Of a DNA stretch of 64,000 nucleotides, positions 1-64,000 are shown one piece after another. The notes under the pieces were generated by a model. It worked only from the letters and a program-made list of their open reading frames with translations, was not told where the DNA came from and did not search any database. Origin of the DNA: Candidatus Neomarinimicrobiota bacterium (lineage in GTDB: Bacteria > Fidelibacterota > Marinisomatia > Marinisomatales > TCS55); contig JABIDL010000041.1 of the NCBI GenBank assembly GCA_018651745.1, positions 26,009-90,008 of the forward strand, given 5' to 3'. How positions within the stretch are numbered: the stretch's first letter is position 1; every line of letters begins with the position of its first letter. Position numbers and translations under genes: made by a program.

Positions 1-231
1 TTCCATTTTTTTGATTGATCCTACTGCTTCATTTTTTAAACTCTCTGGGTATGCATTTTCGTTTTCATAATAATGGGTACAAACTTCAGTTGTTATTGTA
101 AACCCTGGGGGAACGGGTATTCCAAGATTGACCATTTCGGCCATATTTGCGCCTTTCCCGCCTAAAAGATTTTTCATATTTGCGGCTCCATCAGCACGCC
201 CTCCGCCAAAAAAATAAACATACTGGTTCAT
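1..231 (-). CDS. ppdK: Pyruvate, phosphate dikinase, N-terminal fragment (cut by window edge)
   Basis: The reverse strand from the ATG at 229-231 reads [15 protein letters not shown], then [13 protein letters not shown] and [14 protein letters not shown]. These are the hallmark N-terminal segments of pyruvate, phosphate dikinase (ATP-grasp nucleotide-binding domain). The enzyme interconverts pyruvate, ATP and phosphate with PEP, AMP and pyrophosphate in the cytoplasm. Only 77 codons lie in the window and the catalytic His and PEP-binding domains are outside it. The gene is divergent from the peptide-binding lipoprotein, with about 108 bases between the starts. PEP synthase shares part of this signature, but the N-terminal form with FFGGG and [12 protein letters not shown] is typical of PPDK. 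The family call is confident; completeness cannot be judged. Confidence 0.88.
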
Positions 232-339
232 ATAAGTATTACCTCATTAAGTTAAATTAGCGTAGAAGTTAACAGGATATCTTTTTGTCTCGCAAGGAAG
301 ATTCCTAACTTTATACGAATATTATAAATTAATGATACC

Positions 340-1893
340 ATGAAAACAAAATTAATTAATTGCCATGCTTTAACTGTTTTTACCACTTGCTTAATACTCT
401 TTACAAATTGTGGTAAAAACAAACGGGACGCTAATTCATTAAACTTAGCTCTTATTACTGATATTCGAGGTTTTGACCCAGCTTTTGCCACAGACATCAG
501 AACAGGTGGAATGATGGCATTGGTTTATGATAACCTTGTTCAATTTGGGGAATCTACTGAATTAATTCCCGGCATAGCACATTCTTGGGACGTAAATGAA
601 AGTGGTCAGAAATACACTTTTTTTCTGAACACAACTGCTAGATTTCATGATAGCACTTTTGTAACATCATCCGATGTAATAGCATCTTTTATGCGTTTAT
701 TATCTCCGGAAATAGGGTCTCCACAATCATGGCTTTTTAATAAGGTAAAAGGTGCAAATAAATATACGAATGGGAACGCACCTTTTGTATCTGGTCTAAA
801 GAATATAAACGATTCTACATTGGTCATTGAGCTTATGGAACCCTTTGCGCCCTTTATTCAATATCTGGCAATGCCATCAGCGTCAATAATTAATATTAAA
901 CACGAAGCAACTATTAAAGAAATCCCATCAGGCAGCGGGCCATGGATAATGAAAAATTGGGAGCGCGACGGATTTATCTCTTACGAACGAAATGAGCATT
1001 ATTGGGGGGTCCTTCCCAAATCTAAAAAATTGTCATTTCGAATTTTATCCGAATCAATGGCTCGAATGGCCGAATTTGAAGCTGGGAATTTAGATATTGT
1101 TAAAATTCCAGATATAGAACTAACACGATGGAAGAAAAAGGCAAACTGGACAGGGCAAGTTGTTGGAAAAGACGAGTTGAGCATTTGGTATATAGGGATG
1201 AATTACATCCGACCTCCATTTAATGATCGACGAGTAAGGTTGGCAATGAATCTAGCTTTGGATAGACAAAAAATAATATCACTACTCTTATCTGGATCCG
1301 GGACGCTAGCCGAAGGCCCTGTCCCCCCACAGCTTATGAGCGCTATACAAAATAATCCGTTTCCTTTTAATCCTGAAAAAGCAATCCGGCTATTAGAATC
1401 TGCGGGATATAAGAATGGATTGAAAACGAAGTTATGGGTTGCGGGCGGCTCAGAAATGTTTCATGTATTGGAAGCATTTCAATCGTATTGGGAAGCCGTT
1501 GGAATTACGGTTGAAATTGTAAATAGCGATTGGAATGTATTTAAAACAGCAGTTCGTCAAGGCACAGTTGATTTATATTATCTTGATTGGTATGCAGATT
1601 ATCCAGATGCAGAGAATTTTTTATATCCTCTTTTTCACAGTCGAGAATCTATGACAAAAAGAAGTCGATACAGCAACCCGGAAGTCGATAAAAATATTGA
1701 AATGATTCAGCGATTAACTCCCGGTGAAAAACGAAGCATCCTAATTGAAGAAACTCATATGATGATTAAAAATGATGCGCCGTGGGTGTTTTTATGGCAC
1801 GGGAAAACCCATACTGCAGTTCAGCCTTGGATTAAAGGCTATGCACCTAAACTTATTTTTAATGCCGAAAGATATTTAACGATTCATCAATAA
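340..1893 (+). CDS. Peptide ABC transporter substrate-binding lipoprotein (SBP family 5)
   Basis: This is a solute-binding protein of the OppA/DppA/GsiB type, 517 residues, which fits family 5. The N-terminus has a basic start, a hydrophobic stretch and a Cys at residue 24 (LILFTNCGK), so it is probably a lipoprotein, although Asn at -1 is an atypical lipobox residue. Family landmarks include DIRGFDPAFATDIRTGGMM and YDNLVQFGE near the N-terminus and NLALDRQKI in the middle. Five bases separate its stop from the first permease gene, so the genes form one operon. The substrate is not readable from sequence. The downstream gamma-glutamyl genes make glutathione or other gamma-glutamyl peptides a reasonable guess. 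The signal peptide and operon are seen; the ligand is inference. Confidence 0.9.
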   Translation: MKTKLINCHALTVFTTCLILFTNCGKNKRDANSLNLALITDIRGFDPAFATDIRTGGMMALVYDNLVQFGESTELIPGIAHSWDVNESGQKYTFFLNTTARFHDSTFVTSSDVIASFMRLLSPEIGSPQSWLFNKVKGANKYTNGNAPFVSGLKNINDSTLVIELMEPFAPFIQYLAMPSASIINIKHEATIKEIPSGSGPWIMKNWERDGFISYERNEHYWGVLPKSKKLSFRILSESMARMAEFEAGNLDIVKIPDIELTRWKKKANWTGQVVGKDELSIWYIGMNYIRPPFNDRRVRLAMNLALDRQKIISLLLSGSGTLAEGPVPPQLMSAIQNNPFPFNPEKAIRLLESAGYKNGLKTKLWVAGGSEMFHVLEAFQSYWEAVGITVEIVNSDWNVFKTAVRQGTVDLYYLDWYADYPDAENFLYPLFHSRESMTKRSRYSNPEVDKNIEMIQRLTPGEKRSILIEETHMMIKNDAPWVFLWHGKTHTAVQPWIKGYAPKLIFNAERYLTIHQ

Positions 1894-1898
1894 AAATT

Positions 1899-2837
1899 AT
1901 GGTTCGGTACATCATCAAGCGAGTTTGGCAATCGATTCCGGTTATCTTGGGCGTCATTATAATCACATTTATATTAATGTATATCATTCCAGGCGATCCC
2001 GTTATTTCGATGGTAGGAGAGCGGTTTGACGAAGCGCGCATACAAGAATTAAGAGAAGATTTACATTTAAACGATCCACTGTGGAAGCAGTTTACAATGT
2101 ATTTGAGCAATGTTGTCCGAGGGGATTTAGGAACATCCTTTATTACAGGAAGGTCAGTGACTTCTGACTTGCTGCAAAAATTTCCAAATACCGCATTGCT
2201 TGCTGCCTCGGCGATGTTTATTGCTGTTCTAATGGGAGTTAGTTTGGGAGTGATATCGTCATTGCGCCCCAATTCCTTATTAGACAGAGGCCTTATGGTT
2301 TTTGCTTTAGCCGGCATATCCACTCCGGTATTCTGGCTAGGATTAATGCTGGCAATGTTTGTGGGAGTATATTTGCAATGGCTTCCACCTACTGGGTTTG
2401 GTGGCATTGAGTATTTAATTCTTCCCGCCATTACCCTTGGTGTTCGATCCGCAGCATATTTGGCGCGAATCACGAGGGCATCAATGCTGGATGTATTGAA
2501 TAAAGATTATATTCGAACGGCTCGTTCAAAACGAGTACCTGAATGGCTTGTTGTAATGAAACACGCTTTCCCAAATGTTTTGATTCCCGTAATAACGGTG
2601 ATAGGAACAGACTTTGGCAGTTATCTTTCCGGCGCTGTTTTGACGGAATCAATTTTTGGTTGGCCCGGTATTGGAAGATTTGCTCTTGAAGCAATTTTAA
2701 AACGGGATTTCCCCGTAATTCAGGGAACCGTTCTCTTTATGGCATTGATGTTTATTACAGCAAATATGCTAGTAGATATTTTATACGGCGTTATAGACCC
2801 TCGAATCAGGATGGAAAGTAATGGTTCCGAAAACTAA
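1899..2837 (+). CDS. Peptide ABC transporter permease, DppB/OppB type
   Basis: This 312-residue inner-membrane permease begins with the typical MVRYIIKRVWQSIPVILGV and has about six hydrophobic segments. The EAA loop region is visible as HAFPNVLIPVITVIG, followed by SGAVLTESIFGWPGIGR, which is highly characteristic of DppB/OppB/GsiC permeases. It would form the translocation pore with the DppC-type permease encoded next, whose start lies inside its 3' end (17-base overlap if that gene starts at 2821). No ATPase gene of the DppD/DppF or GsiA type is present in the window, so the energising subunit must be encoded elsewhere. Confidence 0.95.
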   Translation: MVRYIIKRVWQSIPVILGVIIITFILMYIIPGDPVISMVGERFDEARIQELREDLHLNDPLWKQFTMYLSNVVRGDLGTSFITGRSVTSDLLQKFPNTALLAASAMFIAVLMGVSLGVISSLRPNSLLDRGLMVFALAGISTPVFWLGLMLAMFVGVYLQWLPPTGFGGIEYLILPAITLGVRSAAYLARITRASMLDVLNKDYIRTARSKRVPEWLVVMKHAFPNVLIPVITVIGTDFGSYLSGAVLTESIFGWPGIGRFALEAILKRDFPVIQGTVLFMALMFITANMLVDILYGVIDPRIRMESNGSEN

Positions 2838-3834
2838 AGGCATGTGGTTATCCGTTTGGCTACGATTGAAATCCAACTCTGCAGCAGTAGTCGGTTTGGC
2901 CCTTGTTGCTTTTATAATGCTTATGGGATTATTTGCACCCATTGTTGCACCTATGAGCCCAACTACACAGATATTAGAATATAGAAATGTTCCGCCGGGG
3001 TTTAGCGGCCACATAATTCGTTTTCGATATGCACCTTCTTTGCCGGAACAAGTAGAAGCCGTTTCCTCCCTAAAAAGATCGGGGAATAAAATTGAATACA
3101 CAGATCTCGCTGGGCGGAAAAAGACAATCCTTAATTCGCAAATTACATTTGAGGACGATGTTTTTTTCCTGTTGGGTGCGGATCATTTTGGAAGAGATAT
3201 TTTTTCTCGACTTGTGTATGGTGCCAGGATATCATTAATTGTAGGATTTAGTGCCAGTTCAATTTCCATGTTGATTGGTGTTTTTTTAGGAGCATGGGCA
3301 GGGTACCGCGAAGGATTTATTTCTAAAATCATTATGAGGTTTACAGACATAATGTTTGGTTTTCCTACTTTGTTATTTTTAATTGGAATAACCGCTGCAT
3401 TTGACCCCAGTCTTACTGTAGTATTTATTGCAATTGGTTTGGTTTCTTGGCCCGGTATGTGCAGGTTGATGAGGGGACAAGTTCTCAAAATAAAAGAAGA
3501 ACAATTTGTTTATGCAGCGCAAACGCTTGGCTATTCCACCCAAAGAATTTTATGGAAACATATTTTACCAAATTGTATTGCACCGATTTTGGTGACATAT
3601 ACTTTAGGAATTGCAGGCGCAATAATGGCTGAAGCAAGTTTGTCTTTTCTTGGTTTAGGCGCTCAGCCACCTACACCCAGCTGGGGGTCAATGATAAACA
3701 ATGGAAAAGATTTTATGCGAATAGCACCGTGGATTTCATTGAGTCCTGGAATTGCCATTGCTATGACGGTTATGGGCTTTAATTTTCTTGGCGATGGATT
3801 GCGCGATGCGCTCGATCCAACAATGAAAGAATAA
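2821..3834 (+). CDS. Peptide ABC transporter permease, DppC/OppC type
   Basis: This is the partner permease of the preceding gene, 337 residues. After the first membrane segment (about residues 20-42) there is a periplasmic loop of roughly 75 residues, longer than in typical ~300-residue DppC proteins. It ends in GADHFGRDIFSRLVYGARIS, the classic OppC/DppC signature. The EAA loop (HILPNCIAPILVTYTLG) and ASLSFLGLGAQPPTPSWG near the C-terminus confirm the family. The start chosen (ATG 2821) overlaps the previous gene by 17 bases. An in-frame ATG at 2842 would remove the overlap and cannot be excluded. The long loop might contact the binding protein, which is speculation. Confidence 0.94.
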   Translation: MVPKTKGMWLSVWLRLKSNSAAVVGLALVAFIMLMGLFAPIVAPMSPTTQILEYRNVPPGFSGHIIRFRYAPSLPEQVEAVSSLKRSGNKIEYTDLAGRKKTILNSQITFEDDVFFLLGADHFGRDIFSRLVYGARISLIVGFSASSISMLIGVFLGAWAGYREGFISKIIMRFTDIMFGFPTLLFLIGITAAFDPSLTVVFIAIGLVSWPGMCRLMRGQVLKIKEEQFVYAAQTLGYSTQRILWKHILPNCIAPILVTYTLGIAGAIMAEASLSFLGLGAQPPTPSWGSMINNGKDFMRIAPWISLSPGIAIAMTVMGFNFLGDGLRDALDPTMKE

Positions 3835-3839
3835 ATGTT

Positions 3840-5141
3840 GTGACTATAAATAATCATATAAAAAAATACATTCTTTCCAATCTTGTTGAAGAGAAATCAA
3901 GAAAAATTGGTATTGAGTTGGAATGCATTTTTTATGATGGAAATTTGAATAGAATTCCGGTAAACCCATGTAATCAGTTTTCAGCAACAGATTTGTTGAA
4001 CGCAATACAACACACTGAAATTATTAATAGAAAAGGTGTTACAACATCACTTGAGCCTGGCGGACAAATTGAATGGGGCTCTACGCCGTTTATCAACCTC
4101 CACGATATTCATGATCAACTAGAAATGTTTATGGAAACCCTTTTGAAAGTAGCCTCGCATCATGGACTTTTTCTCGCCGATTATGCGATGGACCCTCTTT
4201 ACAATCCAACCGAAGTTGAATTAATTGACTTTAAAAAATATCATCTAATGCATGATCGGTTTATGTTAATCGGTCAACATGGCCAATGGATGATGCGGTG
4301 TTCAAACAGTGTCCAAGTTAACATCGATTTGACATCAGAAACTGATGCTGAAGAAATGGCATTTATAGTAGATTGTATTACTCCAATTATATCACTTTTA
4401 TTTTCAAACAGCCCGTTTGCAGCAGGGGAAATATCGGGGGATAAAAACCTAAGATATTGCATTTGGAATGAAACCGATCCTGTAAGGACAGGGTTTTTAT
4501 TAGACCACGGAATAGCTGAACCCAAAAATCTACTCAATGATTTATGCGAATATATAACAACGGTTCCTTCTATCTTTTCCTTAGATAAAGAAAATCATTA
4601 TGAAGCATTTGATGGAACATTGGGCGATCGGTTAGAAGGGCTTGAAGCGTCTGGAGAATTAAAACAGAGTGATATTCTTACAGCTTTACACCAGATATTT
4701 ACCCACGTTCGTTTCAAAAATGTAATTGAAGTTAGAGGAATGGATAGACCTCCAAGAGGATATGAAATGGCCCCGGTAGCATTGTGGACGGGAATACTTA
4801 TGGTGAGTGAAACCAGAAAAGAAATTATGGAAATATTAGAAAAGTGGTCGGTTAACGACAGAAAAACTTTGAGGAAAACAGTAGAAAAAATAGACATAAC
4901 TCAATTAGGGCCAAATGGCAAAACTTTAGAAGACTGGATTCGCACTTTTTGTAAACTCGCTATTACCGGTTTAAAAATTCGATCAGAACAATTTAAATGG
5001 GACAATGAAGATAAGTACTTGAAACCCTATTTAAATCTCATTGATTCGAATGGAATTTTATCGCAATCAATTCAGGAAGAATTTCGAAAGACCGATGCTT
5101 CATTGCGCACATTTATTATAAACAGGATAACAAATGAATAA
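3840..5141 (+). CDS. Glutamate-cysteine ligase-like enzyme (GCS2 family)
   Basis: This 433-residue cytoplasmic ligase is related to the GCS2 (plant/alphaproteobacterial) glutamate-cysteine ligases, which join the gamma-carboxyl of glutamate to an amine using ATP. Visible landmarks are KIGIELECIFYD at residues 22-33 (acidic metal/glutamate pocket), TSLEPGGQIEWGS, and MRCSNSVQVNIDL. The only reasonable start is GTG at 3840, because upstream ATG 3835 meets a stop at once. The gene follows the permease stop by five bases and overlaps the next gene by eight, so peptide import and gamma-glutamyl ligation appear co-transcribed. No glutathione synthetase (gshB) is in the window. The amine substrate may not be cysteine; EgtA-type or other gamma-glutamyl ligases share this fold. 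Confidence 0.75.
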   Translation: MTINNHIKKYILSNLVEEKSRKIGIELECIFYDGNLNRIPVNPCNQFSATDLLNAIQHTEIINRKGVTTSLEPGGQIEWGSTPFINLHDIHDQLEMFMETLLKVASHHGLFLADYAMDPLYNPTEVELIDFKKYHLMHDRFMLIGQHGQWMMRCSNSVQVNIDLTSETDAEEMAFIVDCITPIISLLFSNSPFAAGEISGDKNLRYCIWNETDPVRTGFLLDHGIAEPKNLLNDLCEYITTVPSIFSLDKENHYEAFDGTLGDRLEGLEASGELKQSDILTALHQIFTHVRFKNVIEVRGMDRPPRGYEMAPVALWTGILMVSETRKEIMEILEKWSVNDRKTLRKTVEKIDITQLGPNGKTLEDWIRTFCKLAITGLKIRSEQFKWDNEDKYLKPYLNLIDSNGILSQSIQEEFRKTDASLRTFIINRITNE

Positions 5142-5862
5142 ACCGTTGGTTGGAATAAATCCATATTATTATGAATGGGATGATGCACTTTGGAACGGTA
5201 CAAAAGATCGGTATTATAATGCGGTCTGGCATGGCGAGGGAATACCCTTTACAGTTCATTATCCTGATGACAATGAAGGTGTCAATAATATTGCGGATAC
5301 AATTGACGGGCTTATAATGGTTGGCGGTCCGGATATCCCAAATGATTTATATAACGGCAAGCATCCGGAACTTTTGGATAAAGATATTCTTCATCCTACG
5401 CGAGAAGCATTTGATAGAGCACTTTGTTGCGCGATGAGAAAACGAAAAAAACCAATTTTAGCTATTTGCTTAGGCATGCAACAGATAAATGTTATTTCTG
5501 GTGGGACATTATATGAGGATTTAAATGTGCAATTTAAAAATCCAGCATCTCATGGAGAATTTAAAGGAAATGTCGCCTATCACTCAGTTACTATTAATGA
5601 GAGTAGTTTACTTTATCAGATTATTGGGAATAAAACTATTGAAGTTGCATCCACGCACCACCAGGGGATTAGGACACTCGGCAAAGGATTAAAAAGTGTT
5701 GCAACGGCACCTGACGGACTTATTGAGGCGATTGAGGACAAAGAACGACCCGAGGCGTTTATTGCAGTCCAATGGCATCCTGAGCTAATGCCGGGGAATC
5801 CCGATCAATTAAAATTGTTTAAATGGCTTTCAGAGGAAGCTAGCAACAGAAAAGAATCCTAA
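5134..5862 (+). CDS. Class I glutamine amidotransferase-like gamma-glutamyl hydrolase (peptidase C26)
   Basis: This 242-residue protein has the fold of PuuD-type gamma-glutamyl-GABA hydrolases. The nucleophile elbow is AICLGMQQINV with Cys112, and the His/Glu of the triad are in VQWHPE (His215, Glu217). MVGGPDIPNDLY supplies the oxyanion-hole region. Such enzymes hydrolyse gamma-glutamyl amide bonds in the cytoplasm. The start ATG 5134 lies inside the 3' end of the ligase gene (eight-base overlap), implying translational coupling. Its stop overlaps that of the convergent gamma-glutamyltranspeptidase gene by four bases. A ligase that makes gamma-glutamyl bonds coupled to a hydrolase that breaks them is reminiscent of gamma-glutamylated intermediates in amine catabolism. 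The substrate is unknown. Confidence 0.85.
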   Translation: MNKPLVGINPYYYEWDDALWNGTKDRYYNAVWHGEGIPFTVHYPDDNEGVNNIADTIDGLIMVGGPDIPNDLYNGKHPELLDKDILHPTREAFDRALCCAMRKRKKPILAICLGMQQINVISGGTLYEDLNVQFKNPASHGEFKGNVAYHSVTINESSLLYQIIGNKTIEVASTHHQGIRTLGKGLKSVATAPDGLIEAIEDKERPEAFIAVQWHPELMPGNPDQLKLFKWLSEEASNRKES

Positions 5863-7364
5863 CAGACTATTCCCACACCGCCCCTGCGCTGATCGCCAAC
5901 CGCCGCATCATTTGTTACAGCATTTACCCCTCCAAAAAACATATTTTGATTGTTCCATTTTATAATGTCCACTTCTTCTGGAATTTTGTTTTGAAAATCT
6001 AGTTTTATTCCTGGCTCACAATGGAGGCTAGACCCCTCCAAATGAATTCGAGGATGAGCTATAGAAGTTTCAATATCTTTATTATTTTGAAAATAATTAA
6101 TGATGACTTGCGATATTGCAGAACGAATTCTATTACTGCCTCCACTTCCAAGAATAAGTTCAGGACCCGCATCACTAGCAACAATTGTAGGAGCAATCAT
6201 ACTTGGGATTCTGACTTGCTTTTCCCAAAGATGAAATCCATCGGGGTTTAAGTCTTCTTCTCCCAACATATTATTTAACACGACTCCCATCCCAGGGATA
6301 CTATATCCACTGCCTTCACCATTTGTGGTGGTGATGCTAACGGCATTTCCCTCTTTGTCCAAAATACTTACTTGGGTAGTATCACCCCTACCGCTTGGAT
6401 TGGTTTTCTTAAACACCCATTCCTGGTTTTCAATTTTTGATTTAAATGTGTTAATATTATTTTTTGAAAGAATATTATAAGATTCTTTTTTATAATGATG
6501 CCGAGCTTGATGGGTGATGTTCATTGCTAGGGCAATATTCTCAGGCGAAGGGGATAGTTTGCTCTCATTAAGAATAGCCAAAAAGAATCCAATAAGTGTT
6601 CCCCCCGTTGATGGTGCAGGATTTGAATAAATTGTTTTTCCATGATATTGGGATTTTACAGGATGCCTTCGATATACTTGATATTGTTGCAACGCTCGCT
6701 CATCTAAAAAACCGCCCGATTTAGATTGCGAGAGAATAAGGTTAGATCCTATTCCGCTGTAAAAGTAATCGGGCCCTTCTTTTATCAAGATTTCTAAAAA
6801 ATCACCAAAATCAGGATTTTTAAGAATATCCCCTTCGCCGATTAACGTTCCATCTGATTTAGTTAATATTTGTTCATCTAATTGATTATAGGTAAGAATT
6901 GGCTCAAGTAATTTTATTACATATGCTTGACATTTGTTTAAACGAATTCCGAATCGTGCGGCCCGAATAGCAGGTTCCATTACTTGTTCAATCGGCAAAA
7001 TGCCCAATTCTTTATGAATCTGGAATAATCCCTTTATACATCCGGGCACAGCAATAGACCCCTTCCCAATATGAAACAGCTGCTTAGTTGTACCAAAATT
7101 AACCACGGTTTCAAAAAATTCGATATTCCTGTTTTTGTCCGTTTTTGGTGCATCTACAAAAAAATCGTATACGATGGGTTTTTTATTTTTTGGCCAAGCC
7201 AAACAGGCTCCACCGCCCCCTGCACTTGTGAGTGCATATTCAGATGTCATAGATGTTAAAACTGCTGCTACAGCAGCATCGAAGGCATTACCTCCAGACT
7301 CTAAAATATGTTGCCCAGCTTCTGCGGTGTGTTTTTCTCCTGCGGCTATCAATCCGTATTTCAT
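5859..7364 (-). CDS. Gamma-glutamyltranspeptidase family protein
   Basis: This is an N-terminal nucleophile hydrolase of the GGT family. The start is ESGGNAFDAAVAAVLTSMT, typical of GGT, and the autocleavage site is GRGDTTQVSILDKEGNAVS, with the predicted nucleophile Thr near residue 329. The second Thr is followed by Gln where E. coli GGT has His (TTHYSV). MGVVLNNMLGEED and LILGSGGSNRIRSA complete the small subunit. With the ATG at 7364 the protein has 501 residues, shorter than E. coli GGT (about 580), and no recognisable signal peptide, so it may be cytoplasmic. An in-frame upstream ATG (7403) adds 13 residues that do not look like a classical signal. It is convergent with the C26 hydrolase gene. 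Confidence 0.88.
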   Translation of the reverse strand: MKYGLIAAGEKHTAEAGQHILESGGNAFDAAVAAVLTSMTSEYALTSAGGGGACLAWPKNKKPIVYDFFVDAPKTDKNRNIEFFETVVNFGTTKQLFHIGKGSIAVPGCIKGLFQIHKELGILPIEQVMEPAIRAARFGIRLNKCQAYVIKLLEPILTYNQLDEQILTKSDGTLIGEGDILKNPDFGDFLEILIKEGPDYFYSGIGSNLILSQSKSGGFLDERALQQYQVYRRHPVKSQYHGKTIYSNPAPSTGGTLIGFFLAILNESKLSPSPENIALAMNITHQARHHYKKESYNILSKNNINTFKSKIENQEWVFKKTNPSGRGDTTQVSILDKEGNAVSITTTNGEGSGYSIPGMGVVLNNMLGEEDLNPDGFHLWEKQVRIPSMIAPTIVASDAGPELILGSGGSNRIRSAISQVIINYFQNNKDIETSIAHPRIHLEGSSLHCEPGIKLDFQNKIPEEVDIIKWNNQNMFFGGVNAVTNDAAVGDQRRGGVGIVC

Positions 7365-7525
7365 AATACTAAATAAACTAAATGTCGTCACAACACAAAA
7401 CAAGGCTGTATTAATGTAATAGAATGAGTAAGTTTATTTATGGCGACAAGTTTTTTAGCTAATTTTAGTTTAAAACAAACTGGTGTTTTTTCAGACCAAT
7501 TGTTACATCCGAATATGTGTTATCA

Positions 7526-7933
7526 ATGACAATTAACGATATCCACCCAATGGTGATTCATTTTCCTATTGCTCTCCTAACAATGTCCGTTTTATTTGAT
7601 GCTGCTGGAACATTGTTTAGAAATTATTCTTTAACAAATGCTGGCGAATGGAATTTAAATATTGGCTTGTTGTTTGCAATTGTCGGAATTATTACCGGGA
7701 ATATATCAGATGGTGTAATTGGCCACATGAACAACACTTCTGGCACATTGTCAACCCATGGTTCGATACAAATAATTGTATCACTCGGGTTTGCCGGGCT
7801 CTGGATTTGGCGAAAAAAAATGGGTTCAAATTTTCTCAAATTGGGTAAACCCTATTTAATAATTGGGTTTTTGTTTGTGAGCTTATTATTCTATGGATCC
7901 CACCTTGGCATATTGCTTTCAGGAAAAATATAA
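7526..7933 (+). CDS. DUF2231 family membrane protein
   Basis: This is a small integral membrane protein of about 135 residues with four hydrophobic segments. It begins MTINDIHPMVIHFPIALL, the recognisable start of DUF2231 proteins, which carry conserved His residues in the first helix. An in-frame GTG at 7517 would add three residues, but the ATG gives the family-like start. It lies upstream of sdhCAB in the same direction, separated by 80 bases that contain a short inverted repeat, so it may or may not be co-transcribed. The function of the family is unknown. The histidines suggest a possible haem or metal role, which is inference. Confidence 0.75.
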   Translation: MTINDIHPMVIHFPIALLTMSVLFDAAGTLFRNYSLTNAGEWNLNIGLLFAIVGIITGNISDGVIGHMNNTSGTLSTHGSIQIIVSLGFAGLWIWRKKMGSNFLKLGKPYLIIGFLFVSLLFYGSHLGILLSGKI

Positions 7934-7954
7934 TAATGAGCAAATCCATTTAAT

Positions 7955-7978
7955 AAATTAGTGAAAACTACCTAATTT
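7955..7978. repeat. Short inverted repeat upstream of sdhC
   Basis: AAATTAG at 7955-7961 is perfectly complementary to CTAATTT at 7972-7978, with a ten-base spacer, 36 bases before the sdhC start. It could be an operator or a weak attenuating hairpin between the DUF2231 gene and the sdh operon. In AT-rich DNA a 7-bp repeat can arise by chance. Confidence 0.3.
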
Positions 7979-8013
7979 CAAGCACCGCGATTTGGCTAAA
8001 TTTGACCTCAACA

Positions 8014-8685
8014 ATGAAATCCGCTCAAACATATATCAATTCATCCATAGGGAAAAAGTTGGTTATGGCAATTACAGGATCTCTACTTTGCCTCTATCTT
8101 TTAATACATTTTGGTAACAACCTTACTTTACTTGCAGGTCCCGGAACTTTTAACCATCTTGTTGGCAATCTTGAAAGTATAAAACCTTTTGTTAGAGTCA
8201 TCGAAGTTATTTTATTGAGCATTTTTTTAATGCACATTTTCAGAGGATCTCAACTATCTTTGGATTCTCGCAGAGCGAAACCTATCAGATATCAGATAGA
8301 CGCTTCCGGAGAAAATAGTTCGATATTTTCTCGTACGATGGGTATTTCGGGGAGCATCATTTTTATTTTTCTTGTAACCCATTTATCTACTTTCTGGTAC
8401 AGATTTCAAATTGCTAAAGATCATGAAGCCTACTACGATATTGTTGTTAATGGTCCTGTTGGCTTTTCGAATATTTTTATTACCATTTTATACTTATTAG
8501 CTATGGTTTTATTAGGATTCCATTTAAGGCACGGATTTCAATCTGCAATTCAAACGTTCGGAATGAAGCAGACTAGAATTGGGAAATTTATTGAGCGCGT
8601 TGGTTTCCTTTTTTGGTTTGTGATTCCTTTAGGCTTTTTTGGGATTGCTTTTTGGTTTGGCATCTTGGGTGGAGGTCAAGTATGA
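8014..8685 (+). CDS. sdhC: Succinate dehydrogenase cytochrome b558 subunit
   Basis: This is the single membrane anchor of a Bacteroidetes/epsilonproteobacterial-type succinate dehydrogenase or fumarate reductase, 223 residues with five hydrophobic segments. It matches the b558 family by [20 protein letters not shown] at the start, HFGNNLTLL, the His in the second helix region (LMHIFRG), [11 protein letters not shown], and [17 protein letters not shown], which together provide the diheme ligands. The ATG at 8014 is preferred over a TTG four codons upstream. There is no separate sdhD, as expected for this type. The stop overlaps the sdhA start as ATGA. Confidence 0.93.
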
Positions 8686-10598
8686 TTTTTGATGCAAAAA
8701 TACCACCAGGAGATTTAAAAGATAAATGGACAAATTATCGATCTAGTCTTTCATTGGTGAGTCCGGCAAATAAACGAAAACTTGATATCATTATTATTGG
8801 AACAGGGTTAGCAGGAGCATCCGCCGCTTCGTCTCTTGCGGAAATGGGATACAATGTAAAAGCATTTTGTTTTCAGGACAGTTCGCGCCGTGCCCATTCT
8901 ATTGCTGCACAAGGTGGAATCAATGCTGCAAAAAATTATCAAAATGATGGAGACAGCATTTATCGTTTATTTTACGATACAATTAAAGGAGGGGATTATC
9001 GTTCCCGGGAAGCAAATGTTTACCGATTGTCGGAAGTAAGTGGAAATATTATTGACCAATGTGTAGCGCAGGGCGTTCCGTTTGCTCGGGATTATGGTGG
9101 AACGCTAGATAATCGTTCTTTTGGTGGTGTTCAGGTCTCTCGCACGTTTTATGCACGCGGGCAAACCGGCCAACAATTATTACTTGGAGCGTACAGTGCG
9201 CTTAACCGTCAGATTTCTATGGGCCGAGTTGAAATGTTTAGTAAACATGAAATACTTGATGTTGTTATGATTGATGGAAAAGCCCGTGGTGTAATTGCTA
9301 GAAATCTCATCACCGGCGAATTAGAGCGGCATTTCGGGCATGCAGTGGTACTTGCAACCGGCGGCTATGGGAATGTGTTTTATTTGTCAACCAATGCAAT
9401 GGGAAGCAATGTAACCGCAATATGGAAGGCTTTTAAAAAAGGTGCCATGTTTGGGAATCCCTGTTTTACTCAAATTCATCCAACGTGCATCCCGGTTTCT
9501 GGGGATTATCAATCAAAATTAACTCTGATGTCCGAATCACTCAGAAATGATGGCCGTATCTGGGTGCCGAAAAAACAGGGTGACACAAGACAGCCGAATG
9601 ATATTCCCGAAGATGAGAGGGATTATTATCTTGAACGGAGATATCCGGCTTTTGGGAATCTTGTTCCAAGAGACATTGCTTCGCGTGCGGCAAAAGAACG
9701 GTGTGATAGCGGATATGGCGTTGGACCAACGGGGCAAGCTGTTTACTTAGATTTTAAAGATGCAATCGACCAGATGGGCAAAGAAGTAGTGAGTTCAAAA
9801 TATGGAAATTTATTTGAAATGTATATGAAGATTACCAATGATGATCCATATGAACAGCCAATGAGGATTTATCCGGCAGTTCATTATACAATGGGTGGTC
9901 TTTGGGTGGATTACAATCTAATGACAACGGTGCCCGGGTTATTTGCTATTGGTGAGTGTAATTATTCTGATCATGGAGCAAATCGTCTAGGCGCATCTGC
10001 TCTTATGCAAGGATTGGCAGACGGTTATTTTATTCTTCCTTATACTATTGGTACATATTTGGTAAACGAAATCAACTCAACGGGGGTTGATATAAATCAT
10101 GAAGCATTTTCTCAAGCCGAACAAGAAACAAAAGATCGAATTGATAAATTAATTAATAACAACGGAAACAAAACGGTTGAAAGCCTTCACAGAGATTTGG
10201 GGGTTATAATGTGGGATTATTGTGGAATGGCTCGCAATGCAGAAGGACTGAAAAAAGCATTGGATAAAATCCAGGAATTAAAATCTGATTTTTGGAAAAA
10301 TGTAAAGGTTCCCGGGGAAAATGATGAACTTAATCTTGAGTTAGAAAAAGCAGAACGTGTCGCTGATTTTATTGAATTAGGCGAGGTAATGATACGAGAC
10401 GCACTTGATAGAGAAGAATCGTGTGGTGGGCATTTTCGTGAAGAGTATCAAACAGAAGAAGGTGAAGCTCTTCGTAATGATGACAGTAATTTACACGTAT
10501 CTGCCTGGGAGTATAAAGGATCAAAAAATCCGGCAATTTGTCATAAGGAACCCCTTGTGTTTGAAACCGTTACTCCAACCCAGCGGAGTTATAAATGA
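8682..10598 (+). CDS. sdhA: Succinate dehydrogenase flavoprotein subunit
   Basis: This is the catalytic FAD subunit, 638 residues, oxidising succinate to fumarate on the cytoplasmic face of the inner membrane. The Rossmann motif is [20 protein letters not shown] (residues 36-55). The covalent FAD site is expected at His72 in [28 protein letters not shown], the substrate segment FTQIHPTC, and [10 protein letters not shown] with [18 protein letters not shown] are all present. The ATG at 8682 forms an ATGA overlap with sdhC. An in-frame upstream start inside sdhC is rejected because the product would begin with sdhC shadow sequence. Length and internal motifs fit the b558-linked SdhA class. Confidence 0.97.
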
Positions 10599-11347
10599 GC
10601 GATCTAAATTTAACGCTTAAAATTTGGAGGCAGCCTTCTTCAACTAAACCCGGGAAATTTGAAAGATATTCTGTTGATGGAATAAACTCACACATGTCCT
10701 TTCTTGAAATGTTGGATGTGTTAAATGAAACATTAATTGAAACCGGGGATACGCCAATTGCATTCGATCATGATTGTAGGGAGGGAATTTGTGGTGCCTG
10801 CTCTATGGTTATTAATGGGCGTCCACATGGACCATTAAAATCGACAACGGTCTGCCAGCTTCACATGTTTAATTTTAAAGATGGCGATACGATTACAGTA
10901 GAACCTTGGCGCGCCCGGCCTTTTCCAATAATTAAAGATTTGGTTGTGGATAGAAGCTCATTTGATCGAATTATGTATTCGGGTGGATATATTTCGGTGA
11001 ATACAGGAAGCGCACCCGATGGAAATGCCACATTAATTTCTCAGCCGGTTGTGCAGGAAGCGTTTGATGCTGCTGCCTGTATTGGCTGTGGTGCCTGTGT
11101 TGCGGTTTGTAAAAATGCGTCTGCGAGTTTATTTGTTGCAGCAAAAGTTTCGCAACTAGCATTACTTCCACAGGGACAACCTGAAAGAACAGAAAGAGTA
11201 ATGAATATGGTTTCCAAAATGGATGAGGAAGGGTTCGGTCATTGTACCAATACGGCAGCCTGCGAAGCGGAGTGCCCAAAAGATATATCTATAGGTCATA
11301 TAGCAAGGATGAACAGGGAATTCAATACTGCCAATCTATCAGACTGA
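10595..11347 (+). CDS. sdhB: Succinate dehydrogenase iron-sulfur subunit
   Basis: This 250-residue electron-transfer subunit links FAD to quinone. The [2Fe-2S] ligands are in [20 protein letters not shown] with a further Cys in STTVCQLH. The [4Fe-4S] and [3Fe-4S] clusters are bound by [13 protein letters not shown] and by [20 protein letters not shown]. The start overlaps the sdhA stop by four bases (ATGA), completing a tightly coupled C-A-B operon that ends at the hairpin terminator at 11368. Together with the b558-type SdhC this forms a three-subunit complex. Confidence 0.97.
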
Positions 11348-11367
11348 CATTGACAGTAACCAGAAAT

Positions 11368-11396
11368 AAAAAAGCCACTTTAAAAGTGGCTTTTTT
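11368..11396. terminator. Bidirectional rho-independent terminator between sdhB and tonB
   Basis: GCCACTT (11374-11380) pairs with AAGTGGC (11384-11390) around a three-base loop. It is flanked by six A on the left and six T on the right, so it can terminate transcription of sdhCAB on the plus strand and of the exbB-tonB operon arriving on the minus strand. Confidence 0.9.
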
Positions 11397-11397
11397 G

Positions 11398-12030
11398 TTA
11401 ATTCTTCAGTCGGAAATTAACCGGGATTGAAATCCAAACGCCAACCGGACGATCCCTTTGTTTGGCTGGTGTAAATCGAGTTTTTCGAATCGCTTCCATT
11501 GCAGCTTCATCTAGCCCGGTATTTGGAATGCCTTTTAAAACTTTCATTTCTTGTACTCGACCTTTTTTATCTATGAAGACTTGAATTACTACAGTTCCTT
11601 CAATACCAGCTTCTTGAGCAATATCAGGATATTTTGGACTGATTCGTGAAAGGGGTTGTGGCGGATCATCGTATGGAATGAAAACTACATTGGGTCCTTC
11701 GGGCGGTGGAGGCGGAGCGCCCCACGGATCAAAGCCTTCCAGATCAAATTCATCTAATGTAACGTCATCAGCGATATCTTCACTTTCTGATTCCACAGGT
11801 ACAGATGGACGGGCTGGTGGCGGCGGTTGATCAAATTGTTCAGTTTGGGGAATGTCAATTTGTTCGATAATAATCTGAACTTCTTCATCTAGTTCCATTA
11901 CGGTAGCGCTTCTGGGAAAAATAAGAAACCCAAATGTAATCAGCAATATACCCGTCAGCCCTGCCAAACGTACCGTTATTCGATATTGTTTTTTTAAAGA
12001 GAGCAAACCGTTTGGACTTAGGCCCACCAT
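11398..12030 (-). CDS. tonB: TonB family energy transducer
   Basis: This 210-residue periplasm-spanning protein couples the ExbB/ExbD motor to outer-membrane receptors. There is one N-terminal membrane segment (about residues 22-40, LAGLTGILLITFGFLIF), a proline-rich linker with QPPPPARPSVP and APPPPPEGP, and a C-terminal TonB domain with SRISPKYPDIAQEAGIEGTV, VIQVFIDKKGRVQEMKVLKG and AMEAIRKTRFTPAKQRDRPV. Its start overlaps the stop of the second exbD gene by one base, making it the last gene of a four-gene operon. A C-terminal piece of a TonB-dependent receptor lies at the far end of the window, though whether the two act together is unknown. Confidence 0.93.
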   Translation of the reverse strand: MVGLSPNGLLSLKKQYRITVRLAGLTGILLITFGFLIFPRSATVMELDEEVQIIIEQIDIPQTEQFDQPPPPARPSVPVESESEDIADDVTLDEFDLEGFDPWGAPPPPPEGPNVVFIPYDDPPQPLSRISPKYPDIAQEAGIEGTVVIQVFIDKKGRVQEMKVLKGIPNTGLDEAAMEAIRKTRFTPAKQRDRPVGVWISIPVNFRLKN

Positions 12031-12440
12031 TAATCTACAGCAGTTTTAGTTGAATAGTTTAGCTTCAGGGCATCTGCTTTACGAAGTTCTATATGTAATC
12101 CCGATATAAGTTCCATTTTTGCGGATCCATCAGCTTTTAACGAAACGGTTAATTGTGGATCGGAAACACGTTTTTCATACATGACATTCCTAACGCTTTT
12201 AACATCATAGAGTTTATCTTCTATGGAAACAAGACCATCTTTAGATACCCATATATGAGATGTATGTCGTTTTGATTTAAGTTTTTCAATTCGCTTTGCA
12301 CGTGGAAGCTCAATTGGAAGGCCGGAATATTCTCTGAGAACGGTTGTAACCATGAAAAAGATGAGTAACATAAAAATAATGTCCGGCATGGATGCAGTTG
12401 GAATCTCGGTATCAAGTTGAGTTTTTCTGGCAAAAGACAT
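12030..12440 (-). CDS. exbD: ExbD/TolR family proton-channel protein, second copy
   Basis: This 136-residue protein has a single N-terminal membrane helix, PTASMPDIIFMLLIFFMVTT, where the Asp is the conserved proton-carrying residue of ExbD/TolR. It is followed by a periplasmic domain. It shares start/stop bases with both neighbours (TonB at 12030, first ExbD at 12440). It differs from the first copy in having a longer, more basic stretch after the helix (RAKRIEKLKSKRH). Tandem exbD genes are common in the Bacteroidetes group. The two proteins may form a heteromeric ExbD pair inside one ExbB pentamer, which is inference. Confidence 0.92.
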   Translation of the reverse strand: MSFARKTQLDTEIPTASMPDIIFMLLIFFMVTTVLREYSGLPIELPRAKRIEKLKSKRHTSHIWVSKDGLVSIEDKLYDVKSVRNVMYEKRVSDPQLTVSLKADGSAKMELISGLHIELRKADALKLNYSTKTAVD

Positions 12441-12835
12441 TAATCGGAATCCGCTATTGAAATCCTAGTTGCATTTGCCATTTTTAATTGGTCGATGACA
12501 GATATGTAAGATTTATAAGGTGTTTTATTATGTGCCTTAACTGAAATAATGAGCTTATTGTTTTCTTTTATTTTTTGTCTAATGACTCGATTGATTTCGC
12601 TTACAGGTGTGGGTTCGTCACCAAGAAGAACTTGTCCAGAAGAATTAATAAGACAATTGAGAATATTTTTTTTCTTGATTTCCATCTCTTGCCCCTCAGC
12701 GGGCAGAACGATACCAAGCCCCTTATCCATATCAATCGTAGTTGTTACAAGGAAAAATATGAGAAGCAGAAAGGCAATATCTGCCATAGATGAGGTGGGT
12801 ATTGCACCTCCCTTTATGCGCCGCTTGCCGGCCAT
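12440..12835 (-). CDS. exbD: ExbD/TolR family proton-channel protein, first copy
   Basis: This 131-residue inner-membrane protein has the ExbD helix AIPTSSMADIAFLLLIFFLV, in which the Asp is the conserved proton-translocating residue. The periplasmic part contains GQVLLGDEPTPVSEINRVI, typical of ExbD. It lies three bases downstream of exbB and overlaps the second exbD by one base. The short size and single helix exclude MotB. Confidence 0.93.
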   Translation of the reverse strand: MAGKRRIKGGAIPTSSMADIAFLLLIFFLVTTTIDMDKGLGIVLPAEGQEMEIKKKNILNCLINSSGQVLLGDEPTPVSEINRVIRQKIKENNKLIISVKAHNKTPYKSYISVIDQLKMANATRISIADSD

Positions 12836-12838
12836 TAT

Positions 12839-13456
12839 TTATGCCTTTTTATTTTCTAGTTCGTAGAGCTGATCTACAAGTTGGATAGAATGTTCTTCCA
12901 TATCTTGAATTAGTTTATCAATTCTTGATACAAAAAAGTTCTGACACACTTGAATAATCATAGCTGTAATAAGTCCAAAAGCAGTAGTTAATAACGCTTG
13001 GGATATGCCTCCCGCAACAACGGCGGGTGAAATATCATTTGCCGCTTTGATTGCATCGAAAGCGCTAATCATTCCTACAACAGTTCCGGTAAATCCAATC
13101 ATAGGTGCGATAGTGATTACAGCATTTAACCAAATCATATTTTTTTCTAAAAAAGCCATTTCAAGCGAACCCGCATTTTGAATTGCTTTTTCGACAGTTT
13201 CAATTCCACGATGGATTCTTGAGAGCCCCGCATGGAAAATCTCTGCAACGGGTCCATGTGTATCTTCGCATAATTTTAATGCCGCTTCAGGACCTTTATC
13301 GTTTATTAAGTTTGTTACATCATCATAAAACCTTTTTGAGTCGATGGAAGATTTCAATAATGAATATGCACGTTCTCCTACAAACATTAGTCCGAAAACC
13401 AATGAGACCAAAATAGGCCACATGAAAGAGCCGCCATCTATGAAATATTGTACCAT
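12839..13456 (-). CDS. exbB: MotA/TolQ/ExbB proton channel family protein
   Basis: This 205-residue inner-membrane protein is the first gene of the exbB-exbD-exbD-tonB operon. The first helix is near residues 12-30 (FMWPILVSLVFGLMFVGERA) and the paired channel helices follow in NAVITIAPMIGFTGTVVGMI and AVVAGGISQALLTTAFGLIT. These two segments are the family signature. A strong ribosome binding site (GGAGG) precedes the ATG in the cDNA sense. The proton motive force passed through this channel would power TonB. TolQ is a close alternative, but the downstream tonB gene favours ExbB. Confidence 0.93.
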   Translation of the reverse strand: MVQYFIDGGSFMWPILVSLVFGLMFVGERAYSLLKSSIDSKRFYDDVTNLINDKGPEAALKLCEDTHGPVAEIFHAGLSRIHRGIETVEKAIQNAGSLEMAFLEKNMIWLNAVITIAPMIGFTGTVVGMISAFDAIKAANDISPAVVAGGISQALLTTAFGLITAMIIQVCQNFFVSRIDKLIQDMEEHSIQLVDQLYELENKKA

Positions 13457-13538
13457 AGGTTGTACCTCCGTGTAATGATTATGTTAATAAAATTATATAA
13501 GTTCATTTTCCTCGGTTCATTAAATACTGACGCGGAAT

Positions 13539-15158
13539 TTACTGCGAAGAATTCAAGAATGCAGTAGCTTCGTCAAAGAAAGTAAATGCAGTCATTATTT
13601 GTTCATCAGCGAGAATTCTTATCCCAAAAGCACTATCTTTTCCCCACCGGGCGCTAGCGATTTCAGCTCGCAACATTGCGAATAAATATTTTCTATCTAT
13701 ATTCAAATCAGATGTATCTGGCATTATTTCCTGCTCATTTAAGTAGGTTAAAAAATTACTATAATCATCTTCAGATAAGGTACTGTTTTTAAACTCGGTA
13801 TAGTCTCGAAGATCTTCCCAATGTTCGTTTGCATAATTGGACCCCCAATTAAAAAGAAGCCGCTTTGGGTTAGCGATTATTTTTTGTGTACCGGATTGGA
13901 TAGCTGCTTTTTGAGGAATATATTTATCGGGCGTTATTCCACCACCACCATAAACGACTCTTCCAAGTCGGGTATTATACTTTGGTCTTAAATTTTTTAA
14001 CGAATCTATTTTAGCTTCTCGATTCTCGGCATATAGTTCTTTGTAATAATCATAATCTTTACCCTTTTCAAAAGGTCTCTGAATCAATCTTCCACTGGGA
14101 GTGAAATAGCGCGCAATTGTAACTCTAATAGCAGATCCATCTTTCATGGGAATTTGTCTTTGCACCAATCCTTTTCCAAAGCTGGTTTCTCCGACAATTA
14201 ATCCACGATCCAAATCCTGTACAGCGCCTGCAACAATTTCGCTAGCACTTGCAGACCCTCTATTAATTAGGACTATTAGTGGATAATCTTCTCTTCCTTT
14301 TTTGGGGTTGGCAATAAAAGTTTGTTCAAGTTGATTTTGCTTACCTTTGGTGAATACCAGCGTATCTGGCCGCGCGATAAACATATTTGCTGTTTCTGCT
14401 GCTTGCTCAAGATAACCTCCGCTATTCATTCTTAAATCAAGAATAAGTTGGGTCATTCCTGAATTTTCAAGTTTTTTAATTGACGCTTTCATTTCCTTAG
14501 ATGTTGAAGCTGAAAAGCGCGTGAGCCAAATGTATCCTGTTTTTTCATCGAGCATTGTAGCTGCGCGTACGCTGTAAATCGGGATATCATCGCGAATAAT
14601 GGTAACCGGAAATTCTTCACCACCAATTCTTCTAATTAACAAATCTACACTAGTCCCTTTTGGGCCACGAAGGGTTTGAAAGACTTCTTCTTTTGTGATA
14701 TTGTATGCATCTTCACCATTAATACTTGTTATTTGATCCCCGGGGAGTAACCCGACACGCTCAGAGGGGCTGTCGGCCACGGGCGAGATAACTGTGATGT
14801 ACCCATTTAAAATATCAAATTCAATTCCGATTCCTTGAAATTTCCCCCGAAAAAGTTCATCAACAGTTTTTTGTTTTTTTGCAGGAATATAAATTGAATG
14901 CGGGTCAAGTTCTTTCATGATGCCGGAAAAAGCGCCATCCATAAGTTGTTCCATATCCACATCTTCAAAATAAAGTTCATTCACATGAATTAATATTTGA
15001 TTCAGTGTCCTCATCTTGTTTTCAAGAACATTATAGGGATTTTGAGCAGAGAAAAACTGCTGCTGGAAAAATGGGCCTGCAATAAATAGGGTTAACATAA
15101 TCCCCGAAAACCACAGAAAAATCCGGCTTTTAGTTTTGTTTTGTTTAGGATATTTCAT
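13539..15158 (-). CDS. ctpA: Carboxyl-terminal processing protease (S41) with PDZ domain
   Basis: This 539-residue serine protease has one N-terminal membrane anchor (about residues 13-32) and a periplasmic body. A PDZ domain lies around residues 100-185 (GIEFDILNGYITVISPVADS). The S41 core follows with DLRMNSGGYLEQAAE, the Ser-bearing LINRGSASASEIVAGAVQ (about 301-312) and the general-base Lys329 in GETSFGKGLVQ. It probably trims periplasmic or envelope proteins at their C-termini. The tail beyond residue 430 is longer than in minimal CtpA. It reads in the same direction as exbB and lies upstream of it with an 82-base gap, so co-transcription is possible but unproven. Confidence 0.93.
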   Translation of the reverse strand: MKYPKQNKTKSRIFLWFSGIMLTLFIAGPFFQQQFFSAQNPYNVLENKMRTLNQILIHVNELYFEDVDMEQLMDGAFSGIMKELDPHSIYIPAKKQKTVDELFRGKFQGIGIEFDILNGYITVISPVADSPSERVGLLPGDQITSINGEDAYNITKEEVFQTLRGPKGTSVDLLIRRIGGEEFPVTIIRDDIPIYSVRAATMLDEKTGYIWLTRFSASTSKEMKASIKKLENSGMTQLILDLRMNSGGYLEQAAETANMFIARPDTLVFTKGKQNQLEQTFIANPKKGREDYPLIVLINRGSASASEIVAGAVQDLDRGLIVGETSFGKGLVQRQIPMKDGSAIRVTIARYFTPSGRLIQRPFEKGKDYDYYKELYAENREAKIDSLKNLRPKYNTRLGRVVYGGGGITPDKYIPQKAAIQSGTQKIIANPKRLLFNWGSNYANEHWEDLRDYTEFKNSTLSEDDYSNFLTYLNEQEIMPDTSDLNIDRKYLFAMLRAEIASARWGKDSAFGIRILADEQIMTAFTFFDEATAFLNSSQ

Positions 15159-15192
15159 AAAAAGAGGAAACTAGGTTTTAATTGCCGAATAT

Positions 15193-16125
15193 TTACAAAC
15201 CAAAATAAACCATCGCCCTAATGGTCATACCTTGGATGGCAGATTTTGGAGAATCGTCAATTGGATAATGATCATTTAACACCCACCCGCTTTTGGCGAT
15301 AGTGCCTTTATTAAATCCGGCGCTTATTCGTAGTCCCATTCTATCCAGGAATTGCCACTTTATGGCAACATAAGGTTGAAAATTGAAAAAAGTCCCCGTC
15401 AAATTTGTCATATTATGAGTCACGTTTATAGGTATTAAATATTGTCCCTGTAATGTATCAATGGCAGTTTGGATGTTTGATCCTGTTGTATCTACGGGAT
15501 AATAAATAATGCCATTTGTTACTTCGCCATACATATTATTTGAAAACAGATTTCCCCATTCTGGATTGCCGGCAAATTGGTCAAACGATAAATTTACCCT
15601 TCCAATTCCCATTAGCGCCCCAGCTGTAACTTCTAGGTCACGATAAATAGGGACAACATATTCCATGGTAACAGCTCCTAATAAAAATGAAAAGCGAGCT
15701 CGGATGGAAGGTTTTGGGAATTCACTTTCATATGCGACTGCATAATCCCCGGTAGATCCCGGCGTAGGTGCTTGGTATCCGCTTACCGTATCGCGATTTA
15801 CATAAAGATACACTTGGAAAATGTCCGAAATTTCAGCAGATCCCATTCCGGCGTATCCACCAAGTCTCCATCGCCCGGCTATGTGTGTAAATCCCTCTCC
15901 GCCATGTATTACGAATGGGGTTTTAAATTCATCAGGATTTAACCCCAAAGTTTTCAATTGATTACTTCCCGGGATTGAATCCAGTGTCATAAACATAGCG
16001 CTGTACCCGATTCCGCCTCCGTAAAATTCATCTACGGGGAACATATCTCCCTGCGCCTGTGCAGGATTTTGTAATAAAAAGACAGCGAATGCCGTCAGCA
16101 AAATTTTGGTGCGAATATCTGTCAT
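15193..16125 (-). CDS. Exported protein, probable outer-membrane-associated, unknown function
   Basis: I do not recognise a family. The ATG at 16125 gives MTDIRTKILLTAFAVFLLQN followed by PAQAQGD, a clean signal peptide with an AxA-like cleavage site. An upstream ATG at 16146 would add seven residues. The mature part has many alternating hydrophobic/polar stretches with Gly and aromatics (GRWRLGGYAGMGSAEISDIF, IRARFSFLLGAVTMEYVVPI) and ends in a Gly/aromatic strand (MTIRAMVYFGL), which suggests a beta-barrel. It is encoded immediately upstream of the ctpA gene (34-base gap, same strand), so the two are probably co-transcribed. Confidence 0.65.
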   Translation of the reverse strand: MTDIRTKILLTAFAVFLLQNPAQAQGDMFPVDEFYGGGIGYSAMFMTLDSIPGSNQLKTLGLNPDEFKTPFVIHGGEGFTHIAGRWRLGGYAGMGSAEISDIFQVYLYVNRDTVSGYQAPTPGSTGDYAVAYESEFPKPSIRARFSFLLGAVTMEYVVPIYRDLEVTAGALMGIGRVNLSFDQFAGNPEWGNLFSNNMYGEVTNGIIYYPVDTTGSNIQTAIDTLQGQYLIPINVTHNMTNLTGTFFNFQPYVAIKWQFLDRMGLRISAGFNKGTIAKSGWVLNDHYPIDDSPKSAIQGMTIRAMVYFGL

Positions 16126-16345
16126 GATAATAGAATGAAATAACAATTTAGAAAAATAGCCGTGAATATCAAACGTCTAATAATCAGATTTTATCCTATT
16201 TTGATCTACCTTGTTTGGCAGATCCTTTTAATTTGATTATTCCGAGGGGCCACTCTATATTTGCCGAGAATCTGAGGTAAGGGAATAGTAACAACGATGA
16301 TATTTTCACCGTTAAAACCTCCCTTAAATATGGTATTGAGTAAAC

Positions 16346-18436
16346 ATGAATGGAATGAAGGGAATCGTTTGCGGTTGGATTTATCCAATTATCGTTTTCG
16401 TTGTGATGGTCTCACTAACGACAGCCGGTGATATGTACATTATTTCTGGATATGATTTGGACAAAGATGGATTCGGAGAATTCATCCTTATTGATCAAGG
16501 TGCAAATCCAACCGTCCGATATATTGAGCTTACGAAAAAGATGAACCACGTGAATTTATGGTCTAAATCCTTAGATGATTTTCCGTTCATTTTGAGCCAT
16601 GTTGAAATGATTTCCAATAGTGATTCAACCACAACTTTTCTTGTATTAAGCGGCCCCAATTTGAACGTAAGATCTGATAATAAATTAATTTCCCTTGAGG
16701 GATTTCAATGGAAAGATTCCACATTTTCTGACCTTGGCGCGCCTCTTATCTCTGGGAAAAAGAAGGGCGATCGTCTTAGACTAGAGCACATTTCATATTC
16801 TTCAGAATTAAATCTCGTAGCCATTTCTGTGAATAGCCCCACCCGGGAAGTTTTGATTTATCAACCCGAATTATATTCCACAACTTTTGCATCAGTTGGG
16901 ATTATCGATTCTCTTTTAATGAAAAACGGTCTCGGAAAAATAATGTGTGAATGGTTTGGCACTGAAAATAACCCCCTTTTAGCTGTATTTTCGTTGGAAT
17001 CTGATTCTATTAGTGTGGATGTGTTTAATAACAATTCGCTGGACTATCCGGAATTCTCAGAAGTTTTTCCGATTCCAGAATTGTCCCTTTATCCCTTTTC
17101 AATCAAGGTGCGAGATTTGTCCGGAGATGGATTTAATGATATATTGTTACCGTTTACAAATGATGATATTTATTCAATTACAATTGAAGACTCTTCGCTG
17201 AAATTTTTCAAGACATACCTTAGCCAGTCAGGACTCTTTACGCTACCACCCACCGCGAATGAATCAGAAATCAATACATTTCTAGAAGCTCAAATCAACG
17301 CAGGCTTGATTGATTCAGATTTTTTAATGATTCTTGAGAGCGAATTTCCGGATTCTGTTTCTCTGGCATTTATAGACACTATATCTGTTGGTGACACAGT
17401 TTTAATTTCAGCGATGCCTGATTCATCATCAGGGTTTTACAGTTTTAGATGGACCCGTCACCAACCGGACTCCGCATATTTTGATCCCCATTCTGGTTCA
17501 ATCCGGTGGATTCCTAGCGATGAAGATATTGGGCATCATATTTTTTCTTATTCATTTAAAATCCGCGTCAATGAATCACTTATTGAAGATGTTGATGAAT
17601 TTGGGGATCGTCACCAAATAATTCCTGTATTGATTCCGGGCGACAGTACTTGGGGTTTGGTTGTTGTTGATTCAACCCAATGGTATCCGCCTCCCGTTAT
17701 ACATCCACCATTCAAGAAAAAAATATTTTCAATGGCCGTTCGAACGAATGAGTATGATTCTACTGCCTATACTTTCAAAGGTAAAGCATCTTACCAATTA
17801 GAGACCGAAGTGCTTCCGGGGCGAACAGGTTTACACCATTCCATTTCTACCAATATTGAATCCTTACCACGCGAAGATGAAATTTCATTTTCCCTTCGTT
17901 CGTCTTCAGCCGATACTATGCCCCAATTAAAGTTATCCGTTATTCACGATTTAAATTCAAATGTGCTTTCTGTAACACTTAATCCTGCATTAGATTCCAT
18001 TCCTCAAACGTTTTATCCGGGAGATTGGGATCGAGACCTTTTAGGTTTTCCTGAATATTTGTTTCACGGGTTTGAGCAAGATTTAATTATGGATTCATTA
18101 GAAAATTCAATCGTTTTTCATGAAGGAGAATCTGCAATACAAACAGATTCTTTATCTCAATGGATTGAGGTTATTGGACCATCAAGACCAGACCATGTTG
18201 TAAGGATTTTATTTAATGCTGGCGACTTATATGAAATTAGAGGAACAGTTAGATTCCGAGATGATGGCTCTGCAACCACAATATCAGAATTCAGGTTTTC
18301 TGATGAATTTTATTCTACACATATAATAACAAATCTTATTCATTCGGATGATGATTTCACTAGAGCGATACCACTTCCATCGGTAAAATTGAAAAACAAA
18401 ATTCCTGCATTAAATTCGGAAGTAATAAACCCATGA
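16346..18436 (+). CDS. Exported FG-GAP/Ig-like repeat protein, first of a tandem pair
   Basis: This 696-residue protein starts with a signal peptide (about residues 1-28, with a second possible start at residue 4). An FG-GAP-like unit, YDLDKDGFGEFILIDQG, lies near residue 36 and a stronger one, DLSGDGFNDILLPF, near residue 257. These are Asp-rich calcium-binding loops of beta-propeller repeats. One Ig-like/He_PIG-style module carries IRWIPSDEDIGHHIFSY near residue 390. The C-terminal 270 residues match nothing I recognise. The next gene is a paralog, as both begin with an AGDMY/ISGYDLDKDG-like pattern and share the IRWIP module. The stop overlaps the next start (ATGA). It is probably secreted or surface-exposed; no anchor is evident. 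Confidence 0.7.
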   Translation: MNGMKGIVCGWIYPIIVFVVMVSLTTAGDMYIISGYDLDKDGFGEFILIDQGANPTVRYIELTKKMNHVNLWSKSLDDFPFILSHVEMISNSDSTTTFLVLSGPNLNVRSDNKLISLEGFQWKDSTFSDLGAPLISGKKKGDRLRLEHISYSSELNLVAISVNSPTREVLIYQPELYSTTFASVGIIDSLLMKNGLGKIMCEWFGTENNPLLAVFSLESDSISVDVFNNNSLDYPEFSEVFPIPELSLYPFSIKVRDLSGDGFNDILLPFTNDDIYSITIEDSSLKFFKTYLSQSGLFTLPPTANESEINTFLEAQINAGLIDSDFLMILESEFPDSVSLAFIDTISVGDTVLISAMPDSSSGFYSFRWTRHQPDSAYFDPHSGSIRWIPSDEDIGHHIFSYSFKIRVNESLIEDVDEFGDRHQIIPVLIPGDSTWGLVVVDSTQWYPPPVIHPPFKKKIFSMAVRTNEYDSTAYTFKGKASYQLETEVLPGRTGLHHSISTNIESLPREDEISFSLRSSSADTMPQLKLSVIHDLNSNVLSVTLNPALDSIPQTFYPGDWDRDLLGFPEYLFHGFEQDLIMDSLENSIVFHEGESAIQTDSLSQWIEVIGPSRPDHVVRILFNAGDLYEIRGTVRFRDDGSATTISEFRFSDEFYSTHIITNLIHSDDDFTRAIPLPSVKLKNKIPALNSEVINP

Positions 18437-21400
18437 TAAATGCCCGAAATATATCATCTTATCTTTTGCTAATGTTTTTTGTATCAGCGCAGGATTTGAA
18501 AATTACTTACATGGATGGAACCTATGATTTAGACGAGGATCAACTCCATGAATTTGTAACAATAGAAACAGGATTTGTAGAGGATGCCGCTGTTTCGGTT
18601 GTCCGTTATTATGAAATAGACGAAGAAGGCTACCAGCGTCTAAATTGGGAATTAGAAACGCCGCATGGCCTTCTTGGTAGTTTTGTGGGGGTAAAAGTTG
18701 GAGATTTGAATGGCGACGGCGTTCCTGAACTTGTAACTGTGTTAAACGTCTCTGATGTTGAAGAGGAAGAAATTCTTCAGCCGATTGTATTCTATTATTC
18801 CTGGGATAAAGATGGGTTTACAGAAAATCCGGGTGGAACATTTAATTTATCATCTGGGGAAAGGTTTTTGCGTTGCCACAATCTTGAATTGGTTAATGTG
18901 GATGGAGATTCAGATCAAGAATTAGCCGTTTCTCTTGGTAGCCCGGTTCGAGGAATTAAACTATTAGATATTTCTGATGACGGATCCATTCGAGAATTAA
19001 AAGCATTGAGCCCGGAAGGTTTGAAATCTGGGATTGGTTTTGTGTATGTAGCATCTGTTGATAATGACCGAGATGGGTTTGATGAATTATTAACATTCAG
19101 CCCGGAGGGAAGTATTTTGCGGGTTCAACCATTTTTTAATACAGGTGGCGAATTTTTATCCGGCGATCTCGTTGAGCAAGAAATCCAAGGAATAGATGGT
19201 TTTTTGCCCTTTAGAATTTCTAAGACTGATTGGGATGCTGATGGTTTTAACGATGTATTGTTGCCTTTCCAAAGTGGACATGTTGTAGCGTTAACACCTT
19301 CAATCGGAATGGTGTCGGTATCCACATTGCCTGTAGATGGAGGGCCAATGTCGGACATGAATATCACAGATTTTAATCACGATGGATTTAATGATATTTT
19401 GCTTGTGTCTGGAGAAATGAATATCCTTACTTTGGCGTATGGTACAAACGAAGGATTGATTAGTCCTGTAGAATATTTTACACTTGAAGCAGAACATGAA
19501 AACACTCAAGTATTTACATCACTACCTATAGAATTTCAGGGAGAATATTCTGGTTCCATTGTCGCCGCAGGCTGGGATGGAAGACAAACATCTGTATTTA
19601 TTACTGACATTGGAAAAACCCCGGATATAGTTTCCCCTCCGCATAGCATTACAGAGTTAGATATTCGAGATCAGGAAGATATATTAAGTTTGTATCCAGA
19701 ACTCAACCCGGATATAATTTTAGATTTTCCACGCACTCCCAAACCGCTTGAATCTGTGGGGCAACCTTTACCGGCAGGTGTGCTCCCGCGTCACGTGTTA
19801 CCTGTAAACCAATCGTTTGCTTACACCCTGCCAGAGGATGAGGCCACCCGGTTTTTCAGTTTTCGGTGGCTTGAACCTCCACCACGCGGAATGTTTTTTC
19901 ATTATGAGTCAAAATCAATTCGCTGGATTCCGGATGATTCCCAACTTGGGGCCTACCACATTTCTTATCATGTTGAAATGAAGGTGGGAGAAAATGTAAA
20001 GTTAGAAACCTCAAAAAACGACACTCTCTTAACCTATCAAATGATACCGGATTTAGAAGGATATGATGAGAAACTTTGGGTTTATGTAAACGATTTACCA
20101 GCCTTTTTGAGCGAACCTTCTCGGACAGAATTTATAGCTAATTCCGAGTTTATTTATAAACCGCTCATTTTGGATAGAAATAGTGATGCCGATTTGCGCT
20201 ATGAATTAGAAGTAAAACCGGAAGGAATGCTAATTGATGGAACCAATACCATCCGATGGAAAACTGATAGTACACACGTAGATGTATATGATGTCAGAAT
20301 TATAGTATCGGACGGTTTTGATAGAGCTCTTCAAGAATTTCGTTTATTTGCCAGAGCGGGAATAAAAATCCTTTCTCAATCTGAAATTGAAATCCAAGTT
20401 GAAAAACCCTATACCTACAAAGTGGAAGTATGGCGTCCCGATTTAAAATATCAAGTTGGTTATGAATTGATTGACCATCCGGAAGGAATGATAATATCCG
20501 AAGAAGGAATGATTGCTTGGACGCCCTCTGTGTCCCAAATTGATACACAATCATATTTTATAGTTGCCAATCATGGTATGGCAAGAGATACGCAGTGGGT
20601 AAACCTATTTGTGAACCACCCACCGATTGTTGAAGAAGCCCCCCCCCTTATGAATGTGGTTAATTTGGGCGAAGATTTTGATTTTGAAATAATGGCTCAA
20701 GATCCAAACGCAAATGATAAACTTATTTTTACTGCTGTAGAAATGCCGGAAGGAATGCGAATGGATCCATATACAGCACGAATCCACTGGGAGCCTAATT
20801 CCGATAATATTGACTTTTCCCATTTGAAAATTGAAATCACCGATGGTCGTGAGACGAAAATTGTAGAGTCAGACTTTTTTGTGAATGCCCCAATCCGAAT
20901 TGTTTCGCTACCTCCTATGGTTGGGTCAATGGATTCACCTTTTGAGTATCCAATTCTTATATCCGACCAAAACCGCGGTGCTTTGTTGCCATACTTGAAT
21001 CCGATTCGTATTGATGATGTGGATCGCGTTAGGATTTATTCTGTCAATATATCTGATGATATTTACCGGGAGAATATTGATCGCTATATTCGAGATTGGG
21101 AGACAGCAGAAGCAGTGTATCTAATTGATCCTGAGAGTTTGGGCGAAGAAAATTTTGCAAGACTTAATCTTAAAAAATATGTTCCTTCTATATTTTATGA
21201 GGACGATCGCCTAATCGTTATTATTGAAGCTCTTGACAAAAGAACGGTTTCGATTAAGGATATGCTATGGGAATTTTTTCAAGGGAGCAAGGGAGTACCG
21301 CCTCGCGTTATGGTTGAACGTATGAGCCCTTATAGATATTCCCTTTTAGATTTTCCGGATGGAATGGTTGTAGATGAATATTCAGGATCGATACGATGGA

Positions 21401-22116
21401 CACCTGGAAAAAATCAGTTTGATATCCATCCTGTAAAAATCATTGTATCCGATGGCTATACAAGGGATGAGCAAATGTTTGATGTTTATATCAATTACCC
21501 TCCAATTATTGTATCCAATTCTCCGGTAGGTGGGATGGTGGAAGAAGTATTTAAATATCAAATTCGTGTGGAAGATAAAAACTCTGATGCTGAGTTAAAA
21601 TATTCGCTACTAAAGGGCCCCCAAGGGATGCAGATCAGCGAACAGGGCAAAATTGTGTGGATACCCAAAACCGCCCAGATAAATAATAACTACTTTACCG
21701 TAAAGGTAGAAGATGGTTACACAGAAGATATCCAGGAAAACAAATTATTCATTAATATTAATCCAACTATTATTTCAACGCCAAAGCCCGTTGCGCTCAC
21801 TGGTCACGAATATCGCTATCGGATTATGGCTGAAGATTTAAATAGTGATAAAATCCAATTTCGCGCAATTAAACTTCCAAAATATTCAACATTTAACAGA
21901 AAAACCGGTCTTTTTAGATGGAAACCTCGAGCCCGTCAACGCGGCCCAAATGACATTATTATTACGGCCATTGATGAGCGAGGAGCTACAACAGTGCACG
22001 AAGTCCAAGTTCATGTCTTTGAAGATCCAAGCGCCCGGCAAATGGTTAATCGTGGGTGGCCGCTGTTGCTGACATTTGTTGGTGTTATGTTTGCTTGGGG
22101 AATGGCTCAGATTTAA
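18433..22116 (+). CDS. Large exported FG-GAP and Ig-like (He_PIG) repeat protein, second of a tandem pair
   Basis: This 1227-residue protein has a signal peptide (about 1-20). FG-GAP units lie near residues 93 (DLNGDGVPELVTV), 156, 211 (DNDRDGFDELLTF), 267 (DWDADGFNDVLLPF) and 313 (DFNHDGFNDILLVS), suggesting a beta-propeller. Seven Ig-like modules follow, each marked by an [I/F]xWxP/T motif near residues 497, 607, 694, 784, 987, 1074 and 1160. The usual period is 86-90 residues. Module five contains an extra block of about 114 residues (853-966). The C-terminus is a hydrophobic helix (PLLLTFVGVMFAWGMA) that could anchor the protein. Architecture suggests adhesion or ligand binding at the cell surface. 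It is coupled to the preceding paralog by an ATGA overlap. Confidence 0.75.
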   Translation: MINARNISSYLLLMFFVSAQDLKITYMDGTYDLDEDQLHEFVTIETGFVEDAAVSVVRYYEIDEEGYQRLNWELETPHGLLGSFVGVKVGDLNGDGVPELVTVLNVSDVEEEEILQPIVFYYSWDKDGFTENPGGTFNLSSGERFLRCHNLELVNVDGDSDQELAVSLGSPVRGIKLLDISDDGSIRELKALSPEGLKSGIGFVYVASVDNDRDGFDELLTFSPEGSILRVQPFFNTGGEFLSGDLVEQEIQGIDGFLPFRISKTDWDADGFNDVLLPFQSGHVVALTPSIGMVSVSTLPVDGGPMSDMNITDFNHDGFNDILLVSGEMNILTLAYGTNEGLISPVEYFTLEAEHENTQVFTSLPIEFQGEYSGSIVAAGWDGRQTSVFITDIGKTPDIVSPPHSITELDIRDQEDILSLYPELNPDIILDFPRTPKPLESVGQPLPAGVLPRHVLPVNQSFAYTLPEDEATRFFSFRWLEPPPRGMFFHYESKSIRWIPDDSQLGAYHISYHVEMKVGENVKLETSKNDTLLTYQMIPDLEGYDEKLWVYVNDLPAFLSEPSRTEFIANSEFIYKPLILDRNSDADLRYELEVKPEGMLIDGTNTIRWKTDSTHVDVYDVRIIVSDGFDRALQEFRLFARAGIKILSQSEIEIQVEKPYTYKVEVWRPDLKYQVGYELIDHPEGMIISEEGMIAWTPSVSQIDTQSYFIVANHGMARDTQWVNLFVNHPPIVEEAPPLMNVVNLGEDFDFEIMAQDPNANDKLIFTAVEMPEGMRMDPYTARIHWEPNSDNIDFSHLKIEITDGRETKIVESDFFVNAPIRIVSLPPMVGSMDSPFEYPILISDQNRGALLPYLNPIRIDDVDRVRIYSVNISDDIYRENIDRYIRDWETAEAVYLIDPESLGEENFARLNLKKYVPSIFYEDDRLIVIIEALDKRTVSIKDMLWEFFQGSKGVPPRVMVERMSPYRYSLLDFPDGMVVDEYSGSIRWTPGKNQFDIHPVKIIVSDGYTRDEQMFDVYINYPPIIVSNSPVGGMVEEVFKYQIRVEDKNSDAELKYSLLKGPQGMQISEQGKIVWIPKTAQINNNYFTVKVEDGYTEDIQENKLFININPTIISTPKPVALTGHEYRYRIMAEDLNSDKIQFRAIKLPKYSTFNRKTGLFRWKPRARQRGPNDIIITAIDERGATTVHEVQVHVFEDPSARQMVNRGWPLLLTFVGVMFAWGMAQI

Positions 22117-22118
22117 CG

Positions 22119-23177
22119 CTAATTAAGCGTCAGCATTTTTAATAGCTGATTACGCCCATCAACGTCTGGTTGAAATTTGATGGGAACTGCAAAAATTTGA
22201 ATATCGCTAGCTTTTAATTCGCTTAATTTAATTAAATCCTTTTCTGTAGTTAAAATATAATCAGCACCGGAATCCTCTGCGCAATTCTTTATTTCAATCA
22301 AATCATTATTGGTATAATTGTAATGATCTGGCTTGGTAAAATGACCGGACAATTGAGCGCCGATTTGAGTGAGCGTAGAATGGAAACTAACAGGATCACC
22401 TAGACCGGAAACGGCAAAAACTTTTTTTGTAGATATTTCATTAATTGATAGAGCTTCTCCAGCCATTCCTTTTAAGGTTTCTTGAGTTAAAATTGAACTA
22501 TTAAAAATAGCTACAGATAAATTTGTTGGTAAAGATGGTTTTGCATTCCCCAAATTAGTTTTGGTTAGAAAAATAATATCAGCTCGTGTTAATTGATTGA
22601 TAGGTTCTCGAAGCATTCCAAATGGAAGAAGTGTATGGTTTTTTTCATCCGACTGTGCATTTATTAACACTATATCTAAATCTCTCTCAATCGCCCGATG
22701 CTGAAACCCATCGTCTAAAATGATATAATCTGGATTAAAATGCTCAATTAAAAATTGCCCACCTCGAATTCTGTTTTCATCGGATACGATAGGAATTTGA
22801 GGAAGTTTTTTTGCAATTAGAACGGGTTCGTCGCCTCCTTCGCGCCACGATACAATTTCCCCCTTCCCATTCGAAACTAGTACAGTCCCTTTAGATTTTC
22901 TACCATATCCCCGACTTAAAACCGCCACACGCTTTCCGCTGTTTTGCAAAGTGCTGGCAATGTAGATAACGGTAGGGGTTTTTCCGGTACCACCAACAGA
23001 TAAATTCCCAACACTAACAACGATGCAAGGCAATCGTTTTGAAACAAAAAATCCGACATTATAGAAAAAATTTCGCCAAAAGATCATGGCGCGATAAAAA
23101 AACGCTAATGGAATTAATAAAATTCCGAAAGATTTATGTTTTATGTATTGCAACTTTTTCTTCTGCTCTTTTTTCAA
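22119..23177 (-). CDS. lpxK: Tetraacyldisaccharide 4'-kinase
   Basis: This 352-residue membrane-associated kinase phosphorylates the 4' position of the lipid A disaccharide. The P-loop is VSVGNLSVGGTGKTPTVIY. Other LpxK landmarks are VLSRGYGRKSKGTV, GDEPVLIAKKLP and ILDDGFQHRAIERDLDIVLI. The N-terminal hydrophobic helix (SFGILLIPLAFFYRAMIFW) is the membrane anchor. The chosen ATG overlaps the upstream DUF374 gene by 44 bases. A TTG at codon 9 would shorten this and is a possible true start. It is the last gene of the lpxB-containing operon, and its stop nearly abuts that of the convergent repeat-protein gene. Confidence 0.95.
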   Translation of the reverse strand: MKKEQKKKLQYIKHKSFGILLIPLAFFYRAMIFWRNFFYNVGFFVSKRLPCIVVSVGNLSVGGTGKTPTVIYIASTLQNSGKRVAVLSRGYGRKSKGTVLVSNGKGEIVSWREGGDEPVLIAKKLPQIPIVSDENRIRGGQFLIEHFNPDYIILDDGFQHRAIERDLDIVLINAQSDEKNHTLLPFGMLREPINQLTRADIIFLTKTNLGNAKPSLPTNLSVAIFNSSILTQETLKGMAGEALSINEISTKKVFAVSGLGDPVSFHSTLTQIGAQLSGHFTKPDHYNYTNNDLIEIKNCAEDSGADYILTTEKDLIKLSELKASDIQIFAVPIKFQPDVDGRNQLLKMLTLN

Positions 23178-23787
23178 GAGCGTTTAGAGCTTCGGTCAAT
23201 TTAATTTTACATAAATCAAACTCATCATCCTGATGAAATTCTAATGGCTCCCCGTAAATAGCTTCAATGGTACCAAATGGTTTTGTAACAAGAAAAGTAT
23301 CCCAGTTTGTAAATCCCCATGTTTTAGTAGATCTTCCAGCCATTGGAACAATAACAGCTTCGGTTTTTTGTGCTGCGCGAATAGCCCCTGCTTTTGGAAC
23401 TTTAGCAGGTCCTTTTGGCCCATCCGGTGTCATAGCAACAAGGTTCCCCGGCACGTTTAATACATTTAGTAATTCATTATAAACTTCATTTCCACGCTCT
23501 GTGCTGGATCCTCTTAACACCTGCCAACCTAGTTTTTCTGCAATTCTCGAAACGATTTCCGCATCGCCATGTGTACCTGCAATTCCATAATTATTTTGTC
23601 CGGATAATTGCATAAATGGCACGAGCAAGCAATTATGCCAACACGCCACAATAACGGATTTCCCACTGTTTAGCGCATCAGTATAAAAATGCTCACCTTC
23701 AATATTCCAGCGGTTGGTGTTGTACAGGAATTTTAATAAGGGTTTCCCTAAATAGGCCCCAAGCAAAAAAGTACATTTTTTTTTCAT
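23134..23787 (-). CDS. DUF374 lysophospholipid acyltransferase family protein
   Basis: This 217-residue protein of the LPLAT superfamily is often encoded with lipid A genes. Visible motifs are IVACWHNCLLVPFM (the His-containing acyltransferase block), GSSTERGNEV and AMTPDGPKGPAKVPKAGAI, which define DUF374. It probably transfers an acyl chain to a lipid A or Kdo-lipid precursor at the inner membrane, but the acceptor is unproven. It sits between lpxB (four-base overlap at its start) and lpxK (44-base overlap at its end), strongly suggesting a lipid A role. No LpxL/LpxM-type gene is in the window, so it could supply the late acylation. Confidence 0.88.
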   Translation of the reverse strand: MKKKCTFLLGAYLGKPLLKFLYNTNRWNIEGEHFYTDALNSGKSVIVACWHNCLLVPFMQLSGQNNYGIAGTHGDAEIVSRIAEKLGWQVLRGSSTERGNEVYNELLNVLNVPGNLVAMTPDGPKGPAKVPKAGAIRAAQKTEAVIVPMAGRSTKTWGFTNWDTFLVTKPFGTIEAIYGEPLEFHQDDEFDLCKIKLTEALNALEKRAEEKVAIHKT

Positions 23788-24908
23788 CGAGCCATGTTTG
23801 TTTTTGACAAAATTGCATCTGCAGCTCTTTGATATACTCCGGGCAACCCTAATGTTCGACGGACTTCTTCGTAATTTATGATCATAGTTTTCCGTTCTTG
23901 AGTTTTTGATAATAAAGGAAGTATCGCTTTAGTAAGATTTTTAGCCGTCATTTTTGATTGTAGAAATTCTGGCACAATTTGCCTATTTGCTATAAGGTTA
24001 ACTATTGATACAAAGGGTACTTTTGATAACCGTTTTATAAATTGATATGATAGAGTTGATAGTTTATAAGAGACAACGACTGGCGTATCCAATACAGCGC
24101 ATTCTAAAGTAACCGTCCCCGATGCTGCAACCGCCGCTGTTCCAAATTGAATAGCGGAAGGTGGATGTTCAGATTCAACCCGCACACCTGGTGGTAAGTT
24201 GTAAATTGTAACGCCGGGCGCTTTTCCTAGTATACATTGGAGCGAAGGCAATTCTTTTTTCAACATTTGATATGTTTCTAAAAATATCGGCAAATGATTT
24301 TCTATTTCTTGCTGTCTACTCCCGGGAAGTAAGGTAAGGATAGGATCTTGTTTCGTTAAAGAATGTTTGGAATAAAATTTTGCAGAATTGATATTGCTCA
24401 TTGAGTCGTCAACAAATGGATGTCCCACAAAAAATGCAGGCACACCCCGATCCTCAAACCAATCTTGCTCAAAAGGGAAAATACATAAGGATTGATCAAT
24501 GTACTTTTTTAGTATTTTCACACGCGATTCTTTCCACGCCCACATTTGAGGCATGATGAAATACGTAATTGGAGTTTTTAATCCTTGAACATTTTTTGCA
24601 AGACGCAGATTAAATCCGGGGTAATCAATTAAAATAATTCTATTTGGGTTTATTTCTTTGATTTTGTCAACGGTTTCACTCATAACCTTTGTAAAATATG
24701 GTAAATGTTTGACAACTTCTGTAAACCCCATGATCGCCAAATTATCCACATGTTCAAGAATTTTCATTCCTTCTTTTGCCATGCGATCACCACCATGCCC
24801 AACGAATTCAGCATTTGGATATTGGCGTTTTATTTCACGGATTAGATTGCTTCCGTGCAGATCCCCGGATGCCTCCCCAACAACTAGAAAATAGGTGAGT
24901 GAATTCAT
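23784..24908 (-). CDS. lpxB: Lipid-A-disaccharide synthase
   Basis: This is a 374-residue GT19 glycosyltransferase that condenses UDP-diacylglucosamine with lipid X at the membrane surface. Landmarks are VVGEASGDLHGSNLIREIK at the start, EFVGHGGDRMAKEGM, IMGFTEVVKHLPYF, ITYFIMPQMWAWKESRVKIL, LLPGSRQQEIENHLPIF and AASGTVTLECAVLDTPVVVS. The start is ATG with SD-like purines upstream. It is in the middle of the five-gene minus-strand operon and overlaps the DUF374 gene by four bases. Length and motifs are standard. Confidence 0.96.
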   Translation of the reverse strand: MNSLTYFLVVGEASGDLHGSNLIREIKRQYPNAEFVGHGGDRMAKEGMKILEHVDNLAIMGFTEVVKHLPYFTKVMSETVDKIKEINPNRIILIDYPGFNLRLAKNVQGLKTPITYFIMPQMWAWKESRVKILKKYIDQSLCIFPFEQDWFEDRGVPAFFVGHPFVDDSMSNINSAKFYSKHSLTKQDPILTLLPGSRQQEIENHLPIFLETYQMLKKELPSLQCILGKAPGVTIYNLPPGVRVESEHPPSAIQFGTAAVAASGTVTLECAVLDTPVVVSYKLSTLSYQFIKRLSKVPFVSIVNLIANRQIVPEFLQSKMTAKNLTKAILPLLSKTQERKTMIINYEEVRRTLGLPGVYQRAADAILSKTNMAR

Positions 24909-24930
24909 TTCCAGAACTCGCTTATCATTT

Positions 24931-25506
24931 TCAGGATAAATATGCTCTTAAAGCTATCAGCAATAGAATCAGAACAACGTTTTGTAAGGTCCTTTTTTCC
25001 GTAATTAGAGTTTGCCCAAGCGGAGATGGATCTCTCGGTTCTGCATCTTTCCAAGCTGTTAATCTAGGAAACAGTGCGTGAACGTTTTTCCTATATATAT
25101 CATAAGGATCGCCAAAGAGATCGATCAACGTCTCTTCCTCGAGAGATACAATCAACGAATATTGTACGATAAAAAAAGTGAGCGTTACGCCCAGCATTAC
25201 TAAAATATTTGGTGATCCGGCAATTAAAACAATTCCAGCAAACATCATCAAATTTCCAATGTAAAGAGGATTTCTCACTCGATTATATGGCCCCGATGTA
25301 CATAAAAAAGGTGCTCCCACATTTCGTGTACGCGTTGCACCGCCAGCATGACTAACTGCCCAAATCCTAATTAATTCTCCAATCAAAAGCATTCCCACTC
25401 CGGGGACTATCTGTTCAATTTTTGGTTGAGAGAAATAGATGATAGTAAGAGCAATAGGGATTGGAGTAAAACTTCTGTATTGAAAGAAAAATTGACGTAT
25501 ATCCAT
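24931..25506 (-). CDS. Isoprenylcysteine carboxyl methyltransferase (ICMT/PEMT)-like membrane protein
   Basis: This 191-residue integral membrane protein of the ICMT/PEMT methyltransferase superfamily has several hydrophobic helices. The conserved C-terminal SAM-binding elements appear as GPYNRVRNPLYIGNLMMFAG and EEETLIDLFGDPYDIYRKNV, ending HALFPRL. Its position between a Gfo/Idh dehydrogenase gene (one-base overlap) and lpxB (22-base gap) suggests modification of an envelope lipid or sugar, but the substrate cannot be inferred from sequence. Prenylated proteins are not expected in bacteria, so methylation of a small lipid or phospholipid is more likely. Confidence 0.8.
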   Translation of the reverse strand: MDIRQFFFQYRSFTPIPIALTIIYFSQPKIEQIVPGVGMLLIGELIRIWAVSHAGGATRTRNVGAPFLCTSGPYNRVRNPLYIGNLMMFAGIVLIAGSPNILVMLGVTLTFFIVQYSLIVSLEEETLIDLFGDPYDIYRKNVHALFPRLTAWKDAEPRDPSPLGQTLITEKRTLQNVVLILLLIALRAYLS

Positions 25507-26498
25507 TAATGTAAATCCTCAATAATTAAATCATGAATTTGTGTGGCTACTTCTAATGCGGCACGTCCGGCGCTGCCGTCAACAATTGGTTTTTCGTTAC
25601 CCCGAATTACGTTTGCAAAATTTTCCAGTTCCATTTTTAGAGCATCAATTTCTGCAATGGGTGGTTTTTCATATACAATTTGTTTATTTAAATCTGTTTC
25701 ATCCAAAGGAACTGCCATCAACACCTCTAAGTCTTCGTTTTTAGCATCTTGCACCCTATATATTTCAGTCAGCCCAAGTAAAAAATCTATGGTTACATAA
25801 AAATCTTTCTGGAATACTTTTACCTTCCGGACTTTGTCTTTTGCAATTCTGCTGGATAACATACTTGCTACGGTACCATTTTCGAATCGAATCCTAGCAT
25901 GGGCAATATCAACTGAATTTGTTATAATTGATAATCCGCTGGCAAGAATATTTTCCACCGGAGAGCGGACTAGGGATAAAATAATGTCAATATCGTGAAT
26001 CATTAAATCCAACACCACAGGAACATCTGTGCCCCGAGTTGTATAAGGCGCCAAACGCTGCACCTCGATAAATTTTGGATTCAAATTGTACTTTTGAAGT
26101 GACAAAAGCGCAGGGTTTAACCGTTCTATATGTCCAACCTGAATGGATACTTTATTTTTGTCTGCAAGGGCAAGTAACATATCTGCTTCTTCAATTGACT
26201 GTGTAATCGGTTTTTCAATAAACACATGTTTTCCCGATTTGATACACTCCGCCGCAACCGCTGCGTGCGACAAGGTGGGAGTAACCACACAAAGACCATC
26301 TGCGCAATCGATAATTCCTGGAAGATCCGTAAATGCAGTAGTGCTGAATTTCTGCGCAATTTCATTGCATCTATGTTTGTTATTATCATAGACACCAATA
26401 AAATTAATATTGGATAGTTGGCTTAGATGTCGTGCGTGGTGCTGGCCCAAATGACCAACCCCAATAACGCCAATACTGATTGTGTTCGGATTCGGCAT
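25506..26498 (-). CDS. Gfo/Idh/MocA family NAD(P)-dependent oxidoreductase
   Basis: This 330-residue sugar dehydrogenase-like protein has an N-terminal Rossmann fold, IGVIGVGHLGQHHARHLSQL, and the family's EKP motif in GKHVFIEKPITQSIEEADML. A C-terminal Gfo_Idh domain includes VLDLMIHDIDIILSLVRSPV, where the catalytic His is expected. It is the first gene of the operon leading to lpxB and lpxK. In Acidithiobacillus ferrooxidans the related GnnA, encoded between lpxA and lpxB, oxidises UDP-GlcNAc at C3 for diamino-sugar lipid A. That role is possible here but no GnnB-type aminotransferase is adjacent. The family is secure; the substrate is a hypothesis. Confidence 0.88.
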   Translation of the reverse strand: MPNPNTISIGVIGVGHLGQHHARHLSQLSNINFIGVYDNNKHRCNEIAQKFSTTAFTDLPGIIDCADGLCVVTPTLSHAAVAAECIKSGKHVFIEKPITQSIEEADMLLALADKNKVSIQVGHIERLNPALLSLQKYNLNPKFIEVQRLAPYTTRGTDVPVVLDLMIHDIDIILSLVRSPVENILASGLSIITNSVDIAHARIRFENGTVASMLSSRIAKDKVRKVKVFQKDFYVTIDFLLGLTEIYRVQDAKNEDLEVLMAVPLDETDLNKQIVYEKPPIAEIDALKMELENFANVIRGNEKPIVDGSAGRAALEVATQIHDLIIEDLH

Positions 26499-26664
26499 GA
26501 TTTCAGGTTATAAGTTTCTAAAGTTACGCTTAATCTAGGGTAATAAATTAATCCCGAATTTCCTTGCATTTAGTGAGTAAATACTATCAATTTTCACCGA
26601 ACAAATTCGAGGTATGTTCTTATCAAATCTTTAAAAAATAGTCTAACACTGGTTGAGACAACCG

Positions 26665-27249
26665 ATGTCTGAAAATATACGATCTGGGATAGGATTCCTA
26701 TTTCCCTTTGGTGGATTAATTGGGTTTGTATTATCTATTTTCGCCGAGCAATATGTTATTGGGATAATCTTTGTGGTCGTGGGAGTTTTAGGCTGGTTTA
26801 TTTACATGGCAGTAATGAACACTCCCAATCCACCTGAAACTGGTAATATTATGATTTTATCCGGTGCTCTTATATCACTTGGGGTGTTCCTGACTTATGG
26901 ATTATCAAAAAATATGTTTGGCGGGATAGAATTCAGACCCGAAGGTATTATCATGTCTCTAATCATTTTGTTTTTTACATTGTTATTTGGAATGGTATTT
27001 AAACGAACAATTCCATCTGAAAACACCGCACCTTCTTTAACAGACAAAGAAGCCGCTCTTGTTCGTAACGCTCTTGATGAAGACGATGCCGATAATACAA
27101 AGGTAATTATTGTAAAACAGGATGATGCAGAAAAGGGATCAGAAGAAACCAATGAGTGGGACTATCAAAACTATAATCCCTATATGTATGCTTATCCTCC
27201 CGAATACTATGATGATGAAAATTATGATTACGACGATTATGAAGAATAA
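26665..27249 (+). CDS. Membrane protein with acidic, tyrosine-rich tail, unknown function
   Basis: I recognise no family. The ATG at 26665 is preferred over a TTG four codons upstream. The 194-residue product has four hydrophobic helices in the first 115 residues (IGFLFPFGGLIGFVLSIFAE, YVIGIIFVVVGVLGWFIYMA, IMILSGALISLGVFLTYGL and IIMSLIILFFTLLFGMVF). A soluble, mostly acidic region follows and ends in a Tyr/Asp/Glu-rich tail (YYDDENYDYDDYEE). It is divergent from the Gfo/Idh gene (166-base gap) and followed by a terminator, so it is probably a single-gene unit. The tail may be disordered and bind cations or basic partners, which is speculation. Confidence 0.65.
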   Translation: MSENIRSGIGFLFPFGGLIGFVLSIFAEQYVIGIIFVVVGVLGWFIYMAVMNTPNPPETGNIMILSGALISLGVFLTYGLSKNMFGGIEFRPEGIIMSLIILFFTLLFGMVFKRTIPSENTAPSLTDKEAALVRNALDEDDADNTKVIIVKQDDAEKGSEETNEWDYQNYNPYMYAYPPEYYDDENYDYDDYEE

Positions 27250-27279
27250 ATCTTTTTACTATAACAAATATTGAAAAGA

Positions 27280-27300
27280 GGTGGGTCGCCCGCCTTTTTT
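27280..27300. terminator. Bidirectional hairpin terminator
   Basis: GGTGGG (27280-27285) pairs with CCCGCC (27289-27294), including one G-T pair, around a TCG loop. Six T follow on the plus strand, and an A-rich run lies on the left. It would end the acidic-tail membrane protein transcript. It overlaps the 3' end of the convergent membrane protein gene at 27299. Confidence 0.82.
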
Positions 27301-27775
27301 ATTTTCTAAACGACTTTGTCATGCTCAAAACAATATGAGTGCTTCCAACAAAACTTTTATGTTGTACAAGAGTTGAACGAACAAAAAGAAAAAATGATAA
27401 TGGGTATAAAATATGAAACCACCATTCCGATATCCTCCCCATAAAAAAAACACCATCAAGAATAACCATTATCATAAACACTATTGTTGTTAACATAGTT
27501 GGTGGATACAATGAACGCTTTAACCCAAGCATTTCTTTAATAAATTGATCGCCTAACTCTGGTTGCGACTCTGAATATTCTCGCACATTTACACCGGTAC
27601 CAACAAAAAAGAACATTACAAGTGTTTGTCCAGCGAGAAAAACTAGGCTTACGAAAATGTCTAAAGTGATGTGTTGATGAGCCAAAAAGTGAAGATAATG
27701 ATTCATTCCTATAGCAATCAGCCCAAACCCAGAAATCCCAAGTAAAATGTATGATAACACCATGAAAAACCACAT
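27299..27775 (-). CDS. Small four-helix membrane protein, unknown function
   Basis: The product has 158 residues and four hydrophobic helices: near the start (VLSYILLGISGFGLIAIGM), in the first third (IFVSLVFLAGQTLVMFFFVG), in the middle (PTMLTTIVFMIMVILDGVFF) and near the end (ILYPLSFFLFVRSTLV). A His cluster (NHYLHFLAHQHITLD) sits between the first two helices, which could hold a metal or haem, but no family is recognised. It lies nine bases downstream of ychF on the same strand and probably shares its transcript. Confidence 0.65.
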   Translation of the reverse strand: MWFFMVLSYILLGISGFGLIAIGMNHYLHFLAHQHITLDIFVSLVFLAGQTLVMFFFVGTGVNVREYSESQPELGDQFIKEMLGLKRSLYPPTMLTTIVFMIMVILDGVFFMGRISEWWFHILYPLSFFLFVRSTLVQHKSFVGSTHIVLSMTKSFRK

Positions 27776-27784
27776 ACAATCAAC

Positions 27785-28882
27785 TTAAACGTTAAAATGA
27801 AAAAAAATACAATCACCATCTTGAACTACATAATTTTTACCTTGTAGCTGAATCTGCCCCGCCTCTTTTACGGCTTTTTCCGATCCAAGTTGGTCTAATT
27901 TAGCATAGGGAAACACCTCGGCTTTTATAAATCCTCGTTCAAAATCAGTGTGAATTTCTGCTGCAGCTTTTGGGGCTGTGGTGTTGTTTTTTATTGTCCA
28001 AGATCTTACCTCTTCTGGACCACCTGTAAAAAAGGTCTCTAATCCAAGCAATCTAAAACCGGCGTGAATAAGTTTATTTAACCCTTGTTCGAATAAATTA
28101 TATTCATTTAGAAATAGATGTTTTTCCTCTTCTTGTAAAGATGCAATTTCTTGTTCTAGAGCCCCACAAAGTCTAATGGAAAGATTATTTTCTTTACTCG
28201 CAAAATCAAAAAGCGACTGACAAAGAGGCCCTCGAGTTTCATGCATTATTTCATTCTCATCAACATTAGCCACATAAAGAATAGGTTTTTGGGTTAACAA
28301 ATGAAGTGAATGAATAAGTGAAACATTGTCTTCGTCAACTGGGAAAGTCCGAGCCCTATGACCATTGTTACAATGAGAAAGAAGTGCATTCAAAATAACT
28401 AATTCTTTGTTGGATTTTTCATTGCTTCTTGCAGCTTTTTCTGTAACTCGGATTCGTTTATCAAGCGATTCTATATCAGCAATTAGCAATTCTGTCTCGA
28501 TGAGTTCAGCGTCTCGAACCGGGTCTAGTGATCCTTCTACATGAACAGTATTGTCGTCTTCAAAGCACCTCACTACATGAATAATAGCTGCTACTTGTCT
28601 TATTTGACCTAAAAATTGATTTCCAAGCCCCTCTCCTCTACTGGCACCCCGAACCAACCCAGCGATATCTGTAAATTCTACTGTAGCGGGAGTTACCTTT
28701 TTTGGTCGATAAATTTCGCTTAATCGATTTAGTCTTGAATCCGGGAGAGGTACAACTCCTACATGCGGATCTATAGTACAAAATGGATAATTTTCTGCTG
28801 GGACAGATGATTGGGTTAATGCATTAAAAATAGTTGATTTACCAACATTTGGCAGTCCTATGATTCCGCAACGCAAAGACAT
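27785..28882 (-). CDS. ychF: Redox-regulated ATPase YchF
   Basis: This 365-residue Obg-family P-loop NTPase prefers ATP. G1 is IIGLPNVGKSTIFNALTQSS near the N-terminus, G3 is DIAGLVRGASRGEGLGNQFL, and NVDE (YVANVDENE) replaces the NKxD specificity motif, as in YchF. The C-terminal TGS domain is visible at GFIKAEVFPYAKLDQLGSEK and YVVQDGDCIFFHFNV. YchF associates with ribosomes and affects stress responses. The start MSLRCGIIGLPNVGKS is standard. Confidence 0.96.
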   Translation of the reverse strand: MSLRCGIIGLPNVGKSTIFNALTQSSVPAENYPFCTIDPHVGVVPLPDSRLNRLSEIYRPKKVTPATVEFTDIAGLVRGASRGEGLGNQFLGQIRQVAAIIHVVRCFEDDNTVHVEGSLDPVRDAELIETELLIADIESLDKRIRVTEKAARSNEKSNKELVILNALLSHCNNGHRARTFPVDEDNVSLIHSLHLLTQKPILYVANVDENEIMHETRGPLCQSLFDFASKENNLSIRLCGALEQEIASLQEEEKHLFLNEYNLFEQGLNKLIHAGFRLLGLETFFTGGPEEVRSWTIKNNTTAPKAAAEIHTDFERGFIKAEVFPYAKLDQLGSEKAVKEAGQIQLQGKNYVVQDGDCIFFHFNV

Positions 28883-28916
28883 GATCTAATAATTATTAAG
28901 AAAAAATATAAGTGAA

Positions 28917-29462
28917 TTAAAACGGGTCAAGACCCGGATCCATACCGGTATCCCACACTAATTTTTCGAACAACCCAACTTGCAGATCTTTTGCAAAATA
29001 TATTGCCTCGTCTTTTACGTGTAACACAGCATCCCCCCAAGCCATAAATGTCGGTTTTTGTATGAATTTTTTAATATCAATTTGGTAAGTAATTGTATCG
29101 TGGTATGGTCTCACCTGACCTTTAAATTTTACTTCTTTAACGCCAAGAGCGCGTCCCCTGCCTTTCCCGCCGGCCCAAGTAAGGAAAAAACCAACCAACT
29201 GCCAAAAGCCATCCAAACCGAGGCAACCCGGCATTACAGGGTCGTTTTTAAAATGACAATCAAAAAACCACTGTTTTGGATCAATATCTAATTCTGCAGT
29301 GATTTTGCCTTTACCATAATTTCCACCATCATTAGAAATGTGAGTAATTCGATCTATCATCAGCATTGGAGGTGTGGGGAGTTTCCCATTTTTTGATCCA
29401 AACATAGCTCCAGAGCCAATTTCAAAAAGATCTTTTTTGGTGTATGATGATTTTATGTTCAT
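28917..29462 (-). CDS. fabA: 3-hydroxydecanoyl-ACP dehydratase/isomerase
   Basis: This 181-residue hot-dog fold enzyme dehydrates 3-hydroxyacyl-ACP and, in canonical FabA, isomerises trans-2 to cis-3-decenoyl-ACP, starting unsaturated fatty acid synthesis. The active-site segment WFFDCHFKNDPVMPGCLGLD is nearly identical to E. coli FabA, with the catalytic His in CHF and the Asp in GLD. PPMLMIDRITHIS and GVKEVKFKGQVRPYH also match. It is divergent from the enoyl reductase-like gene (111 bases between starts). A partner FabB is not in the window. FabZ is excluded by the longer length and the FWQLVGFFLTW segment. Confidence 0.94.
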   Translation of the reverse strand: MNIKSSYTKKDLFEIGSGAMFGSKNGKLPTPPMLMIDRITHISNDGGNYGKGKITAELDIDPKQWFFDCHFKNDPVMPGCLGLDGFWQLVGFFLTWAGGKGRGRALGVKEVKFKGQVRPYHDTITYQIDIKKFIQKPTFMAWGDAVLHVKDEAIYFAKDLQVGLFEKLVWDTGMDPGLDPF

Positions 29463-29573
29463 TTATTTCCTTTCACAAAGTGTAGAATTTACACAGCAGG
29501 TATGATTTTGGCGTTACTCTTTTGCAAGGACAAAAAGCATGACTAAATTATAGATTAATACAAGGAGGCATAT

Positions 29574-30356
29574 ATGTCAGATTGGGTACTAATTCTTGGA
29601 TGTTCTACCGGGCACGGTGGCGCTACTGCAAAGCGACTTGCAGAAGATGGCTATGGAATCATAGGATTTCATTTTGATCGTGGAGACGTAAAAAAAGAAG
29701 CAGAAGCAGCGCGCGAAGCTATTGGAAAAATTAATGGTGGTAGAGTTCATTTTTGGAATACCAACGCAGCAGATTCAGATACGATGGACGAATACATTCC
29801 GAAGATTAAGGAAATCACCGGAGGCAAGCCCCTGAAGTTGATGCTACACTCTATCGCGTTTGGAACCACTACCAATTTTTTCGGTGAAAAACCAGTCACT
29901 CAAAAGCAAATGGATATGACCGTTCATATTATGGGGAACTCGATGTTATACTGGACGCAAAAATTGTTTGATGAAAAACTACTTGGGCAAGGATCTCGAG
30001 TTTTGGGATTAACCAGCGAGGGGAATTATGTTGCGATGGATGGGTATGGTCCAGTAAGTGTTGCAAAAGTAGCGATGGAGGCAATTATTAGACAAATTGG
30101 CTGGGAGCTGGGCGAGCACGGGATTACTGCCAATGCAGTTCAGGCGGGCGTAACGCCAACTCGCGCTTTAACTAAAATTACTCAGAATTGGGAAGCTTGG
30201 GTTGAAAATACAAAAAAGCGGAACCCCATGGGTCGCACGACAACTCCTGAGGATATTGCTAAAACTATATCAATGCTTCTACAGCCGGAAGCCAACTTTA
30301 TTAACTGCTCCATTATATATTGTGATGGTGGCGAACACCGCTCGGGTTCTTTTTAA
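29574..30356 (+). CDS. Short-chain dehydrogenase, FabI-like enoyl-ACP reductase
   Basis: This 260-residue SDR protein starts MSDWVLILGCSTGHGG, with a glycine-rich NAD(P) site less regular than canonical FabI. The catalytic pair is spaced Y-x6-K (YGPVSVAK), the FabI signature, rather than the Y-x3-K of ordinary SDRs. ITANAVQAGVTPTRALTKI corresponds to the FabI substrate-loop region, and INCSIIYCDGGEHRSGSF ends the protein. It has a very strong ribosome binding site (AAGGAGG, seven bases before the ATG). Together with the divergent fabA it suggests a fatty-acid chain-modification pair. Enoyl reductase activity is the best guess; other SDR reductases are possible. Confidence 0.78.
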   Translation: MSDWVLILGCSTGHGGATAKRLAEDGYGIIGFHFDRGDVKKEAEAAREAIGKINGGRVHFWNTNAADSDTMDEYIPKIKEITGGKPLKLMLHSIAFGTTTNFFGEKPVTQKQMDMTVHIMGNSMLYWTQKLFDEKLLGQGSRVLGLTSEGNYVAMDGYGPVSVAKVAMEAIIRQIGWELGEHGITANAVQAGVTPTRALTKITQNWEAWVENTKKRNPMGRTTTPEDIAKTISMLLQPEANFINCSIIYCDGGEHRSGSF

Positions 30357-30527
30357 ACTTTTGTACAAAAACCAAGAAAAAGTTTTGGATCAAGAGGCTG
30401 CGGAATTTAGGAATGAGTTAGATCGGCGAGAAAAAACCACTATTTAGAGGCGAGCATGTTGGTATTGTGCTTCCCATTTTTTGGAACGATGATTTATCCA
30501 TAAATTAATCCGGATGCATAAAATCAA

Positions 30528-31346
30528 ATGACATTCATCCAATATTTACAGCAAGTTGACTTCCCCTTTGTGGTGCACCTTATGCGCGGCATTACACATT
30601 TAGGCGATGAAGTATTTTATATTCTTGTATTGCCTATTGCATACTGGTGTTGGAGAAAGGATGCTGCAGTACCGCTTGCTTTATTATTGATTTCTACCCT
30701 TGTGTTAAATGTGGTACTTAAAGAATACTGGAGTATTTTGCGACCAAACGAGTCAATCCGATTAATTGAAGCAACGGGATTTAGTTTTCCTTCTGGGCAC
30801 GCTCAAGCGCCGATGGTTTTGTGGGGCTATATTGCATGGATGACAAAATCTTACCGATGGCCTGCCCTAATTATTTTCCTTATTGGAATATCACGCGTAT
30901 ATCTTGGAGTTCATTTTATCCAGGATGTAATCGCAGGGTGGCTTATTGGATTTACAACGCTATATCTTGGAATTCAGATTCAAAAAAGGATTGAATTCCG
31001 TAAGATTCAATTTGAGCCAATTCCCATGGCATTAATATGTGGTTTTTTGGGCGTATTGATACCAACTGTATTCTATCATGAACTAACGGTAAAAGGTGGA
31101 GGGTTAATGGCAGGAGCTTTATCCGGTCTTTTTCTGGAAAAATCTTGGGGAAATTTTCGCATGTCGACGATTCTTTGGAAGCAGATTGCAAAAGCTATAA
31201 TTGGGATGGCGGTAGCCGTGGTACTTTATTCCGGATTTAAATTTACCTTTCCGGCGACAGATTTATTCAATTGGGTAATGTTTTTATGTATTGGATTGTG
31301 GATCGGCCTAGGTGCGCCGTGGACTTTTTCGCGATTGCGTATTTAG
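30528..31346 (+). CDS. PAP2 family membrane phosphatase
   Basis: This 272-residue polytopic phosphatase carries all three catalytic motifs of the PAP2 family: KEYWSILRP (motif 1, K-x6-RP), FPSGHAQAP (motif 2, with the general-base His) and SRVYLGVHFIQDV (motif 3, with the nucleophilic His). About seven to eight hydrophobic helices are present, including several after motif 3. Substrates in this family are phosphatidic acid, undecaprenyl pyrophosphate or other lipid phosphates, and the active site usually faces the periplasm. The gap of 171 bases after the fabI-like gene suggests a separate promoter. Its stop overlaps the convergent TPR lipoprotein gene by four bases. Confidence 0.88.
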   Translation: MTFIQYLQQVDFPFVVHLMRGITHLGDEVFYILVLPIAYWCWRKDAAVPLALLLISTLVLNVVLKEYWSILRPNESIRLIEATGFSFPSGHAQAPMVLWGYIAWMTKSYRWPALIIFLIGISRVYLGVHFIQDVIAGWLIGFTTLYLGIQIQKRIEFRKIQFEPIPMALICGFLGVLIPTVFYHELTVKGGGLMAGALSGLFLEKSWGNFRMSTILWKQIAKAIIGMAVAVVLYSGFKFTFPATDLFNWVMFLCIGLWIGLGAPWTFSRLRI

Positions 31347-31723
31347 GAATTCGAACCCGAATCCACAAGATCAGCCCGGCGTTTTACCAGTTGAACTAAT
31401 TCGTGGTTCTCAACTGTAGGCAGAAGGTCAAAACATAATTCTGCCTCTGTAATTGCATAGTTCCACCACCCTTTTTTTGTGTACATAAGAGCAAGGTTAT
31501 GGTGAGCTTGTGAAAGCAATGTTATTTCTTCGCGAGATAGATCTCTCGGATTTTCCGGATAAAGTCGGGCAGCTTCCCGATATTCAAGAATAGCCTCGTC
31601 CACCAATCCTTTTTGAGCGTACCAATTTCCAAGCTGAATATGTTGATAGGGATCATCTTTGCATGCGCTAAGCCAAAGCGCAGCAACAAAAATAAATATA
31701 AATCTGGGTTGAATGTTTTTCAT
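31343..31723 (-). CDS. TPR-containing lipoprotein
   Basis: Starting at the ATG at 31723 the protein has 126 residues: a signal sequence (MKNIQPRFIFIFVAALWLSA) and a Cys at residue 21, with a lipobox LSAC that fits a lipoprotein. The mature part contains tetratricopeptide-like helices: HIQLGNWYAQKGLVDEAILE, YREAARLYPENP, HHNLALMYTKKGWWNYAITE and AELCFDLLP. An upstream ATG at 31738 would add five residues. TPR lipoproteins act as scaffolds at the envelope; the partner is unknown. It lies 59 bases downstream of the MFS gene on the same strand. Confidence 0.75.
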   Translation of the reverse strand: MKNIQPRFIFIFVAALWLSACKDDPYQHIQLGNWYAQKGLVDEAILEYREAARLYPENPRDLSREEITLLSQAHHNLALMYTKKGWWNYAITEAELCFDLLPTVENHELVQLVKRRADLVDSGSNS

Positions 31724-31782
31724 ACCTAAGTTGATCAAAGTTGGGGTTTTAGAGTTACAAAAGGCAAGAGAAAATTCATTTA

Positions 31783-33069
31783 TTAGCTAATCATCGATAT
31801 CGGAGCATCGGGGTGTGTATTTAGAGGTTCTTTTACATAAAATATCAAAAGACAAACTCCAAATCCAATGAAGACCACGATGGATGTAAAAATAACATCT
31901 GCGCCAACGATGGGTATAAAATATCCAGCAAGTACAATCGCTAAGATGGTGAAAGGCATAAGGAATGTGTCAATAATTGCCATATACATTTTTGAATCAC
32001 GATTTCCCGCAAATTCGTAAACCATGTTCATTGCTGAGGGCATAAACCCTCCTTGTCCAATGCCAAGAAAAATAAAAATAGCATAAACTCCAAACATCGA
32101 TTCTACAAAAAGAGCGGTCAGCGCTGCGAGCATGTATGAGATTAATGAAAAGGCAAGTGAAATTTTATGTCCAAATTTATCACCCACTTTTCCTGCTAAA
32201 AAGCTCGCTAGCCCGGATGTTACAACTGCAAGTATGGTAAAAATTCCGGCTTCACTAATGTTAAACCCAAATTTTTGCTGAGCATGAACAGCATACATGG
32301 ACATTCCCGGGAAATGTGCAGTAATAAAAATTCTGCTTAAAAGATATCTTCGAAAATTTTTTTGGTGTATTAAAATAGATTGCGTTTGTTGCCAGAATTC
32401 CTGAATGGTAATATGAGATCGTTGTGTAGATGTTTCGCTTAAGTGATACCACAAAAAAAGTGAAGTTCCACCCGTTAGAGATAAAAACATTAAAAGCAGG
32501 CCCCACCCAAAATTATTTGGGAATGGGGCCGAACTGTTTAAAAGTATTTTCACAATGATTCCACCAACAAATCCTCCAACACTATTAAATGCGAATGAAA
32601 TTCCTAGGAATCGCCCCCGCGTTTTTCTAGGATTTACATAAGAAATAAATTCTGTCCAAATGGGGATGATGAATCCTAATGCCAATCCATAAAGAATAAA
32701 GCAGGTATAATAAAATATCCAAGCATTTGAGCCAGAGGGCCCCAAGAATGCAAAGACAAATCCTGCAATAAAAATCGGCGGTAGAGCAAGAATGTGTGAA
32801 CTAATAATTGCTTTTTTGTGCTTGCGGATATTTCTCCCTATCAAAGCAGATAAAAATTGAGGGATAGCGATCAGAATACTAAAAAGTCCTGCAACAGATA
32901 TAACAATACTGTCCGGAGCCCCCAATGATTTTAAAAATAATGGCACAATGGCGTAAGTAGTATTGAAGGCAATTCCAAATCCCCAACTGAATTCGTGACC
33001 GCAGTTTAGTATTAGATTTGTTTTTAATTGTTTGGGTGAAAGATCAGTCAAGAGATTTTCGCGGTTCAC
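31783..33069 (-). CDS. Major facilitator superfamily transporter
   Basis: This 428-residue integral membrane protein has about twelve hydrophobic helices. The conserved loop regions between helices 2-3 and 8-9 are visible as SALIGRNIRKHKKAII and AGKVGDKFGHKISLAF, the basic/acidic MFS motif A. GISFAFNSVGGFVGGI shows a glycine-rich helix 5. The C-terminal tail is cytoplasmic. Its start overlaps the 3' end of the EamA gene (26 bases), so the two transporter genes are co-expressed. The substrate cannot be inferred. No regulatory or metabolic gene adjacent gives a clue. Confidence 0.88.
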   Translation of the reverse strand: MNRENLLTDLSPKQLKTNLILNCGHEFSWGFGIAFNTTYAIVPLFLKSLGAPDSIVISVAGLFSILIAIPQFLSALIGRNIRKHKKAIISSHILALPPIFIAGFVFAFLGPSGSNAWIFYYTCFILYGLALGFIIPIWTEFISYVNPRKTRGRFLGISFAFNSVGGFVGGIIVKILLNSSAPFPNNFGWGLLLMFLSLTGGTSLFLWYHLSETSTQRSHITIQEFWQQTQSILIHQKNFRRYLLSRIFITAHFPGMSMYAVHAQQKFGFNISEAGIFTILAVVTSGLASFLAGKVGDKFGHKISLAFSLISYMLAALTALFVESMFGVYAIFIFLGIGQGGFMPSAMNMVYEFAGNRDSKMYMAIIDTFLMPFTILAIVLAGYFIPIVGADVIFTSIVVFIGFGVCLLIFYVKEPLNTHPDAPISMIS

Positions 33070-33946
33070 GAGTCAATGTTATGATGGCTGTTAAAAGGAG
33101 TACCGCTCCTGCCAATTGTGCTGGGTCGAGCATCCTCCCTCGATAAAACCAATCAATAAATACAGCTGATAATGGCCAAAATAATTCATAAATGGTTGTA
33201 TGTGATGCAGGGAGTTGTTTTAATCCGTAATAATAAATAAATAAAGCAACCGACCCCGTGGATATAACGATTAAAAATAATGTTTTCCAGTGATCCAGAT
33301 TTAAGGAAAAAATATCCCCCGAACTTTGGGTAAAGCCAAAGATTGCTACTGTTAATATGGCAGTAAGTGTAAGCCTAAGTGCAGTAACGGTTGTAAAGGG
33401 TAAAGATGTTAATGCATGCTTTCCAAGGACTGTGGAACTCCCCCAACTAAAAGCTGCAAGAAGGGACAACAAGACAGCAATAAATGTTTTTTCATCTGTA
33501 AACACGATAGGCCCAATACCAAACGTAACAAGATACCCACCTAAAAAAGCAAGTGATGCAAGCAAGATGAATTGCTTTGTAAGTTTTTCTTTCAACACGA
33601 CAGATGCTAATAAAATAGCAAAAATGGGCTGAAATTTTTGGAGAAGAACGACTACAGAAAGATCGATAAAATCCACATAACTTAATGCTTTGGTGTAAAA
33701 AAAAGTCCCCAAAACACCGCCACAAATACTAATCCATAAAATAGATCCCCAAGTTCGTTGGTTTAGTGATTTTATTTCATTCCAGCCACGAATTAAAAAA
33801 GGTAAAAACAAAAGAGCGCCGATTACATGTTCGCACATCACAATCAATAGCGAGGAAACATCAGACAAGTTTTGTCTGAGGATACCATCCAAACTCCAAA
33901 GGAAAGCGGCGAAAAGAATCGCGGCTGGCGGAAGATATTTTTTCAT
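33044..33946 (-). CDS. EamA/DMT superfamily transporter
   Basis: This 300-residue protein with ten hydrophobic helices is arranged as two EamA repeats. The N-terminal half includes AILFAAFLWSLDGILRQ and LSYVDFIDLSVVVLLQKFQP, and the C-terminal half ALFIYYYGLKQLPASHTTIY. These are the typical 'helix-5' and 'helix-10' signatures of drug/metabolite exporters (xEPxxA-like positions). It is 14 bases downstream of yqgE and overlaps the MFS gene. It probably exports or imports a small metabolite at the inner membrane; the substrate is unknown. Confidence 0.88.
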   Translation of the reverse strand: MKKYLPPAAILFAAFLWSLDGILRQNLSDVSSLLIVMCEHVIGALLFLPFLIRGWNEIKSLNQRTWGSILWISICGGVLGTFFYTKALSYVDFIDLSVVVLLQKFQPIFAILLASVVLKEKLTKQFILLASLAFLGGYLVTFGIGPIVFTDEKTFIAVLLSLLAAFSWGSSTVLGKHALTSLPFTTVTALRLTLTAILTVAIFGFTQSSGDIFSLNLDHWKTLFLIVISTGSVALFIYYYGLKQLPASHTTIYELFWPLSAVFIDWFYRGRMLDPAQLAGAVLLLTAIITLTREPRKSLD

Positions 33947-33960
33947 TATCCTATTTGGGA

Positions 33961-34518
33961 TTATGCTACGCCGCCACGACCGGATATGTGAGACATGTCA
34001 ATCCCAAAAGAATTTACAGCAGAATCCCACTGGTCGTTTACGGGTGTATTAAAAATATAATCGGATGTTGCGGATTGCAATAACCAGTCCCCATTTTCTA
34101 TTTCGCGTTCTAGCTGATTGCTTGCCCAGCCGGCGTGCCCTAACATTAATTTGTAAAGGCTTGGTCCTTTTTTAATTGCTATGTCCTGAAGAATTTCTCT
34201 ATTGCTCGTCATTGAAAAATCTTTAGAAAGTTTCACTGTTCCATCTGTTTGATAAGTTGTGGGGTGCAATACAATTCCTCTTTCAACCAATACTGGTCCG
34301 CCAAAAAATATCTTAGGAATCAATTGTAGAAAATCTTCTTCTTTGGTGAATAGATTTTCGAATAAATCTTGAATCTCGGGCCCTTCAAAAGGTTTATTAA
34401 TTATCAACCCCATAGTGCCATCTTTATTATGTTCACAAATTAGAATTACAGATCGCCCAAAATAGGGATCCTGCATATGCGGCATGGATATGAGTAGGTG
34501 ATTTTTTAATGTGCTCAC
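33961..34518 (-). CDS. YqgE/AlgH family protein (UPF0301)
   Basis: This 185-residue cytoplasmic protein has the UPF0301 signature: LLISMPHMQDPYFGRSVILI at residues 8-27, GTMGLIINKPF, FFGGPVLVERGIVLHP, and LMLGHAGWASNQLEREIENG with GDWLLQ. The family is widely conserved; AlgH was linked to alginate regulation in Pseudomonas, but no molecular activity is settled. Here it heads a small transcription unit with two transporters and is divergent from uvrA (133-base gap). Confidence 0.92.
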   Translation of the reverse strand: MSTLKNHLLISMPHMQDPYFGRSVILICEHNKDGTMGLIINKPFEGPEIQDLFENLFTKEEDFLQLIPKIFFGGPVLVERGIVLHPTTYQTDGTVKLSKDFSMTSNREILQDIAIKKGPSLYKLMLGHAGWASNQLEREIENGDWLLQSATSDYIFNTPVNDQWDSAVNSFGIDMSHISGRGGVA

Positions 34519-34651
34519 TTCTAAATGTAGGTTAATACATAGATTACTTTCAATTCCATAAATACACTATAACAAAAAAAGTAAATCGCTTTTTGAATCC
34601 CTTTAACCAAAGAGTAAATTTACTGATGTCCAAATCGTATTTATTTAGGGA

Positions 34652-37504
34652 ATGATGAAAAAATCAGGAAAAAATATTGTTATTAAGGGTGCCCGCCAGC
34701 ACAATTTAAAAAATATTGATTTATCAATACCGCGCGATAAACTGGTTGTCATTACCGGTTTATCCGGCTCGGGCAAATCATCATTGGCTTTTGATACTAT
34801 TTATGCCGAGGGGCAGAGGCGTTATGTAGAATCTCTATCATCCTACGCCCGTCAATTTTTGGGTCTTATGGAAAAACCGGACATGGATCACATAGAAGGC
34901 CTTTCTCCAGCTATTTCAATTGAACAGAAATCCACTCAACGAAACCCAAGGTCAACCGTAGGAACCGTAACAGAAATTCACGATTACTTAAGGCTTTTAT
35001 TTGCACATATAGGAAAACCGAGTTGTTGGATATGTAAGCGCCCAATCCAAAGACAGACGGTCCAACAAATAGTTGATGGTGTTTGCAAGTTTCCCAAAGG
35101 AACGGGATTTAATATTTTAGCCCCGGTTGTGCGCGGGCGAAAAGGTGAACATAAAGGTGTATTTGAACAGGTGAGAAAAGAAGGCTTTTTACGAGTCAGG
35201 GTTGATGAAAAAATCAAAAAGTTGGAAAGTGCCATTAAGCTTGAAAAAAATAAAAAACATTCGATCGAAGTTGTCGTAGATCGCTTATCGCTGGAAGGCG
35301 ATTATAAAGACCGCCTAATAGAATCGGTAGAATTGGCACTTAAAATTGGATCCGGTCTTATCATTATTCAAGAGCTCCCTAAAAAGGACCACCTATTTAG
35401 CGAACATTTTTCCTGTCCCCATTGCGAAGTATCAATGGAAGAATTATCGCCTAGAATGTTTTCTTTTAATTCGCCTTATGGTGCATGCACGCATTGTGAT
35501 GGTTTGGGTGCTCATCGAGAAGTAGACCCGGAACTTGTAATCCCGGATAAATCTAAATCTATTATCCAAGGTGCAATAGCACCATTAGGAGAGCAACCGC
35601 GAGGGAATTGGTATGGAAGCATTTTGAAAAGTTTGTCAAAACATTATCAGTTTAACTTCACCACGCCGTGGATAAAGCTTGATAAAGATGTACGACATAT
35701 GTTGTTGTATGGTACTGGAGACAATGTATTTAAAATGAAATATTCGTCCAAACGGTGGACTGGTACGTATAGCGGAGGTTGGGAAGGAGCTGTTCATAAC
35801 CTCAATCGCCGGTATAATCAAACGCAATCTCATCATATTCAGGAATGGATTGAACAATTCATGAGCTTAAAATCTTGCCCCGAATGCGGCGGTTCTCGCT
35901 TGCGCCCGGAGAGCATGGCAGTATATGTTGGCAAGAAAAACTTAGGAGAAATTTCATCTTTATCTATTGTAAAAGCACAACAATATTTTTCTGAGCTTAC
36001 CCTTTCAAAAACAGAACAAATCATAGCAACCCAGATTCTAAAAGAAGTTCAAAATAGATTAAAATTTCTTGTAAATGTTGGTTTGGAATATTTAACACTA
36101 GACAGAGCCGCCGCCACACTTTCTGGCGGAGAGGCTCAACGTATAAGATTGGCAACCCAAATTGGATCCCAATTGGTAGGTGTCCTTTATATTCTTGACG
36201 AACCATCCATAGGATTACATCCCAGGGATAATTCTAGGTTATTAAATACGCTTAAAGTTTTACGTGATTTGGGAAATTCAATTCTGGTCGTGGAACACGA
36301 TAAGGAAACAATGGAAGAATCTGATGTGCTAATTGACCTTGGCCCAGGCGCAGGTGAGCATGGAGGCGAAATTGTATTTTCAGGGCCACCGCATAAAATC
36401 TTATCTTGCAAGAAATCAATTACTGGGAAATATTTATCCGGTAAAAAGTCGATTGATATACCGCCACAAAGGAGGAAAGGGAATGGGAAATCGCTAATCC
36501 TTAAAGGTGCTCGAGGCAACAATTTAAAAAAAATAACCGCATCGTTTCCACTTGGGAAAGTTATTGCAATTACCGGTGTTTCAGGGAGCGGAAAAAGCAC
36601 ATTAGTGAATGAAACTCTCTTCCCAGTATTAGCTCGGGAATTAAATCGCTCTCGGGCATATCCACTTCCTTATGATTCCATTGATGGATTGATGTATTTG
36701 GATAAAGTAATTGATATAGATCAAAAACCTATAGGCAGAACACCACGATCAAATCCTGCTACTTATACAGGTGTGTTTACTTTTATCCGCGACCTATTTT
36801 CTCAACTCCCAGACTCAAAAATACGTGGGTATAAGCCCGGTCGCTTCTCGTTTAATGTAAAAGGCGGTCGTTGTGAGTCTTGTTCGGGCGATGGAATTAT
36901 AAAAATTGAGATGAATTTTTTACCAGATGTTTATGTAACCTGTGAAATTTGTAAGGGTGCACGATACAACAATAAAACTTTGGAAATTCGCTATAAGGGT
37001 AAAAATATAGCGGATGTGTTAAATATGTCAGTTGAAAAAGCATTAGATTTTTTTCAACATATTCCTCCTGTTAACAAAAAACTGACCACACTTAACGAGG
37101 TTGGGCTCGGTTATATTCGTCTTGGTCAACAGGCAACTACATTGTCCGGAGGCGAAGCACAACGTGTAAAACTTGCTACAGAATTATCTAAAGCCAGCCG
37201 AGATCGAACATTATATATTTTAGACGAACCTACAACCGGGCTGCACTTTGAAGATGTCAATATGCTTTTATCAGTACTTCAAAGACTTGTTGATAAGGGA
37301 AACTCTGTGATAGTTATTGAACATAACCTAGACGTTATCAAGTCTGCAGATTGGGTTATTGATTTGGGACCAGAGGGCGGCGATGCTGGAGGTGAAATTC
37401 TTTTTTCAGGAACACCGGAAAATATAGTTAAAGATAAACGTTCCTATACGGGACAGTTTTTGAATCCGATTATCAACATGAAAAAAGTGAATGGGAAATC
37501 ATGA
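34652..37504 (+). CDS. uvrA: Excinuclease ABC subunit A
   Basis: This 950-residue DNA damage sensor of nucleotide excision repair has two ABC ATPase modules with Walker [21 protein letters not shown] (N-terminal) and [20 protein letters not shown] (C-terminal). The signature helices are [16 protein letters not shown] and [20 protein letters not shown], with Walker B segments [11 protein letters not shown] and [10 protein letters not shown]. Zinc-binding Cys pairs appear in [18 protein letters not shown] and [15 protein letters not shown]. Start: ATG ATG AAA, and either could be used. Length is normal. I looked for an SOS-type operator upstream and saw none. The stop overlaps the next gene by four bases. 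Confidence 0.98.
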
Positions 37505-39825
37505 AAACGCCCAATGAGCTAAAGCGCGTGTTTCCGCATTGGGAAATCACAAAAGATCTTATTGATCAGTGTATTGATATTATGCTAAACCTTCGGCAAA
37601 GCGGGCATCCGGGAGGATCGAGATCTAAAGTGCATGGAATGGTCGTAACATTGCTTTCAGGCGCAATGAGGTGGGATATTCGTGATGCGGGCAAGCGATT
37701 TGGAGACAGATTTGTGCTAGTTGCAGGTCACGCAAACCCTGTTGTATATGCAACGCTTGCTGTATTAAATGAAGCAATGAGAATCAAGTTTTCACAAACT
37801 TTCAATCCAAAATATTCACATTTTAAAGGCAAAGAATATCAACTTGTTTGGGAAGATTTATTAACTCTTCGGAATAATAAAGGACTTCCCGGTCACGCCG
37901 AAATGGAAGGTAAAACTCTATTCTTTAAATTTAATACAGGACCAAGTGGTCATGGGTCGCCCCCAGCTGCCGGAGAAGCGCTAGCATTAAAATTTGCGAA
38001 TGTCCCCGATATTAAAGTATTTGCATTTGAGGGTGAAGGTGGAATTACTACAGGAGCGACTCATGAGACGATCAACTCCGCATGGGGTTTGGGGCTTGGG
38101 AATTTAATTTATTTTTTAGATTGGAATGATTATGGAATTGACAAGCGTCCTTTTAGTTCAATTATGTACGGTACGCCGGAGGATTGGTTTGGCTCTCATG
38201 GCTGGCACGTCGAAGGTACGATGTATGGAGAAGATTGGGATTTGTTGACCCAAGCTTATTATAATTTATTGGTAGAAAATGCGAATCCTAATCAGCCAAA
38301 AATCCTTTATTCAAAAATGAGAAAAGGCAGAGGATATTATAAATATGATAATGAAAGTCATGGAGCAGCCCATAAGCGAAATTCAGAATTATTTTGGAAA
38401 ACAAAAGAAGATTTTTCTCAAAAATATAATATTGAATTTAACAATTTTGGTAGAAGTGCGCCGGAATCGAAAGAAGCACAAATTGAAGAAGCACAATCCC
38501 TGTTCAAATCTGTTTTCTCTGTGCTGGAAACGAACCAGCCATTAGTGGATTATCTGGCGGACACTTTGGTTGAACTCGGTGAGTCTGTCCCTAATTCTAT
38601 TGAGTCCTGTAAAATACAAGTTCAAGATTCTTTTCAGATTAAATCTATTATTGATGGCGAGAATCTGCCGGACGAATTATTTCTTAACCCTGGCGAAAAA
38701 AGTGCAAATCGCATTGGATTCTCAAAAGTTGCCAGTTATATCAACACGCGGGCAAATGAAAAAATCGGCCACCCGTTGGTTGTAGCTATGAGCGCAGATC
38801 TTGCTGATTCTACCAATATATCCGGATTTGCAAAAGGTTGGGGCTCTACAGAAGATTCCGGTTTTTTTGATCGGAATAAAAACCTAGATAGTCCGCTGAT
38901 GCCACAAGGAATTACGGAATTTACTAATGCTGGAATGATGGCCGGTCTCGCTACCGTTAATTTTTCTAAGGATCCATATTCAAACTTTAATGGATTTTAT
39001 GGAGCAATGAGCACGTACGGATCTTTTAGCTATTTAAAATACGGTCCGATTAGGCTTTTTAGCCAAATAGCTCAGGATTCTGATTTAAAAATTGGGAAAT
39101 TGATTTGGGTTGTGAGCCATTCCGGGCCAGAAACCGCGGAAGACAGTCGAACTCATTTTGGTATTTTTGCTACAGGCGTTACACAACTTTTCCCCGATGG
39201 TCACATTATTAATATTCATCCATGGGAACACAATGAAGTTGCTCCGGCATTTGCAGCGGCCCTGGATACAGATGTGCCCATCATTGCAATCCACTTAACT
39301 CGACCGTCTATTGAAATTCCCAACAGAAAGGCTCTTGGGATGGCTTCATGTTTGACAGCCGCTAAGGGCGCTTATATAATTAGAGATTACGATATAAATA
39401 AAAAAAAGGAAGGCGTTGTAATTGTCCGCGGAACCAGTTCCACTAATTCTATTGTTAAGTTACTTCCACATATTGCTGAAAATGGCCCCAATGTTAAAAT
39501 TGTTTCAGCTATATCGTGGGGACTTTTTCAAAGACAAACGGACTCATATAGAAAATCAATCATTTCAGAAAATGAATTGGCAGATTTGATGATTATAACA
39601 AATGGCGCAAAACGACTTATGCATAAATGGTCCACGAATAAAATGGTTGATGATTATTCTATAAGCTCCGATTGGGATAACCGTTGGCGAACAGGTGGAT
39701 CTTTGAATGAAATAATATCGGAAGCACATTTAGATCCTAATAATATTCTAAAAGGGATAGAGCTTTTTGCTAAAAACAGACAAAAGCGTCTTTCGCAACT
39801 CATATCAGAGATTCCAAAGAGTTAA
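37501..39825 (+). CDS. Divergent transketolase-like thiamine diphosphate enzyme
   Basis: This 774-residue protein is organised like transketolase, with an N-terminal ThDP module ([32 protein letters not shown]), a ThDP/Mg segment [20 protein letters not shown] followed by [10 protein letters not shown], and a C-terminal pyrimidine-binding module with [20 protein letters not shown], where the Glu should be the cofactor activator. It departs from textbook transketolase in having GEG instead of GDG, in length (about 660 is usual) and in the substrate-loop sequences. It could be a true transketolase or an E1-like or other 2-oxo-acid enzyme. It is coupled to uvrA by an ATGA overlap, an unusual partner. 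Confidence 0.75.
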
Positions 39826-39913
39826 TTAAAGTCTTTACTTGGTGCCCCCACGGATCATTTTGTATCTTCTTGACTTGCAACTATGTCCAATTCAATCATT
39901 TCCTATATAATTC

Positions 39914-40939
39914 ATGACTGACACTTACATTACCGATCCTACTCGAATCGAAGACGATGTTGCTGTAGAATCAACACTGCGCCCTTCAAAGTTTGAAGAT
40001 TTTATTGGTCAGGAAGAATTAGTATCAAGCTTAAAACTTTACATCGAAGCAGCAAATAAAAGAGGTGAATCGCTAGACCATGTGCTACTGTTTGGGCCTC
40101 CCGGTCTCGGAAAAACAACTTTGGCAAATATAATATCCCGCGAACTTTCATCGGAATTAAAACTATCTTCCGGACCAGTACTTGAGCGTGCTGGAGATCT
40201 TGCGGGAATGCTTACAAATCTTCAACATCGGGATGTTTTTTTTATTGATGAAATCCACAGGTTGAATTCCGTAGTGGAAGAATATATGTATTCTGCAATG
40301 GAAGATTATCGAATTGAGATCATGATTGATAAAGGCCCAAGCGCCAGAAGCGTTCAGTTAAATTTGGAGCCTTTTACACTTGTTGGAGCAACGACTCGCC
40401 TGGGGAATATCACTTCCCCACTCAGAGATAGGTTTGGTGTTGTGCTTCGGGTGGATTATTATGATCATGATTCTCTATTTCAAATTGTAAATCGTTCAGC
40501 TGGAATACTAGAAGTGGATGTGGATGAAGATGGAGCCAAAGAAATTGGCAAAAGATCGCGCGGGACCCCCCGAATCGCAAACCGTATTTTACGTCGAACT
40601 CGCGACTATGCGGAAGTCAAAGCTGATGGTAAAATCACTCTTGATGTTGCAAAAAATTCTCTTGAATCGATGGGAATTGATGAAAATGGACTGGATGATA
40701 TGGATAGAAAAATATTATCAACTCTTATAGAAAAATTTCAAGGTGGACCAGTTGGCGGCAGCTCATTGTCTGTAGCAATTGGCGAAGATGCAACCACCAT
40801 TGAGGACGTGTACGAACCCTATTTAATAAAAGAAGGATTTATTCAACGGACATCCCGTGGGCGCATTGCCCAAGAGCGGGCGTTTAAGTTGTTGGGTAAA
40901 CCTCTATCTAAAAAACAACAGGAAAGGTTATTTGAATGA
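39914..40939 (+). CDS. ruvB: Holliday junction branch migration ATPase
   Basis: This 341-residue AAA+ helicase drives branch migration at Holliday junctions with RuvA. Walker A is [20 protein letters not shown], Walker B is [12 protein letters not shown], and sensor 1 is [20 protein letters not shown]. The C-terminal winged helix is [20 protein letters not shown], which together with [15 protein letters not shown] is nearly invariant in RuvB. It is the first gene of the coupled ruvB-queA-ispD-ispF-ispE series and overlaps queA by four bases. ruvA and ruvC are not in the window. Confidence 0.98.
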
Positions 40940-41988
40940 TTAGTAAAAAGAAGAAGTTTAAACTAACGGATTTTGATTATCAACTACCCAAAAAATATAT
41001 CGCTCAATATCCGGAGAAAAGGCGAGATCAGTCAAAATTGATGGTTGTACACCGAGACACGGGTGAAATTGAACATAAATTATTCAGCAACCTTGTTTCA
41101 TATACACGCAAAAATGATTTACTGATTACCAACAATACTCAGGTTTTTCCTGCGCGCCTTTTTGCCAGCAAAGATAGAACGGAAGCAAAAGTTGAAGTGT
41201 TTCTTTTAAGAGAGCTTGAAAATGATCTTTGGGAAGTGATGGTGCGTCCGGCAAGAAAAGTTAGAATCGGGAATAAATTGATGTTTACCAAAAAATTCCA
41301 CTGCGATGTTATTGATAATACAGTTTCTGGTGGCCGAGTAGTAAGATTTGAATATGACGGAGATCATATTTACAATATTATTGACCGAGTTGGCATTTCA
41401 CCCCTTCCACCCTATATTACGAGAGACCCGGAACCAATGGATAAAAAACGGTATCAAACTGTTTTCGCCAAAGAGCGCGGTGCTGTTGCGGCGCCAACGG
41501 CGGGGTTGCATTTTACCCAAGGGTTATTGAATCGGTTTGAAAAGAAAGGTGTAAAACATGCGAATGTAACACTTCATATTGGCTTAGGAACATTTCGACC
41601 AGTTCAAGTGGAAGATTTGAACCGACATCAGATGGATTCGGAATACTTTGAGGTTACACCGAAGACCGCACTCAAAATCAATGAAACAAAAAAGAAGCGC
41701 AGACGAGTATTTGCTGTTGGGACGTCAACAGTTCGTGCACTTGAAACAGTCGTTGTGTCGGGATTCCAAATTACTCCTAAGCGCGGTTGGACGGACAAAT
41801 TCATCTATCCACCGTACGACTTTAAAATGGTAGATGGTATGGTCACTAATTTTCATCAGCCCAAAAGCACCCTTATTATGATGGTATCAGCTTTTGCCGG
41901 ACGTGATCTTATTATGAAAGCCTATCGGGAAGCTAAAAAGAACGATTATCGCTTTTTGAGCTATGGCGATGCGATGCTTATTATCTAA
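40936..41988 (+). CDS. queA: S-adenosylmethionine:tRNA ribosyltransferase-isomerase
   Basis: This 350-residue enzyme of queuosine biosynthesis adds the ribosyl moiety of SAM to preQ1 at tRNA position 34. Characteristic segments are [20 protein letters not shown] near the start, [27 protein letters not shown] and [32 protein letters not shown] and [20 protein letters not shown]. The length is normal. ATGA overlap with ruvB; the stop TAATG shares a base with the ispD start. ruvB-queA linkage is widespread in bacteria. Confidence 0.97.
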
Positions 41989-42671
41989 TGGTTTTTCCGG
42001 GTAAAGTGGGTGCTGTAATCCCGGCGGCAGGATCTGGGAAACGATTTGGCGAAAAGAAACAGTTCAAACAACTTGGTCGCCGACCACTTCTTTATAAAAC
42101 TCTTAAACCGTTTCTTGATTGTGATCTTGTCAGAGAAGTCGCAGTGGTTGTTCCCGAAGAAGATGTTGTTCAGATTCATCGCGAAATAAAATCAATTTCA
42201 AGCGCAACTAATTTATTTGTTGTGGCTGGTGGCAACTTGCGACAAAATTCTGTTCAAAGTGGCATTTTGGCCCTTTCTGAGGATTGTAGCTTAATCTGTA
42301 TTCACGATTGTGCCCGTCCGTTTGTTACTGAGGAAATGATTATTAGCACTATCAATGGATGCGAAGATACTGATGGATGTATTATTGCTGAGCCCTCAAT
42401 AGATACTGTTAAAAAAATTCAAAATGGATTTGTTGAAAAAACATTAGATCGAAAATATATATGGCTTGCCCAAACTCCACAAACTTTTCATAGAGATATT
42501 TTAATTAAGGCTCTTGAAAACGCACAGAATAATGAGATTATCGCTACCGACGAATCTTCATTAGTTGAGCGTATTGGTGGTAAGGTAAAAGTAATTGAAG
42601 GATTGCCTGGAAATAAAAAGATTACAAACCAACTGGATTGGAAAATTCTTGAGGCAGGAATCATTGATTAA
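41988..42671 (+). CDS. ispD: 2-C-methyl-D-erythritol 4-phosphate cytidylyltransferase
   Basis: This 227-residue third enzyme of the MEP isoprenoid pathway attaches CMP to methylerythritol phosphate. The nucleotide-binding loop is GAVIPAAGSGKRFGEKKQFK, followed by VVPEEDV, CIHDCARPFVTEEMI, AEPSIDTVKK and WLAQTPQTFHRDIL, TDESSLVERIGGKVKVIEG. All are standard. The start shares a base with the queA stop. The ispF gene begins inside its last codons but in another frame, so this is two genes, not an IspDF fusion. Confidence 0.97.
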   Translation: MVFPGKVGAVIPAAGSGKRFGEKKQFKQLGRRPLLYKTLKPFLDCDLVREVAVVVPEEDVVQIHREIKSISSATNLFVVAGGNLRQNSVQSGILALSEDCSLICIHDCARPFVTEEMIISTINGCEDTDGCIIAEPSIDTVKKIQNGFVEKTLDRKYIWLAQTPQTFHRDILIKALENAQNNEIIATDESSLVERIGGKVKVIEGLPGNKKITNQLDWKILEAGIID

Positions 42672-43140
42672 ATCTGGAATAGGATTTGATGTTCATGCCT
42701 TAGCCGATGGCGAAACCTTTATTATTGGCGGGGTAGATATTAAATCGGAAAAAGGTTCAGTTGGCCACTCGGACGGCGATGCTCTTATTCATGCGATTGT
42801 AGATGCTATTCTAGGTGCTGCCGGGTTGGGAGATATTGGGAATTTGTTCCCCAGTAAAGACGATCGGTGGAAAAATGTTGATAGTAAGCAGTTCCTTTCA
42901 CGCACTTTGAAAGAAATAGAAAAATCAAGCTTAGAAATCGTTCATATAGATAGCACAATCATCCTAGAAAAACCAAATTTAGCCGAATATATTCCGCAGA
43001 TGCGTTATCAAATTGCCTATACTTTAAGGGTTGATGAAACTTCGGTGTCTGTGAAAGCAACTACCACAGACAAACTAGGGATTATCGGCAAAGGAGAAGG
43101 TGTCGCTGCTATGGCCATTGCCACCCTCTCTTCAATCTGA
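42664..43140 (+). CDS. ispF: 2-C-methyl-D-erythritol 2,4-cyclodiphosphate synthase
   Basis: This is the fifth enzyme of the MEP pathway, converting CDP-methylerythritol 2-phosphate to the cyclodiphosphate. With the TTG at 42664 the protein has 158 residues, exactly the family length, and starts just before SGIGFDVHALADGETFIIGG, which carries the metal-binding Asp and His. GHSDGDALIHAIVDAILGAA and VSVKATTTDKLGIIGKGEG complete the signature. A farther ATG at 42595 gives 23 extra residues inside ispD that match no IspF. The TTG start overlaps the ispD stop by eight bases, so coupling is likely. Confidence 0.95.
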   Translation: MIKSGIGFDVHALADGETFIIGGVDIKSEKGSVGHSDGDALIHAIVDAILGAAGLGDIGNLFPSKDDRWKNVDSKQFLSRTLKEIEKSSLEIVHIDSTIILEKPNLAEYIPQMRYQIAYTLRVDETSVSVKATTTDKLGIIGKGEGVAAMAIATLSSI

Positions 43141-43145
43141 TCATT

Positions 43146-43985
43146 ATGAATTCCTTGTCATTCCTAGCTCGCGCCAAGGTTAACATTGGTTTAAAAATCC
43201 TCAGGCGACGCGAAGATGGCTATCACACCATTTCTACTCTTTTCCAAGAAATGGATTTTCATGATACAATACACATCAGCATGGAAAGCTCAGCCTTTTC
43301 GCTTACCACAAATTCCCCATCAATCCCGACTGACGAAACCAACATTTGCTACAAAGCATGGAAAACTCTAAAGGATACATATCCAAAGGTTGGTGGTATT
43401 TCAATTTATATTGATAAGCAAATTCCTGTAGGATCGGGTCTTGGTGGCGGATCGTCTAACGCAGCAGCTGTTGTGAAGGGGTTGAATAAACTATATCATA
43501 TTGGATTGACCAAAGAAAACCTAAATAAATTGGCAGTAAAGATTGGGTCCGATGTCCCCTTTTTTATTTGTGGTGGAACTCAGGTTGGTGATGGAGTTGG
43601 TGAAAAACTTACTCCTATTCAACAGAAGATTAGAGGGACATATCTTTTAGTTGTTCCATCATTTACAATCAGTACATCTTGGGCATATGGGCAAGTTAAA
43701 AACTCATTGGAGAACAAGAATCAGACAACTAACTTCGCCGACCTTTTAGAAAGGGAACCTATTCCTTTCAAGCTGTTTGAGAATGAATTCGAAGATGTGG
43801 TAATTCCTGCATATCCAGAAATTGGCGACATTAAATCCAGAATGATAGCGTCTGGTGCAGTGTTTGCGAGTTTGTCGGGTAGCGGTTCGACTGTGTTTGG
43901 AATTTTCAGCGACGAAACTTTAGCATTAGAAGCGGATCGAAAGTTCAAACCACAGTATCGTACTGTTCTCACCCACCCAGTTTAA
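43146..43985 (+). CDS. ispE: 4-diphosphocytidyl-2-C-methyl-D-erythritol kinase
   Basis: This 279-residue GHMP kinase is the fourth enzyme of the MEP pathway. The ATP-binding loop is IPVGSGLGGGSSNAAAVVKG, after ARAKVNIGLKILRRREDGYH near the start. KIGSDVPFFICGG and SGAVFASLSGSGSTVFGIF are typical of IspE. Five bases separate it from ispF. Together ispD, ispF and ispE give three consecutive MEP steps in one cluster, followed by the tRNA pair. Confidence 0.96.
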   Translation: MNSLSFLARAKVNIGLKILRRREDGYHTISTLFQEMDFHDTIHISMESSAFSLTTNSPSIPTDETNICYKAWKTLKDTYPKVGGISIYIDKQIPVGSGLGGGSSNAAAVVKGLNKLYHIGLTKENLNKLAVKIGSDVPFFICGGTQVGDGVGEKLTPIQQKIRGTYLLVVPSFTISTSWAYGQVKNSLENKNQTTNFADLLEREPIPFKLFENEFEDVVIPAYPEIGDIKSRMIASGAVFASLSGSGSTVFGIFSDETLALEADRKFKPQYRTVLTHPV

Positions 43986-44030
43986 TATCCAGATTATCAG
44001 AATTTTTCATCTTCATTAAGTAGGGCCTAT

Positions 44031-44101
44031 TGGGATATTATTTGATGGAAAAATCCGGATTGCTAGTCCGGCTAATGGTGGTTCGAATCCACTCTTCCCA
44101 A
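44031..44101 (+). tRNA. tRNA-like gene with GCU anticodon, unusual structure
   Basis: The anticodon arm is perfect: CCGGA (44055-44059), a seven-base loop with anticodon GCT at 44062-44064, and TCCGG (44067-44071). The T arm is also good (GGTGG, TTCGAAT, CCACT). GCU would read serine AGC/AGU codons, but the variable region is only five bases (CTAAT), whereas bacterial tRNA-Ser has a long arm. The acceptor ends TGGGATA and CTTCCCA pair only in the first five positions. The D arm is weak (ATTT/AAAA, three pairs). It may be a degenerate or minimal tRNA-Ser, or a pseudo-tRNA. It sits four bases before tRNA-Gln. CCA is not encoded. Confidence 0.5.
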
Positions 44102-44105
44102 CTAT

Positions 44106-44176
44106 TGCCGGGTCGTCTAAGGGCAGGACCGCGGCCTTTGACGCCGTTAATCTTGGTTCGAATCCAAGCCCGGCAA
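44106..44176 (+). tRNA. tRNA-Gln (anticodon UUG)
   Basis: A complete cloverleaf can be drawn. Acceptor TGCCGGG pairs with CCCGGCA, D stem GTCT with GGAC, and anticodon stem GCGGC with GCCGT around loop CTTTGAC (anticodon TTG, reading CAA). The T arm is CTTGG, TTCGAAT, CCAAG. The discriminator is A and CCA is not encoded. It lies between ispE and prs, a placement seen in many bacteria. Confidence 0.95.
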
Positions 44177-44190
44177 CTAAAGAAAACATT

Positions 44191-45138
44191 ATGAGTGAAA
44201 GAAAACTAAAAATATTTTCAGGACGTAGCAATCCCGAACTTGCTAAGGGCATTGCCGATCAACTGAATCTGTCACTTGGCGATATTTCTATAAAAAATTT
44301 CGCAGATGGTGAACTCTGGATAAAATTTGAAGAGAATATTCGTGGAGATGATGTTTTCATTATTCAATCCACAAATTCTCCAGCGCAAAACATTCTTGAG
44401 CTTACGTTAATGCTGGATGCTGCTGTGAGAGCTTCTGCCCAACGAGTTACAGCAGTCGTTCCATATTTTGGTTATGGGAGGCAAGACAGAAAAGACCAGC
44501 CAAGAGTTCCTATTTCTTCGCGTGTATTGGTAGATATGTTTACGGCCGCAGGCGCCAATCGATTAATTTCAATGGATTTACATTCCACACAAATCCAGGG
44601 GTTTGCTTCTATTCCTTTTGATCATTTATACAGCCGAATGGTTCTTTTAGAGGAAATAAAAAAATTAGAATTAGAAAAGGACAACTGTGTTGTGCTTGCT
44701 CCTGACGTTGGGTCTGCTTTGATGAGTCAGGCATATGCCAAGAGATTGGGGATGCACTTCGCTTTGATTGAGAAGAGACGATATGAACATAACCGAGCCG
44801 AGGTTACTCATTTAATTGGCGATTTAAAAGACAGACATGTTTTAATCATTGATGATATGATAGACACAGCGGGCACGACGGTCAATGCGGCTACCGCAGC
44901 AAAAGAAAATGGCGCAAAATCTGTTACTGCGATTGCAACGCATGCCATTTTATCGGGTCCAGCAGTTGAAAGAATTAAAGAGTCAAATATTTCTAACCTT
45001 ATTGTAACGGATACTTTAGAAATACCTGAAGACAAAAAAATGGAACAAATGAAAATAATCACAGTCTCCCAAATATTTGGGCAGGCAATTCAACGAATTC
45101 ACACAGGCGAATCGGTCAGTGCCCTGTTTGAATTTTAA
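44191..45138 (+). CDS. prs: Ribose-phosphate pyrophosphokinase
   Basis: This 315-residue enzyme makes PRPP from ribose 5-phosphate and ATP for nucleotide, histidine and tryptophan synthesis. Landmarks are LKIFSGRSNPELAKGIADQL near the start, FADGELWIKFEENIRGDDVF, VVPYFGYGRQDRKDQPRVPI, the SMDLHSTQIQGF metal site and the PRPP loop VLIIDDMIDTAGTTVNAA. The gene starts 14 bases after tRNA-Gln and is followed by rplY after 14 bases. All motifs and the length are normal. Confidence 0.98.
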   Translation: MSERKLKIFSGRSNPELAKGIADQLNLSLGDISIKNFADGELWIKFEENIRGDDVFIIQSTNSPAQNILELTLMLDAAVRASAQRVTAVVPYFGYGRQDRKDQPRVPISSRVLVDMFTAAGANRLISMDLHSTQIQGFASIPFDHLYSRMVLLEEIKKLELEKDNCVVLAPDVGSALMSQAYAKRLGMHFALIEKRRYEHNRAEVTHLIGDLKDRHVLIIDDMIDTAGTTVNAATAAKENGAKSVTAIATHAILSGPAVERIKESNISNLIVTDTLEIPEDKKMEQMKIITVSQIFGQAIQRIHTGESVSALFEF

Positions 45139-45152
45139 AAAGGAGCGATCTC

Positions 45153-45872
45153 ATGGCCAATTATACTGAATTAGATCTTGAAATACGTGAAACACTTGGA
45201 AGCGTAGCATCGAAAACGCTTCGATCTGAAGGAAAAATTCCTGCGAATTTTTATTTTCATGGCGAGGATAACCAAAACCTCGTTTTAGACAAAGGGGTTT
45301 TTCATAAAGCCATTCAAAGTGGAAGTCATATATTTGAGGTTGAACTTGAAGGCAGAAAACGGCACGTTATGGTTAAATCAGTGCAATATCATCCCGTGAC
45401 TGAAGAAATAATACATATTGATCTTCAGGGTGTCCATATGAGCGAAAAAATTGGTATTTCAATCCCAATTATACTTGAAGGAGAATCCCTAGGAGTAAAA
45501 GATGGTGGTGGTGTTCTTATGCAAAATTTGTCTACTTTGGACATTCAATGCCTTCCGTCAGACGTGCCGGAGAATGTAGTTATGGATATAACTGATTTGG
45601 ACATCAACCAAAACTTTACTGTCAATGATATTTCGCTGGGAGATGAGATCGAAATTATTAATCCCGGAGATACTACAGTTGTAACAATTCAACCTCCGGT
45701 CACCGAAGTTGAACTCGAACTTCCGGAAGAAGAACTCGCAGAAGGTGAAGAACCCGAGGATGGTGAAGATGTTGTTGATGGTGAAAAGGTCAAAGAAGGA
45801 GATGACCCGAGCGAAAGAGCTTCCAAGCAAGAATTTTCTGATGATAAAAAGGAAGCTAAAGAGAAGCCATGA
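45153..45872 (+). CDS. rplY: 50S ribosomal protein L25 (CTC family) with acidic tail
   Basis: This 239-residue L25/general stress protein CTC binds 5S rRNA. The N-terminal L25 domain shows REGKIPANFYFHG-like sequence (here SEGKIPANFYFHGEDN) and KSVQYHPVTEEIIHIDLQGV. The second beta domain carries LSTLDIQCLPSDVPENVVMD. The last 50 or so residues are a low-complexity acidic tail (ELEEEL- and GEEPEDGED-type), common in CTC proteins. It has a good ribosome binding site (AAAGGAG) and an ATGA overlap with pth. The L25-pth pairing is common in bacteria. Confidence 0.94.
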   Translation: MANYTELDLEIRETLGSVASKTLRSEGKIPANFYFHGEDNQNLVLDKGVFHKAIQSGSHIFEVELEGRKRHVMVKSVQYHPVTEEIIHIDLQGVHMSEKIGISIPIILEGESLGVKDGGGVLMQNLSTLDIQCLPSDVPENVVMDITDLDINQNFTVNDISLGDEIEIINPGDTTVVTIQPPVTEVELELPEEELAEGEEPEDGEDVVDGEKVKEGDDPSERASKQEFSDDKKEAKEKP

Positions 45873-46441
45873 TCGCCTTTGTAGGGCTTGGGAATCCTGG
45901 AAATGAATATGCAGACACAAAACATAATGCAGGCTTTTGGGTGGTGGATGAATTGTCCAGGCGTTGGGGTTGTCGGTTTTCACCGGGCATCGGGGATTAC
46001 GTATATGCAGAATCTAAAAAATTCGATTCGTTACTTATGAAGCCTACCACTGGAATGAATGTAAGCGGAGGCGCTGTGAACCACTTTGTCAGTGAATTTG
46101 GCATGTCTATTTCTGATTTACACATTGTTGTGGATGATGTTGATTTGCCGCTTGGTACAATCCGAATCCGCCCCAAAGGTGGCGATGGTTGTCATAGGGG
46201 CATGGAATCTGTGATTTATAGCTTAGGGATCACAAATTTTCCTCGGCTGAGAATTGGCGTGGCAGCGAGCGACCAAAAACGTCCCGCTGAATCGTATGTG
46301 TTAAAAGCTTTCAGAAACAAGGATTTACTTGATGCAGCCGAATCAGTTCAAATCGCAGCTGATGCAGCAGAATCAATTATTCGTAATGGAATTAATAACA
46401 CAATGAACCATTATAACTCAAAAAAGAAAGATGAAGCATGA
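45869..46441 (+). CDS. pth: Peptidyl-tRNA hydrolase
   Basis: This 190-residue enzyme recycles peptidyl-tRNA released from stalled ribosomes. Signature segments are [20 protein letters not shown], with the catalytic His in [41 protein letters not shown] and [16 protein letters not shown]. It overlaps rplY and hppA by four bases on each side, so it is fully embedded in the prs-rplY-pth-hppA unit. Confidence 0.97.
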
Positions 46442-48579
46442 TTAATGTAACTCAATATTTATGGGCCGTTATTGGTGCCGGTGTTTTGGCGCTAATATAT
46501 TCAGCGTGGAAAACAAGTTGGATTTCTAAGCAGGATGAAGGCACAGATCGAATGAAACAAATCGGATCCAATATAGCGGAAGGCGCAATGTCATTCTTGA
46601 AGGCTGAATATAGAGTGTTAGCTATATTTGTGCTGGTGGTTGCGCTTTTACTAGGGTATGCAAATGCAGGAAGAGAAGGGTCTAGTATATTGATTGCCCT
46701 TTCTTTTGGCGTTGGCGCTCTAGCATCGGGATTTGCCGGATTCCTCGGAATGAGAGTTGCAACAAAAGCAAATAATAGAACTACCCATGCTGCACGTACA
46801 GGCCTTGCTCCTGCGCTAAATGTGGCGTTTACCGGCGGATCGGTTATGGGTCTTTCGGTTGTGGGATTAGGCGTAATTGGTTTGGCAGGATTATTCACAT
46901 TTTATCAATTTTATTTCGATGCAGATTATCCAAGGATATTAACCGTTATTTCCGGATTCTCTTTAGGCGCATCCTCGATTGCGCTTTTCGCCCGCGTTGG
47001 TGGTGGTATTTATACAAAAGCAGCAGATGTAGGTGCGGACTTAGTTGGGAAGGTAGAAGCTGGGATTCCTGAAGATCACCCACTAAACCCGGCTACAATT
47101 GCAGATAATGTTGGTGATAATGTTGGCGATGTGGCAGGTATGGGAGCAGATTTATTTGAATCATATGTTGGTTCTATTGTTGGTTCAATGGTTTTGGGCG
47201 CGAGCATTTTAGTAGCAGATAGTTTCAATCTGAATTTTGTTATTCTGCCGCTTCTCATAGCGGGGTCGGGGATTTTGGTATCAATTATCGGAACTTTTAT
47301 GGTTTCAGTTAAAGAAGGTGGAAACCCTCAAAAAGCTTTGAATATTGGTGAGTTTGGTTCATCGGCCATCATGGTTGGCGTAATGTACTTTTTAATTACA
47401 TCCTTGTTGCCGGAATCCTATTCACTAAATGGTGACTATACTAACCTTGGCGTCTTTTGGGCATCAACTATTGGACTTGCTGCCGGTCTTGGTATTGGAA
47501 TGATTACAGAACATTATACTGGTACCGGGACGTCGCCAGTTAGATCTATAACAGAACAATCTATGACAGGATCTGCAACAAACATTATTGCCGGACTCGG
47601 AGTTGGAATGCAATCGACAGCAGTTCCAATTTTAATTTTAGCATCGGCTATTATGGGTGCTCATTATTTTGCAGGATTGTATGGAATTGCAATGGCGGCA
47701 CTAGGTATGCTTGCCAATACAGGAATTCAATTGGCGATTGATGCATATGGCCCCATTTCTGATAATGCAGGCGGTATTGCCGAAATGGCCGGTTTACCCG
47801 AAGAGGTTCGTGAAAGAACTGATAAATTGGATGCGGTTGGAAATACAACGGCCGCAATCGGTAAAGGATTCGCAATCGGTTCTGCTGCTTTAACCGCATT
47901 GGCTCTGTTTGCCGCATTCATGGTGCAAAGTGGAATAAAATCTATTGATATTTCCAATCCCATGGTGATGGCCGGTTTGTTTGTAGGCGGAATGCTGCCG
48001 TTCCTTTTTTCATCAATGGCAATGGGCGCCGTCGGTCGAGCAGCGATGGCAATGATCGAAGAAGTTCGTCGACAATTTAGAGACATTCCAGAACTTAAAG
48101 CGGCATTAGAAATACTGGATAAAGGTGATGAATCATCTTGGTCCGAAGAGGATAAAGCAACCTATGAGGCCGGACTTGATAAAGCTGAGCACGGAAAATG
48201 TGTTGAAATATCAACTCAATCTGCGATAAAAGAAATGGTGCTTCCTGGAATTCTTGCAATTTCATCTCCGGTAGTAGTTGGTTTTACTTTTGGCGCAGAA
48301 ACTTTAGGAGGTTTACTTGCCGGGGTGACAGTGACCGGAGTGTTAATGGCAATCTTTCAATCCAATGCCGGCGGTGCCTGGGACAATGCAAAGAAAATGA
48401 TTGAAGAAGGTGTGGAAGTAAATGGTGTAATGCTGAAAAAAGGATCGGACGCGCATAAAGCAGCTGTTGTTGGCGATACCGTTGGTGATCCATTCAAAGA
48501 TACATCGGGACCATCGCTTAATATTTTAATAAAACTTATGTCTGTGGTGTCATTGGTTATTGCACCACTAATTGCCTAA
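46438..48579 (+). CDS. hppA: Membrane-bound ion-translocating pyrophosphatase
   Basis: This 713-residue protein has about 16 hydrophobic helices. It hydrolyses pyrophosphate and pumps Na+ or H+ across the inner membrane. The catalytic loop is [20 protein letters not shown], followed by [21 protein letters not shown] second acidic cluster is [20 protein letters not shown] near the C-terminus. The segment [20 protein letters not shown] has Ala at the key position (GNTTA, not GNTTK), which marks the K+-dependent class. Many K+-dependent members pump Na+, so Na+ pumping is likely but not proved. It overlaps pth and lies 16 bases before rpsF. Confidence 0.96.
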
Positions 48580-48595
48580 AAATCAGGAGCAATAT

Positions 48596-49129
48596 ATGAA
48601 ATACTATGAAACCCTATATATCCTGAATCCGAATTATGAGGAACAAAGGATTCAAGATATCATTGGGGATGTAAATAAAGAAGCCGAAAAAATAAAATAT
48701 TCGGTTATAAATCATCGAGTTTGGGGGAAAAAGAAACTTTCGTTCTCTATTTCAAAACAAAAATATGGTACCTTTATTTTACTTCAGTTCGAAACAACAG
48801 ATTCATCTACATTAATTGAATTAGAAACTTATATCAAACTGAACAAGAATATAATGAGGTCTCAAACAGTAAAGCTGGATGAAAGGCCGGAAGTTTATCT
48901 TGAGGAAACCCGAAAAGATGATGTTGGGCAATCAATAGATGAAGATTCGAAGAGCGATGTTGAGTCTCAAGAAAAATCCGAATCTGATGAAGTTGCCGAT
49001 CCAGAACCGGAAAAGGAAACTGAATACTCAGATTCAGAAGAGGATTCTATAAAAATTTCTAAACCCGAACTCGAATCCAAAGAAACTCAGGAAGATAGTC
49101 CCGAAGATGAAGAAAAAGAGGAGGAATAA
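48596..49129 (+). CDS. rpsF: 30S ribosomal protein S6 with long encoded acidic tail
   Basis: This 177-residue protein starts at ATG 48596 after a CAGGAG ribosome binding site. An upstream in-frame ATG inside hppA is rejected. The S6 domain is residues 1 to about 100 (MKYYETLYILNPNYEEQ, then HRVWGKKKLSFSISKQKYGT, and MRSQTVKLDERPEVY). The remaining 76 residues are almost entirely Asp/Glu/Ser, ending EDEEKEEE. E. coli S6 receives glutamates post-translationally from RimK, whereas here the acidic tail is encoded. The last codons GAG GAG GAA also form the rpsR ribosome binding site. No ssb or priB lies between rpsF and rpsR. Confidence 0.93.
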   Translation: MKYYETLYILNPNYEEQRIQDIIGDVNKEAEKIKYSVINHRVWGKKKLSFSISKQKYGTFILLQFETTDSSTLIELETYIKLNKNIMRSQTVKLDERPEVYLEETRKDDVGQSIDEDSKSDVESQEKSESDEVADPEPEKETEYSDSEEDSIKISKPELESKETQEDSPEDEEKEEE

Positions 49130-49132
49130 CAA
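49115..49132 (+). promoter_or_regulatory. rpsR ribosome binding site inside the rpsF acidic tail codons
   Basis: The final rpsF codons GAG GAG GAA and the stop provide GAGGAGGAA about eight bases before the rpsR ATG, an almost ideal Shine-Dalgarno site. The EEE tail of S6 and the S18 ribosome binding site therefore share the same bases, which couples the two ribosomal proteins in translation. Confidence 0.7.
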
Positions 49133-49360
49133 ATGGCATTTGTAAGTCGCAGAAAGATTTGTTTTTTTAAAGAAAACAACATTACAAAAGTTGATTATAA
49201 AGATGTAAAATTGTTAAAACAGTTTATCAATGATCAAGGGAAAATTATGCCTAGGCGCGTAACTGGCACATCAGCAAAAATGCACCGCAAGGTTGTTCGA
49301 GCGATAAAACGCGCCCGTAACATCGCTTTAATGCCCTATACAAATATTAGTGAAAATTAA
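49133..49360 (+). CDS. rpsR: 30S ribosomal protein S18
   Basis: This 75-residue protein starts with [20 protein letters not shown] and contains [20 protein letters not shown] and [12 protein letters not shown], the typical S18 signature that contacts 16S rRNA together with S6. It follows rpsF by three bases and precedes rplI by 27 bases. Only one Cys is present, so this is not the four-Cys zinc form. Confidence 0.96.
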
Positions 49361-49387
49361 ATCTGGAAAAACCGGAAGGATATAATT

Positions 49388-49831
49388 ATGGAAGTCATTT
49401 TATTAGACGATGTAGAACCACTTGGCGAAGCTGGTGATATCATTACTGTTAAACCAGGGCATGCAAGAAATTTTCTTTTCCCACGAGGTCTTGCCGTTAG
49501 GTCCTCAAAAAGAAATCGTGCGTTGTCCGATGAGAAAAAACGGGTGTCGGAAGCAAGAAAACTCAGAGAGGTTGAAAAATATTCACATCTAGCAGATCAG
49601 GTAAAAAAGACAGAAATCACAATAGAAGTTCAAGTAGGTGAAGAGGAAAAAATATTTGGCTCTGTTACAACATTAGATATTCACAAAGCAGTGTCGGATA
49701 AAGGAATTAACATCGACAAAGGATCAATTGTATTGGACGAACCCATAAAAGCACTTGGGATTTATCATATCCCCGTAAAAATTACCACCGACTTAGAATC
49801 TGAAATCAAACTGTATGTTATAAAATCTTAA
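49388..49831 (+). CDS. rplI: 50S ribosomal protein L9
   Basis: This 147-residue protein consists of an N-terminal rRNA-binding domain with VILLDDVEPLGEAGDIITVK and VKPGHARNFLFPRGLAVRSS, a long central helix (about residues 42-75), and a C-terminal domain (VGEEEKIFGSVTTLDIHKAV) that binds 23S rRNA. The ribosome binding site is GAAGGA, eleven bases before the ATG. It is the last gene before the hairpin terminator. Confidence 0.96.
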   Translation: MEVILLDDVEPLGEAGDIITVKPGHARNFLFPRGLAVRSSKRNRALSDEKKRVSEARKLREVEKYSHLADQVKKTEITIEVQVGEEEKIFGSVTTLDIHKAVSDKGINIDKGSIVLDEPIKALGIYHIPVKITTDLESEIKLYVIKS

Positions 49832-49853
49832 TATAAGACAATTGGTAATCTAT

Positions 49854-49890
49854 AAATCCCTGTGAAGCTTTAAGCATCACAGGGATTTTT
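49854..49890. terminator. Strong hairpin terminator after rpsF-rpsR-rplI
   Basis: AAATCCCTGTGA (49854-49865) is fully complementary to TCACAGGGATTT (49877-49888), twelve base pairs around an 11-base loop, followed by a T run. It ends the long plus-strand run beginning at ruvB. It may also act on the convergent GT39 gene, whose stop is at 49898. Confidence 0.93.
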
Positions 49891-49897
49891 GTATTAT

Positions 49898-51358
49898 TTA
49901 ATGAATTTTTCCTTTATATCCAGCGGCAAGCCAGAAAGTGTATTGTCTAAGTACCGACCCTCCCCGTTTAGATTCAAAAGAGTTTAATTTTGTAATTGTT
50001 TGAAAATAATCTTTCAACGCTCCCGGGTATTGTTTCCCTTTCCAAATAAGTAACAAATCTTTATTGACGAGCATAGAATCAGGGTACAAAAATGAATATA
50101 AAGTTTCATGGTAATTGATTGACAAACATACTGCCTCAAGCTTTGGTTTTAAATACACATTAATCATAGAAGGAACTTGGAAATTATTTGATGCAATCCG
50201 CCATTCGCGATCGCCCAACTGATCCTTAAAATATAATTTCAATTCGTCGTCAAAGCTGGAGTAATAATAATATCTATTGGTGATATCGTTTTTCCCATGA
50301 ACGGGTAGAAAAGGTAAATAGGTTTGAATTGTTATTATTCCTATAAGAATTAGCGAGTATATAATTTGGAAATAAAACTGTTTTCTATATTGTATCCAGT
50401 TTTGACCAAAGATGATTCCGCAGACAAAAAATCCACCAAAAAATACAGGCGCAGGCCAATTTACTTCCATTCGGGAAAAGAACGAGTGTACAAGAAAATA
50501 GATTAAAGGGATTATGCCAACCAGAGAAAAATAAAACACCGCATCCGAATTTTTCTTTCTTTCTTTGTGTTTTAAGCAAATCTCAAAAGGTTTGGTAATA
50601 GCATAAAAAAATAAAACTGGTCCCACCAGAATGAATAACCCAGTCCACAATTCTAAAAAAGTTCCCCACCCTCCTTTCCCAGAAACATGAGCACCTTGAT
50701 ATGCAAAAAATGCCCAGCCATTTTGAGCATTCCAAAAAATAAATGGGCTGAATACAATAATAGCAAATAAAAATGATAAATAATATCGAGAGTCTTTTAA
50801 AAATTCTCTTTTTCTAGAATTTAAAATAGGGTATAAAGCAATCGCAATGGCTGGAAAGAGAGCAGATATTTTTGACAAGAGAGCAAATCCCAAAAGTATG
50901 CCACCGGGAATCAGGTATTTTGGATCTTTGTGGTACGCTTTGAAATAGGTAATAATTGTAATAATTGTAAAAAAAGCAAGTGGAGCATCAGGAGTAATTA
51001 TAATTCCATTGGTGTGGAATAAAATATTGGCAGTTACTAGTAATGATAAAATAATGCCAGTTCGTTTTGAGAAATATTTTTTTCCGAATTCATAAAGAAT
51101 CCACCCTAACCCCGAAAGCATTAACACCGCCCCAATGCGTACACCAAATCCATTCTCCCCAAAAAGGCTGGTGAAAGTCCAGATTACAATTCCAACAATT
51201 GGTCCATGGTCAATATAACCCGGAGATAGGTGGCGCGCATACATTGTGTAATAAGCCTCATCGTCAATAATCATTGTGGTTCCGATAAATATTAATCTCA
51301 GAATAATCAAAGCAAGCGATAACATTAAAAAAATGATCTGTTTATTATTATTTAACAT
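49898..51358 (-). CDS. GT39-family membrane glycosyltransferase (ArnT/PMT-like)
   Basis: This 486-residue protein has about ten to twelve hydrophobic helices in its first two-thirds. The GT39/GT83-type catalytic loop between helices 1 and 2 is IIDDEAYYTMYARHLSPGYI, with DDEAYY carrying the acidic pair, followed by DHGPIVG. The C-terminal third is a soluble periplasmic region. Such enzymes transfer a sugar from a polyprenyl phosphate donor to lipid A, lipids or proteins on the periplasmic side. The acceptor here is unknown. The gene is divergent from priA with an 80-base gap. Confidence 0.83.
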   Translation of the reverse strand: MLNNNKQIIFLMLSLALIILRLIFIGTTMIIDDEAYYTMYARHLSPGYIDHGPIVGIVIWTFTSLFGENGFGVRIGAVLMLSGLGWILYEFGKKYFSKRTGIILSLLVTANILFHTNGIIITPDAPLAFFTIITIITYFKAYHKDPKYLIPGGILLGFALLSKISALFPAIAIALYPILNSRKREFLKDSRYYLSFLFAIIVFSPFIFWNAQNGWAFFAYQGAHVSGKGGWGTFLELWTGLFILVGPVLFFYAITKPFEICLKHKERKKNSDAVFYFSLVGIIPLIYFLVHSFFSRMEVNWPAPVFFGGFFVCGIIFGQNWIQYRKQFYFQIIYSLILIGIITIQTYLPFLPVHGKNDITNRYYYYSSFDDELKLYFKDQLGDREWRIASNNFQVPSMINVYLKPKLEAVCLSINYHETLYSFLYPDSMLVNKDLLLIWKGKQYPGALKDYFQTITKLNSFESKRGGSVLRQYTFWLAAGYKGKIH

Positions 51359-51438
51359 AGTTTTTTTATATAATTATTGCGCAAGAATATAAAGAATCTA
51401 TTGCCACTAGGCGAACCTCTCCTCTATTTTCAATCATC

Positions 51439-53667
51439 ATGTTTGTTGATGTTGCCTTCCCAATTTCAAGCTACCGGGTATTTACCTATCGCGTCCCAGC
51501 CTCAATATCTGGTTCCATCGCTGTAGGTTCCAGAGTAAAAGCCCCATTAGGCCGAAGAACAGCTCAGGGAATTGTTGTAAATATGCGGAAGAAAACCAAA
51601 TTTAAGGGACGAATCAGAGAAATTAATTATCTTGTGGATGAACAGCCGATCCTAAATGAATCCCTATGGAAACTTATTACATGGATCAGCGATTATTATC
51701 TTGTTCCTATTGGAAAGGCAGCAACCGCCGTACTTCCATCCCGCTATTCTACGCAGGTAAAACCCAAAGTCAATAAAACCGTCATGCTTAAAAAATCACC
51801 AGATATTTCTTTGGTAACAGAGCGAGCGACTTCTCAGAAAAATGTTCTTCAATATTTATCTCATAAGATAACCCCCATATATATTCATGAATTGAATGCA
51901 GTAGTAAAAAACCCACACCAAGTGTGCACAAGACTCGCAGAAATTGGATTAGTGGATATAGGTGAAGAATCAATGTTACCTGCTGCTACGGGATTTTTAG
52001 ATGAACCTATTTTTAAAAAAATCAATTTCAACGATGATCAAAAAGAAGTTATTAATCAACTATCAAACTCTATAGATTTGAAGGAATTCAACCCATATTT
52101 ATTGCATGGAGTAACAGGCAGTGGAAAAACTGAAATTTATATCGAGGCCGCCCGCAAAGTTTTAGCTAAGGGTAAATCTGTTATTATTCTTCTACCGGAA
52201 ATTTCATTAACTCCACAAATAGCCGGTCGATTCAGAGCCGCCTTTGGCGATACAGTAACTTTATGGCATTCGAAATTAGGACAATCAGAACGCTCATGGA
52301 TTTGGAAGCGAGTTTGTTTAGGCGAATGTAAGGTGATAGTGGGCGCGAGAAGCGCCGTCTTTATGCCAGTGAAAGATTTGGGTCTAATTGTATTGGATGA
52401 GGAACAGGAATCATCCTTTAAACAAGAATCTCCCGATCCGCGTTATCATGCTAGAGAAGTGGCATTAATGCGGGGGAAAATTCATAAATGTGTGGTTTTA
52501 TTATCCAGCGCAACGCCTAGCCTTGAAAGCTATTACAATGAAATCGTAGGCAAGATTAATCCATTAAGTTTACCCAGAAGATTTGGTGGTGCTAAGTATC
52601 CATTGGTGCATGTAGTTGATATGAATCTTGAAGCTGAAGAAGTAGGAAATCCACGATATATTTTTTCATCTCTCTTGCAGGGAAAGATTCAAGAGCGACT
52701 TGATAAGAATGAGCAGGTGATATTATTACAAAACCGTCGTGGGCATTCGCCAGTGGTAAGGTGCCTAGATTGCGGACACACGGAAATGTGCCCTCATTGT
52801 GAAGTAACCTTGACTTACCATAAACAAGGGAATACTCTGAAATGCCATTTATGTGGTTTGATTCAGTCTCCGCCGCCAAACCAGTGTAAAAATTGTTCCA
52901 GCGATCTGTTACAGCTTTCCGGAATTGGAACTCAGCGCGTGGAAGATTTGGTAAAAAGTACTTTTCCGTCAGCTAATGTTGAACGAATGGATATAGATTC
53001 TGCACGCTCGGCGAAAGATATAAGTCAGACGCTGTCAAAATTTGGCAAAGGTGACATTGATATTTTATTAGGTACGCAAATGATTGCCAAGGGGCTAGAT
53101 TTTGAAAAAGCAACTTTGGTTGGAATCATTAATGCGGACACTGGTTTGTATCTTCCGGATTTTCGTGCAGGAGAAAGAGTATTCCAGTTAATATACCAAG
53201 CCTCTGGTCGTGCGGGAAGAAGAAAAAAACAAGGCGAAGTTGTGATCCAAACCTATGACAAAGAAAACCCGGTTATTAAGGCGGCATCAAAGCTCGATTT
53301 AAAGAAATACTATAATGTATTGCTTAGTGAAAGAAAATCTCTGAATTATCCTCCATTCAGCTGGATTGCAAAAGTAGAATTTTCCGGTAAGTCGAAACAA
53401 AATGTAGAAAAAGTCAGTCAAAAAGTCAGCAAAGTATTTCCGCATTCTTTTAAGGGTTTGGATATACTCGGTCCTGCATATTGTTATCGGGAACGCATTC
53501 GAGATAATTGGCGTATGCAGATAGTATTTAAATCAAATAAAGACAAAGATGCATCAGGAAAAAAACTACACACCTTTCTTCGGAAGGGATTAAATATTGA
53601 TGATATGAAACAGAATCAAAAGGGTGTCCGAATTACCATTGATATCAATCCAGTATCATTATTATGA
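51439..53667 (+). CDS. priA: Primosomal protein N' (replication restart helicase)
   Basis: This 742-residue SF2 helicase restarts stalled replication forks. It has an N-terminal DNA-binding domain starting VDVAFPISSYRVFTYRVP. Walker A is LLHGVTGSGKTEIYIEAARK. Motif II is LIVLDEEQESSFKQESPDPR, with DEEQ where E. coli has DEEH. Eight zinc-site cysteines lie in CLDCGHTEMCPHCEV, KCHLCG and QCKNCSS. The helicase C-terminal part includes LLGTQMIAKGLDFE and YQASGRAGRRKKQGEVVIQT. Length and order are standard. It overlaps the next gene by four bases. Confidence 0.96.
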   Translation: MFVDVAFPISSYRVFTYRVPASISGSIAVGSRVKAPLGRRTAQGIVVNMRKKTKFKGRIREINYLVDEQPILNESLWKLITWISDYYLVPIGKAATAVLPSRYSTQVKPKVNKTVMLKKSPDISLVTERATSQKNVLQYLSHKITPIYIHELNAVVKNPHQVCTRLAEIGLVDIGEESMLPAATGFLDEPIFKKINFNDDQKEVINQLSNSIDLKEFNPYLLHGVTGSGKTEIYIEAARKVLAKGKSVIILLPEISLTPQIAGRFRAAFGDTVTLWHSKLGQSERSWIWKRVCLGECKVIVGARSAVFMPVKDLGLIVLDEEQESSFKQESPDPRYHAREVALMRGKIHKCVVLLSSATPSLESYYNEIVGKINPLSLPRRFGGAKYPLVHVVDMNLEAEEVGNPRYIFSSLLQGKIQERLDKNEQVILLQNRRGHSPVVRCLDCGHTEMCPHCEVTLTYHKQGNTLKCHLCGLIQSPPPNQCKNCSSDLLQLSGIGTQRVEDLVKSTFPSANVERMDIDSARSAKDISQTLSKFGKGDIDILLGTQMIAKGLDFEKATLVGIINADTGLYLPDFRAGERVFQLIYQASGRAGRRKKQGEVVIQTYDKENPVIKAASKLDLKKYYNVLLSERKSLNYPPFSWIAKVEFSGKSKQNVEKVSQKVSKVFPHSFKGLDILGPAYCYRERIRDNWRMQIVFKSNKDKDASGKKLHTFLRKGLNIDDMKQNQKGVRITIDINPVSLL

Positions 53668-54572
53668 GATTGAAATCGACAGCTATATTTCTTGTTTTGA
53701 TCCACGTATCTTTTGCCCAGGTTTCATTCCCCGGAATGGATCTGTGGTTTCATCCGCAAACATTGGCGATGGCTGGTGGTGGAGAGTGTATACAATCCTT
53801 AGAGTCTGATCGGTTTAATCCTGCTGTCATTCGATCCGATGGACGGTTATTTTCAATCGGTATCATTAGCTATCCGGGAGATATTATAGCAGAGTCAGTT
53901 TCAATTCTTCTTCCAAGAAAATCCCGAACAATATCTGTTAGTTTAAGACATTTCGGATATGGAATTTTTGAAGGGAAAGATAATAATAATATTTCCACAG
54001 AAAATTACATGTCGTCAGATTCTTGGCTAAGTGCTTCATCTACATGGTCTGATACTAGTAAAATATATGCCACAGGACTAAATGCCGGAATCTTCATTAG
54101 CAATTTGGAAAAATATCAAGCTGTAGTATTGACAATGGGTTTGGGAATTTTAATAACACTTCCAAATGATTTAGGCAAGATATCAGCAACCATACAAAAT
54201 GGAGGAATGCCGATTGATCATTATACCGGCGTAGAGGAAAACTTGCCAATTCGCATATCTTTTGGTGGGGCAAGAAAACTAGCCTACCTTCCACTAGAGT
54301 TAGCTCTAGACGCTATTTATTATCCGGGAGAAAATTCTACTAGAGCACATTTGAGCGGAGTTGTTGATTTTCCCTATCATTTTCAACTAAGATTAGGCAC
54401 AACAAGCATGAAGCTAAACCAGCAAACAACCTACGGTGTTATGAGAGATTTTTTTGCAGATACCGGATTTGGATTATCTTATTCTTTTAGCGAATATTCA
54501 TTTGATCTTGGTACGTATATGTATGGCAATGGTGGTTGGGCCTCGGGATTGGGGTTTGGGTTGAAGTTTTAA
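53664..54572 (+). CDS. PorV/PorQ-like outer-membrane beta-barrel protein
   Basis: The product has 302 residues with an N-terminal signal peptide (MRLKSTAIFLVLIHVSFAQ). The mature N-terminus, HPQTLAMAGGGECIQSLESD followed by RFNPAV, matches the conserved 'absent plug/NPA' start of PorV/PorQ/UPF0164 outer-membrane proteins. Glycine/aromatic beta-strand repeats follow, and the C-terminus is strand-like (GNGGWASGLGFGLKF). It probably sits in the outer membrane as a transport or secretion-associated barrel. It is translationally coupled to priA (ATGA), an unusual partner, so regulation may be incidental. No partner Por/T9SS gene is in the window. Confidence 0.75.
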   Translation: MRLKSTAIFLVLIHVSFAQVSFPGMDLWFHPQTLAMAGGGECIQSLESDRFNPAVIRSDGRLFSIGIISYPGDIIAESVSILLPRKSRTISVSLRHFGYGIFEGKDNNNISTENYMSSDSWLSASSTWSDTSKIYATGLNAGIFISNLEKYQAVVLTMGLGILITLPNDLGKISATIQNGGMPIDHYTGVEENLPIRISFGGARKLAYLPLELALDAIYYPGENSTRAHLSGVVDFPYHFQLRLGTTSMKLNQQTTYGVMRDFFADTGFGLSYSFSEYSFDLGTYMYGNGGWASGLGFGLKF

Positions 54573-54624
54573 TGAATGATATGAATACGAGTTCCAAAAC
54601 ATTTGAGAATAAGCAAAGTATCTA

Positions 54625-55746
54625 ATGACTGCTGATTATAAAATTGTAATAATTGGTGCCGGAGTTGTCGGATTGGCAATAGCTAGAGCTTTGGCCAAAA
54701 AGGGTGAATCGTCTGTTTTGATCTTAGAGAAAGAAGATAGTTTTGGTCATGGCACCTCCAGCAGGAATAGCGAAGTGATTCATTCCGGACTCTATTATCC
54801 GGATGGTTCTTTAAAGGCCTCATATTGTGTGAGGGCAAATAAACAGTTGTATCAATTTTGTGATGAAGAAAGTATATGGTATAATAAATGTGGGAAATTA
54901 GTGATTTCCCAAAAAGGACAGAATGCAGAATTAAAGAAATTATTTGAGCAAGGTCGTCGAAATGGTGTTGATGGGATGCGGATGATTGGTAAGCAAGAAA
55001 TTGTCTCTCTAGAACCGAATATTGATGCAGAATCAGCAATTTTTATTGAATCAACAGGAATTATTTCAGCTCACGAACTCATGTCTGCATTTAAAAGAAT
55101 TTCTACAAACGCAAATCATGATTTGTTATACATGAGCACGGTAAATAAGGTCATTCATAATGATAAAATATTTTCAATCACCGTTGGTCAGAATGGGTCA
55201 ACCGAAGATCTCGTTACAGCCAATTGGGTTATCAATGCTGCAGGTCTTTACAGCGCTGAAATTTCAAAAATGGTGATGGATGCCAATACTCCGAAGTTAC
55301 AATATTCTAAAGGTGAATATTTTAAATTATCATCAAAATGGCGATCTGCATTTTCGCATTTGGTGTATCCCCTCCCAGACAAAGAACACGATTCGCTTGG
55401 AATTCATTTAAGTTTTGATAAATCTGGAATGGCGAAACTGGGACCAAGCGCCACTTGGCTGAGTGACTTTGCTGAAGAATATGAAGTTGACTCTAATCTG
55501 AAAAAAATGTTTTTTAATGAAGCCAATAAATACATTCCCGATCTAAAGATAGATCAAATATCTCCTGATTTTTCTGGAATACGACCAAAATATTTTCATC
55601 CAAATCAAGCTCATGCAGAATTTTATATTCGCCATGAATATGAAGCTGGGTTGGAAGGATGGATTAATTTGATTGGGATAGATTCTCCCGGCCTTACATC
55701 CGCGATTTCGATCGGCGAAGATGTAGCTGGTTGGGTAATTAACTAA
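54625..55746 (+). CDS. lhgO: L-2-hydroxyglutarate oxidase-like FAD oxidoreductase
   Basis: This 373-residue FAD protein of the DAO family starts with IVIIGAGVVGLAIARALAKK. The segment GHGTSSRNSEVIHSGLYYPD is the hallmark of LhgO/L2HGDH enzymes, which oxidise L-2-hydroxyglutarate to 2-oxoglutarate. NAAGLYSAEIS and the C-terminal SGIRPKYFHP and LIGIDSPGLTSAISIGE match the family. It is likely membrane-associated with quinone as acceptor, by analogy. It lies upstream of the Lrp regulator and glutamine synthetase, with a 73-base gap. A related glycerol-3-phosphate or other DAO function is less likely. Confidence 0.85.
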   Translation: MTADYKIVIIGAGVVGLAIARALAKKGESSVLILEKEDSFGHGTSSRNSEVIHSGLYYPDGSLKASYCVRANKQLYQFCDEESIWYNKCGKLVISQKGQNAELKKLFEQGRRNGVDGMRMIGKQEIVSLEPNIDAESAIFIESTGIISAHELMSAFKRISTNANHDLLYMSTVNKVIHNDKIFSITVGQNGSTEDLVTANWVINAAGLYSAEISKMVMDANTPKLQYSKGEYFKLSSKWRSAFSHLVYPLPDKEHDSLGIHLSFDKSGMAKLGPSATWLSDFAEEYEVDSNLKKMFFNEANKYIPDLKIDQISPDFSGIRPKYFHPNQAHAEFYIRHEYEAGLEGWINLIGIDSPGLTSAISIGEDVAGWVIN

Positions 55747-55819
55747 AATAATAAGGTAAACATGATATAAATATTAAATAAATATTGTATTACTATAAAA
55801 TATAACATTAATATTCGGA

Positions 55820-56269
55820 ATGATTGACGCCAAGGATATTAGTATTTTATCACTTTTACAATCCAATTCAAGAATGACTGCTAGTGAAATCGCTGAGTCT
55901 GTAGGGATGTCTGTCCCCGCTGTAACTGAAAGAATTAAAAAGCTGACTGAAGCCGAAATCATTCAAAAGTTTTCAGCGAAATTGGATGCTAAAAAATTGG
56001 GATTTGACTTATCGGCATTTATTGCAGTTGTAAGTTCCTCATCCGATCATTATGAAGATATTATTAGTGAGTCTATAAAAAACCCTTCTGTGATGGAATG
56101 CCACTCTGTTACAGGTGATGGAAGTCATTTATTAAAAGTTAGAGTGAAAAGCTCGACTGGGCTTGAGAAATTACTGCGGGACATTCAGGCTTGGCCCGGA
56201 GTGATCCGCACTCACACATCTGTAGTGATGAGCACTTACAAAGAAGGTTTCACCTTAAAATTATCGTAA
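55820..56269 (+). CDS. Lrp/AsnC family transcriptional regulator
   Basis: This 149-residue protein has an N-terminal winged helix-turn-helix (SRMTASEIAESVGMSVPAVT, then ERIKKLTEAEI) and a C-terminal RAM effector-binding domain with VMECHSVTGDGSHLLKVRV and ending GFTLKLS. Such proteins form octamers and sense amino acids. Only 34 bases separate it from the glutamine synthetase gene, so control of that gene and itself is likely. The upstream region contains three AATATT elements that might be operators. Confidence 0.92.
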   Translation: MIDAKDISILSLLQSNSRMTASEIAESVGMSVPAVTERIKKLTEAEIIQKFSAKLDAKKLGFDLSAFIAVVSSSSDHYEDIISESIKNPSVMECHSVTGDGSHLLKVRVKSSTGLEKLLRDIQAWPGVIRTHTSVVMSTYKEGFTLKLS

Positions 56270-56303
56270 AAACCTACCTACAACCAATAAAGGAGATCAA
56301 ACC

Positions 56304-57314
56304 ATGTCTAAAGTAAAAGCAGAATACATTTGGATTGACGGGCACCAACCAACATCCAAATTGAGATCAAAAACCAAAATCATTGAGGGACCTATTTCAT
56401 CTTTAAAGCAAATCCCGGAATGGGGGTTTGATGGATCAAGCACCATGCAAGCCGAAGGACGCAACAGTGACTGTATGTTGCTGCCGGTTTGTTTTATTCC
56501 GGATCCGATTAGGGAAGGTGATGATATATTAGTTATGAATGAAGTCCTAAATGCAGATGGCACGGTGCATAAATCGAATTCGCGAGCTGAACTTTCTGAA
56601 ATTGCCGATAAGTATAATGATCATGAGCCATGGTTTGGGATTGAACAGGAATTCACATTTTTTGTTGGGAGATCTCCACTTGGTTGGCCCGATGGTGGAT
56701 ATCCCGCTCCACAAGGTCCATTTTATTGTGGCGTTGGAGCTGACGAAGTATTTGGTCGTGAAATTGTAGAAGATCATATGGATGCATGTGTAAGAGCAGG
56801 AATTGGATTATCGGGTATTAATGCTGAAGTGATGCCTGGACAATGGGAATTTCAGGTTGGGCCACTTGGGGCGTTGGAAGTTTCAGATCAGCTTTGGCTC
56901 TCCCGTTGGCTTTTATATCGAATTGCAGAAGACTACGGTGTGAATGCGACACTTCATCCCAAACCTGTAAAAGGTGACTGGAATGGTGCGGGTGCGCATA
57001 CGAATTTCAGCACAAAAGCAATGCGAGAGAAAGGTGGTATAAAAGTAATTGAAACTGCTTGTGAAGCTTTGGGTAAAAGACACGAGGAACACATTGCAGT
57101 GTATGGTGCTCATAATGAGGAAAGGCTAACCGGACTCCACGAAACCTGTTCTATCCATGAATTTCGATATGGAGTAAGCGATCGAGGTGCTTCGGTACGC
57201 ATTCCAATGGCGACGGCGAATGATGGTTATGGATATTTAGAGGATCGCCGTCCTTCGGCAAATATGGATCCTTACGAAGTATGCAAAATGTTGATTGAAA
57301 CCTGTTGTTCTTAA
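56304..57314 (+). CDS. glnII: Glutamine synthetase, type II (eukaryotic-like)
   Basis: This 336-residue enzyme fixes ammonia onto glutamate. The length (GSI is about 450-470) and motifs mark GSII: WGFDGSSTMQAEGRNSDCML, WFGIEQEFTFF with the metal Glu residues, NAEVMPGQWEFQVGPLGALE, GDWNGAGAHTNFSTKAM at the ATP site, and HEFRYGVSDRGASVRIPMAT. No adenylylation loop, as expected for GSII. It has a strong ribosome binding site (AAAGGAG) and follows the Lrp regulator. GSII is typical of eukaryotes and some actinobacteria, rhizobia and Bacteroidetes. No type I or III gene is in the window. Confidence 0.95.
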   Translation: MSKVKAEYIWIDGHQPTSKLRSKTKIIEGPISSLKQIPEWGFDGSSTMQAEGRNSDCMLLPVCFIPDPIREGDDILVMNEVLNADGTVHKSNSRAELSEIADKYNDHEPWFGIEQEFTFFVGRSPLGWPDGGYPAPQGPFYCGVGADEVFGREIVEDHMDACVRAGIGLSGINAEVMPGQWEFQVGPLGALEVSDQLWLSRWLLYRIAEDYGVNATLHPKPVKGDWNGAGAHTNFSTKAMREKGGIKVIETACEALGKRHEEHIAVYGAHNEERLTGLHETCSIHEFRYGVSDRGASVRIPMATANDGYGYLEDRRPSANMDPYEVCKMLIETCCS

Positions 57315-57338
57315 AATTCCCTATCAATTAACACATTA

Positions 57339-57368
57339 AATAAAAGCCTTTTGCAAGGATTTTATTTT
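57339..57368 (+). terminator. Probable hairpin terminator after glutamine synthetase
   Basis: AATAAAA (57339-57345) pairs with TTTTATT (57360-57366), interrupted by one G/A mismatch, and CCTT (57347-57350) pairs with AAGG (57355-57358) around a four-base loop. Stability is moderate because of the AT content. It lies 25 bases after the stop. Confidence 0.6.
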
Positions 57369-57414
57369 ATCCAACAAATGAACAAATAATCGCTGTAATA
57401 GTATAAATTTGATT

Positions 57415-58644
57415 ATGAACAATAATCGGTTTTATCTAGCTGTTATGTTTTCTTTCTTCTTGCTCCAATCCGTTGGGATTTCAAAAGACGAAAACAATTA
57501 TCCAATCATTCTAGTTCACGGATTTATGGGATGGGGGCGTGATGAAATGGCTGGATACCGATATTGGGGAGGAAAGTTTGATATTGAAGAATATCTAACG
57601 GAAAACGGGTTTGAAGTATATACGACCTCTATAGGTCCGGTTTCGTCGAATTGGGATCGGGCTATTGAATTATTTTATCAAATAAAAGGAGGGCAAGTTG
57701 ATTATGGTAAAGCGCACTCTGATAAATTCGGAATTACTCAAAAACCCAGTGTTAAAAAATTCCCAGGACTTTATCCAGAATGGGATTCCGATCACCCGAT
57801 ACATTTAATTGGACATAGTATGGGCGGGCAAACGGTTAGGATGTTACTTTATCAATTAACGCACTCAATTTATTCAGACTCTCTTGATATTATTCTCGAA
57901 GAAAGCGATTTGTTGGGTGAGGAACATTCAGATTGGGTTCGGTCGATCACTTCGATTTCAACTCCACACGATGGAACTACGTTGAGTAATATTGTTACTA
58001 GTACTGCTCCCCTTTTACAAGATATTATTGTCCTCGCATCAGCTGTTGGAAACGATTTTTACGAGTTTGATCTTGAGCAGTGGAAATTTAATAAGTCAGC
58101 GGATGAAATATGGATTGATTATTTTAGAAGGATGCGAGAGCATCCAGCTTGGAAAACAAAAAATATCTGTTCTTGGGATGCAAGTATTAATGGAGCAAAA
58201 GAATTGAATACATTATTAACGGTAGAGAAAAATGTTTACTATTTCTCATTTTCTTCATCTTCAACTTCTTTGGACTCTACAACTGGATTTCATGTACCAA
58301 CTGACAATATGCCGTTTATACTTCGAGGATATGCTAGATCAATGGGTAAAAAGGTTGATTACTGGGATGATGGTTCTCATACGGATTCCACTTGGTATGA
58401 AAATGATGGAATTGTAAATACAATTTCTATGCGTAGCCCCACAACAGGACTTCAGGGACCAGATCCGGTTGTGGATTATCGTGAAAGTCGGGAATTAATT
58501 CCCGGGCAGTGGAATTTTATGGGCACTATTCCGGTTGATCACAGAAAACCGGTTGGTCATTTTTTATCGGGTAATTATTCGATAAAAGAAGTATTTAAGT
58601 TGTATAAAGATCATTGCACTTTGCTTTATTCAATCCCGAAGTAA
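57415..58644 (+). CDS. Secreted lipase-like alpha/beta hydrolase
   Basis: The product has 409 residues with a signal peptide (NNRFYLAVMFSFFLLQSVG). The ATG at 57415 is preferred over the TTG two codons before it. The oxyanion region and N-terminal block, PIILVHGFMGWGRDEMAGYR followed by YWGG, resemble the Staphylococcus/Geobacillus lipase families (I.5/I.6). The nucleophile elbow is LIGHSMGGQTVRML (Ser in GHSMG). An Asp and the His of the triad lie in the C-terminal third (DHRKPVGHFLSG is a candidate). It probably hydrolyses lipids or esters in the periplasm or outside. It has its own transcription unit. Confidence 0.85.
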   Translation: MNNNRFYLAVMFSFFLLQSVGISKDENNYPIILVHGFMGWGRDEMAGYRYWGGKFDIEEYLTENGFEVYTTSIGPVSSNWDRAIELFYQIKGGQVDYGKAHSDKFGITQKPSVKKFPGLYPEWDSDHPIHLIGHSMGGQTVRMLLYQLTHSIYSDSLDIILEESDLLGEEHSDWVRSITSISTPHDGTTLSNIVTSTAPLLQDIIVLASAVGNDFYEFDLEQWKFNKSADEIWIDYFRRMREHPAWKTKNICSWDASINGAKELNTLLTVEKNVYYFSFSSSSTSLDSTTGFHVPTDNMPFILRGYARSMGKKVDYWDDGSHTDSTWYENDGIVNTISMRSPTTGLQGPDPVVDYRESRELIPGQWNFMGTIPVDHRKPVGHFLSGNYSIKEVFKLYKDHCTLLYSIPK

Positions 58645-58650
58645 TGGATA

Positions 58651-58668
58651 GAAATAATATATTATTTC
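58651..58668. promoter_or_regulatory. Perfect 18-bp palindrome, possible MarR operator
   Basis: GAAATAATATATTATTTC is its own reverse complement, placed 48 bases upstream of the MarR-family gene and six bases after the lipase stop. MarR proteins bind such 16-20 bp palindromes, often near their own promoters. The AT-rich sequence could also be a chance or weak terminator, but without a following T run. Confidence 0.45.
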
Positions 58669-58716
58669 CCCAATCTAATGATTATAGAATTCTGTTATTA
58701 TTTGTAATATACAACT

Positions 58717-59142
58717 ATGGAATTTGGTGAATTACTAAAAGATTTCTTCTTAGATCTTCAATCGCTCTTTAGGAGTCGAATTAGCAAAGGATCTATAACC
58801 CTTCCCCAGGTATTATTGATATCAATTATTCCAGATGATGGAATTGATATGTCGTCGTTAGCCAAAAAACTTGGTGTAGATAACTCTACTGCTACACGAT
58901 TGGTAGATAAAATTATCGAGAATCAATGGGTTAAAAGGAAAAAAAGTAAAATTGATGGGCGCGTAACCTTAATTATCCTTACTGATAAAGGTGAAGAATT
59001 ACAGAACGAAATAGAATCAAGGATAGATACATTAGGGGATGAAATGGAATTTATTATACCACTTGAAAACCGTGATCAATATAAAAACATTTTGTCATCC
59101 TTTCATTGGCAAGTTTCAAAATTATTATTAAAAGAACAATAA
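58717..59142 (+). CDS. MarR family transcriptional regulator
   Basis: This 141-residue winged-helix repressor-like protein has a DNA-binding core, DMSSLAKKLGVDNSTATRLV, and the wing region KSKIDGRVTLIILTDKGEEL, containing the conserved Asp-Gly-Arg (IDGR) that is diagnostic for MarR. N- and C-terminal helices mediate dimerisation. It stands two bases before mutY and may share an operon with mutY, plsC-like and doxX-like genes. The palindrome upstream is a possible autoregulatory operator. The effector is unknown. Confidence 0.88.
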   Translation: MEFGELLKDFFLDLQSLFRSRISKGSITLPQVLLISIIPDDGIDMSSLAKKLGVDNSTATRLVDKIIENQWVKRKKSKIDGRVTLIILTDKGEELQNEIESRIDTLGDEMEFIIPLENRDQYKNILSSFHWQVSKLLLKEQ

Positions 59143-59144
59143 GT

Positions 59145-60200
59145 ATGTATAATACAAATATTAAAAATCTTTTAACTTGGTATTCTAGAAATAGACGAGA
59201 AATGCCATGGAGAAAAACCCAAGACCCTTATAAAATATGGATTTCTGAAATAATGCTACAGCAAACACAGGTAAAAACAGTCATTCCGTATTATAAAAAA
59301 TGGATAAAAAAATACCCAACAATTAACCATGTTGTTTGCGCATCAGAAAAGACTTTACTCAAATCTTGGGAAGGATTAGGATATTACCGACGGTGCAGAA
59401 ATTTTCATACAGCATCAAAAATTGTAGAAAACAAGTTTGATGGTATTCCACCATCAGACTATCAAATTTTTAAATCTCTTCCGGGAGTGGGAGATTATAC
59501 TGCCTCTGCTGTTATGTCAATATGCTTTAATGAATTTTATCCGGTTTTAGACGCTAATGTAAAACGCGTACTAGCTAGAATTATGAAAATCAAAAAATTT
59601 ACAGCAAAAAATATAATTAGAATCAAAAAGACTCTAGATTTGTGGATTTCAGCAGTAAATAATCCCGGCGATTTCAATCAGGCAATGATGGAATTAGGAA
59701 GTCAAATATGTATTCCCAAAAAACCGAATTGTCTAAATTGTCCACTGTCTGATCTATGTTTAGCTTTTATAACCAAAAGTCCGGAAAAATATCCTGCTCA
59801 GTTAAAACTTAAAAAAATTCCCACTTACGATGTTAGCGTAGGCATTATTTGGGATAATGATAAGTTTTATATACAACGTCGGGAAAATAAATTGCATCTA
59901 GGTGGAATGTGGGAACTTCCCGGCGGGAAAAGAAAATTAAATGAAAGGTTGGATACCACGGTGGCAAGAGAAATTCAGGAAGAATGCAACATCAAAGTGA
60001 TTGTGAAAAGTCAAGCCGGGTTTGTAAAACATCAATATACACATTTTAAAATTAATTTATCTGCCTACCATTGTAATTTATCAAACGGGAATTCTATTCC
60101 AATTACAAAAAATACAAAATGGATTAAACAAAAAGACATAAATTCTTTCCCTTTTCCGAAAGCAACACTTAAGATATTTGATCAATCATTATCATGTTGA
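59145..60200 (+). CDS. mutY: A/G-specific adenine glycosylase
   Basis: This 351-residue base-excision repair enzyme removes adenine opposite 8-oxoguanine. The ATG at 59145 precedes WYSRNRREMPWRKTQDPYKI. ISEIMLQQTQVKTVIPYYKK carries the catalytic Glu. The helix-hairpin-helix is LPGVGDYTASAVMSI, and the catalytic Asp is in VLDANVKRVLAR. The [4Fe-4S] ligands follow C-x6-C-x2-C-x5-C (CIPKKPNCLNCPLSDLC). The C-terminal NUDIX-like domain has GGMWELPGGKRKL and REIQEECNI. It overlaps the acyltransferase gene by seven bases. Confidence 0.96.
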   Translation: MYNTNIKNLLTWYSRNRREMPWRKTQDPYKIWISEIMLQQTQVKTVIPYYKKWIKKYPTINHVVCASEKTLLKSWEGLGYYRRCRNFHTASKIVENKFDGIPPSDYQIFKSLPGVGDYTASAVMSICFNEFYPVLDANVKRVLARIMKIKKFTAKNIIRIKKTLDLWISAVNNPGDFNQAMMELGSQICIPKKPNCLNCPLSDLCLAFITKSPEKYPAQLKLKKIPTYDVSVGIIWDNDKFYIQRRENKLHLGGMWELPGGKRKLNERLDTTVAREIQEECNIKVIVKSQAGFVKHQYTHFKINLSAYHCNLSNGNSIPITKNTKWIKQKDINSFPFPKATLKIFDQSLSC

Positions 60201-60898
60201 AGACTCTTATTTCTCTTTTACTTTGGCCGTTGGTAGGAATAATATTTATTCTGTTTTTTTCATTTTATTTGCTCCTTCTGCTTTTCATCCCAGTAAAAAA
60301 ACTGCATCCAATAGTAAAAGGCGGCTCAAAATTAATGATGTTTTGTGCCGGCCAAAAATTAAATGTTAAAGGGACCCCCCCCAAAAAAACAGGGGAACCT
60401 TATCTTTATTTATTTAATCATGAATCCATGTTCGATCATTTTATGTTGGTAAGCGCAGTGGATCATTATATCTCTGGTGTTGGAAAAGAGTCTCAGTTTT
60501 CTTGGCCGATTTGGGGTTTTTTGATTAAAAAATATGGTGCAATACCCATTCAAAGGTCCAATTTGACTAGCGCAATTGAAAGTTTAAGTCTAGCGGAAAA
60601 AGAAATAAAAAAAGGAATTTCATTTATTATTTCACCAGAAGGAACAAGAACGTTAAGTGGATCAATGGGTCCCTTCAAAAAAGGAGCTTTTCATGTCGCT
60701 AAAAATACTGGCGTAACTATTATCCCAACGGGGATTATTGGCGCATATAAAGCAAAGAAAAAATATGATTGGCATTTATACCCCGGAACTTTAACTGTGA
60801 ATTTTGGTGATCCTATATATTCAGGTGATTACAAAGATTTAACAGTTGAAAACCTAAGAGATCTTGTAAAAGAAAAAATAACTAACCTGATTTCCTAA
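60194..60898 (+). CDS. plsC: 1-acyl-sn-glycerol-3-phosphate acyltransferase family protein
   Basis: This 234-residue membrane-anchored acyltransferase has an N-terminal hydrophobic segment (LISLLLWPLVGIIFILFFSF and a second stretch). The catalytic motif is NHESMFDHFML (H-x4-D), followed by the glycerol-phosphate binding motif SPEGTRTLSGSMGPFKKGAF and the IPTGIIG motif. It probably acylates lysophosphatidic acid in phospholipid synthesis. The start overlaps the mutY stop by seven bases. Confidence 0.85.
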   Translation: MLKTLISLLLWPLVGIIFILFFSFYLLLLLFIPVKKLHPIVKGGSKLMMFCAGQKLNVKGTPPKKTGEPYLYLFNHESMFDHFMLVSAVDHYISGVGKESQFSWPIWGFLIKKYGAIPIQRSNLTSAIESLSLAEKEIKKGISFIISPEGTRTLSGSMGPFKKGAFHVAKNTGVTIIPTGIIGAYKAKKKYDWHLYPGTLTVNFGDPIYSGDYKDLTVENLRDLVKEKITNLIS

Positions 60899-60913
60899 TT
60901 CTAAAATTATTTT

Positions 60914-61330
60914 ATGATACCATTTTTAACATTTGATCTCACCATTCTGATGCTATCCCAATCTTTAATTGGAATGTTTATAGCGATTGCACTTATTCAA
61001 TCCGGGATTGATAAAATATTCGATAGAAAAGGAAATATTGCTTGGCTCGAAGATCATTTTAAGAACTCTATCCTTAGAGGAACGGTGCCGATTACTTTAA
61101 GTATTATAACTTTTCTTGAATTGTTCGGAGGTGGTCTTTGTTTATGTGGAGCAATTCTTTATCTATTGAATTATAGTAGCGATTATTTAATCCTTGGTTT
61201 CATTATTTCAGGAATAAACTTCATGGTTCTATTTTTTGGCCAAAGAGTTGCAAAAGATTACGAAGGTGCAGCGGTTTTAGTTGGATATTTTATTTTAACC
61301 ATACTTGGATTGCTTTCATTCACAAAATAA
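60914..61330 (+). CDS. DoxX-like membrane protein
   Basis: This 138-residue protein has four hydrophobic helices resembling the DoxX family. The first helix is MLSQSLIGMFIAIALIQSGI, followed by DKIFDRKGNIAWLEDHF (the typical amphipathic stretch), LFGGGLCLCGAILYLLNY, and further helices near the end (GFIISGINFMVLFF, LVGYFILTILGLLSF). Some DoxX proteins are linked to membrane redox functions. Here the function is unknown. It lies 15 bases downstream of the acyltransferase gene and 13 before pepC. Confidence 0.6.
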   Translation: MIPFLTFDLTILMLSQSLIGMFIAIALIQSGIDKIFDRKGNIAWLEDHFKNSILRGTVPITLSIITFLELFGGGLCLCGAILYLLNYSSDYLILGFIISGINFMVLFFGQRVAKDYEGAAVLVGYFILTILGLLSFTK

Positions 61331-61343
61331 ATAAGGAAAAAAA

Positions 61344-62684
61344 ATGAGCGAAAAGATTCTATTAAAGAATATTAAAGAATATCAAAAGTCATCAGATATT
61401 TCTCCAACGGTAAAATTAGCACGGAACGTTTCCGTCCGAGGAGAAATTATTGACCTTGCCATGGACTGGGAAGCGTTTAGAAAAATTGATCATTCTTTTT
61501 CAGAAATGGTAAGTGGGCAAATGCCTATTACTAATCAAAAATCAAGCGGACGTTGTTGGGGATTTGCCGGGTTGAACCTTTTCAGGATCTATTTGGGGCG
61601 TAAATACAATCTCAAACAGTTCGAATTCAGTCAAAATTATTTTATGTTTTTTGATAAGTTAGAAAAGTCGAATTATTTTTTAGAAAGTATCATTCGATGC
61701 GCAGATGAACCTTGGGATAGTCGTTTGGTAATGCATTTACTAGATGATCCAATTCAAGACGGCGGACAATGGCACATGTTTGTAAATCTGATTCATAAAT
61801 ATGGAGTTGTACCGCAGACAGAAATGCCGGAAAGTTATCAAAGTAGTAAATCTATGCGTATGAACCGAATGATCGCTAGAAAGTTGAGGGAGTTTGCAAA
61901 ATCCCTTAGAGATTCACACGCTAAGGGGAATACAATAAAAGAGTTGAGGAAAATCAAAAAGGAAATGCTTGGGTCTATTTTTCAAATTCTTACTATCAGC
62001 TTAGGATCGCCTCCCGCGTCGTTTGATTGGCAGATTAGAGATAAAGATAAGAAATTTCATCGGTTTGAAAAGTTAACTCCAAAAACATTCTTTAAGGATC
62101 ACGTAGGATTAAATTTAACAGATTATGTGTGCCTAATCAATTGTCCCATGTCTGACAAATCTTACAATGAGGTTTATACTGTCGACTATCTTGGGAATGT
62201 TATAGAAGGCGACATCATTCGTTATTTAAATCTATCATCAAATGAATTAAAAACAGTCGCTGTTAAATCCATCCAAGATGACAATCCTGTTTGGTTTGGC
62301 TGTGACGTTGGGAAACATTTTCACAGGAATTTGGGTGTGATGGACATGGATTTGTTTGATTTTAATCTCTTTTACGGAATGGATTTCCCTATGACAAAAG
62401 CTGACCGATTGGAATATGGAGACAGCGCCATGACACATGCGATGGTCTTCACCGGTGTAGATTTAGATGGCAAGGGTCGTGCAAAAAAATGGCGAGTGGA
62501 AAATTCTTGGGGTGATAAACGAGGAGATAAAGGTTACGATATTATGACGGACTCATGGTTTGATGAGTACAATTATGAAGTTGTTGTGCATAAGGATTAT
62601 CTTTCGAAGGATCATTACTCTTTGTACCAGAAAGACCCAATAAGTCTTCCACCGTGGGATCCAATGGGCGCTCTGGCGCGATAG
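61344..62684 (+). CDS. pepC: Aminopeptidase C (bleomycin hydrolase family, C1B)
   Basis: This 446-residue papain-fold cysteine peptidase is the cytoplasmic PepC/bleomycin hydrolase type. The catalytic Cys is in TNQKSSGRCWGFAGLNLF, the His in GDSAMTHAMVFTGVDLDG, and the Asn in KWRVENSWGDKRGDKGYDIM. PNP-like gating residues of the family C-terminus are plausible in the last residues (WDPMGALAR). The start is ATG after an AAGGAA ribosome binding site. It degrades peptides from the N-terminus and could act on imported peptides. It is followed after four bases by the class V aminotransferase. Confidence 0.94.
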   Translation: MSEKILLKNIKEYQKSSDISPTVKLARNVSVRGEIIDLAMDWEAFRKIDHSFSEMVSGQMPITNQKSSGRCWGFAGLNLFRIYLGRKYNLKQFEFSQNYFMFFDKLEKSNYFLESIIRCADEPWDSRLVMHLLDDPIQDGGQWHMFVNLIHKYGVVPQTEMPESYQSSKSMRMNRMIARKLREFAKSLRDSHAKGNTIKELRKIKKEMLGSIFQILTISLGSPPASFDWQIRDKDKKFHRFEKLTPKTFFKDHVGLNLTDYVCLINCPMSDKSYNEVYTVDYLGNVIEGDIIRYLNLSSNELKTVAVKSIQDDNPVWFGCDVGKHFHRNLGVMDMDLFDFNLFYGMDFPMTKADRLEYGDSAMTHAMVFTGVDLDGKGRAKKWRVENSWGDKRGDKGYDIMTDSWFDEYNYEVVVHKDYLSKDHYSLYQKDPISLPPWDPMGALAR

Positions 62685-62687
62685 CAT

Positions 62688-63821
62688 TTGAAGGATCAAT
62701 ATCTTTTAAAATCTAACGTGGTTTTTCTAAACCACGGATCATTTGGTGCCTGCCCTAAGCCCGTATTTGCAGCATATCAGAATTGGCAGAAAAAACTAGA
62801 GAGCCAGCCTGTTCAGTTTTTCGAAAAAGATATTTATTACTATCTGAAACAAGCCCGAGCCGATCTTGGGAATTTCATTGGTTGTGAAGCTGCTGATGTT
62901 ATTTTTATCCGCAACCCCACGACAGCAATCAATACCATTATCCGCAGTTTAAATTTCGATCCGGGATATGAAGTGCTATCCACTGATCATGAATACGGGG
63001 CATTGATTAGAGCCTGGGAATGGTATCAAGAAGAAAAAGGGTATCAATTTATTCAACAGGAAATTATCCTACCCGTAATCTCACATGATTTATTTGTGGA
63101 ACGTTTTTGGGAAGGTGTAACTCCTCGAACAAAAATAATATTTATAAGTCAAATTACAAGTCCGACCGGATTGATTTTTCCCGTTAATGAGATATGTAAA
63201 AGAGCACGGTCTGAAGGAATCCTAACTATAATAGATGGCGCCCATGTCCCCGGGCATATTCCATTAATCCTAAAAGGAATGAAACCGGATGTGTATACAG
63301 GCGCCTGCCATAAATGGCTGAGCGCACCCAAGGGATCGACCTTTTTCTATGTAGAAAAAAATCTTCAAAAAGATATTAAACCACTGATCATAAGTTGGGG
63401 AAAAGACATGGATCCCTCCTCATCACCGTTTGTTTATGAAAATCAATATCAGGGGACTGGGGATCCAAGTGCATTTTTGGCTGTGTCTGATGCTATTAAG
63501 TTCCAGCAGAACAATAATTGGGAATCTGTTAAAAAAATATGCCGAGATTTAACGCGATTAACTCGTGACCGGATTTGTGAGGTCATTCATTCAAATCCAA
63601 TTTGCCCAAATTCGGAGGAATGGCTTGGCCAGATGGCAAGTGTGGAAGTTCCAAATGTTAACAGCTTAAATCTTAAAAACGAACTGATGTCAAAATACAA
63701 TATTGAAATACCTGTTTTTACTTGGAAAAATAAAAATTATCTCAGGGTTTCGTTTAATGCTTACAATGATGAAACAGATGCAGATAAATTGGTATCTGCA
63801 TTACAACAATTGTTGGCCTAA
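62688..63821 (+). CDS. Class V aminotransferase-like PLP enzyme (isopenicillin N epimerase-like)
   Basis: This 377-residue fold-type I PLP enzyme reads FLNHGSFGACPKPVFAAYQN near the start, IFIRNPTTAINTIIRSL at the phosphate site, IDGAHVPGHIPLIL (the Asp that binds the pyridine N), and GACHKWLSAPKGSTFFYV, with the PLP-binding Lys in CHKW. This pattern resembles isopenicillin N epimerase-like members of class V, as opposed to cysteine desulfurases. The start is TTG at 62688, four bases after pepC. No ATG lies close by. The substrate is unknown. Its stop overlaps the converging receptor gene by four bases. Confidence 0.82.
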   Translation: MKDQYLLKSNVVFLNHGSFGACPKPVFAAYQNWQKKLESQPVQFFEKDIYYYLKQARADLGNFIGCEAADVIFIRNPTTAINTIIRSLNFDPGYEVLSTDHEYGALIRAWEWYQEEKGYQFIQQEIILPVISHDLFVERFWEGVTPRTKIIFISQITSPTGLIFPVNEICKRARSEGILTIIDGAHVPGHIPLILKGMKPDVYTGACHKWLSAPKGSTFFYVEKNLQKDIKPLIISWGKDMDPSSSPFVYENQYQGTGDPSAFLAVSDAIKFQQNNNWESVKKICRDLTRLTRDRICEVIHSNPICPNSEEWLGQMASVEVPNVNSLNLKNELMSKYNIEIPVFTWKNKNYLRVSFNAYNDETDADKLVSALQQLLA

Positions 63822-64000
63822 AATTCCAAAATCATCCCACCTATTGGCATTGTTGTATATTGCCAACTCATTACTTTTGATCCATCTTCGATATAAACAT
63901 ATTCATTGGGGTTGGGTCGGTTCAAAATATTTATAATATCCCAAAATGCTACAAGATTTACTTTCTTAAAATTAAACCGCTGTTGAATCATAATATCCAA
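63818..64000 (-). CDS. C-terminal end of a probable TonB-dependent receptor (cut by window edge)
   Basis: The 60 codons inside the window end in MPIGGMILEF, with an aromatic C-terminal residue typical of outer-membrane barrels. The strand pattern VNLVAFWDIINILNRPNPNE resembles the final hairpin of TonB-dependent receptors (the 'FDIxNxFNR' block). The start lies beyond the window, so the identity is tentative. If right, it would be a client of the ExbB/ExbD/TonB system encoded at 11.4-13.5 kb. Confidence 0.5.
   Translation of the reverse strand: MDIMIQQRFNFKKVNLVAFWDIINILNRPNPNEYVYIEDGSKVMSWQYTTMPIGGMILEF

Follow-up and report, generated by a model that had tools for sequence, protein, structure and literature searches.

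A tRNA-Ser(GCU)-like element between ispE and tRNA-Gln in a Candidatus Neomarinimicrobiota genome, probably a degenerating copy of a second tRNA-Asn gene

The window analysed here is a stretch of 64,000 nucleotides of contig JABIDL010000041.1, which belongs to a Candidatus Neomarinimicrobiota genome of 1.86 Mb that is 95.8% complete (G000). Two tRNA genes were predicted in the window by ARAGORN, a tRNA-Ser(gct) at 44031-44102 and a tRNA-Gln(ttg) at 44106-44177, both lying between ispE and prs. The name Asn-II was coined here for the second tRNA-Asn(GUU) of Marinimicrobia, with which the first of these two tRNAs is compared. The features of the locus are:

43146..43985, + strand: ispE, upstream gene of the conserved locus, stop codon at 43983-43985 (NCBIfam TIGR00154, E 7.8e-66)
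44031..44102, + strand: tRNA-like element, probably an Asn-II type tRNA-Asn(GUU) copy that has degenerated, anticodon now GCU (the Rfam match ends at 44101)
44072..44076, + strand: variable loop of the element, CTAAT, 5 nt (Rfam match and alignment)
44106..44177, + strand: tRNA-Gln(UUG), intact, conserved neighbour (ARAGORN and Rfam)
44191..45138, + strand: prs, downstream gene of the conserved locus (NCBIfam NF002320, E 4.9e-122)

The element was matched by Rfam family RF00005 over 44031-44101 with a score of 37.7 bits, above the curated membership cut-off of 29 bits, and an E value of 9.7e-6, so it is not a chance resemblance. It is the weakest of the 41 above-cut-off RF00005 matches in G000, the next one scoring 45.4 bits. 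A sequence-only reading of the window had described a GCU tRNA-like element with a five-base variable loop, two unpaired acceptor positions and a weak D arm, and this account of its stems and loops was borne out by ARAGORN, Rfam and alignment. The acceptor stem has mismatches at 6-67 (U-U) and 7-66 (A-C), both flagged by the Rfam model, and the D stem has three pairs, or four if residue 26 is counted as missing. Every pair of the anticodon stem is sound, and none is lost from the T stem, which includes one G-U pair. In the minimum-energy fold the D arm is absent, and the energy is -18.4 kcal/mol against -26.0 kcal/mol for the Asn-II of genome G001 (a loss of 7.6).

Homologues of the locus within the genus were found by a search with a 201-base region of the window, and two other genomes of the genus, both Candidatus Neomarinimicrobiota, were compared: G001 (JAAZYX010000020.1) and G002 (JASLML010000018.1). 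In both of them an intact tRNA-Asn(GUU) sits between ispE and tRNA-Gln, where the window has the element, and a tRNA-Asn(GUU) is found at the equivalent locus in three other families of the order (f3, f8 and f10). Among 80 IspE loci, tRNA-Gln lies downstream of ispE in 79, the lone exception stopping at a contig end. Asn-II follows ispE in 11 of the 80, and in 69 no other detected tRNA lies between ispE and tRNA-Gln. Where ispE and tRNA-Gln lie far apart at other loci, the Asn-II model matched tRNA-Gln alone and no tRNA relics were found.

The element can be aligned end to end with the Asn-II of G001, with 55 of 72 positions identical; the next best tRNA within G000 gives 44/70. Its closest tRNAs are Asn-II and tRNA-Gln, not tRNA-Ser, and a tRNA tree from which the anticodon was left out places it with the Asn-II of G001 and G002. 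Since tRNA trees carry little signal, synteny is the stronger argument. By locus (ispE/tRNA-Gln), full-length alignment and anticodon-free grouping, the element falls into the Asn-II lineage, and the serine label comes from the anticodon alone. At the level of sequence, the element is homologous to Asn-II and shares its synteny, and the form in the window species is the derived one because the sister species and other families keep the intact form. A phage or plasmid origin was rejected, as the phage and plasmid collections searched held no match to the element.

Relative to the Asn-II of both G001 and G002, the element carries 18 differences in 72 positions (17 substitutions and one deletion). 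Numbered by hand in the standard tRNA scheme, these fall at positions 7, 9, 10, 12, 14, 20 (lost), 23, 25, 26, 32, 35, 38, 44, 46, 57, 65, 67 and 73, including the following:

44037, + strand: position 7, G to A, which breaks pair 7-66 (A-C) (alignment to G001/G002 Asn-II)
44040..44054, + strand: D arm, ATTTGATGGAAAAAT, with positions 10, 12, 14, 23, 25 and 26 changed and one base lost (alignment)
44062..44064, + strand: anticodon GCU, formerly GUU (U35 to C) (ARAGORN and alignment)
44095, + strand: position 67, G to T, which breaks pair 6-67 (U-U) (alignment)
44101, + strand: discriminator 73, G to A (alignment)

The altered bases include the near-universal A14 (now G), G10 and R26, and 11 of the 17 substitutions are from G/C to A/T. 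One D-stem pair was exchanged and kept (C12-G23 to U12-A23). Elsewhere between G000 and G001, the adjacent tRNA-Gln is changed at 1 of 72 positions and the canonical tRNA-Asn at 0 of 74. Faster change than in neighbouring tRNAs, broken stems and lost near-universal bases are the marks of a tRNA pseudogene, and all three were found in the element, whose pattern of change resembles that of a gene freed from constraint. The anticodon and T stems hold only one substitution in 20 positions, against about five expected if changes were random (P = 0.007, post hoc). As these two arms are nearly intact, either the decay is partial or some constraint is left. At fourfold-degenerate sites of ispE, 56% differ between the window species and the sister species compared, so a copy evolving neutrally ever since the two species parted should have decayed more. 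We read this as decay that started well after the split; residual constraint is a viable alternative.

Elsewhere in G000, at C26:70320-70407 (L026), there is a normal 88-base tRNA-Ser(GCU) whose variable arm is long, and three further long-armed tRNA-Ser have the anticodons UGA, GGA and CGA. The canonical tRNA-Asn(GUU) lies at C10:113-186 (L013) and was the sole match in a pattern search for GUU tRNAs over the assembled part of G000; the missing 4% of the genome may hold a further intact copy. Asparagine identity requires the GUU anticodon and G73, for AsnRS and AspRS alike; the element has GCU and A73. What marks a bacterial tRNA as serine is a large variable region together with G73 and features of the acceptor (PMC9976931, Table 1). 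Of this set, the element has only G2-C71 and the purine-pyrimidine pair 4-69, its variable region being 5 nt long and its discriminator A73, and its nearest tRNAs are not tRNA-Ser. Since the serine and asparagine identity features are missing, SerRS and AsnRS should not charge it.

These facts suggest that the element is very probably a degenerating copy of a redundant second tRNA-Asn(GUU) gene, Asn-II, which has lost its identity. The Asn-II between ispE and tRNA-Gln in the sister species would represent the intact parent form. Because the canonical tRNA-Asn was retained in G000, the Asn-II copy would have been redundant and free to accumulate changes, among them G73 to A and the change of U35 to C that would give the serine look. 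The element is probably still transcribed within the ispE-tRNA-Gln-prs run, and it would be charged with neither asparagine nor serine and do no normal work in translation; a loss of function is what we infer from these changes. The case is of an ordinary kind, a tRNA misread as tRNA-Ser through one anticodon base, and is well supported by synteny. Of the three options first considered from the DNA alone (a decayed gene, a non-translational tRNA or an unusual tRNA-Ser), the decayed gene is thus favoured, but as a decayed tRNA-Asn and not a decayed tRNA-Ser. It had also been proposed that a normal long-armed tRNA-Ser(GCU) elsewhere, together with loss of the element in close relatives, would mark it as a remnant; the long-armed gene exists, whereas the close relatives carry an intact tRNA-Asn(GUU) at the site. 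Gain of an asparagine synthetase was considered as a cause of the decay and is unsupported, since TIGR01536 (AsnB-type asparagine synthetase) had no match above cut-off in G000, G001 or G002.

Among the alternatives, the one that survives best is a tRNA-derived RNA kept for a non-decoding role, as a small RNA, a processing signal or an aminoacyl donor, and even this is improbable. Such a role would account for the anticodon and T arms being intact and for the uneven spread of the changes (1/20 in those stems), and an element in a run with tRNA-Gln could serve transcript processing. However, the stem statistic was chosen after the data had been seen and agrees equally well with a decay that is partial and recent, the GCU form was seen in one genome only, and the processing of tRNA-Gln needs no such element, as the 69 of 80 loci with no other detected tRNA in that interval indicate. 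It is a long shot that the element is made and charged, most likely with arginine, and causes slight misincorporation at AGC/AGU codons, or has a non-decoding role that preserves the anticodon and T arms. A fully functional tRNA of changed identity, charged by ArgRS and placing arginine at AGC/AGU serine codons, is very unlikely indeed. Bacterial arginine determinants are A/G73, G2-C71, A20, C35 and U/G36 (PMC9976931, Table 1), and the element has A73, G2-C71, C35 and U36, a GGA in the D-loop that lets position 20 be read as A, and preserved anticodon and T arms. However, A20 hinges on how the deletion is aligned, C35 with U36 is a trivial outcome of one anticodon change, and the element has lost A14 and has a damaged D arm and two broken acceptor pairs. 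Furthermore, an active Ser-to-Arg tRNA should be harmful, because AGY codons are read as serine by the canonical tRNA-Ser(GCU). The suggestion of an unusual but functional tRNA-Ser with a short variable loop has the GCU anticodon in its favour and is hardly credible, since the nearest relatives of the element are tRNA-Asn and not tRNA-Ser, its body differs from that of a tRNA-Ser, it lacks a serine-type ancestor as well as the long variable arm and G73 of bacterial serine identity (PMC9976931), and a normal tRNA-Ser(GCU) exists in G000.

With the element read as a decaying tRNA-Asn copy, the intact Asn-II of the relatives is more interesting than the decayed one and deserves separate study. 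Across eight intact Asn-II sequences, drawn from four families, 55 positions are invariant, and each sequence begins TGGGATGTGGTCTAA. Asn-II accompanies a canonical tRNA-Asn in almost all genomes that allowed a check for both, and its body is closer to tRNA-Gln (48/72 and 49/70) than to the canonical tRNA-Asn (43/73). A role as the sole tRNA-Asn in families f8 and f10 was rejected, because these families also have a canonical tRNA-Asn, whose D arm is slightly different (L200, L201). A literature search for Marinimicrobia tRNA-Asn returned nothing relevant.

The comparison within the order covered 38 genera. Asn-II occurs in eight of them (g1, g10, g15, g17, g22, g24, g26 and g28), and these are also the eight with gatB, an association inflated by shared ancestry; in g24, one of two genomes gave fragmentary gatB matches only. 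At the genome level, gatB was found in 23 of 26 with Asn-II, and the three without it (G002, G065 and G074) are 75-89% complete. Genus g27 of family f8 lacks both Asn-II and gatB, as do the other genera in the family of g1. The converse fails: 10 family f15 genomes have gatB and no detected Asn-II, and the same holds for several gatB genomes outside the order.

AsnRS was above cut-off in 49 of 61 relatives, including G000-G002. GlnRS was not found in G000, G001, G002, G043, G050 or G060, and is present in G038, G045, G051, G055 and G057. GatCAB is therefore not needed for Gln-tRNA in the latter five, and a natural guess is that it may amidate Asp-tRNA-Asn there. It has been reported that GatCAB recognises U1-A72 (PMC4206432), a pair found in both tRNA-Asn types. 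Asn-II is a second, Gln-like tRNA-Asn that tracks gatB in this order, and a dedicated tRNA for tRNA-dependent amidation is a testable idea. With gatB retained and Asn-II decaying, G000 evidently does not need Asn-II, and the window species offers a natural knock-out for this idea.

Several further observations were made on these tRNAs and enzymes. G000 has AsnRS and gatB, and neither GlnRS nor AsnB-type asparagine synthetase was found in it above cut-off. In G045, which is 99% complete, two tRNA-Asn types and gatB were found with no AsnRS match above cut-off, so this genome may rely on GatCAB to make Asn-tRNA; G057, of the same genus, has AsnRS. Asn-II is patchy across the phylum (L032:1585-1657 on the minus strand, L033:1506-1578, L034:1291-1363, and L035, L038, L043, L193-L196 and L204-L209) and occurs even in genomes of family f15 that are streamlined to 0.9 Mb, where it lies near tRNA-Glu. 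In another order, two genomes with gatB (G191, L216; G193, L217) have an Asn-II-like tRNA-Asn (TGGGCCGTAGCATAAT...) as well as the canonical one. A third kind of tRNA-Asn(GUU), TGGGCAATAGCAATC... with encoded CCA, was found on a 6-kb contig (L203, G123:C85) of a genome that also has the canonical tRNA-Asn. In IMG/VR, five viral contigs (L210-L214) carry an intact Asn-II, that of L210 at the contig end; the genes might be carried by phages or mark sites of prophage attachment. Record VFGY01000022.1 (L186), labelled SAR202 cluster, has ispE followed by a Marinimicrobia-type Asn-II, which suggests that it is misbinned or misnamed.

For annotation, the consequence is that an automatic pipeline lists a serine tRNA that is none, one anticodon change in a redundant tRNA having produced a false decoding assignment. 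A comparable sign was described with tRNAscan-SE 2.0, where a short variable loop in place of the expected arm of a 'tRNA-Ser' pointed to pseudogenes in a fungus (PMC8450103). Like those tRNA pseudogenes with mutated anticodons, the element has a detectable cloverleaf, a mismatch between anticodon and body, and the form of a short-loop 'tRNA-Ser'; unlike them, it is single-copy, lies in an operon-like conserved place, has a known intact parent and belongs to no repeat family. With the Marinimicrobia Asn-II it shares full-length homology, the locus, U1-A72 and the start TGGGAT, whereas it differs from Asn-II in the anticodon, the discriminator, A14, the D arm and two acceptor pairs and is a tRNA-Asn no longer. 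AsnRS and the two-step AspRS/GatCAB route co-occur in Deinococcus, Thermus and Bdellovibrio (PMC4206432), and G000 likewise encodes AsnRS, GatB and a tRNA-Asn with U1-A72. In contrast to those bacteria, the relatives of the window species carry two tRNA-Asn types, the second of which tracks gatB and is a putative GatCAB substrate.
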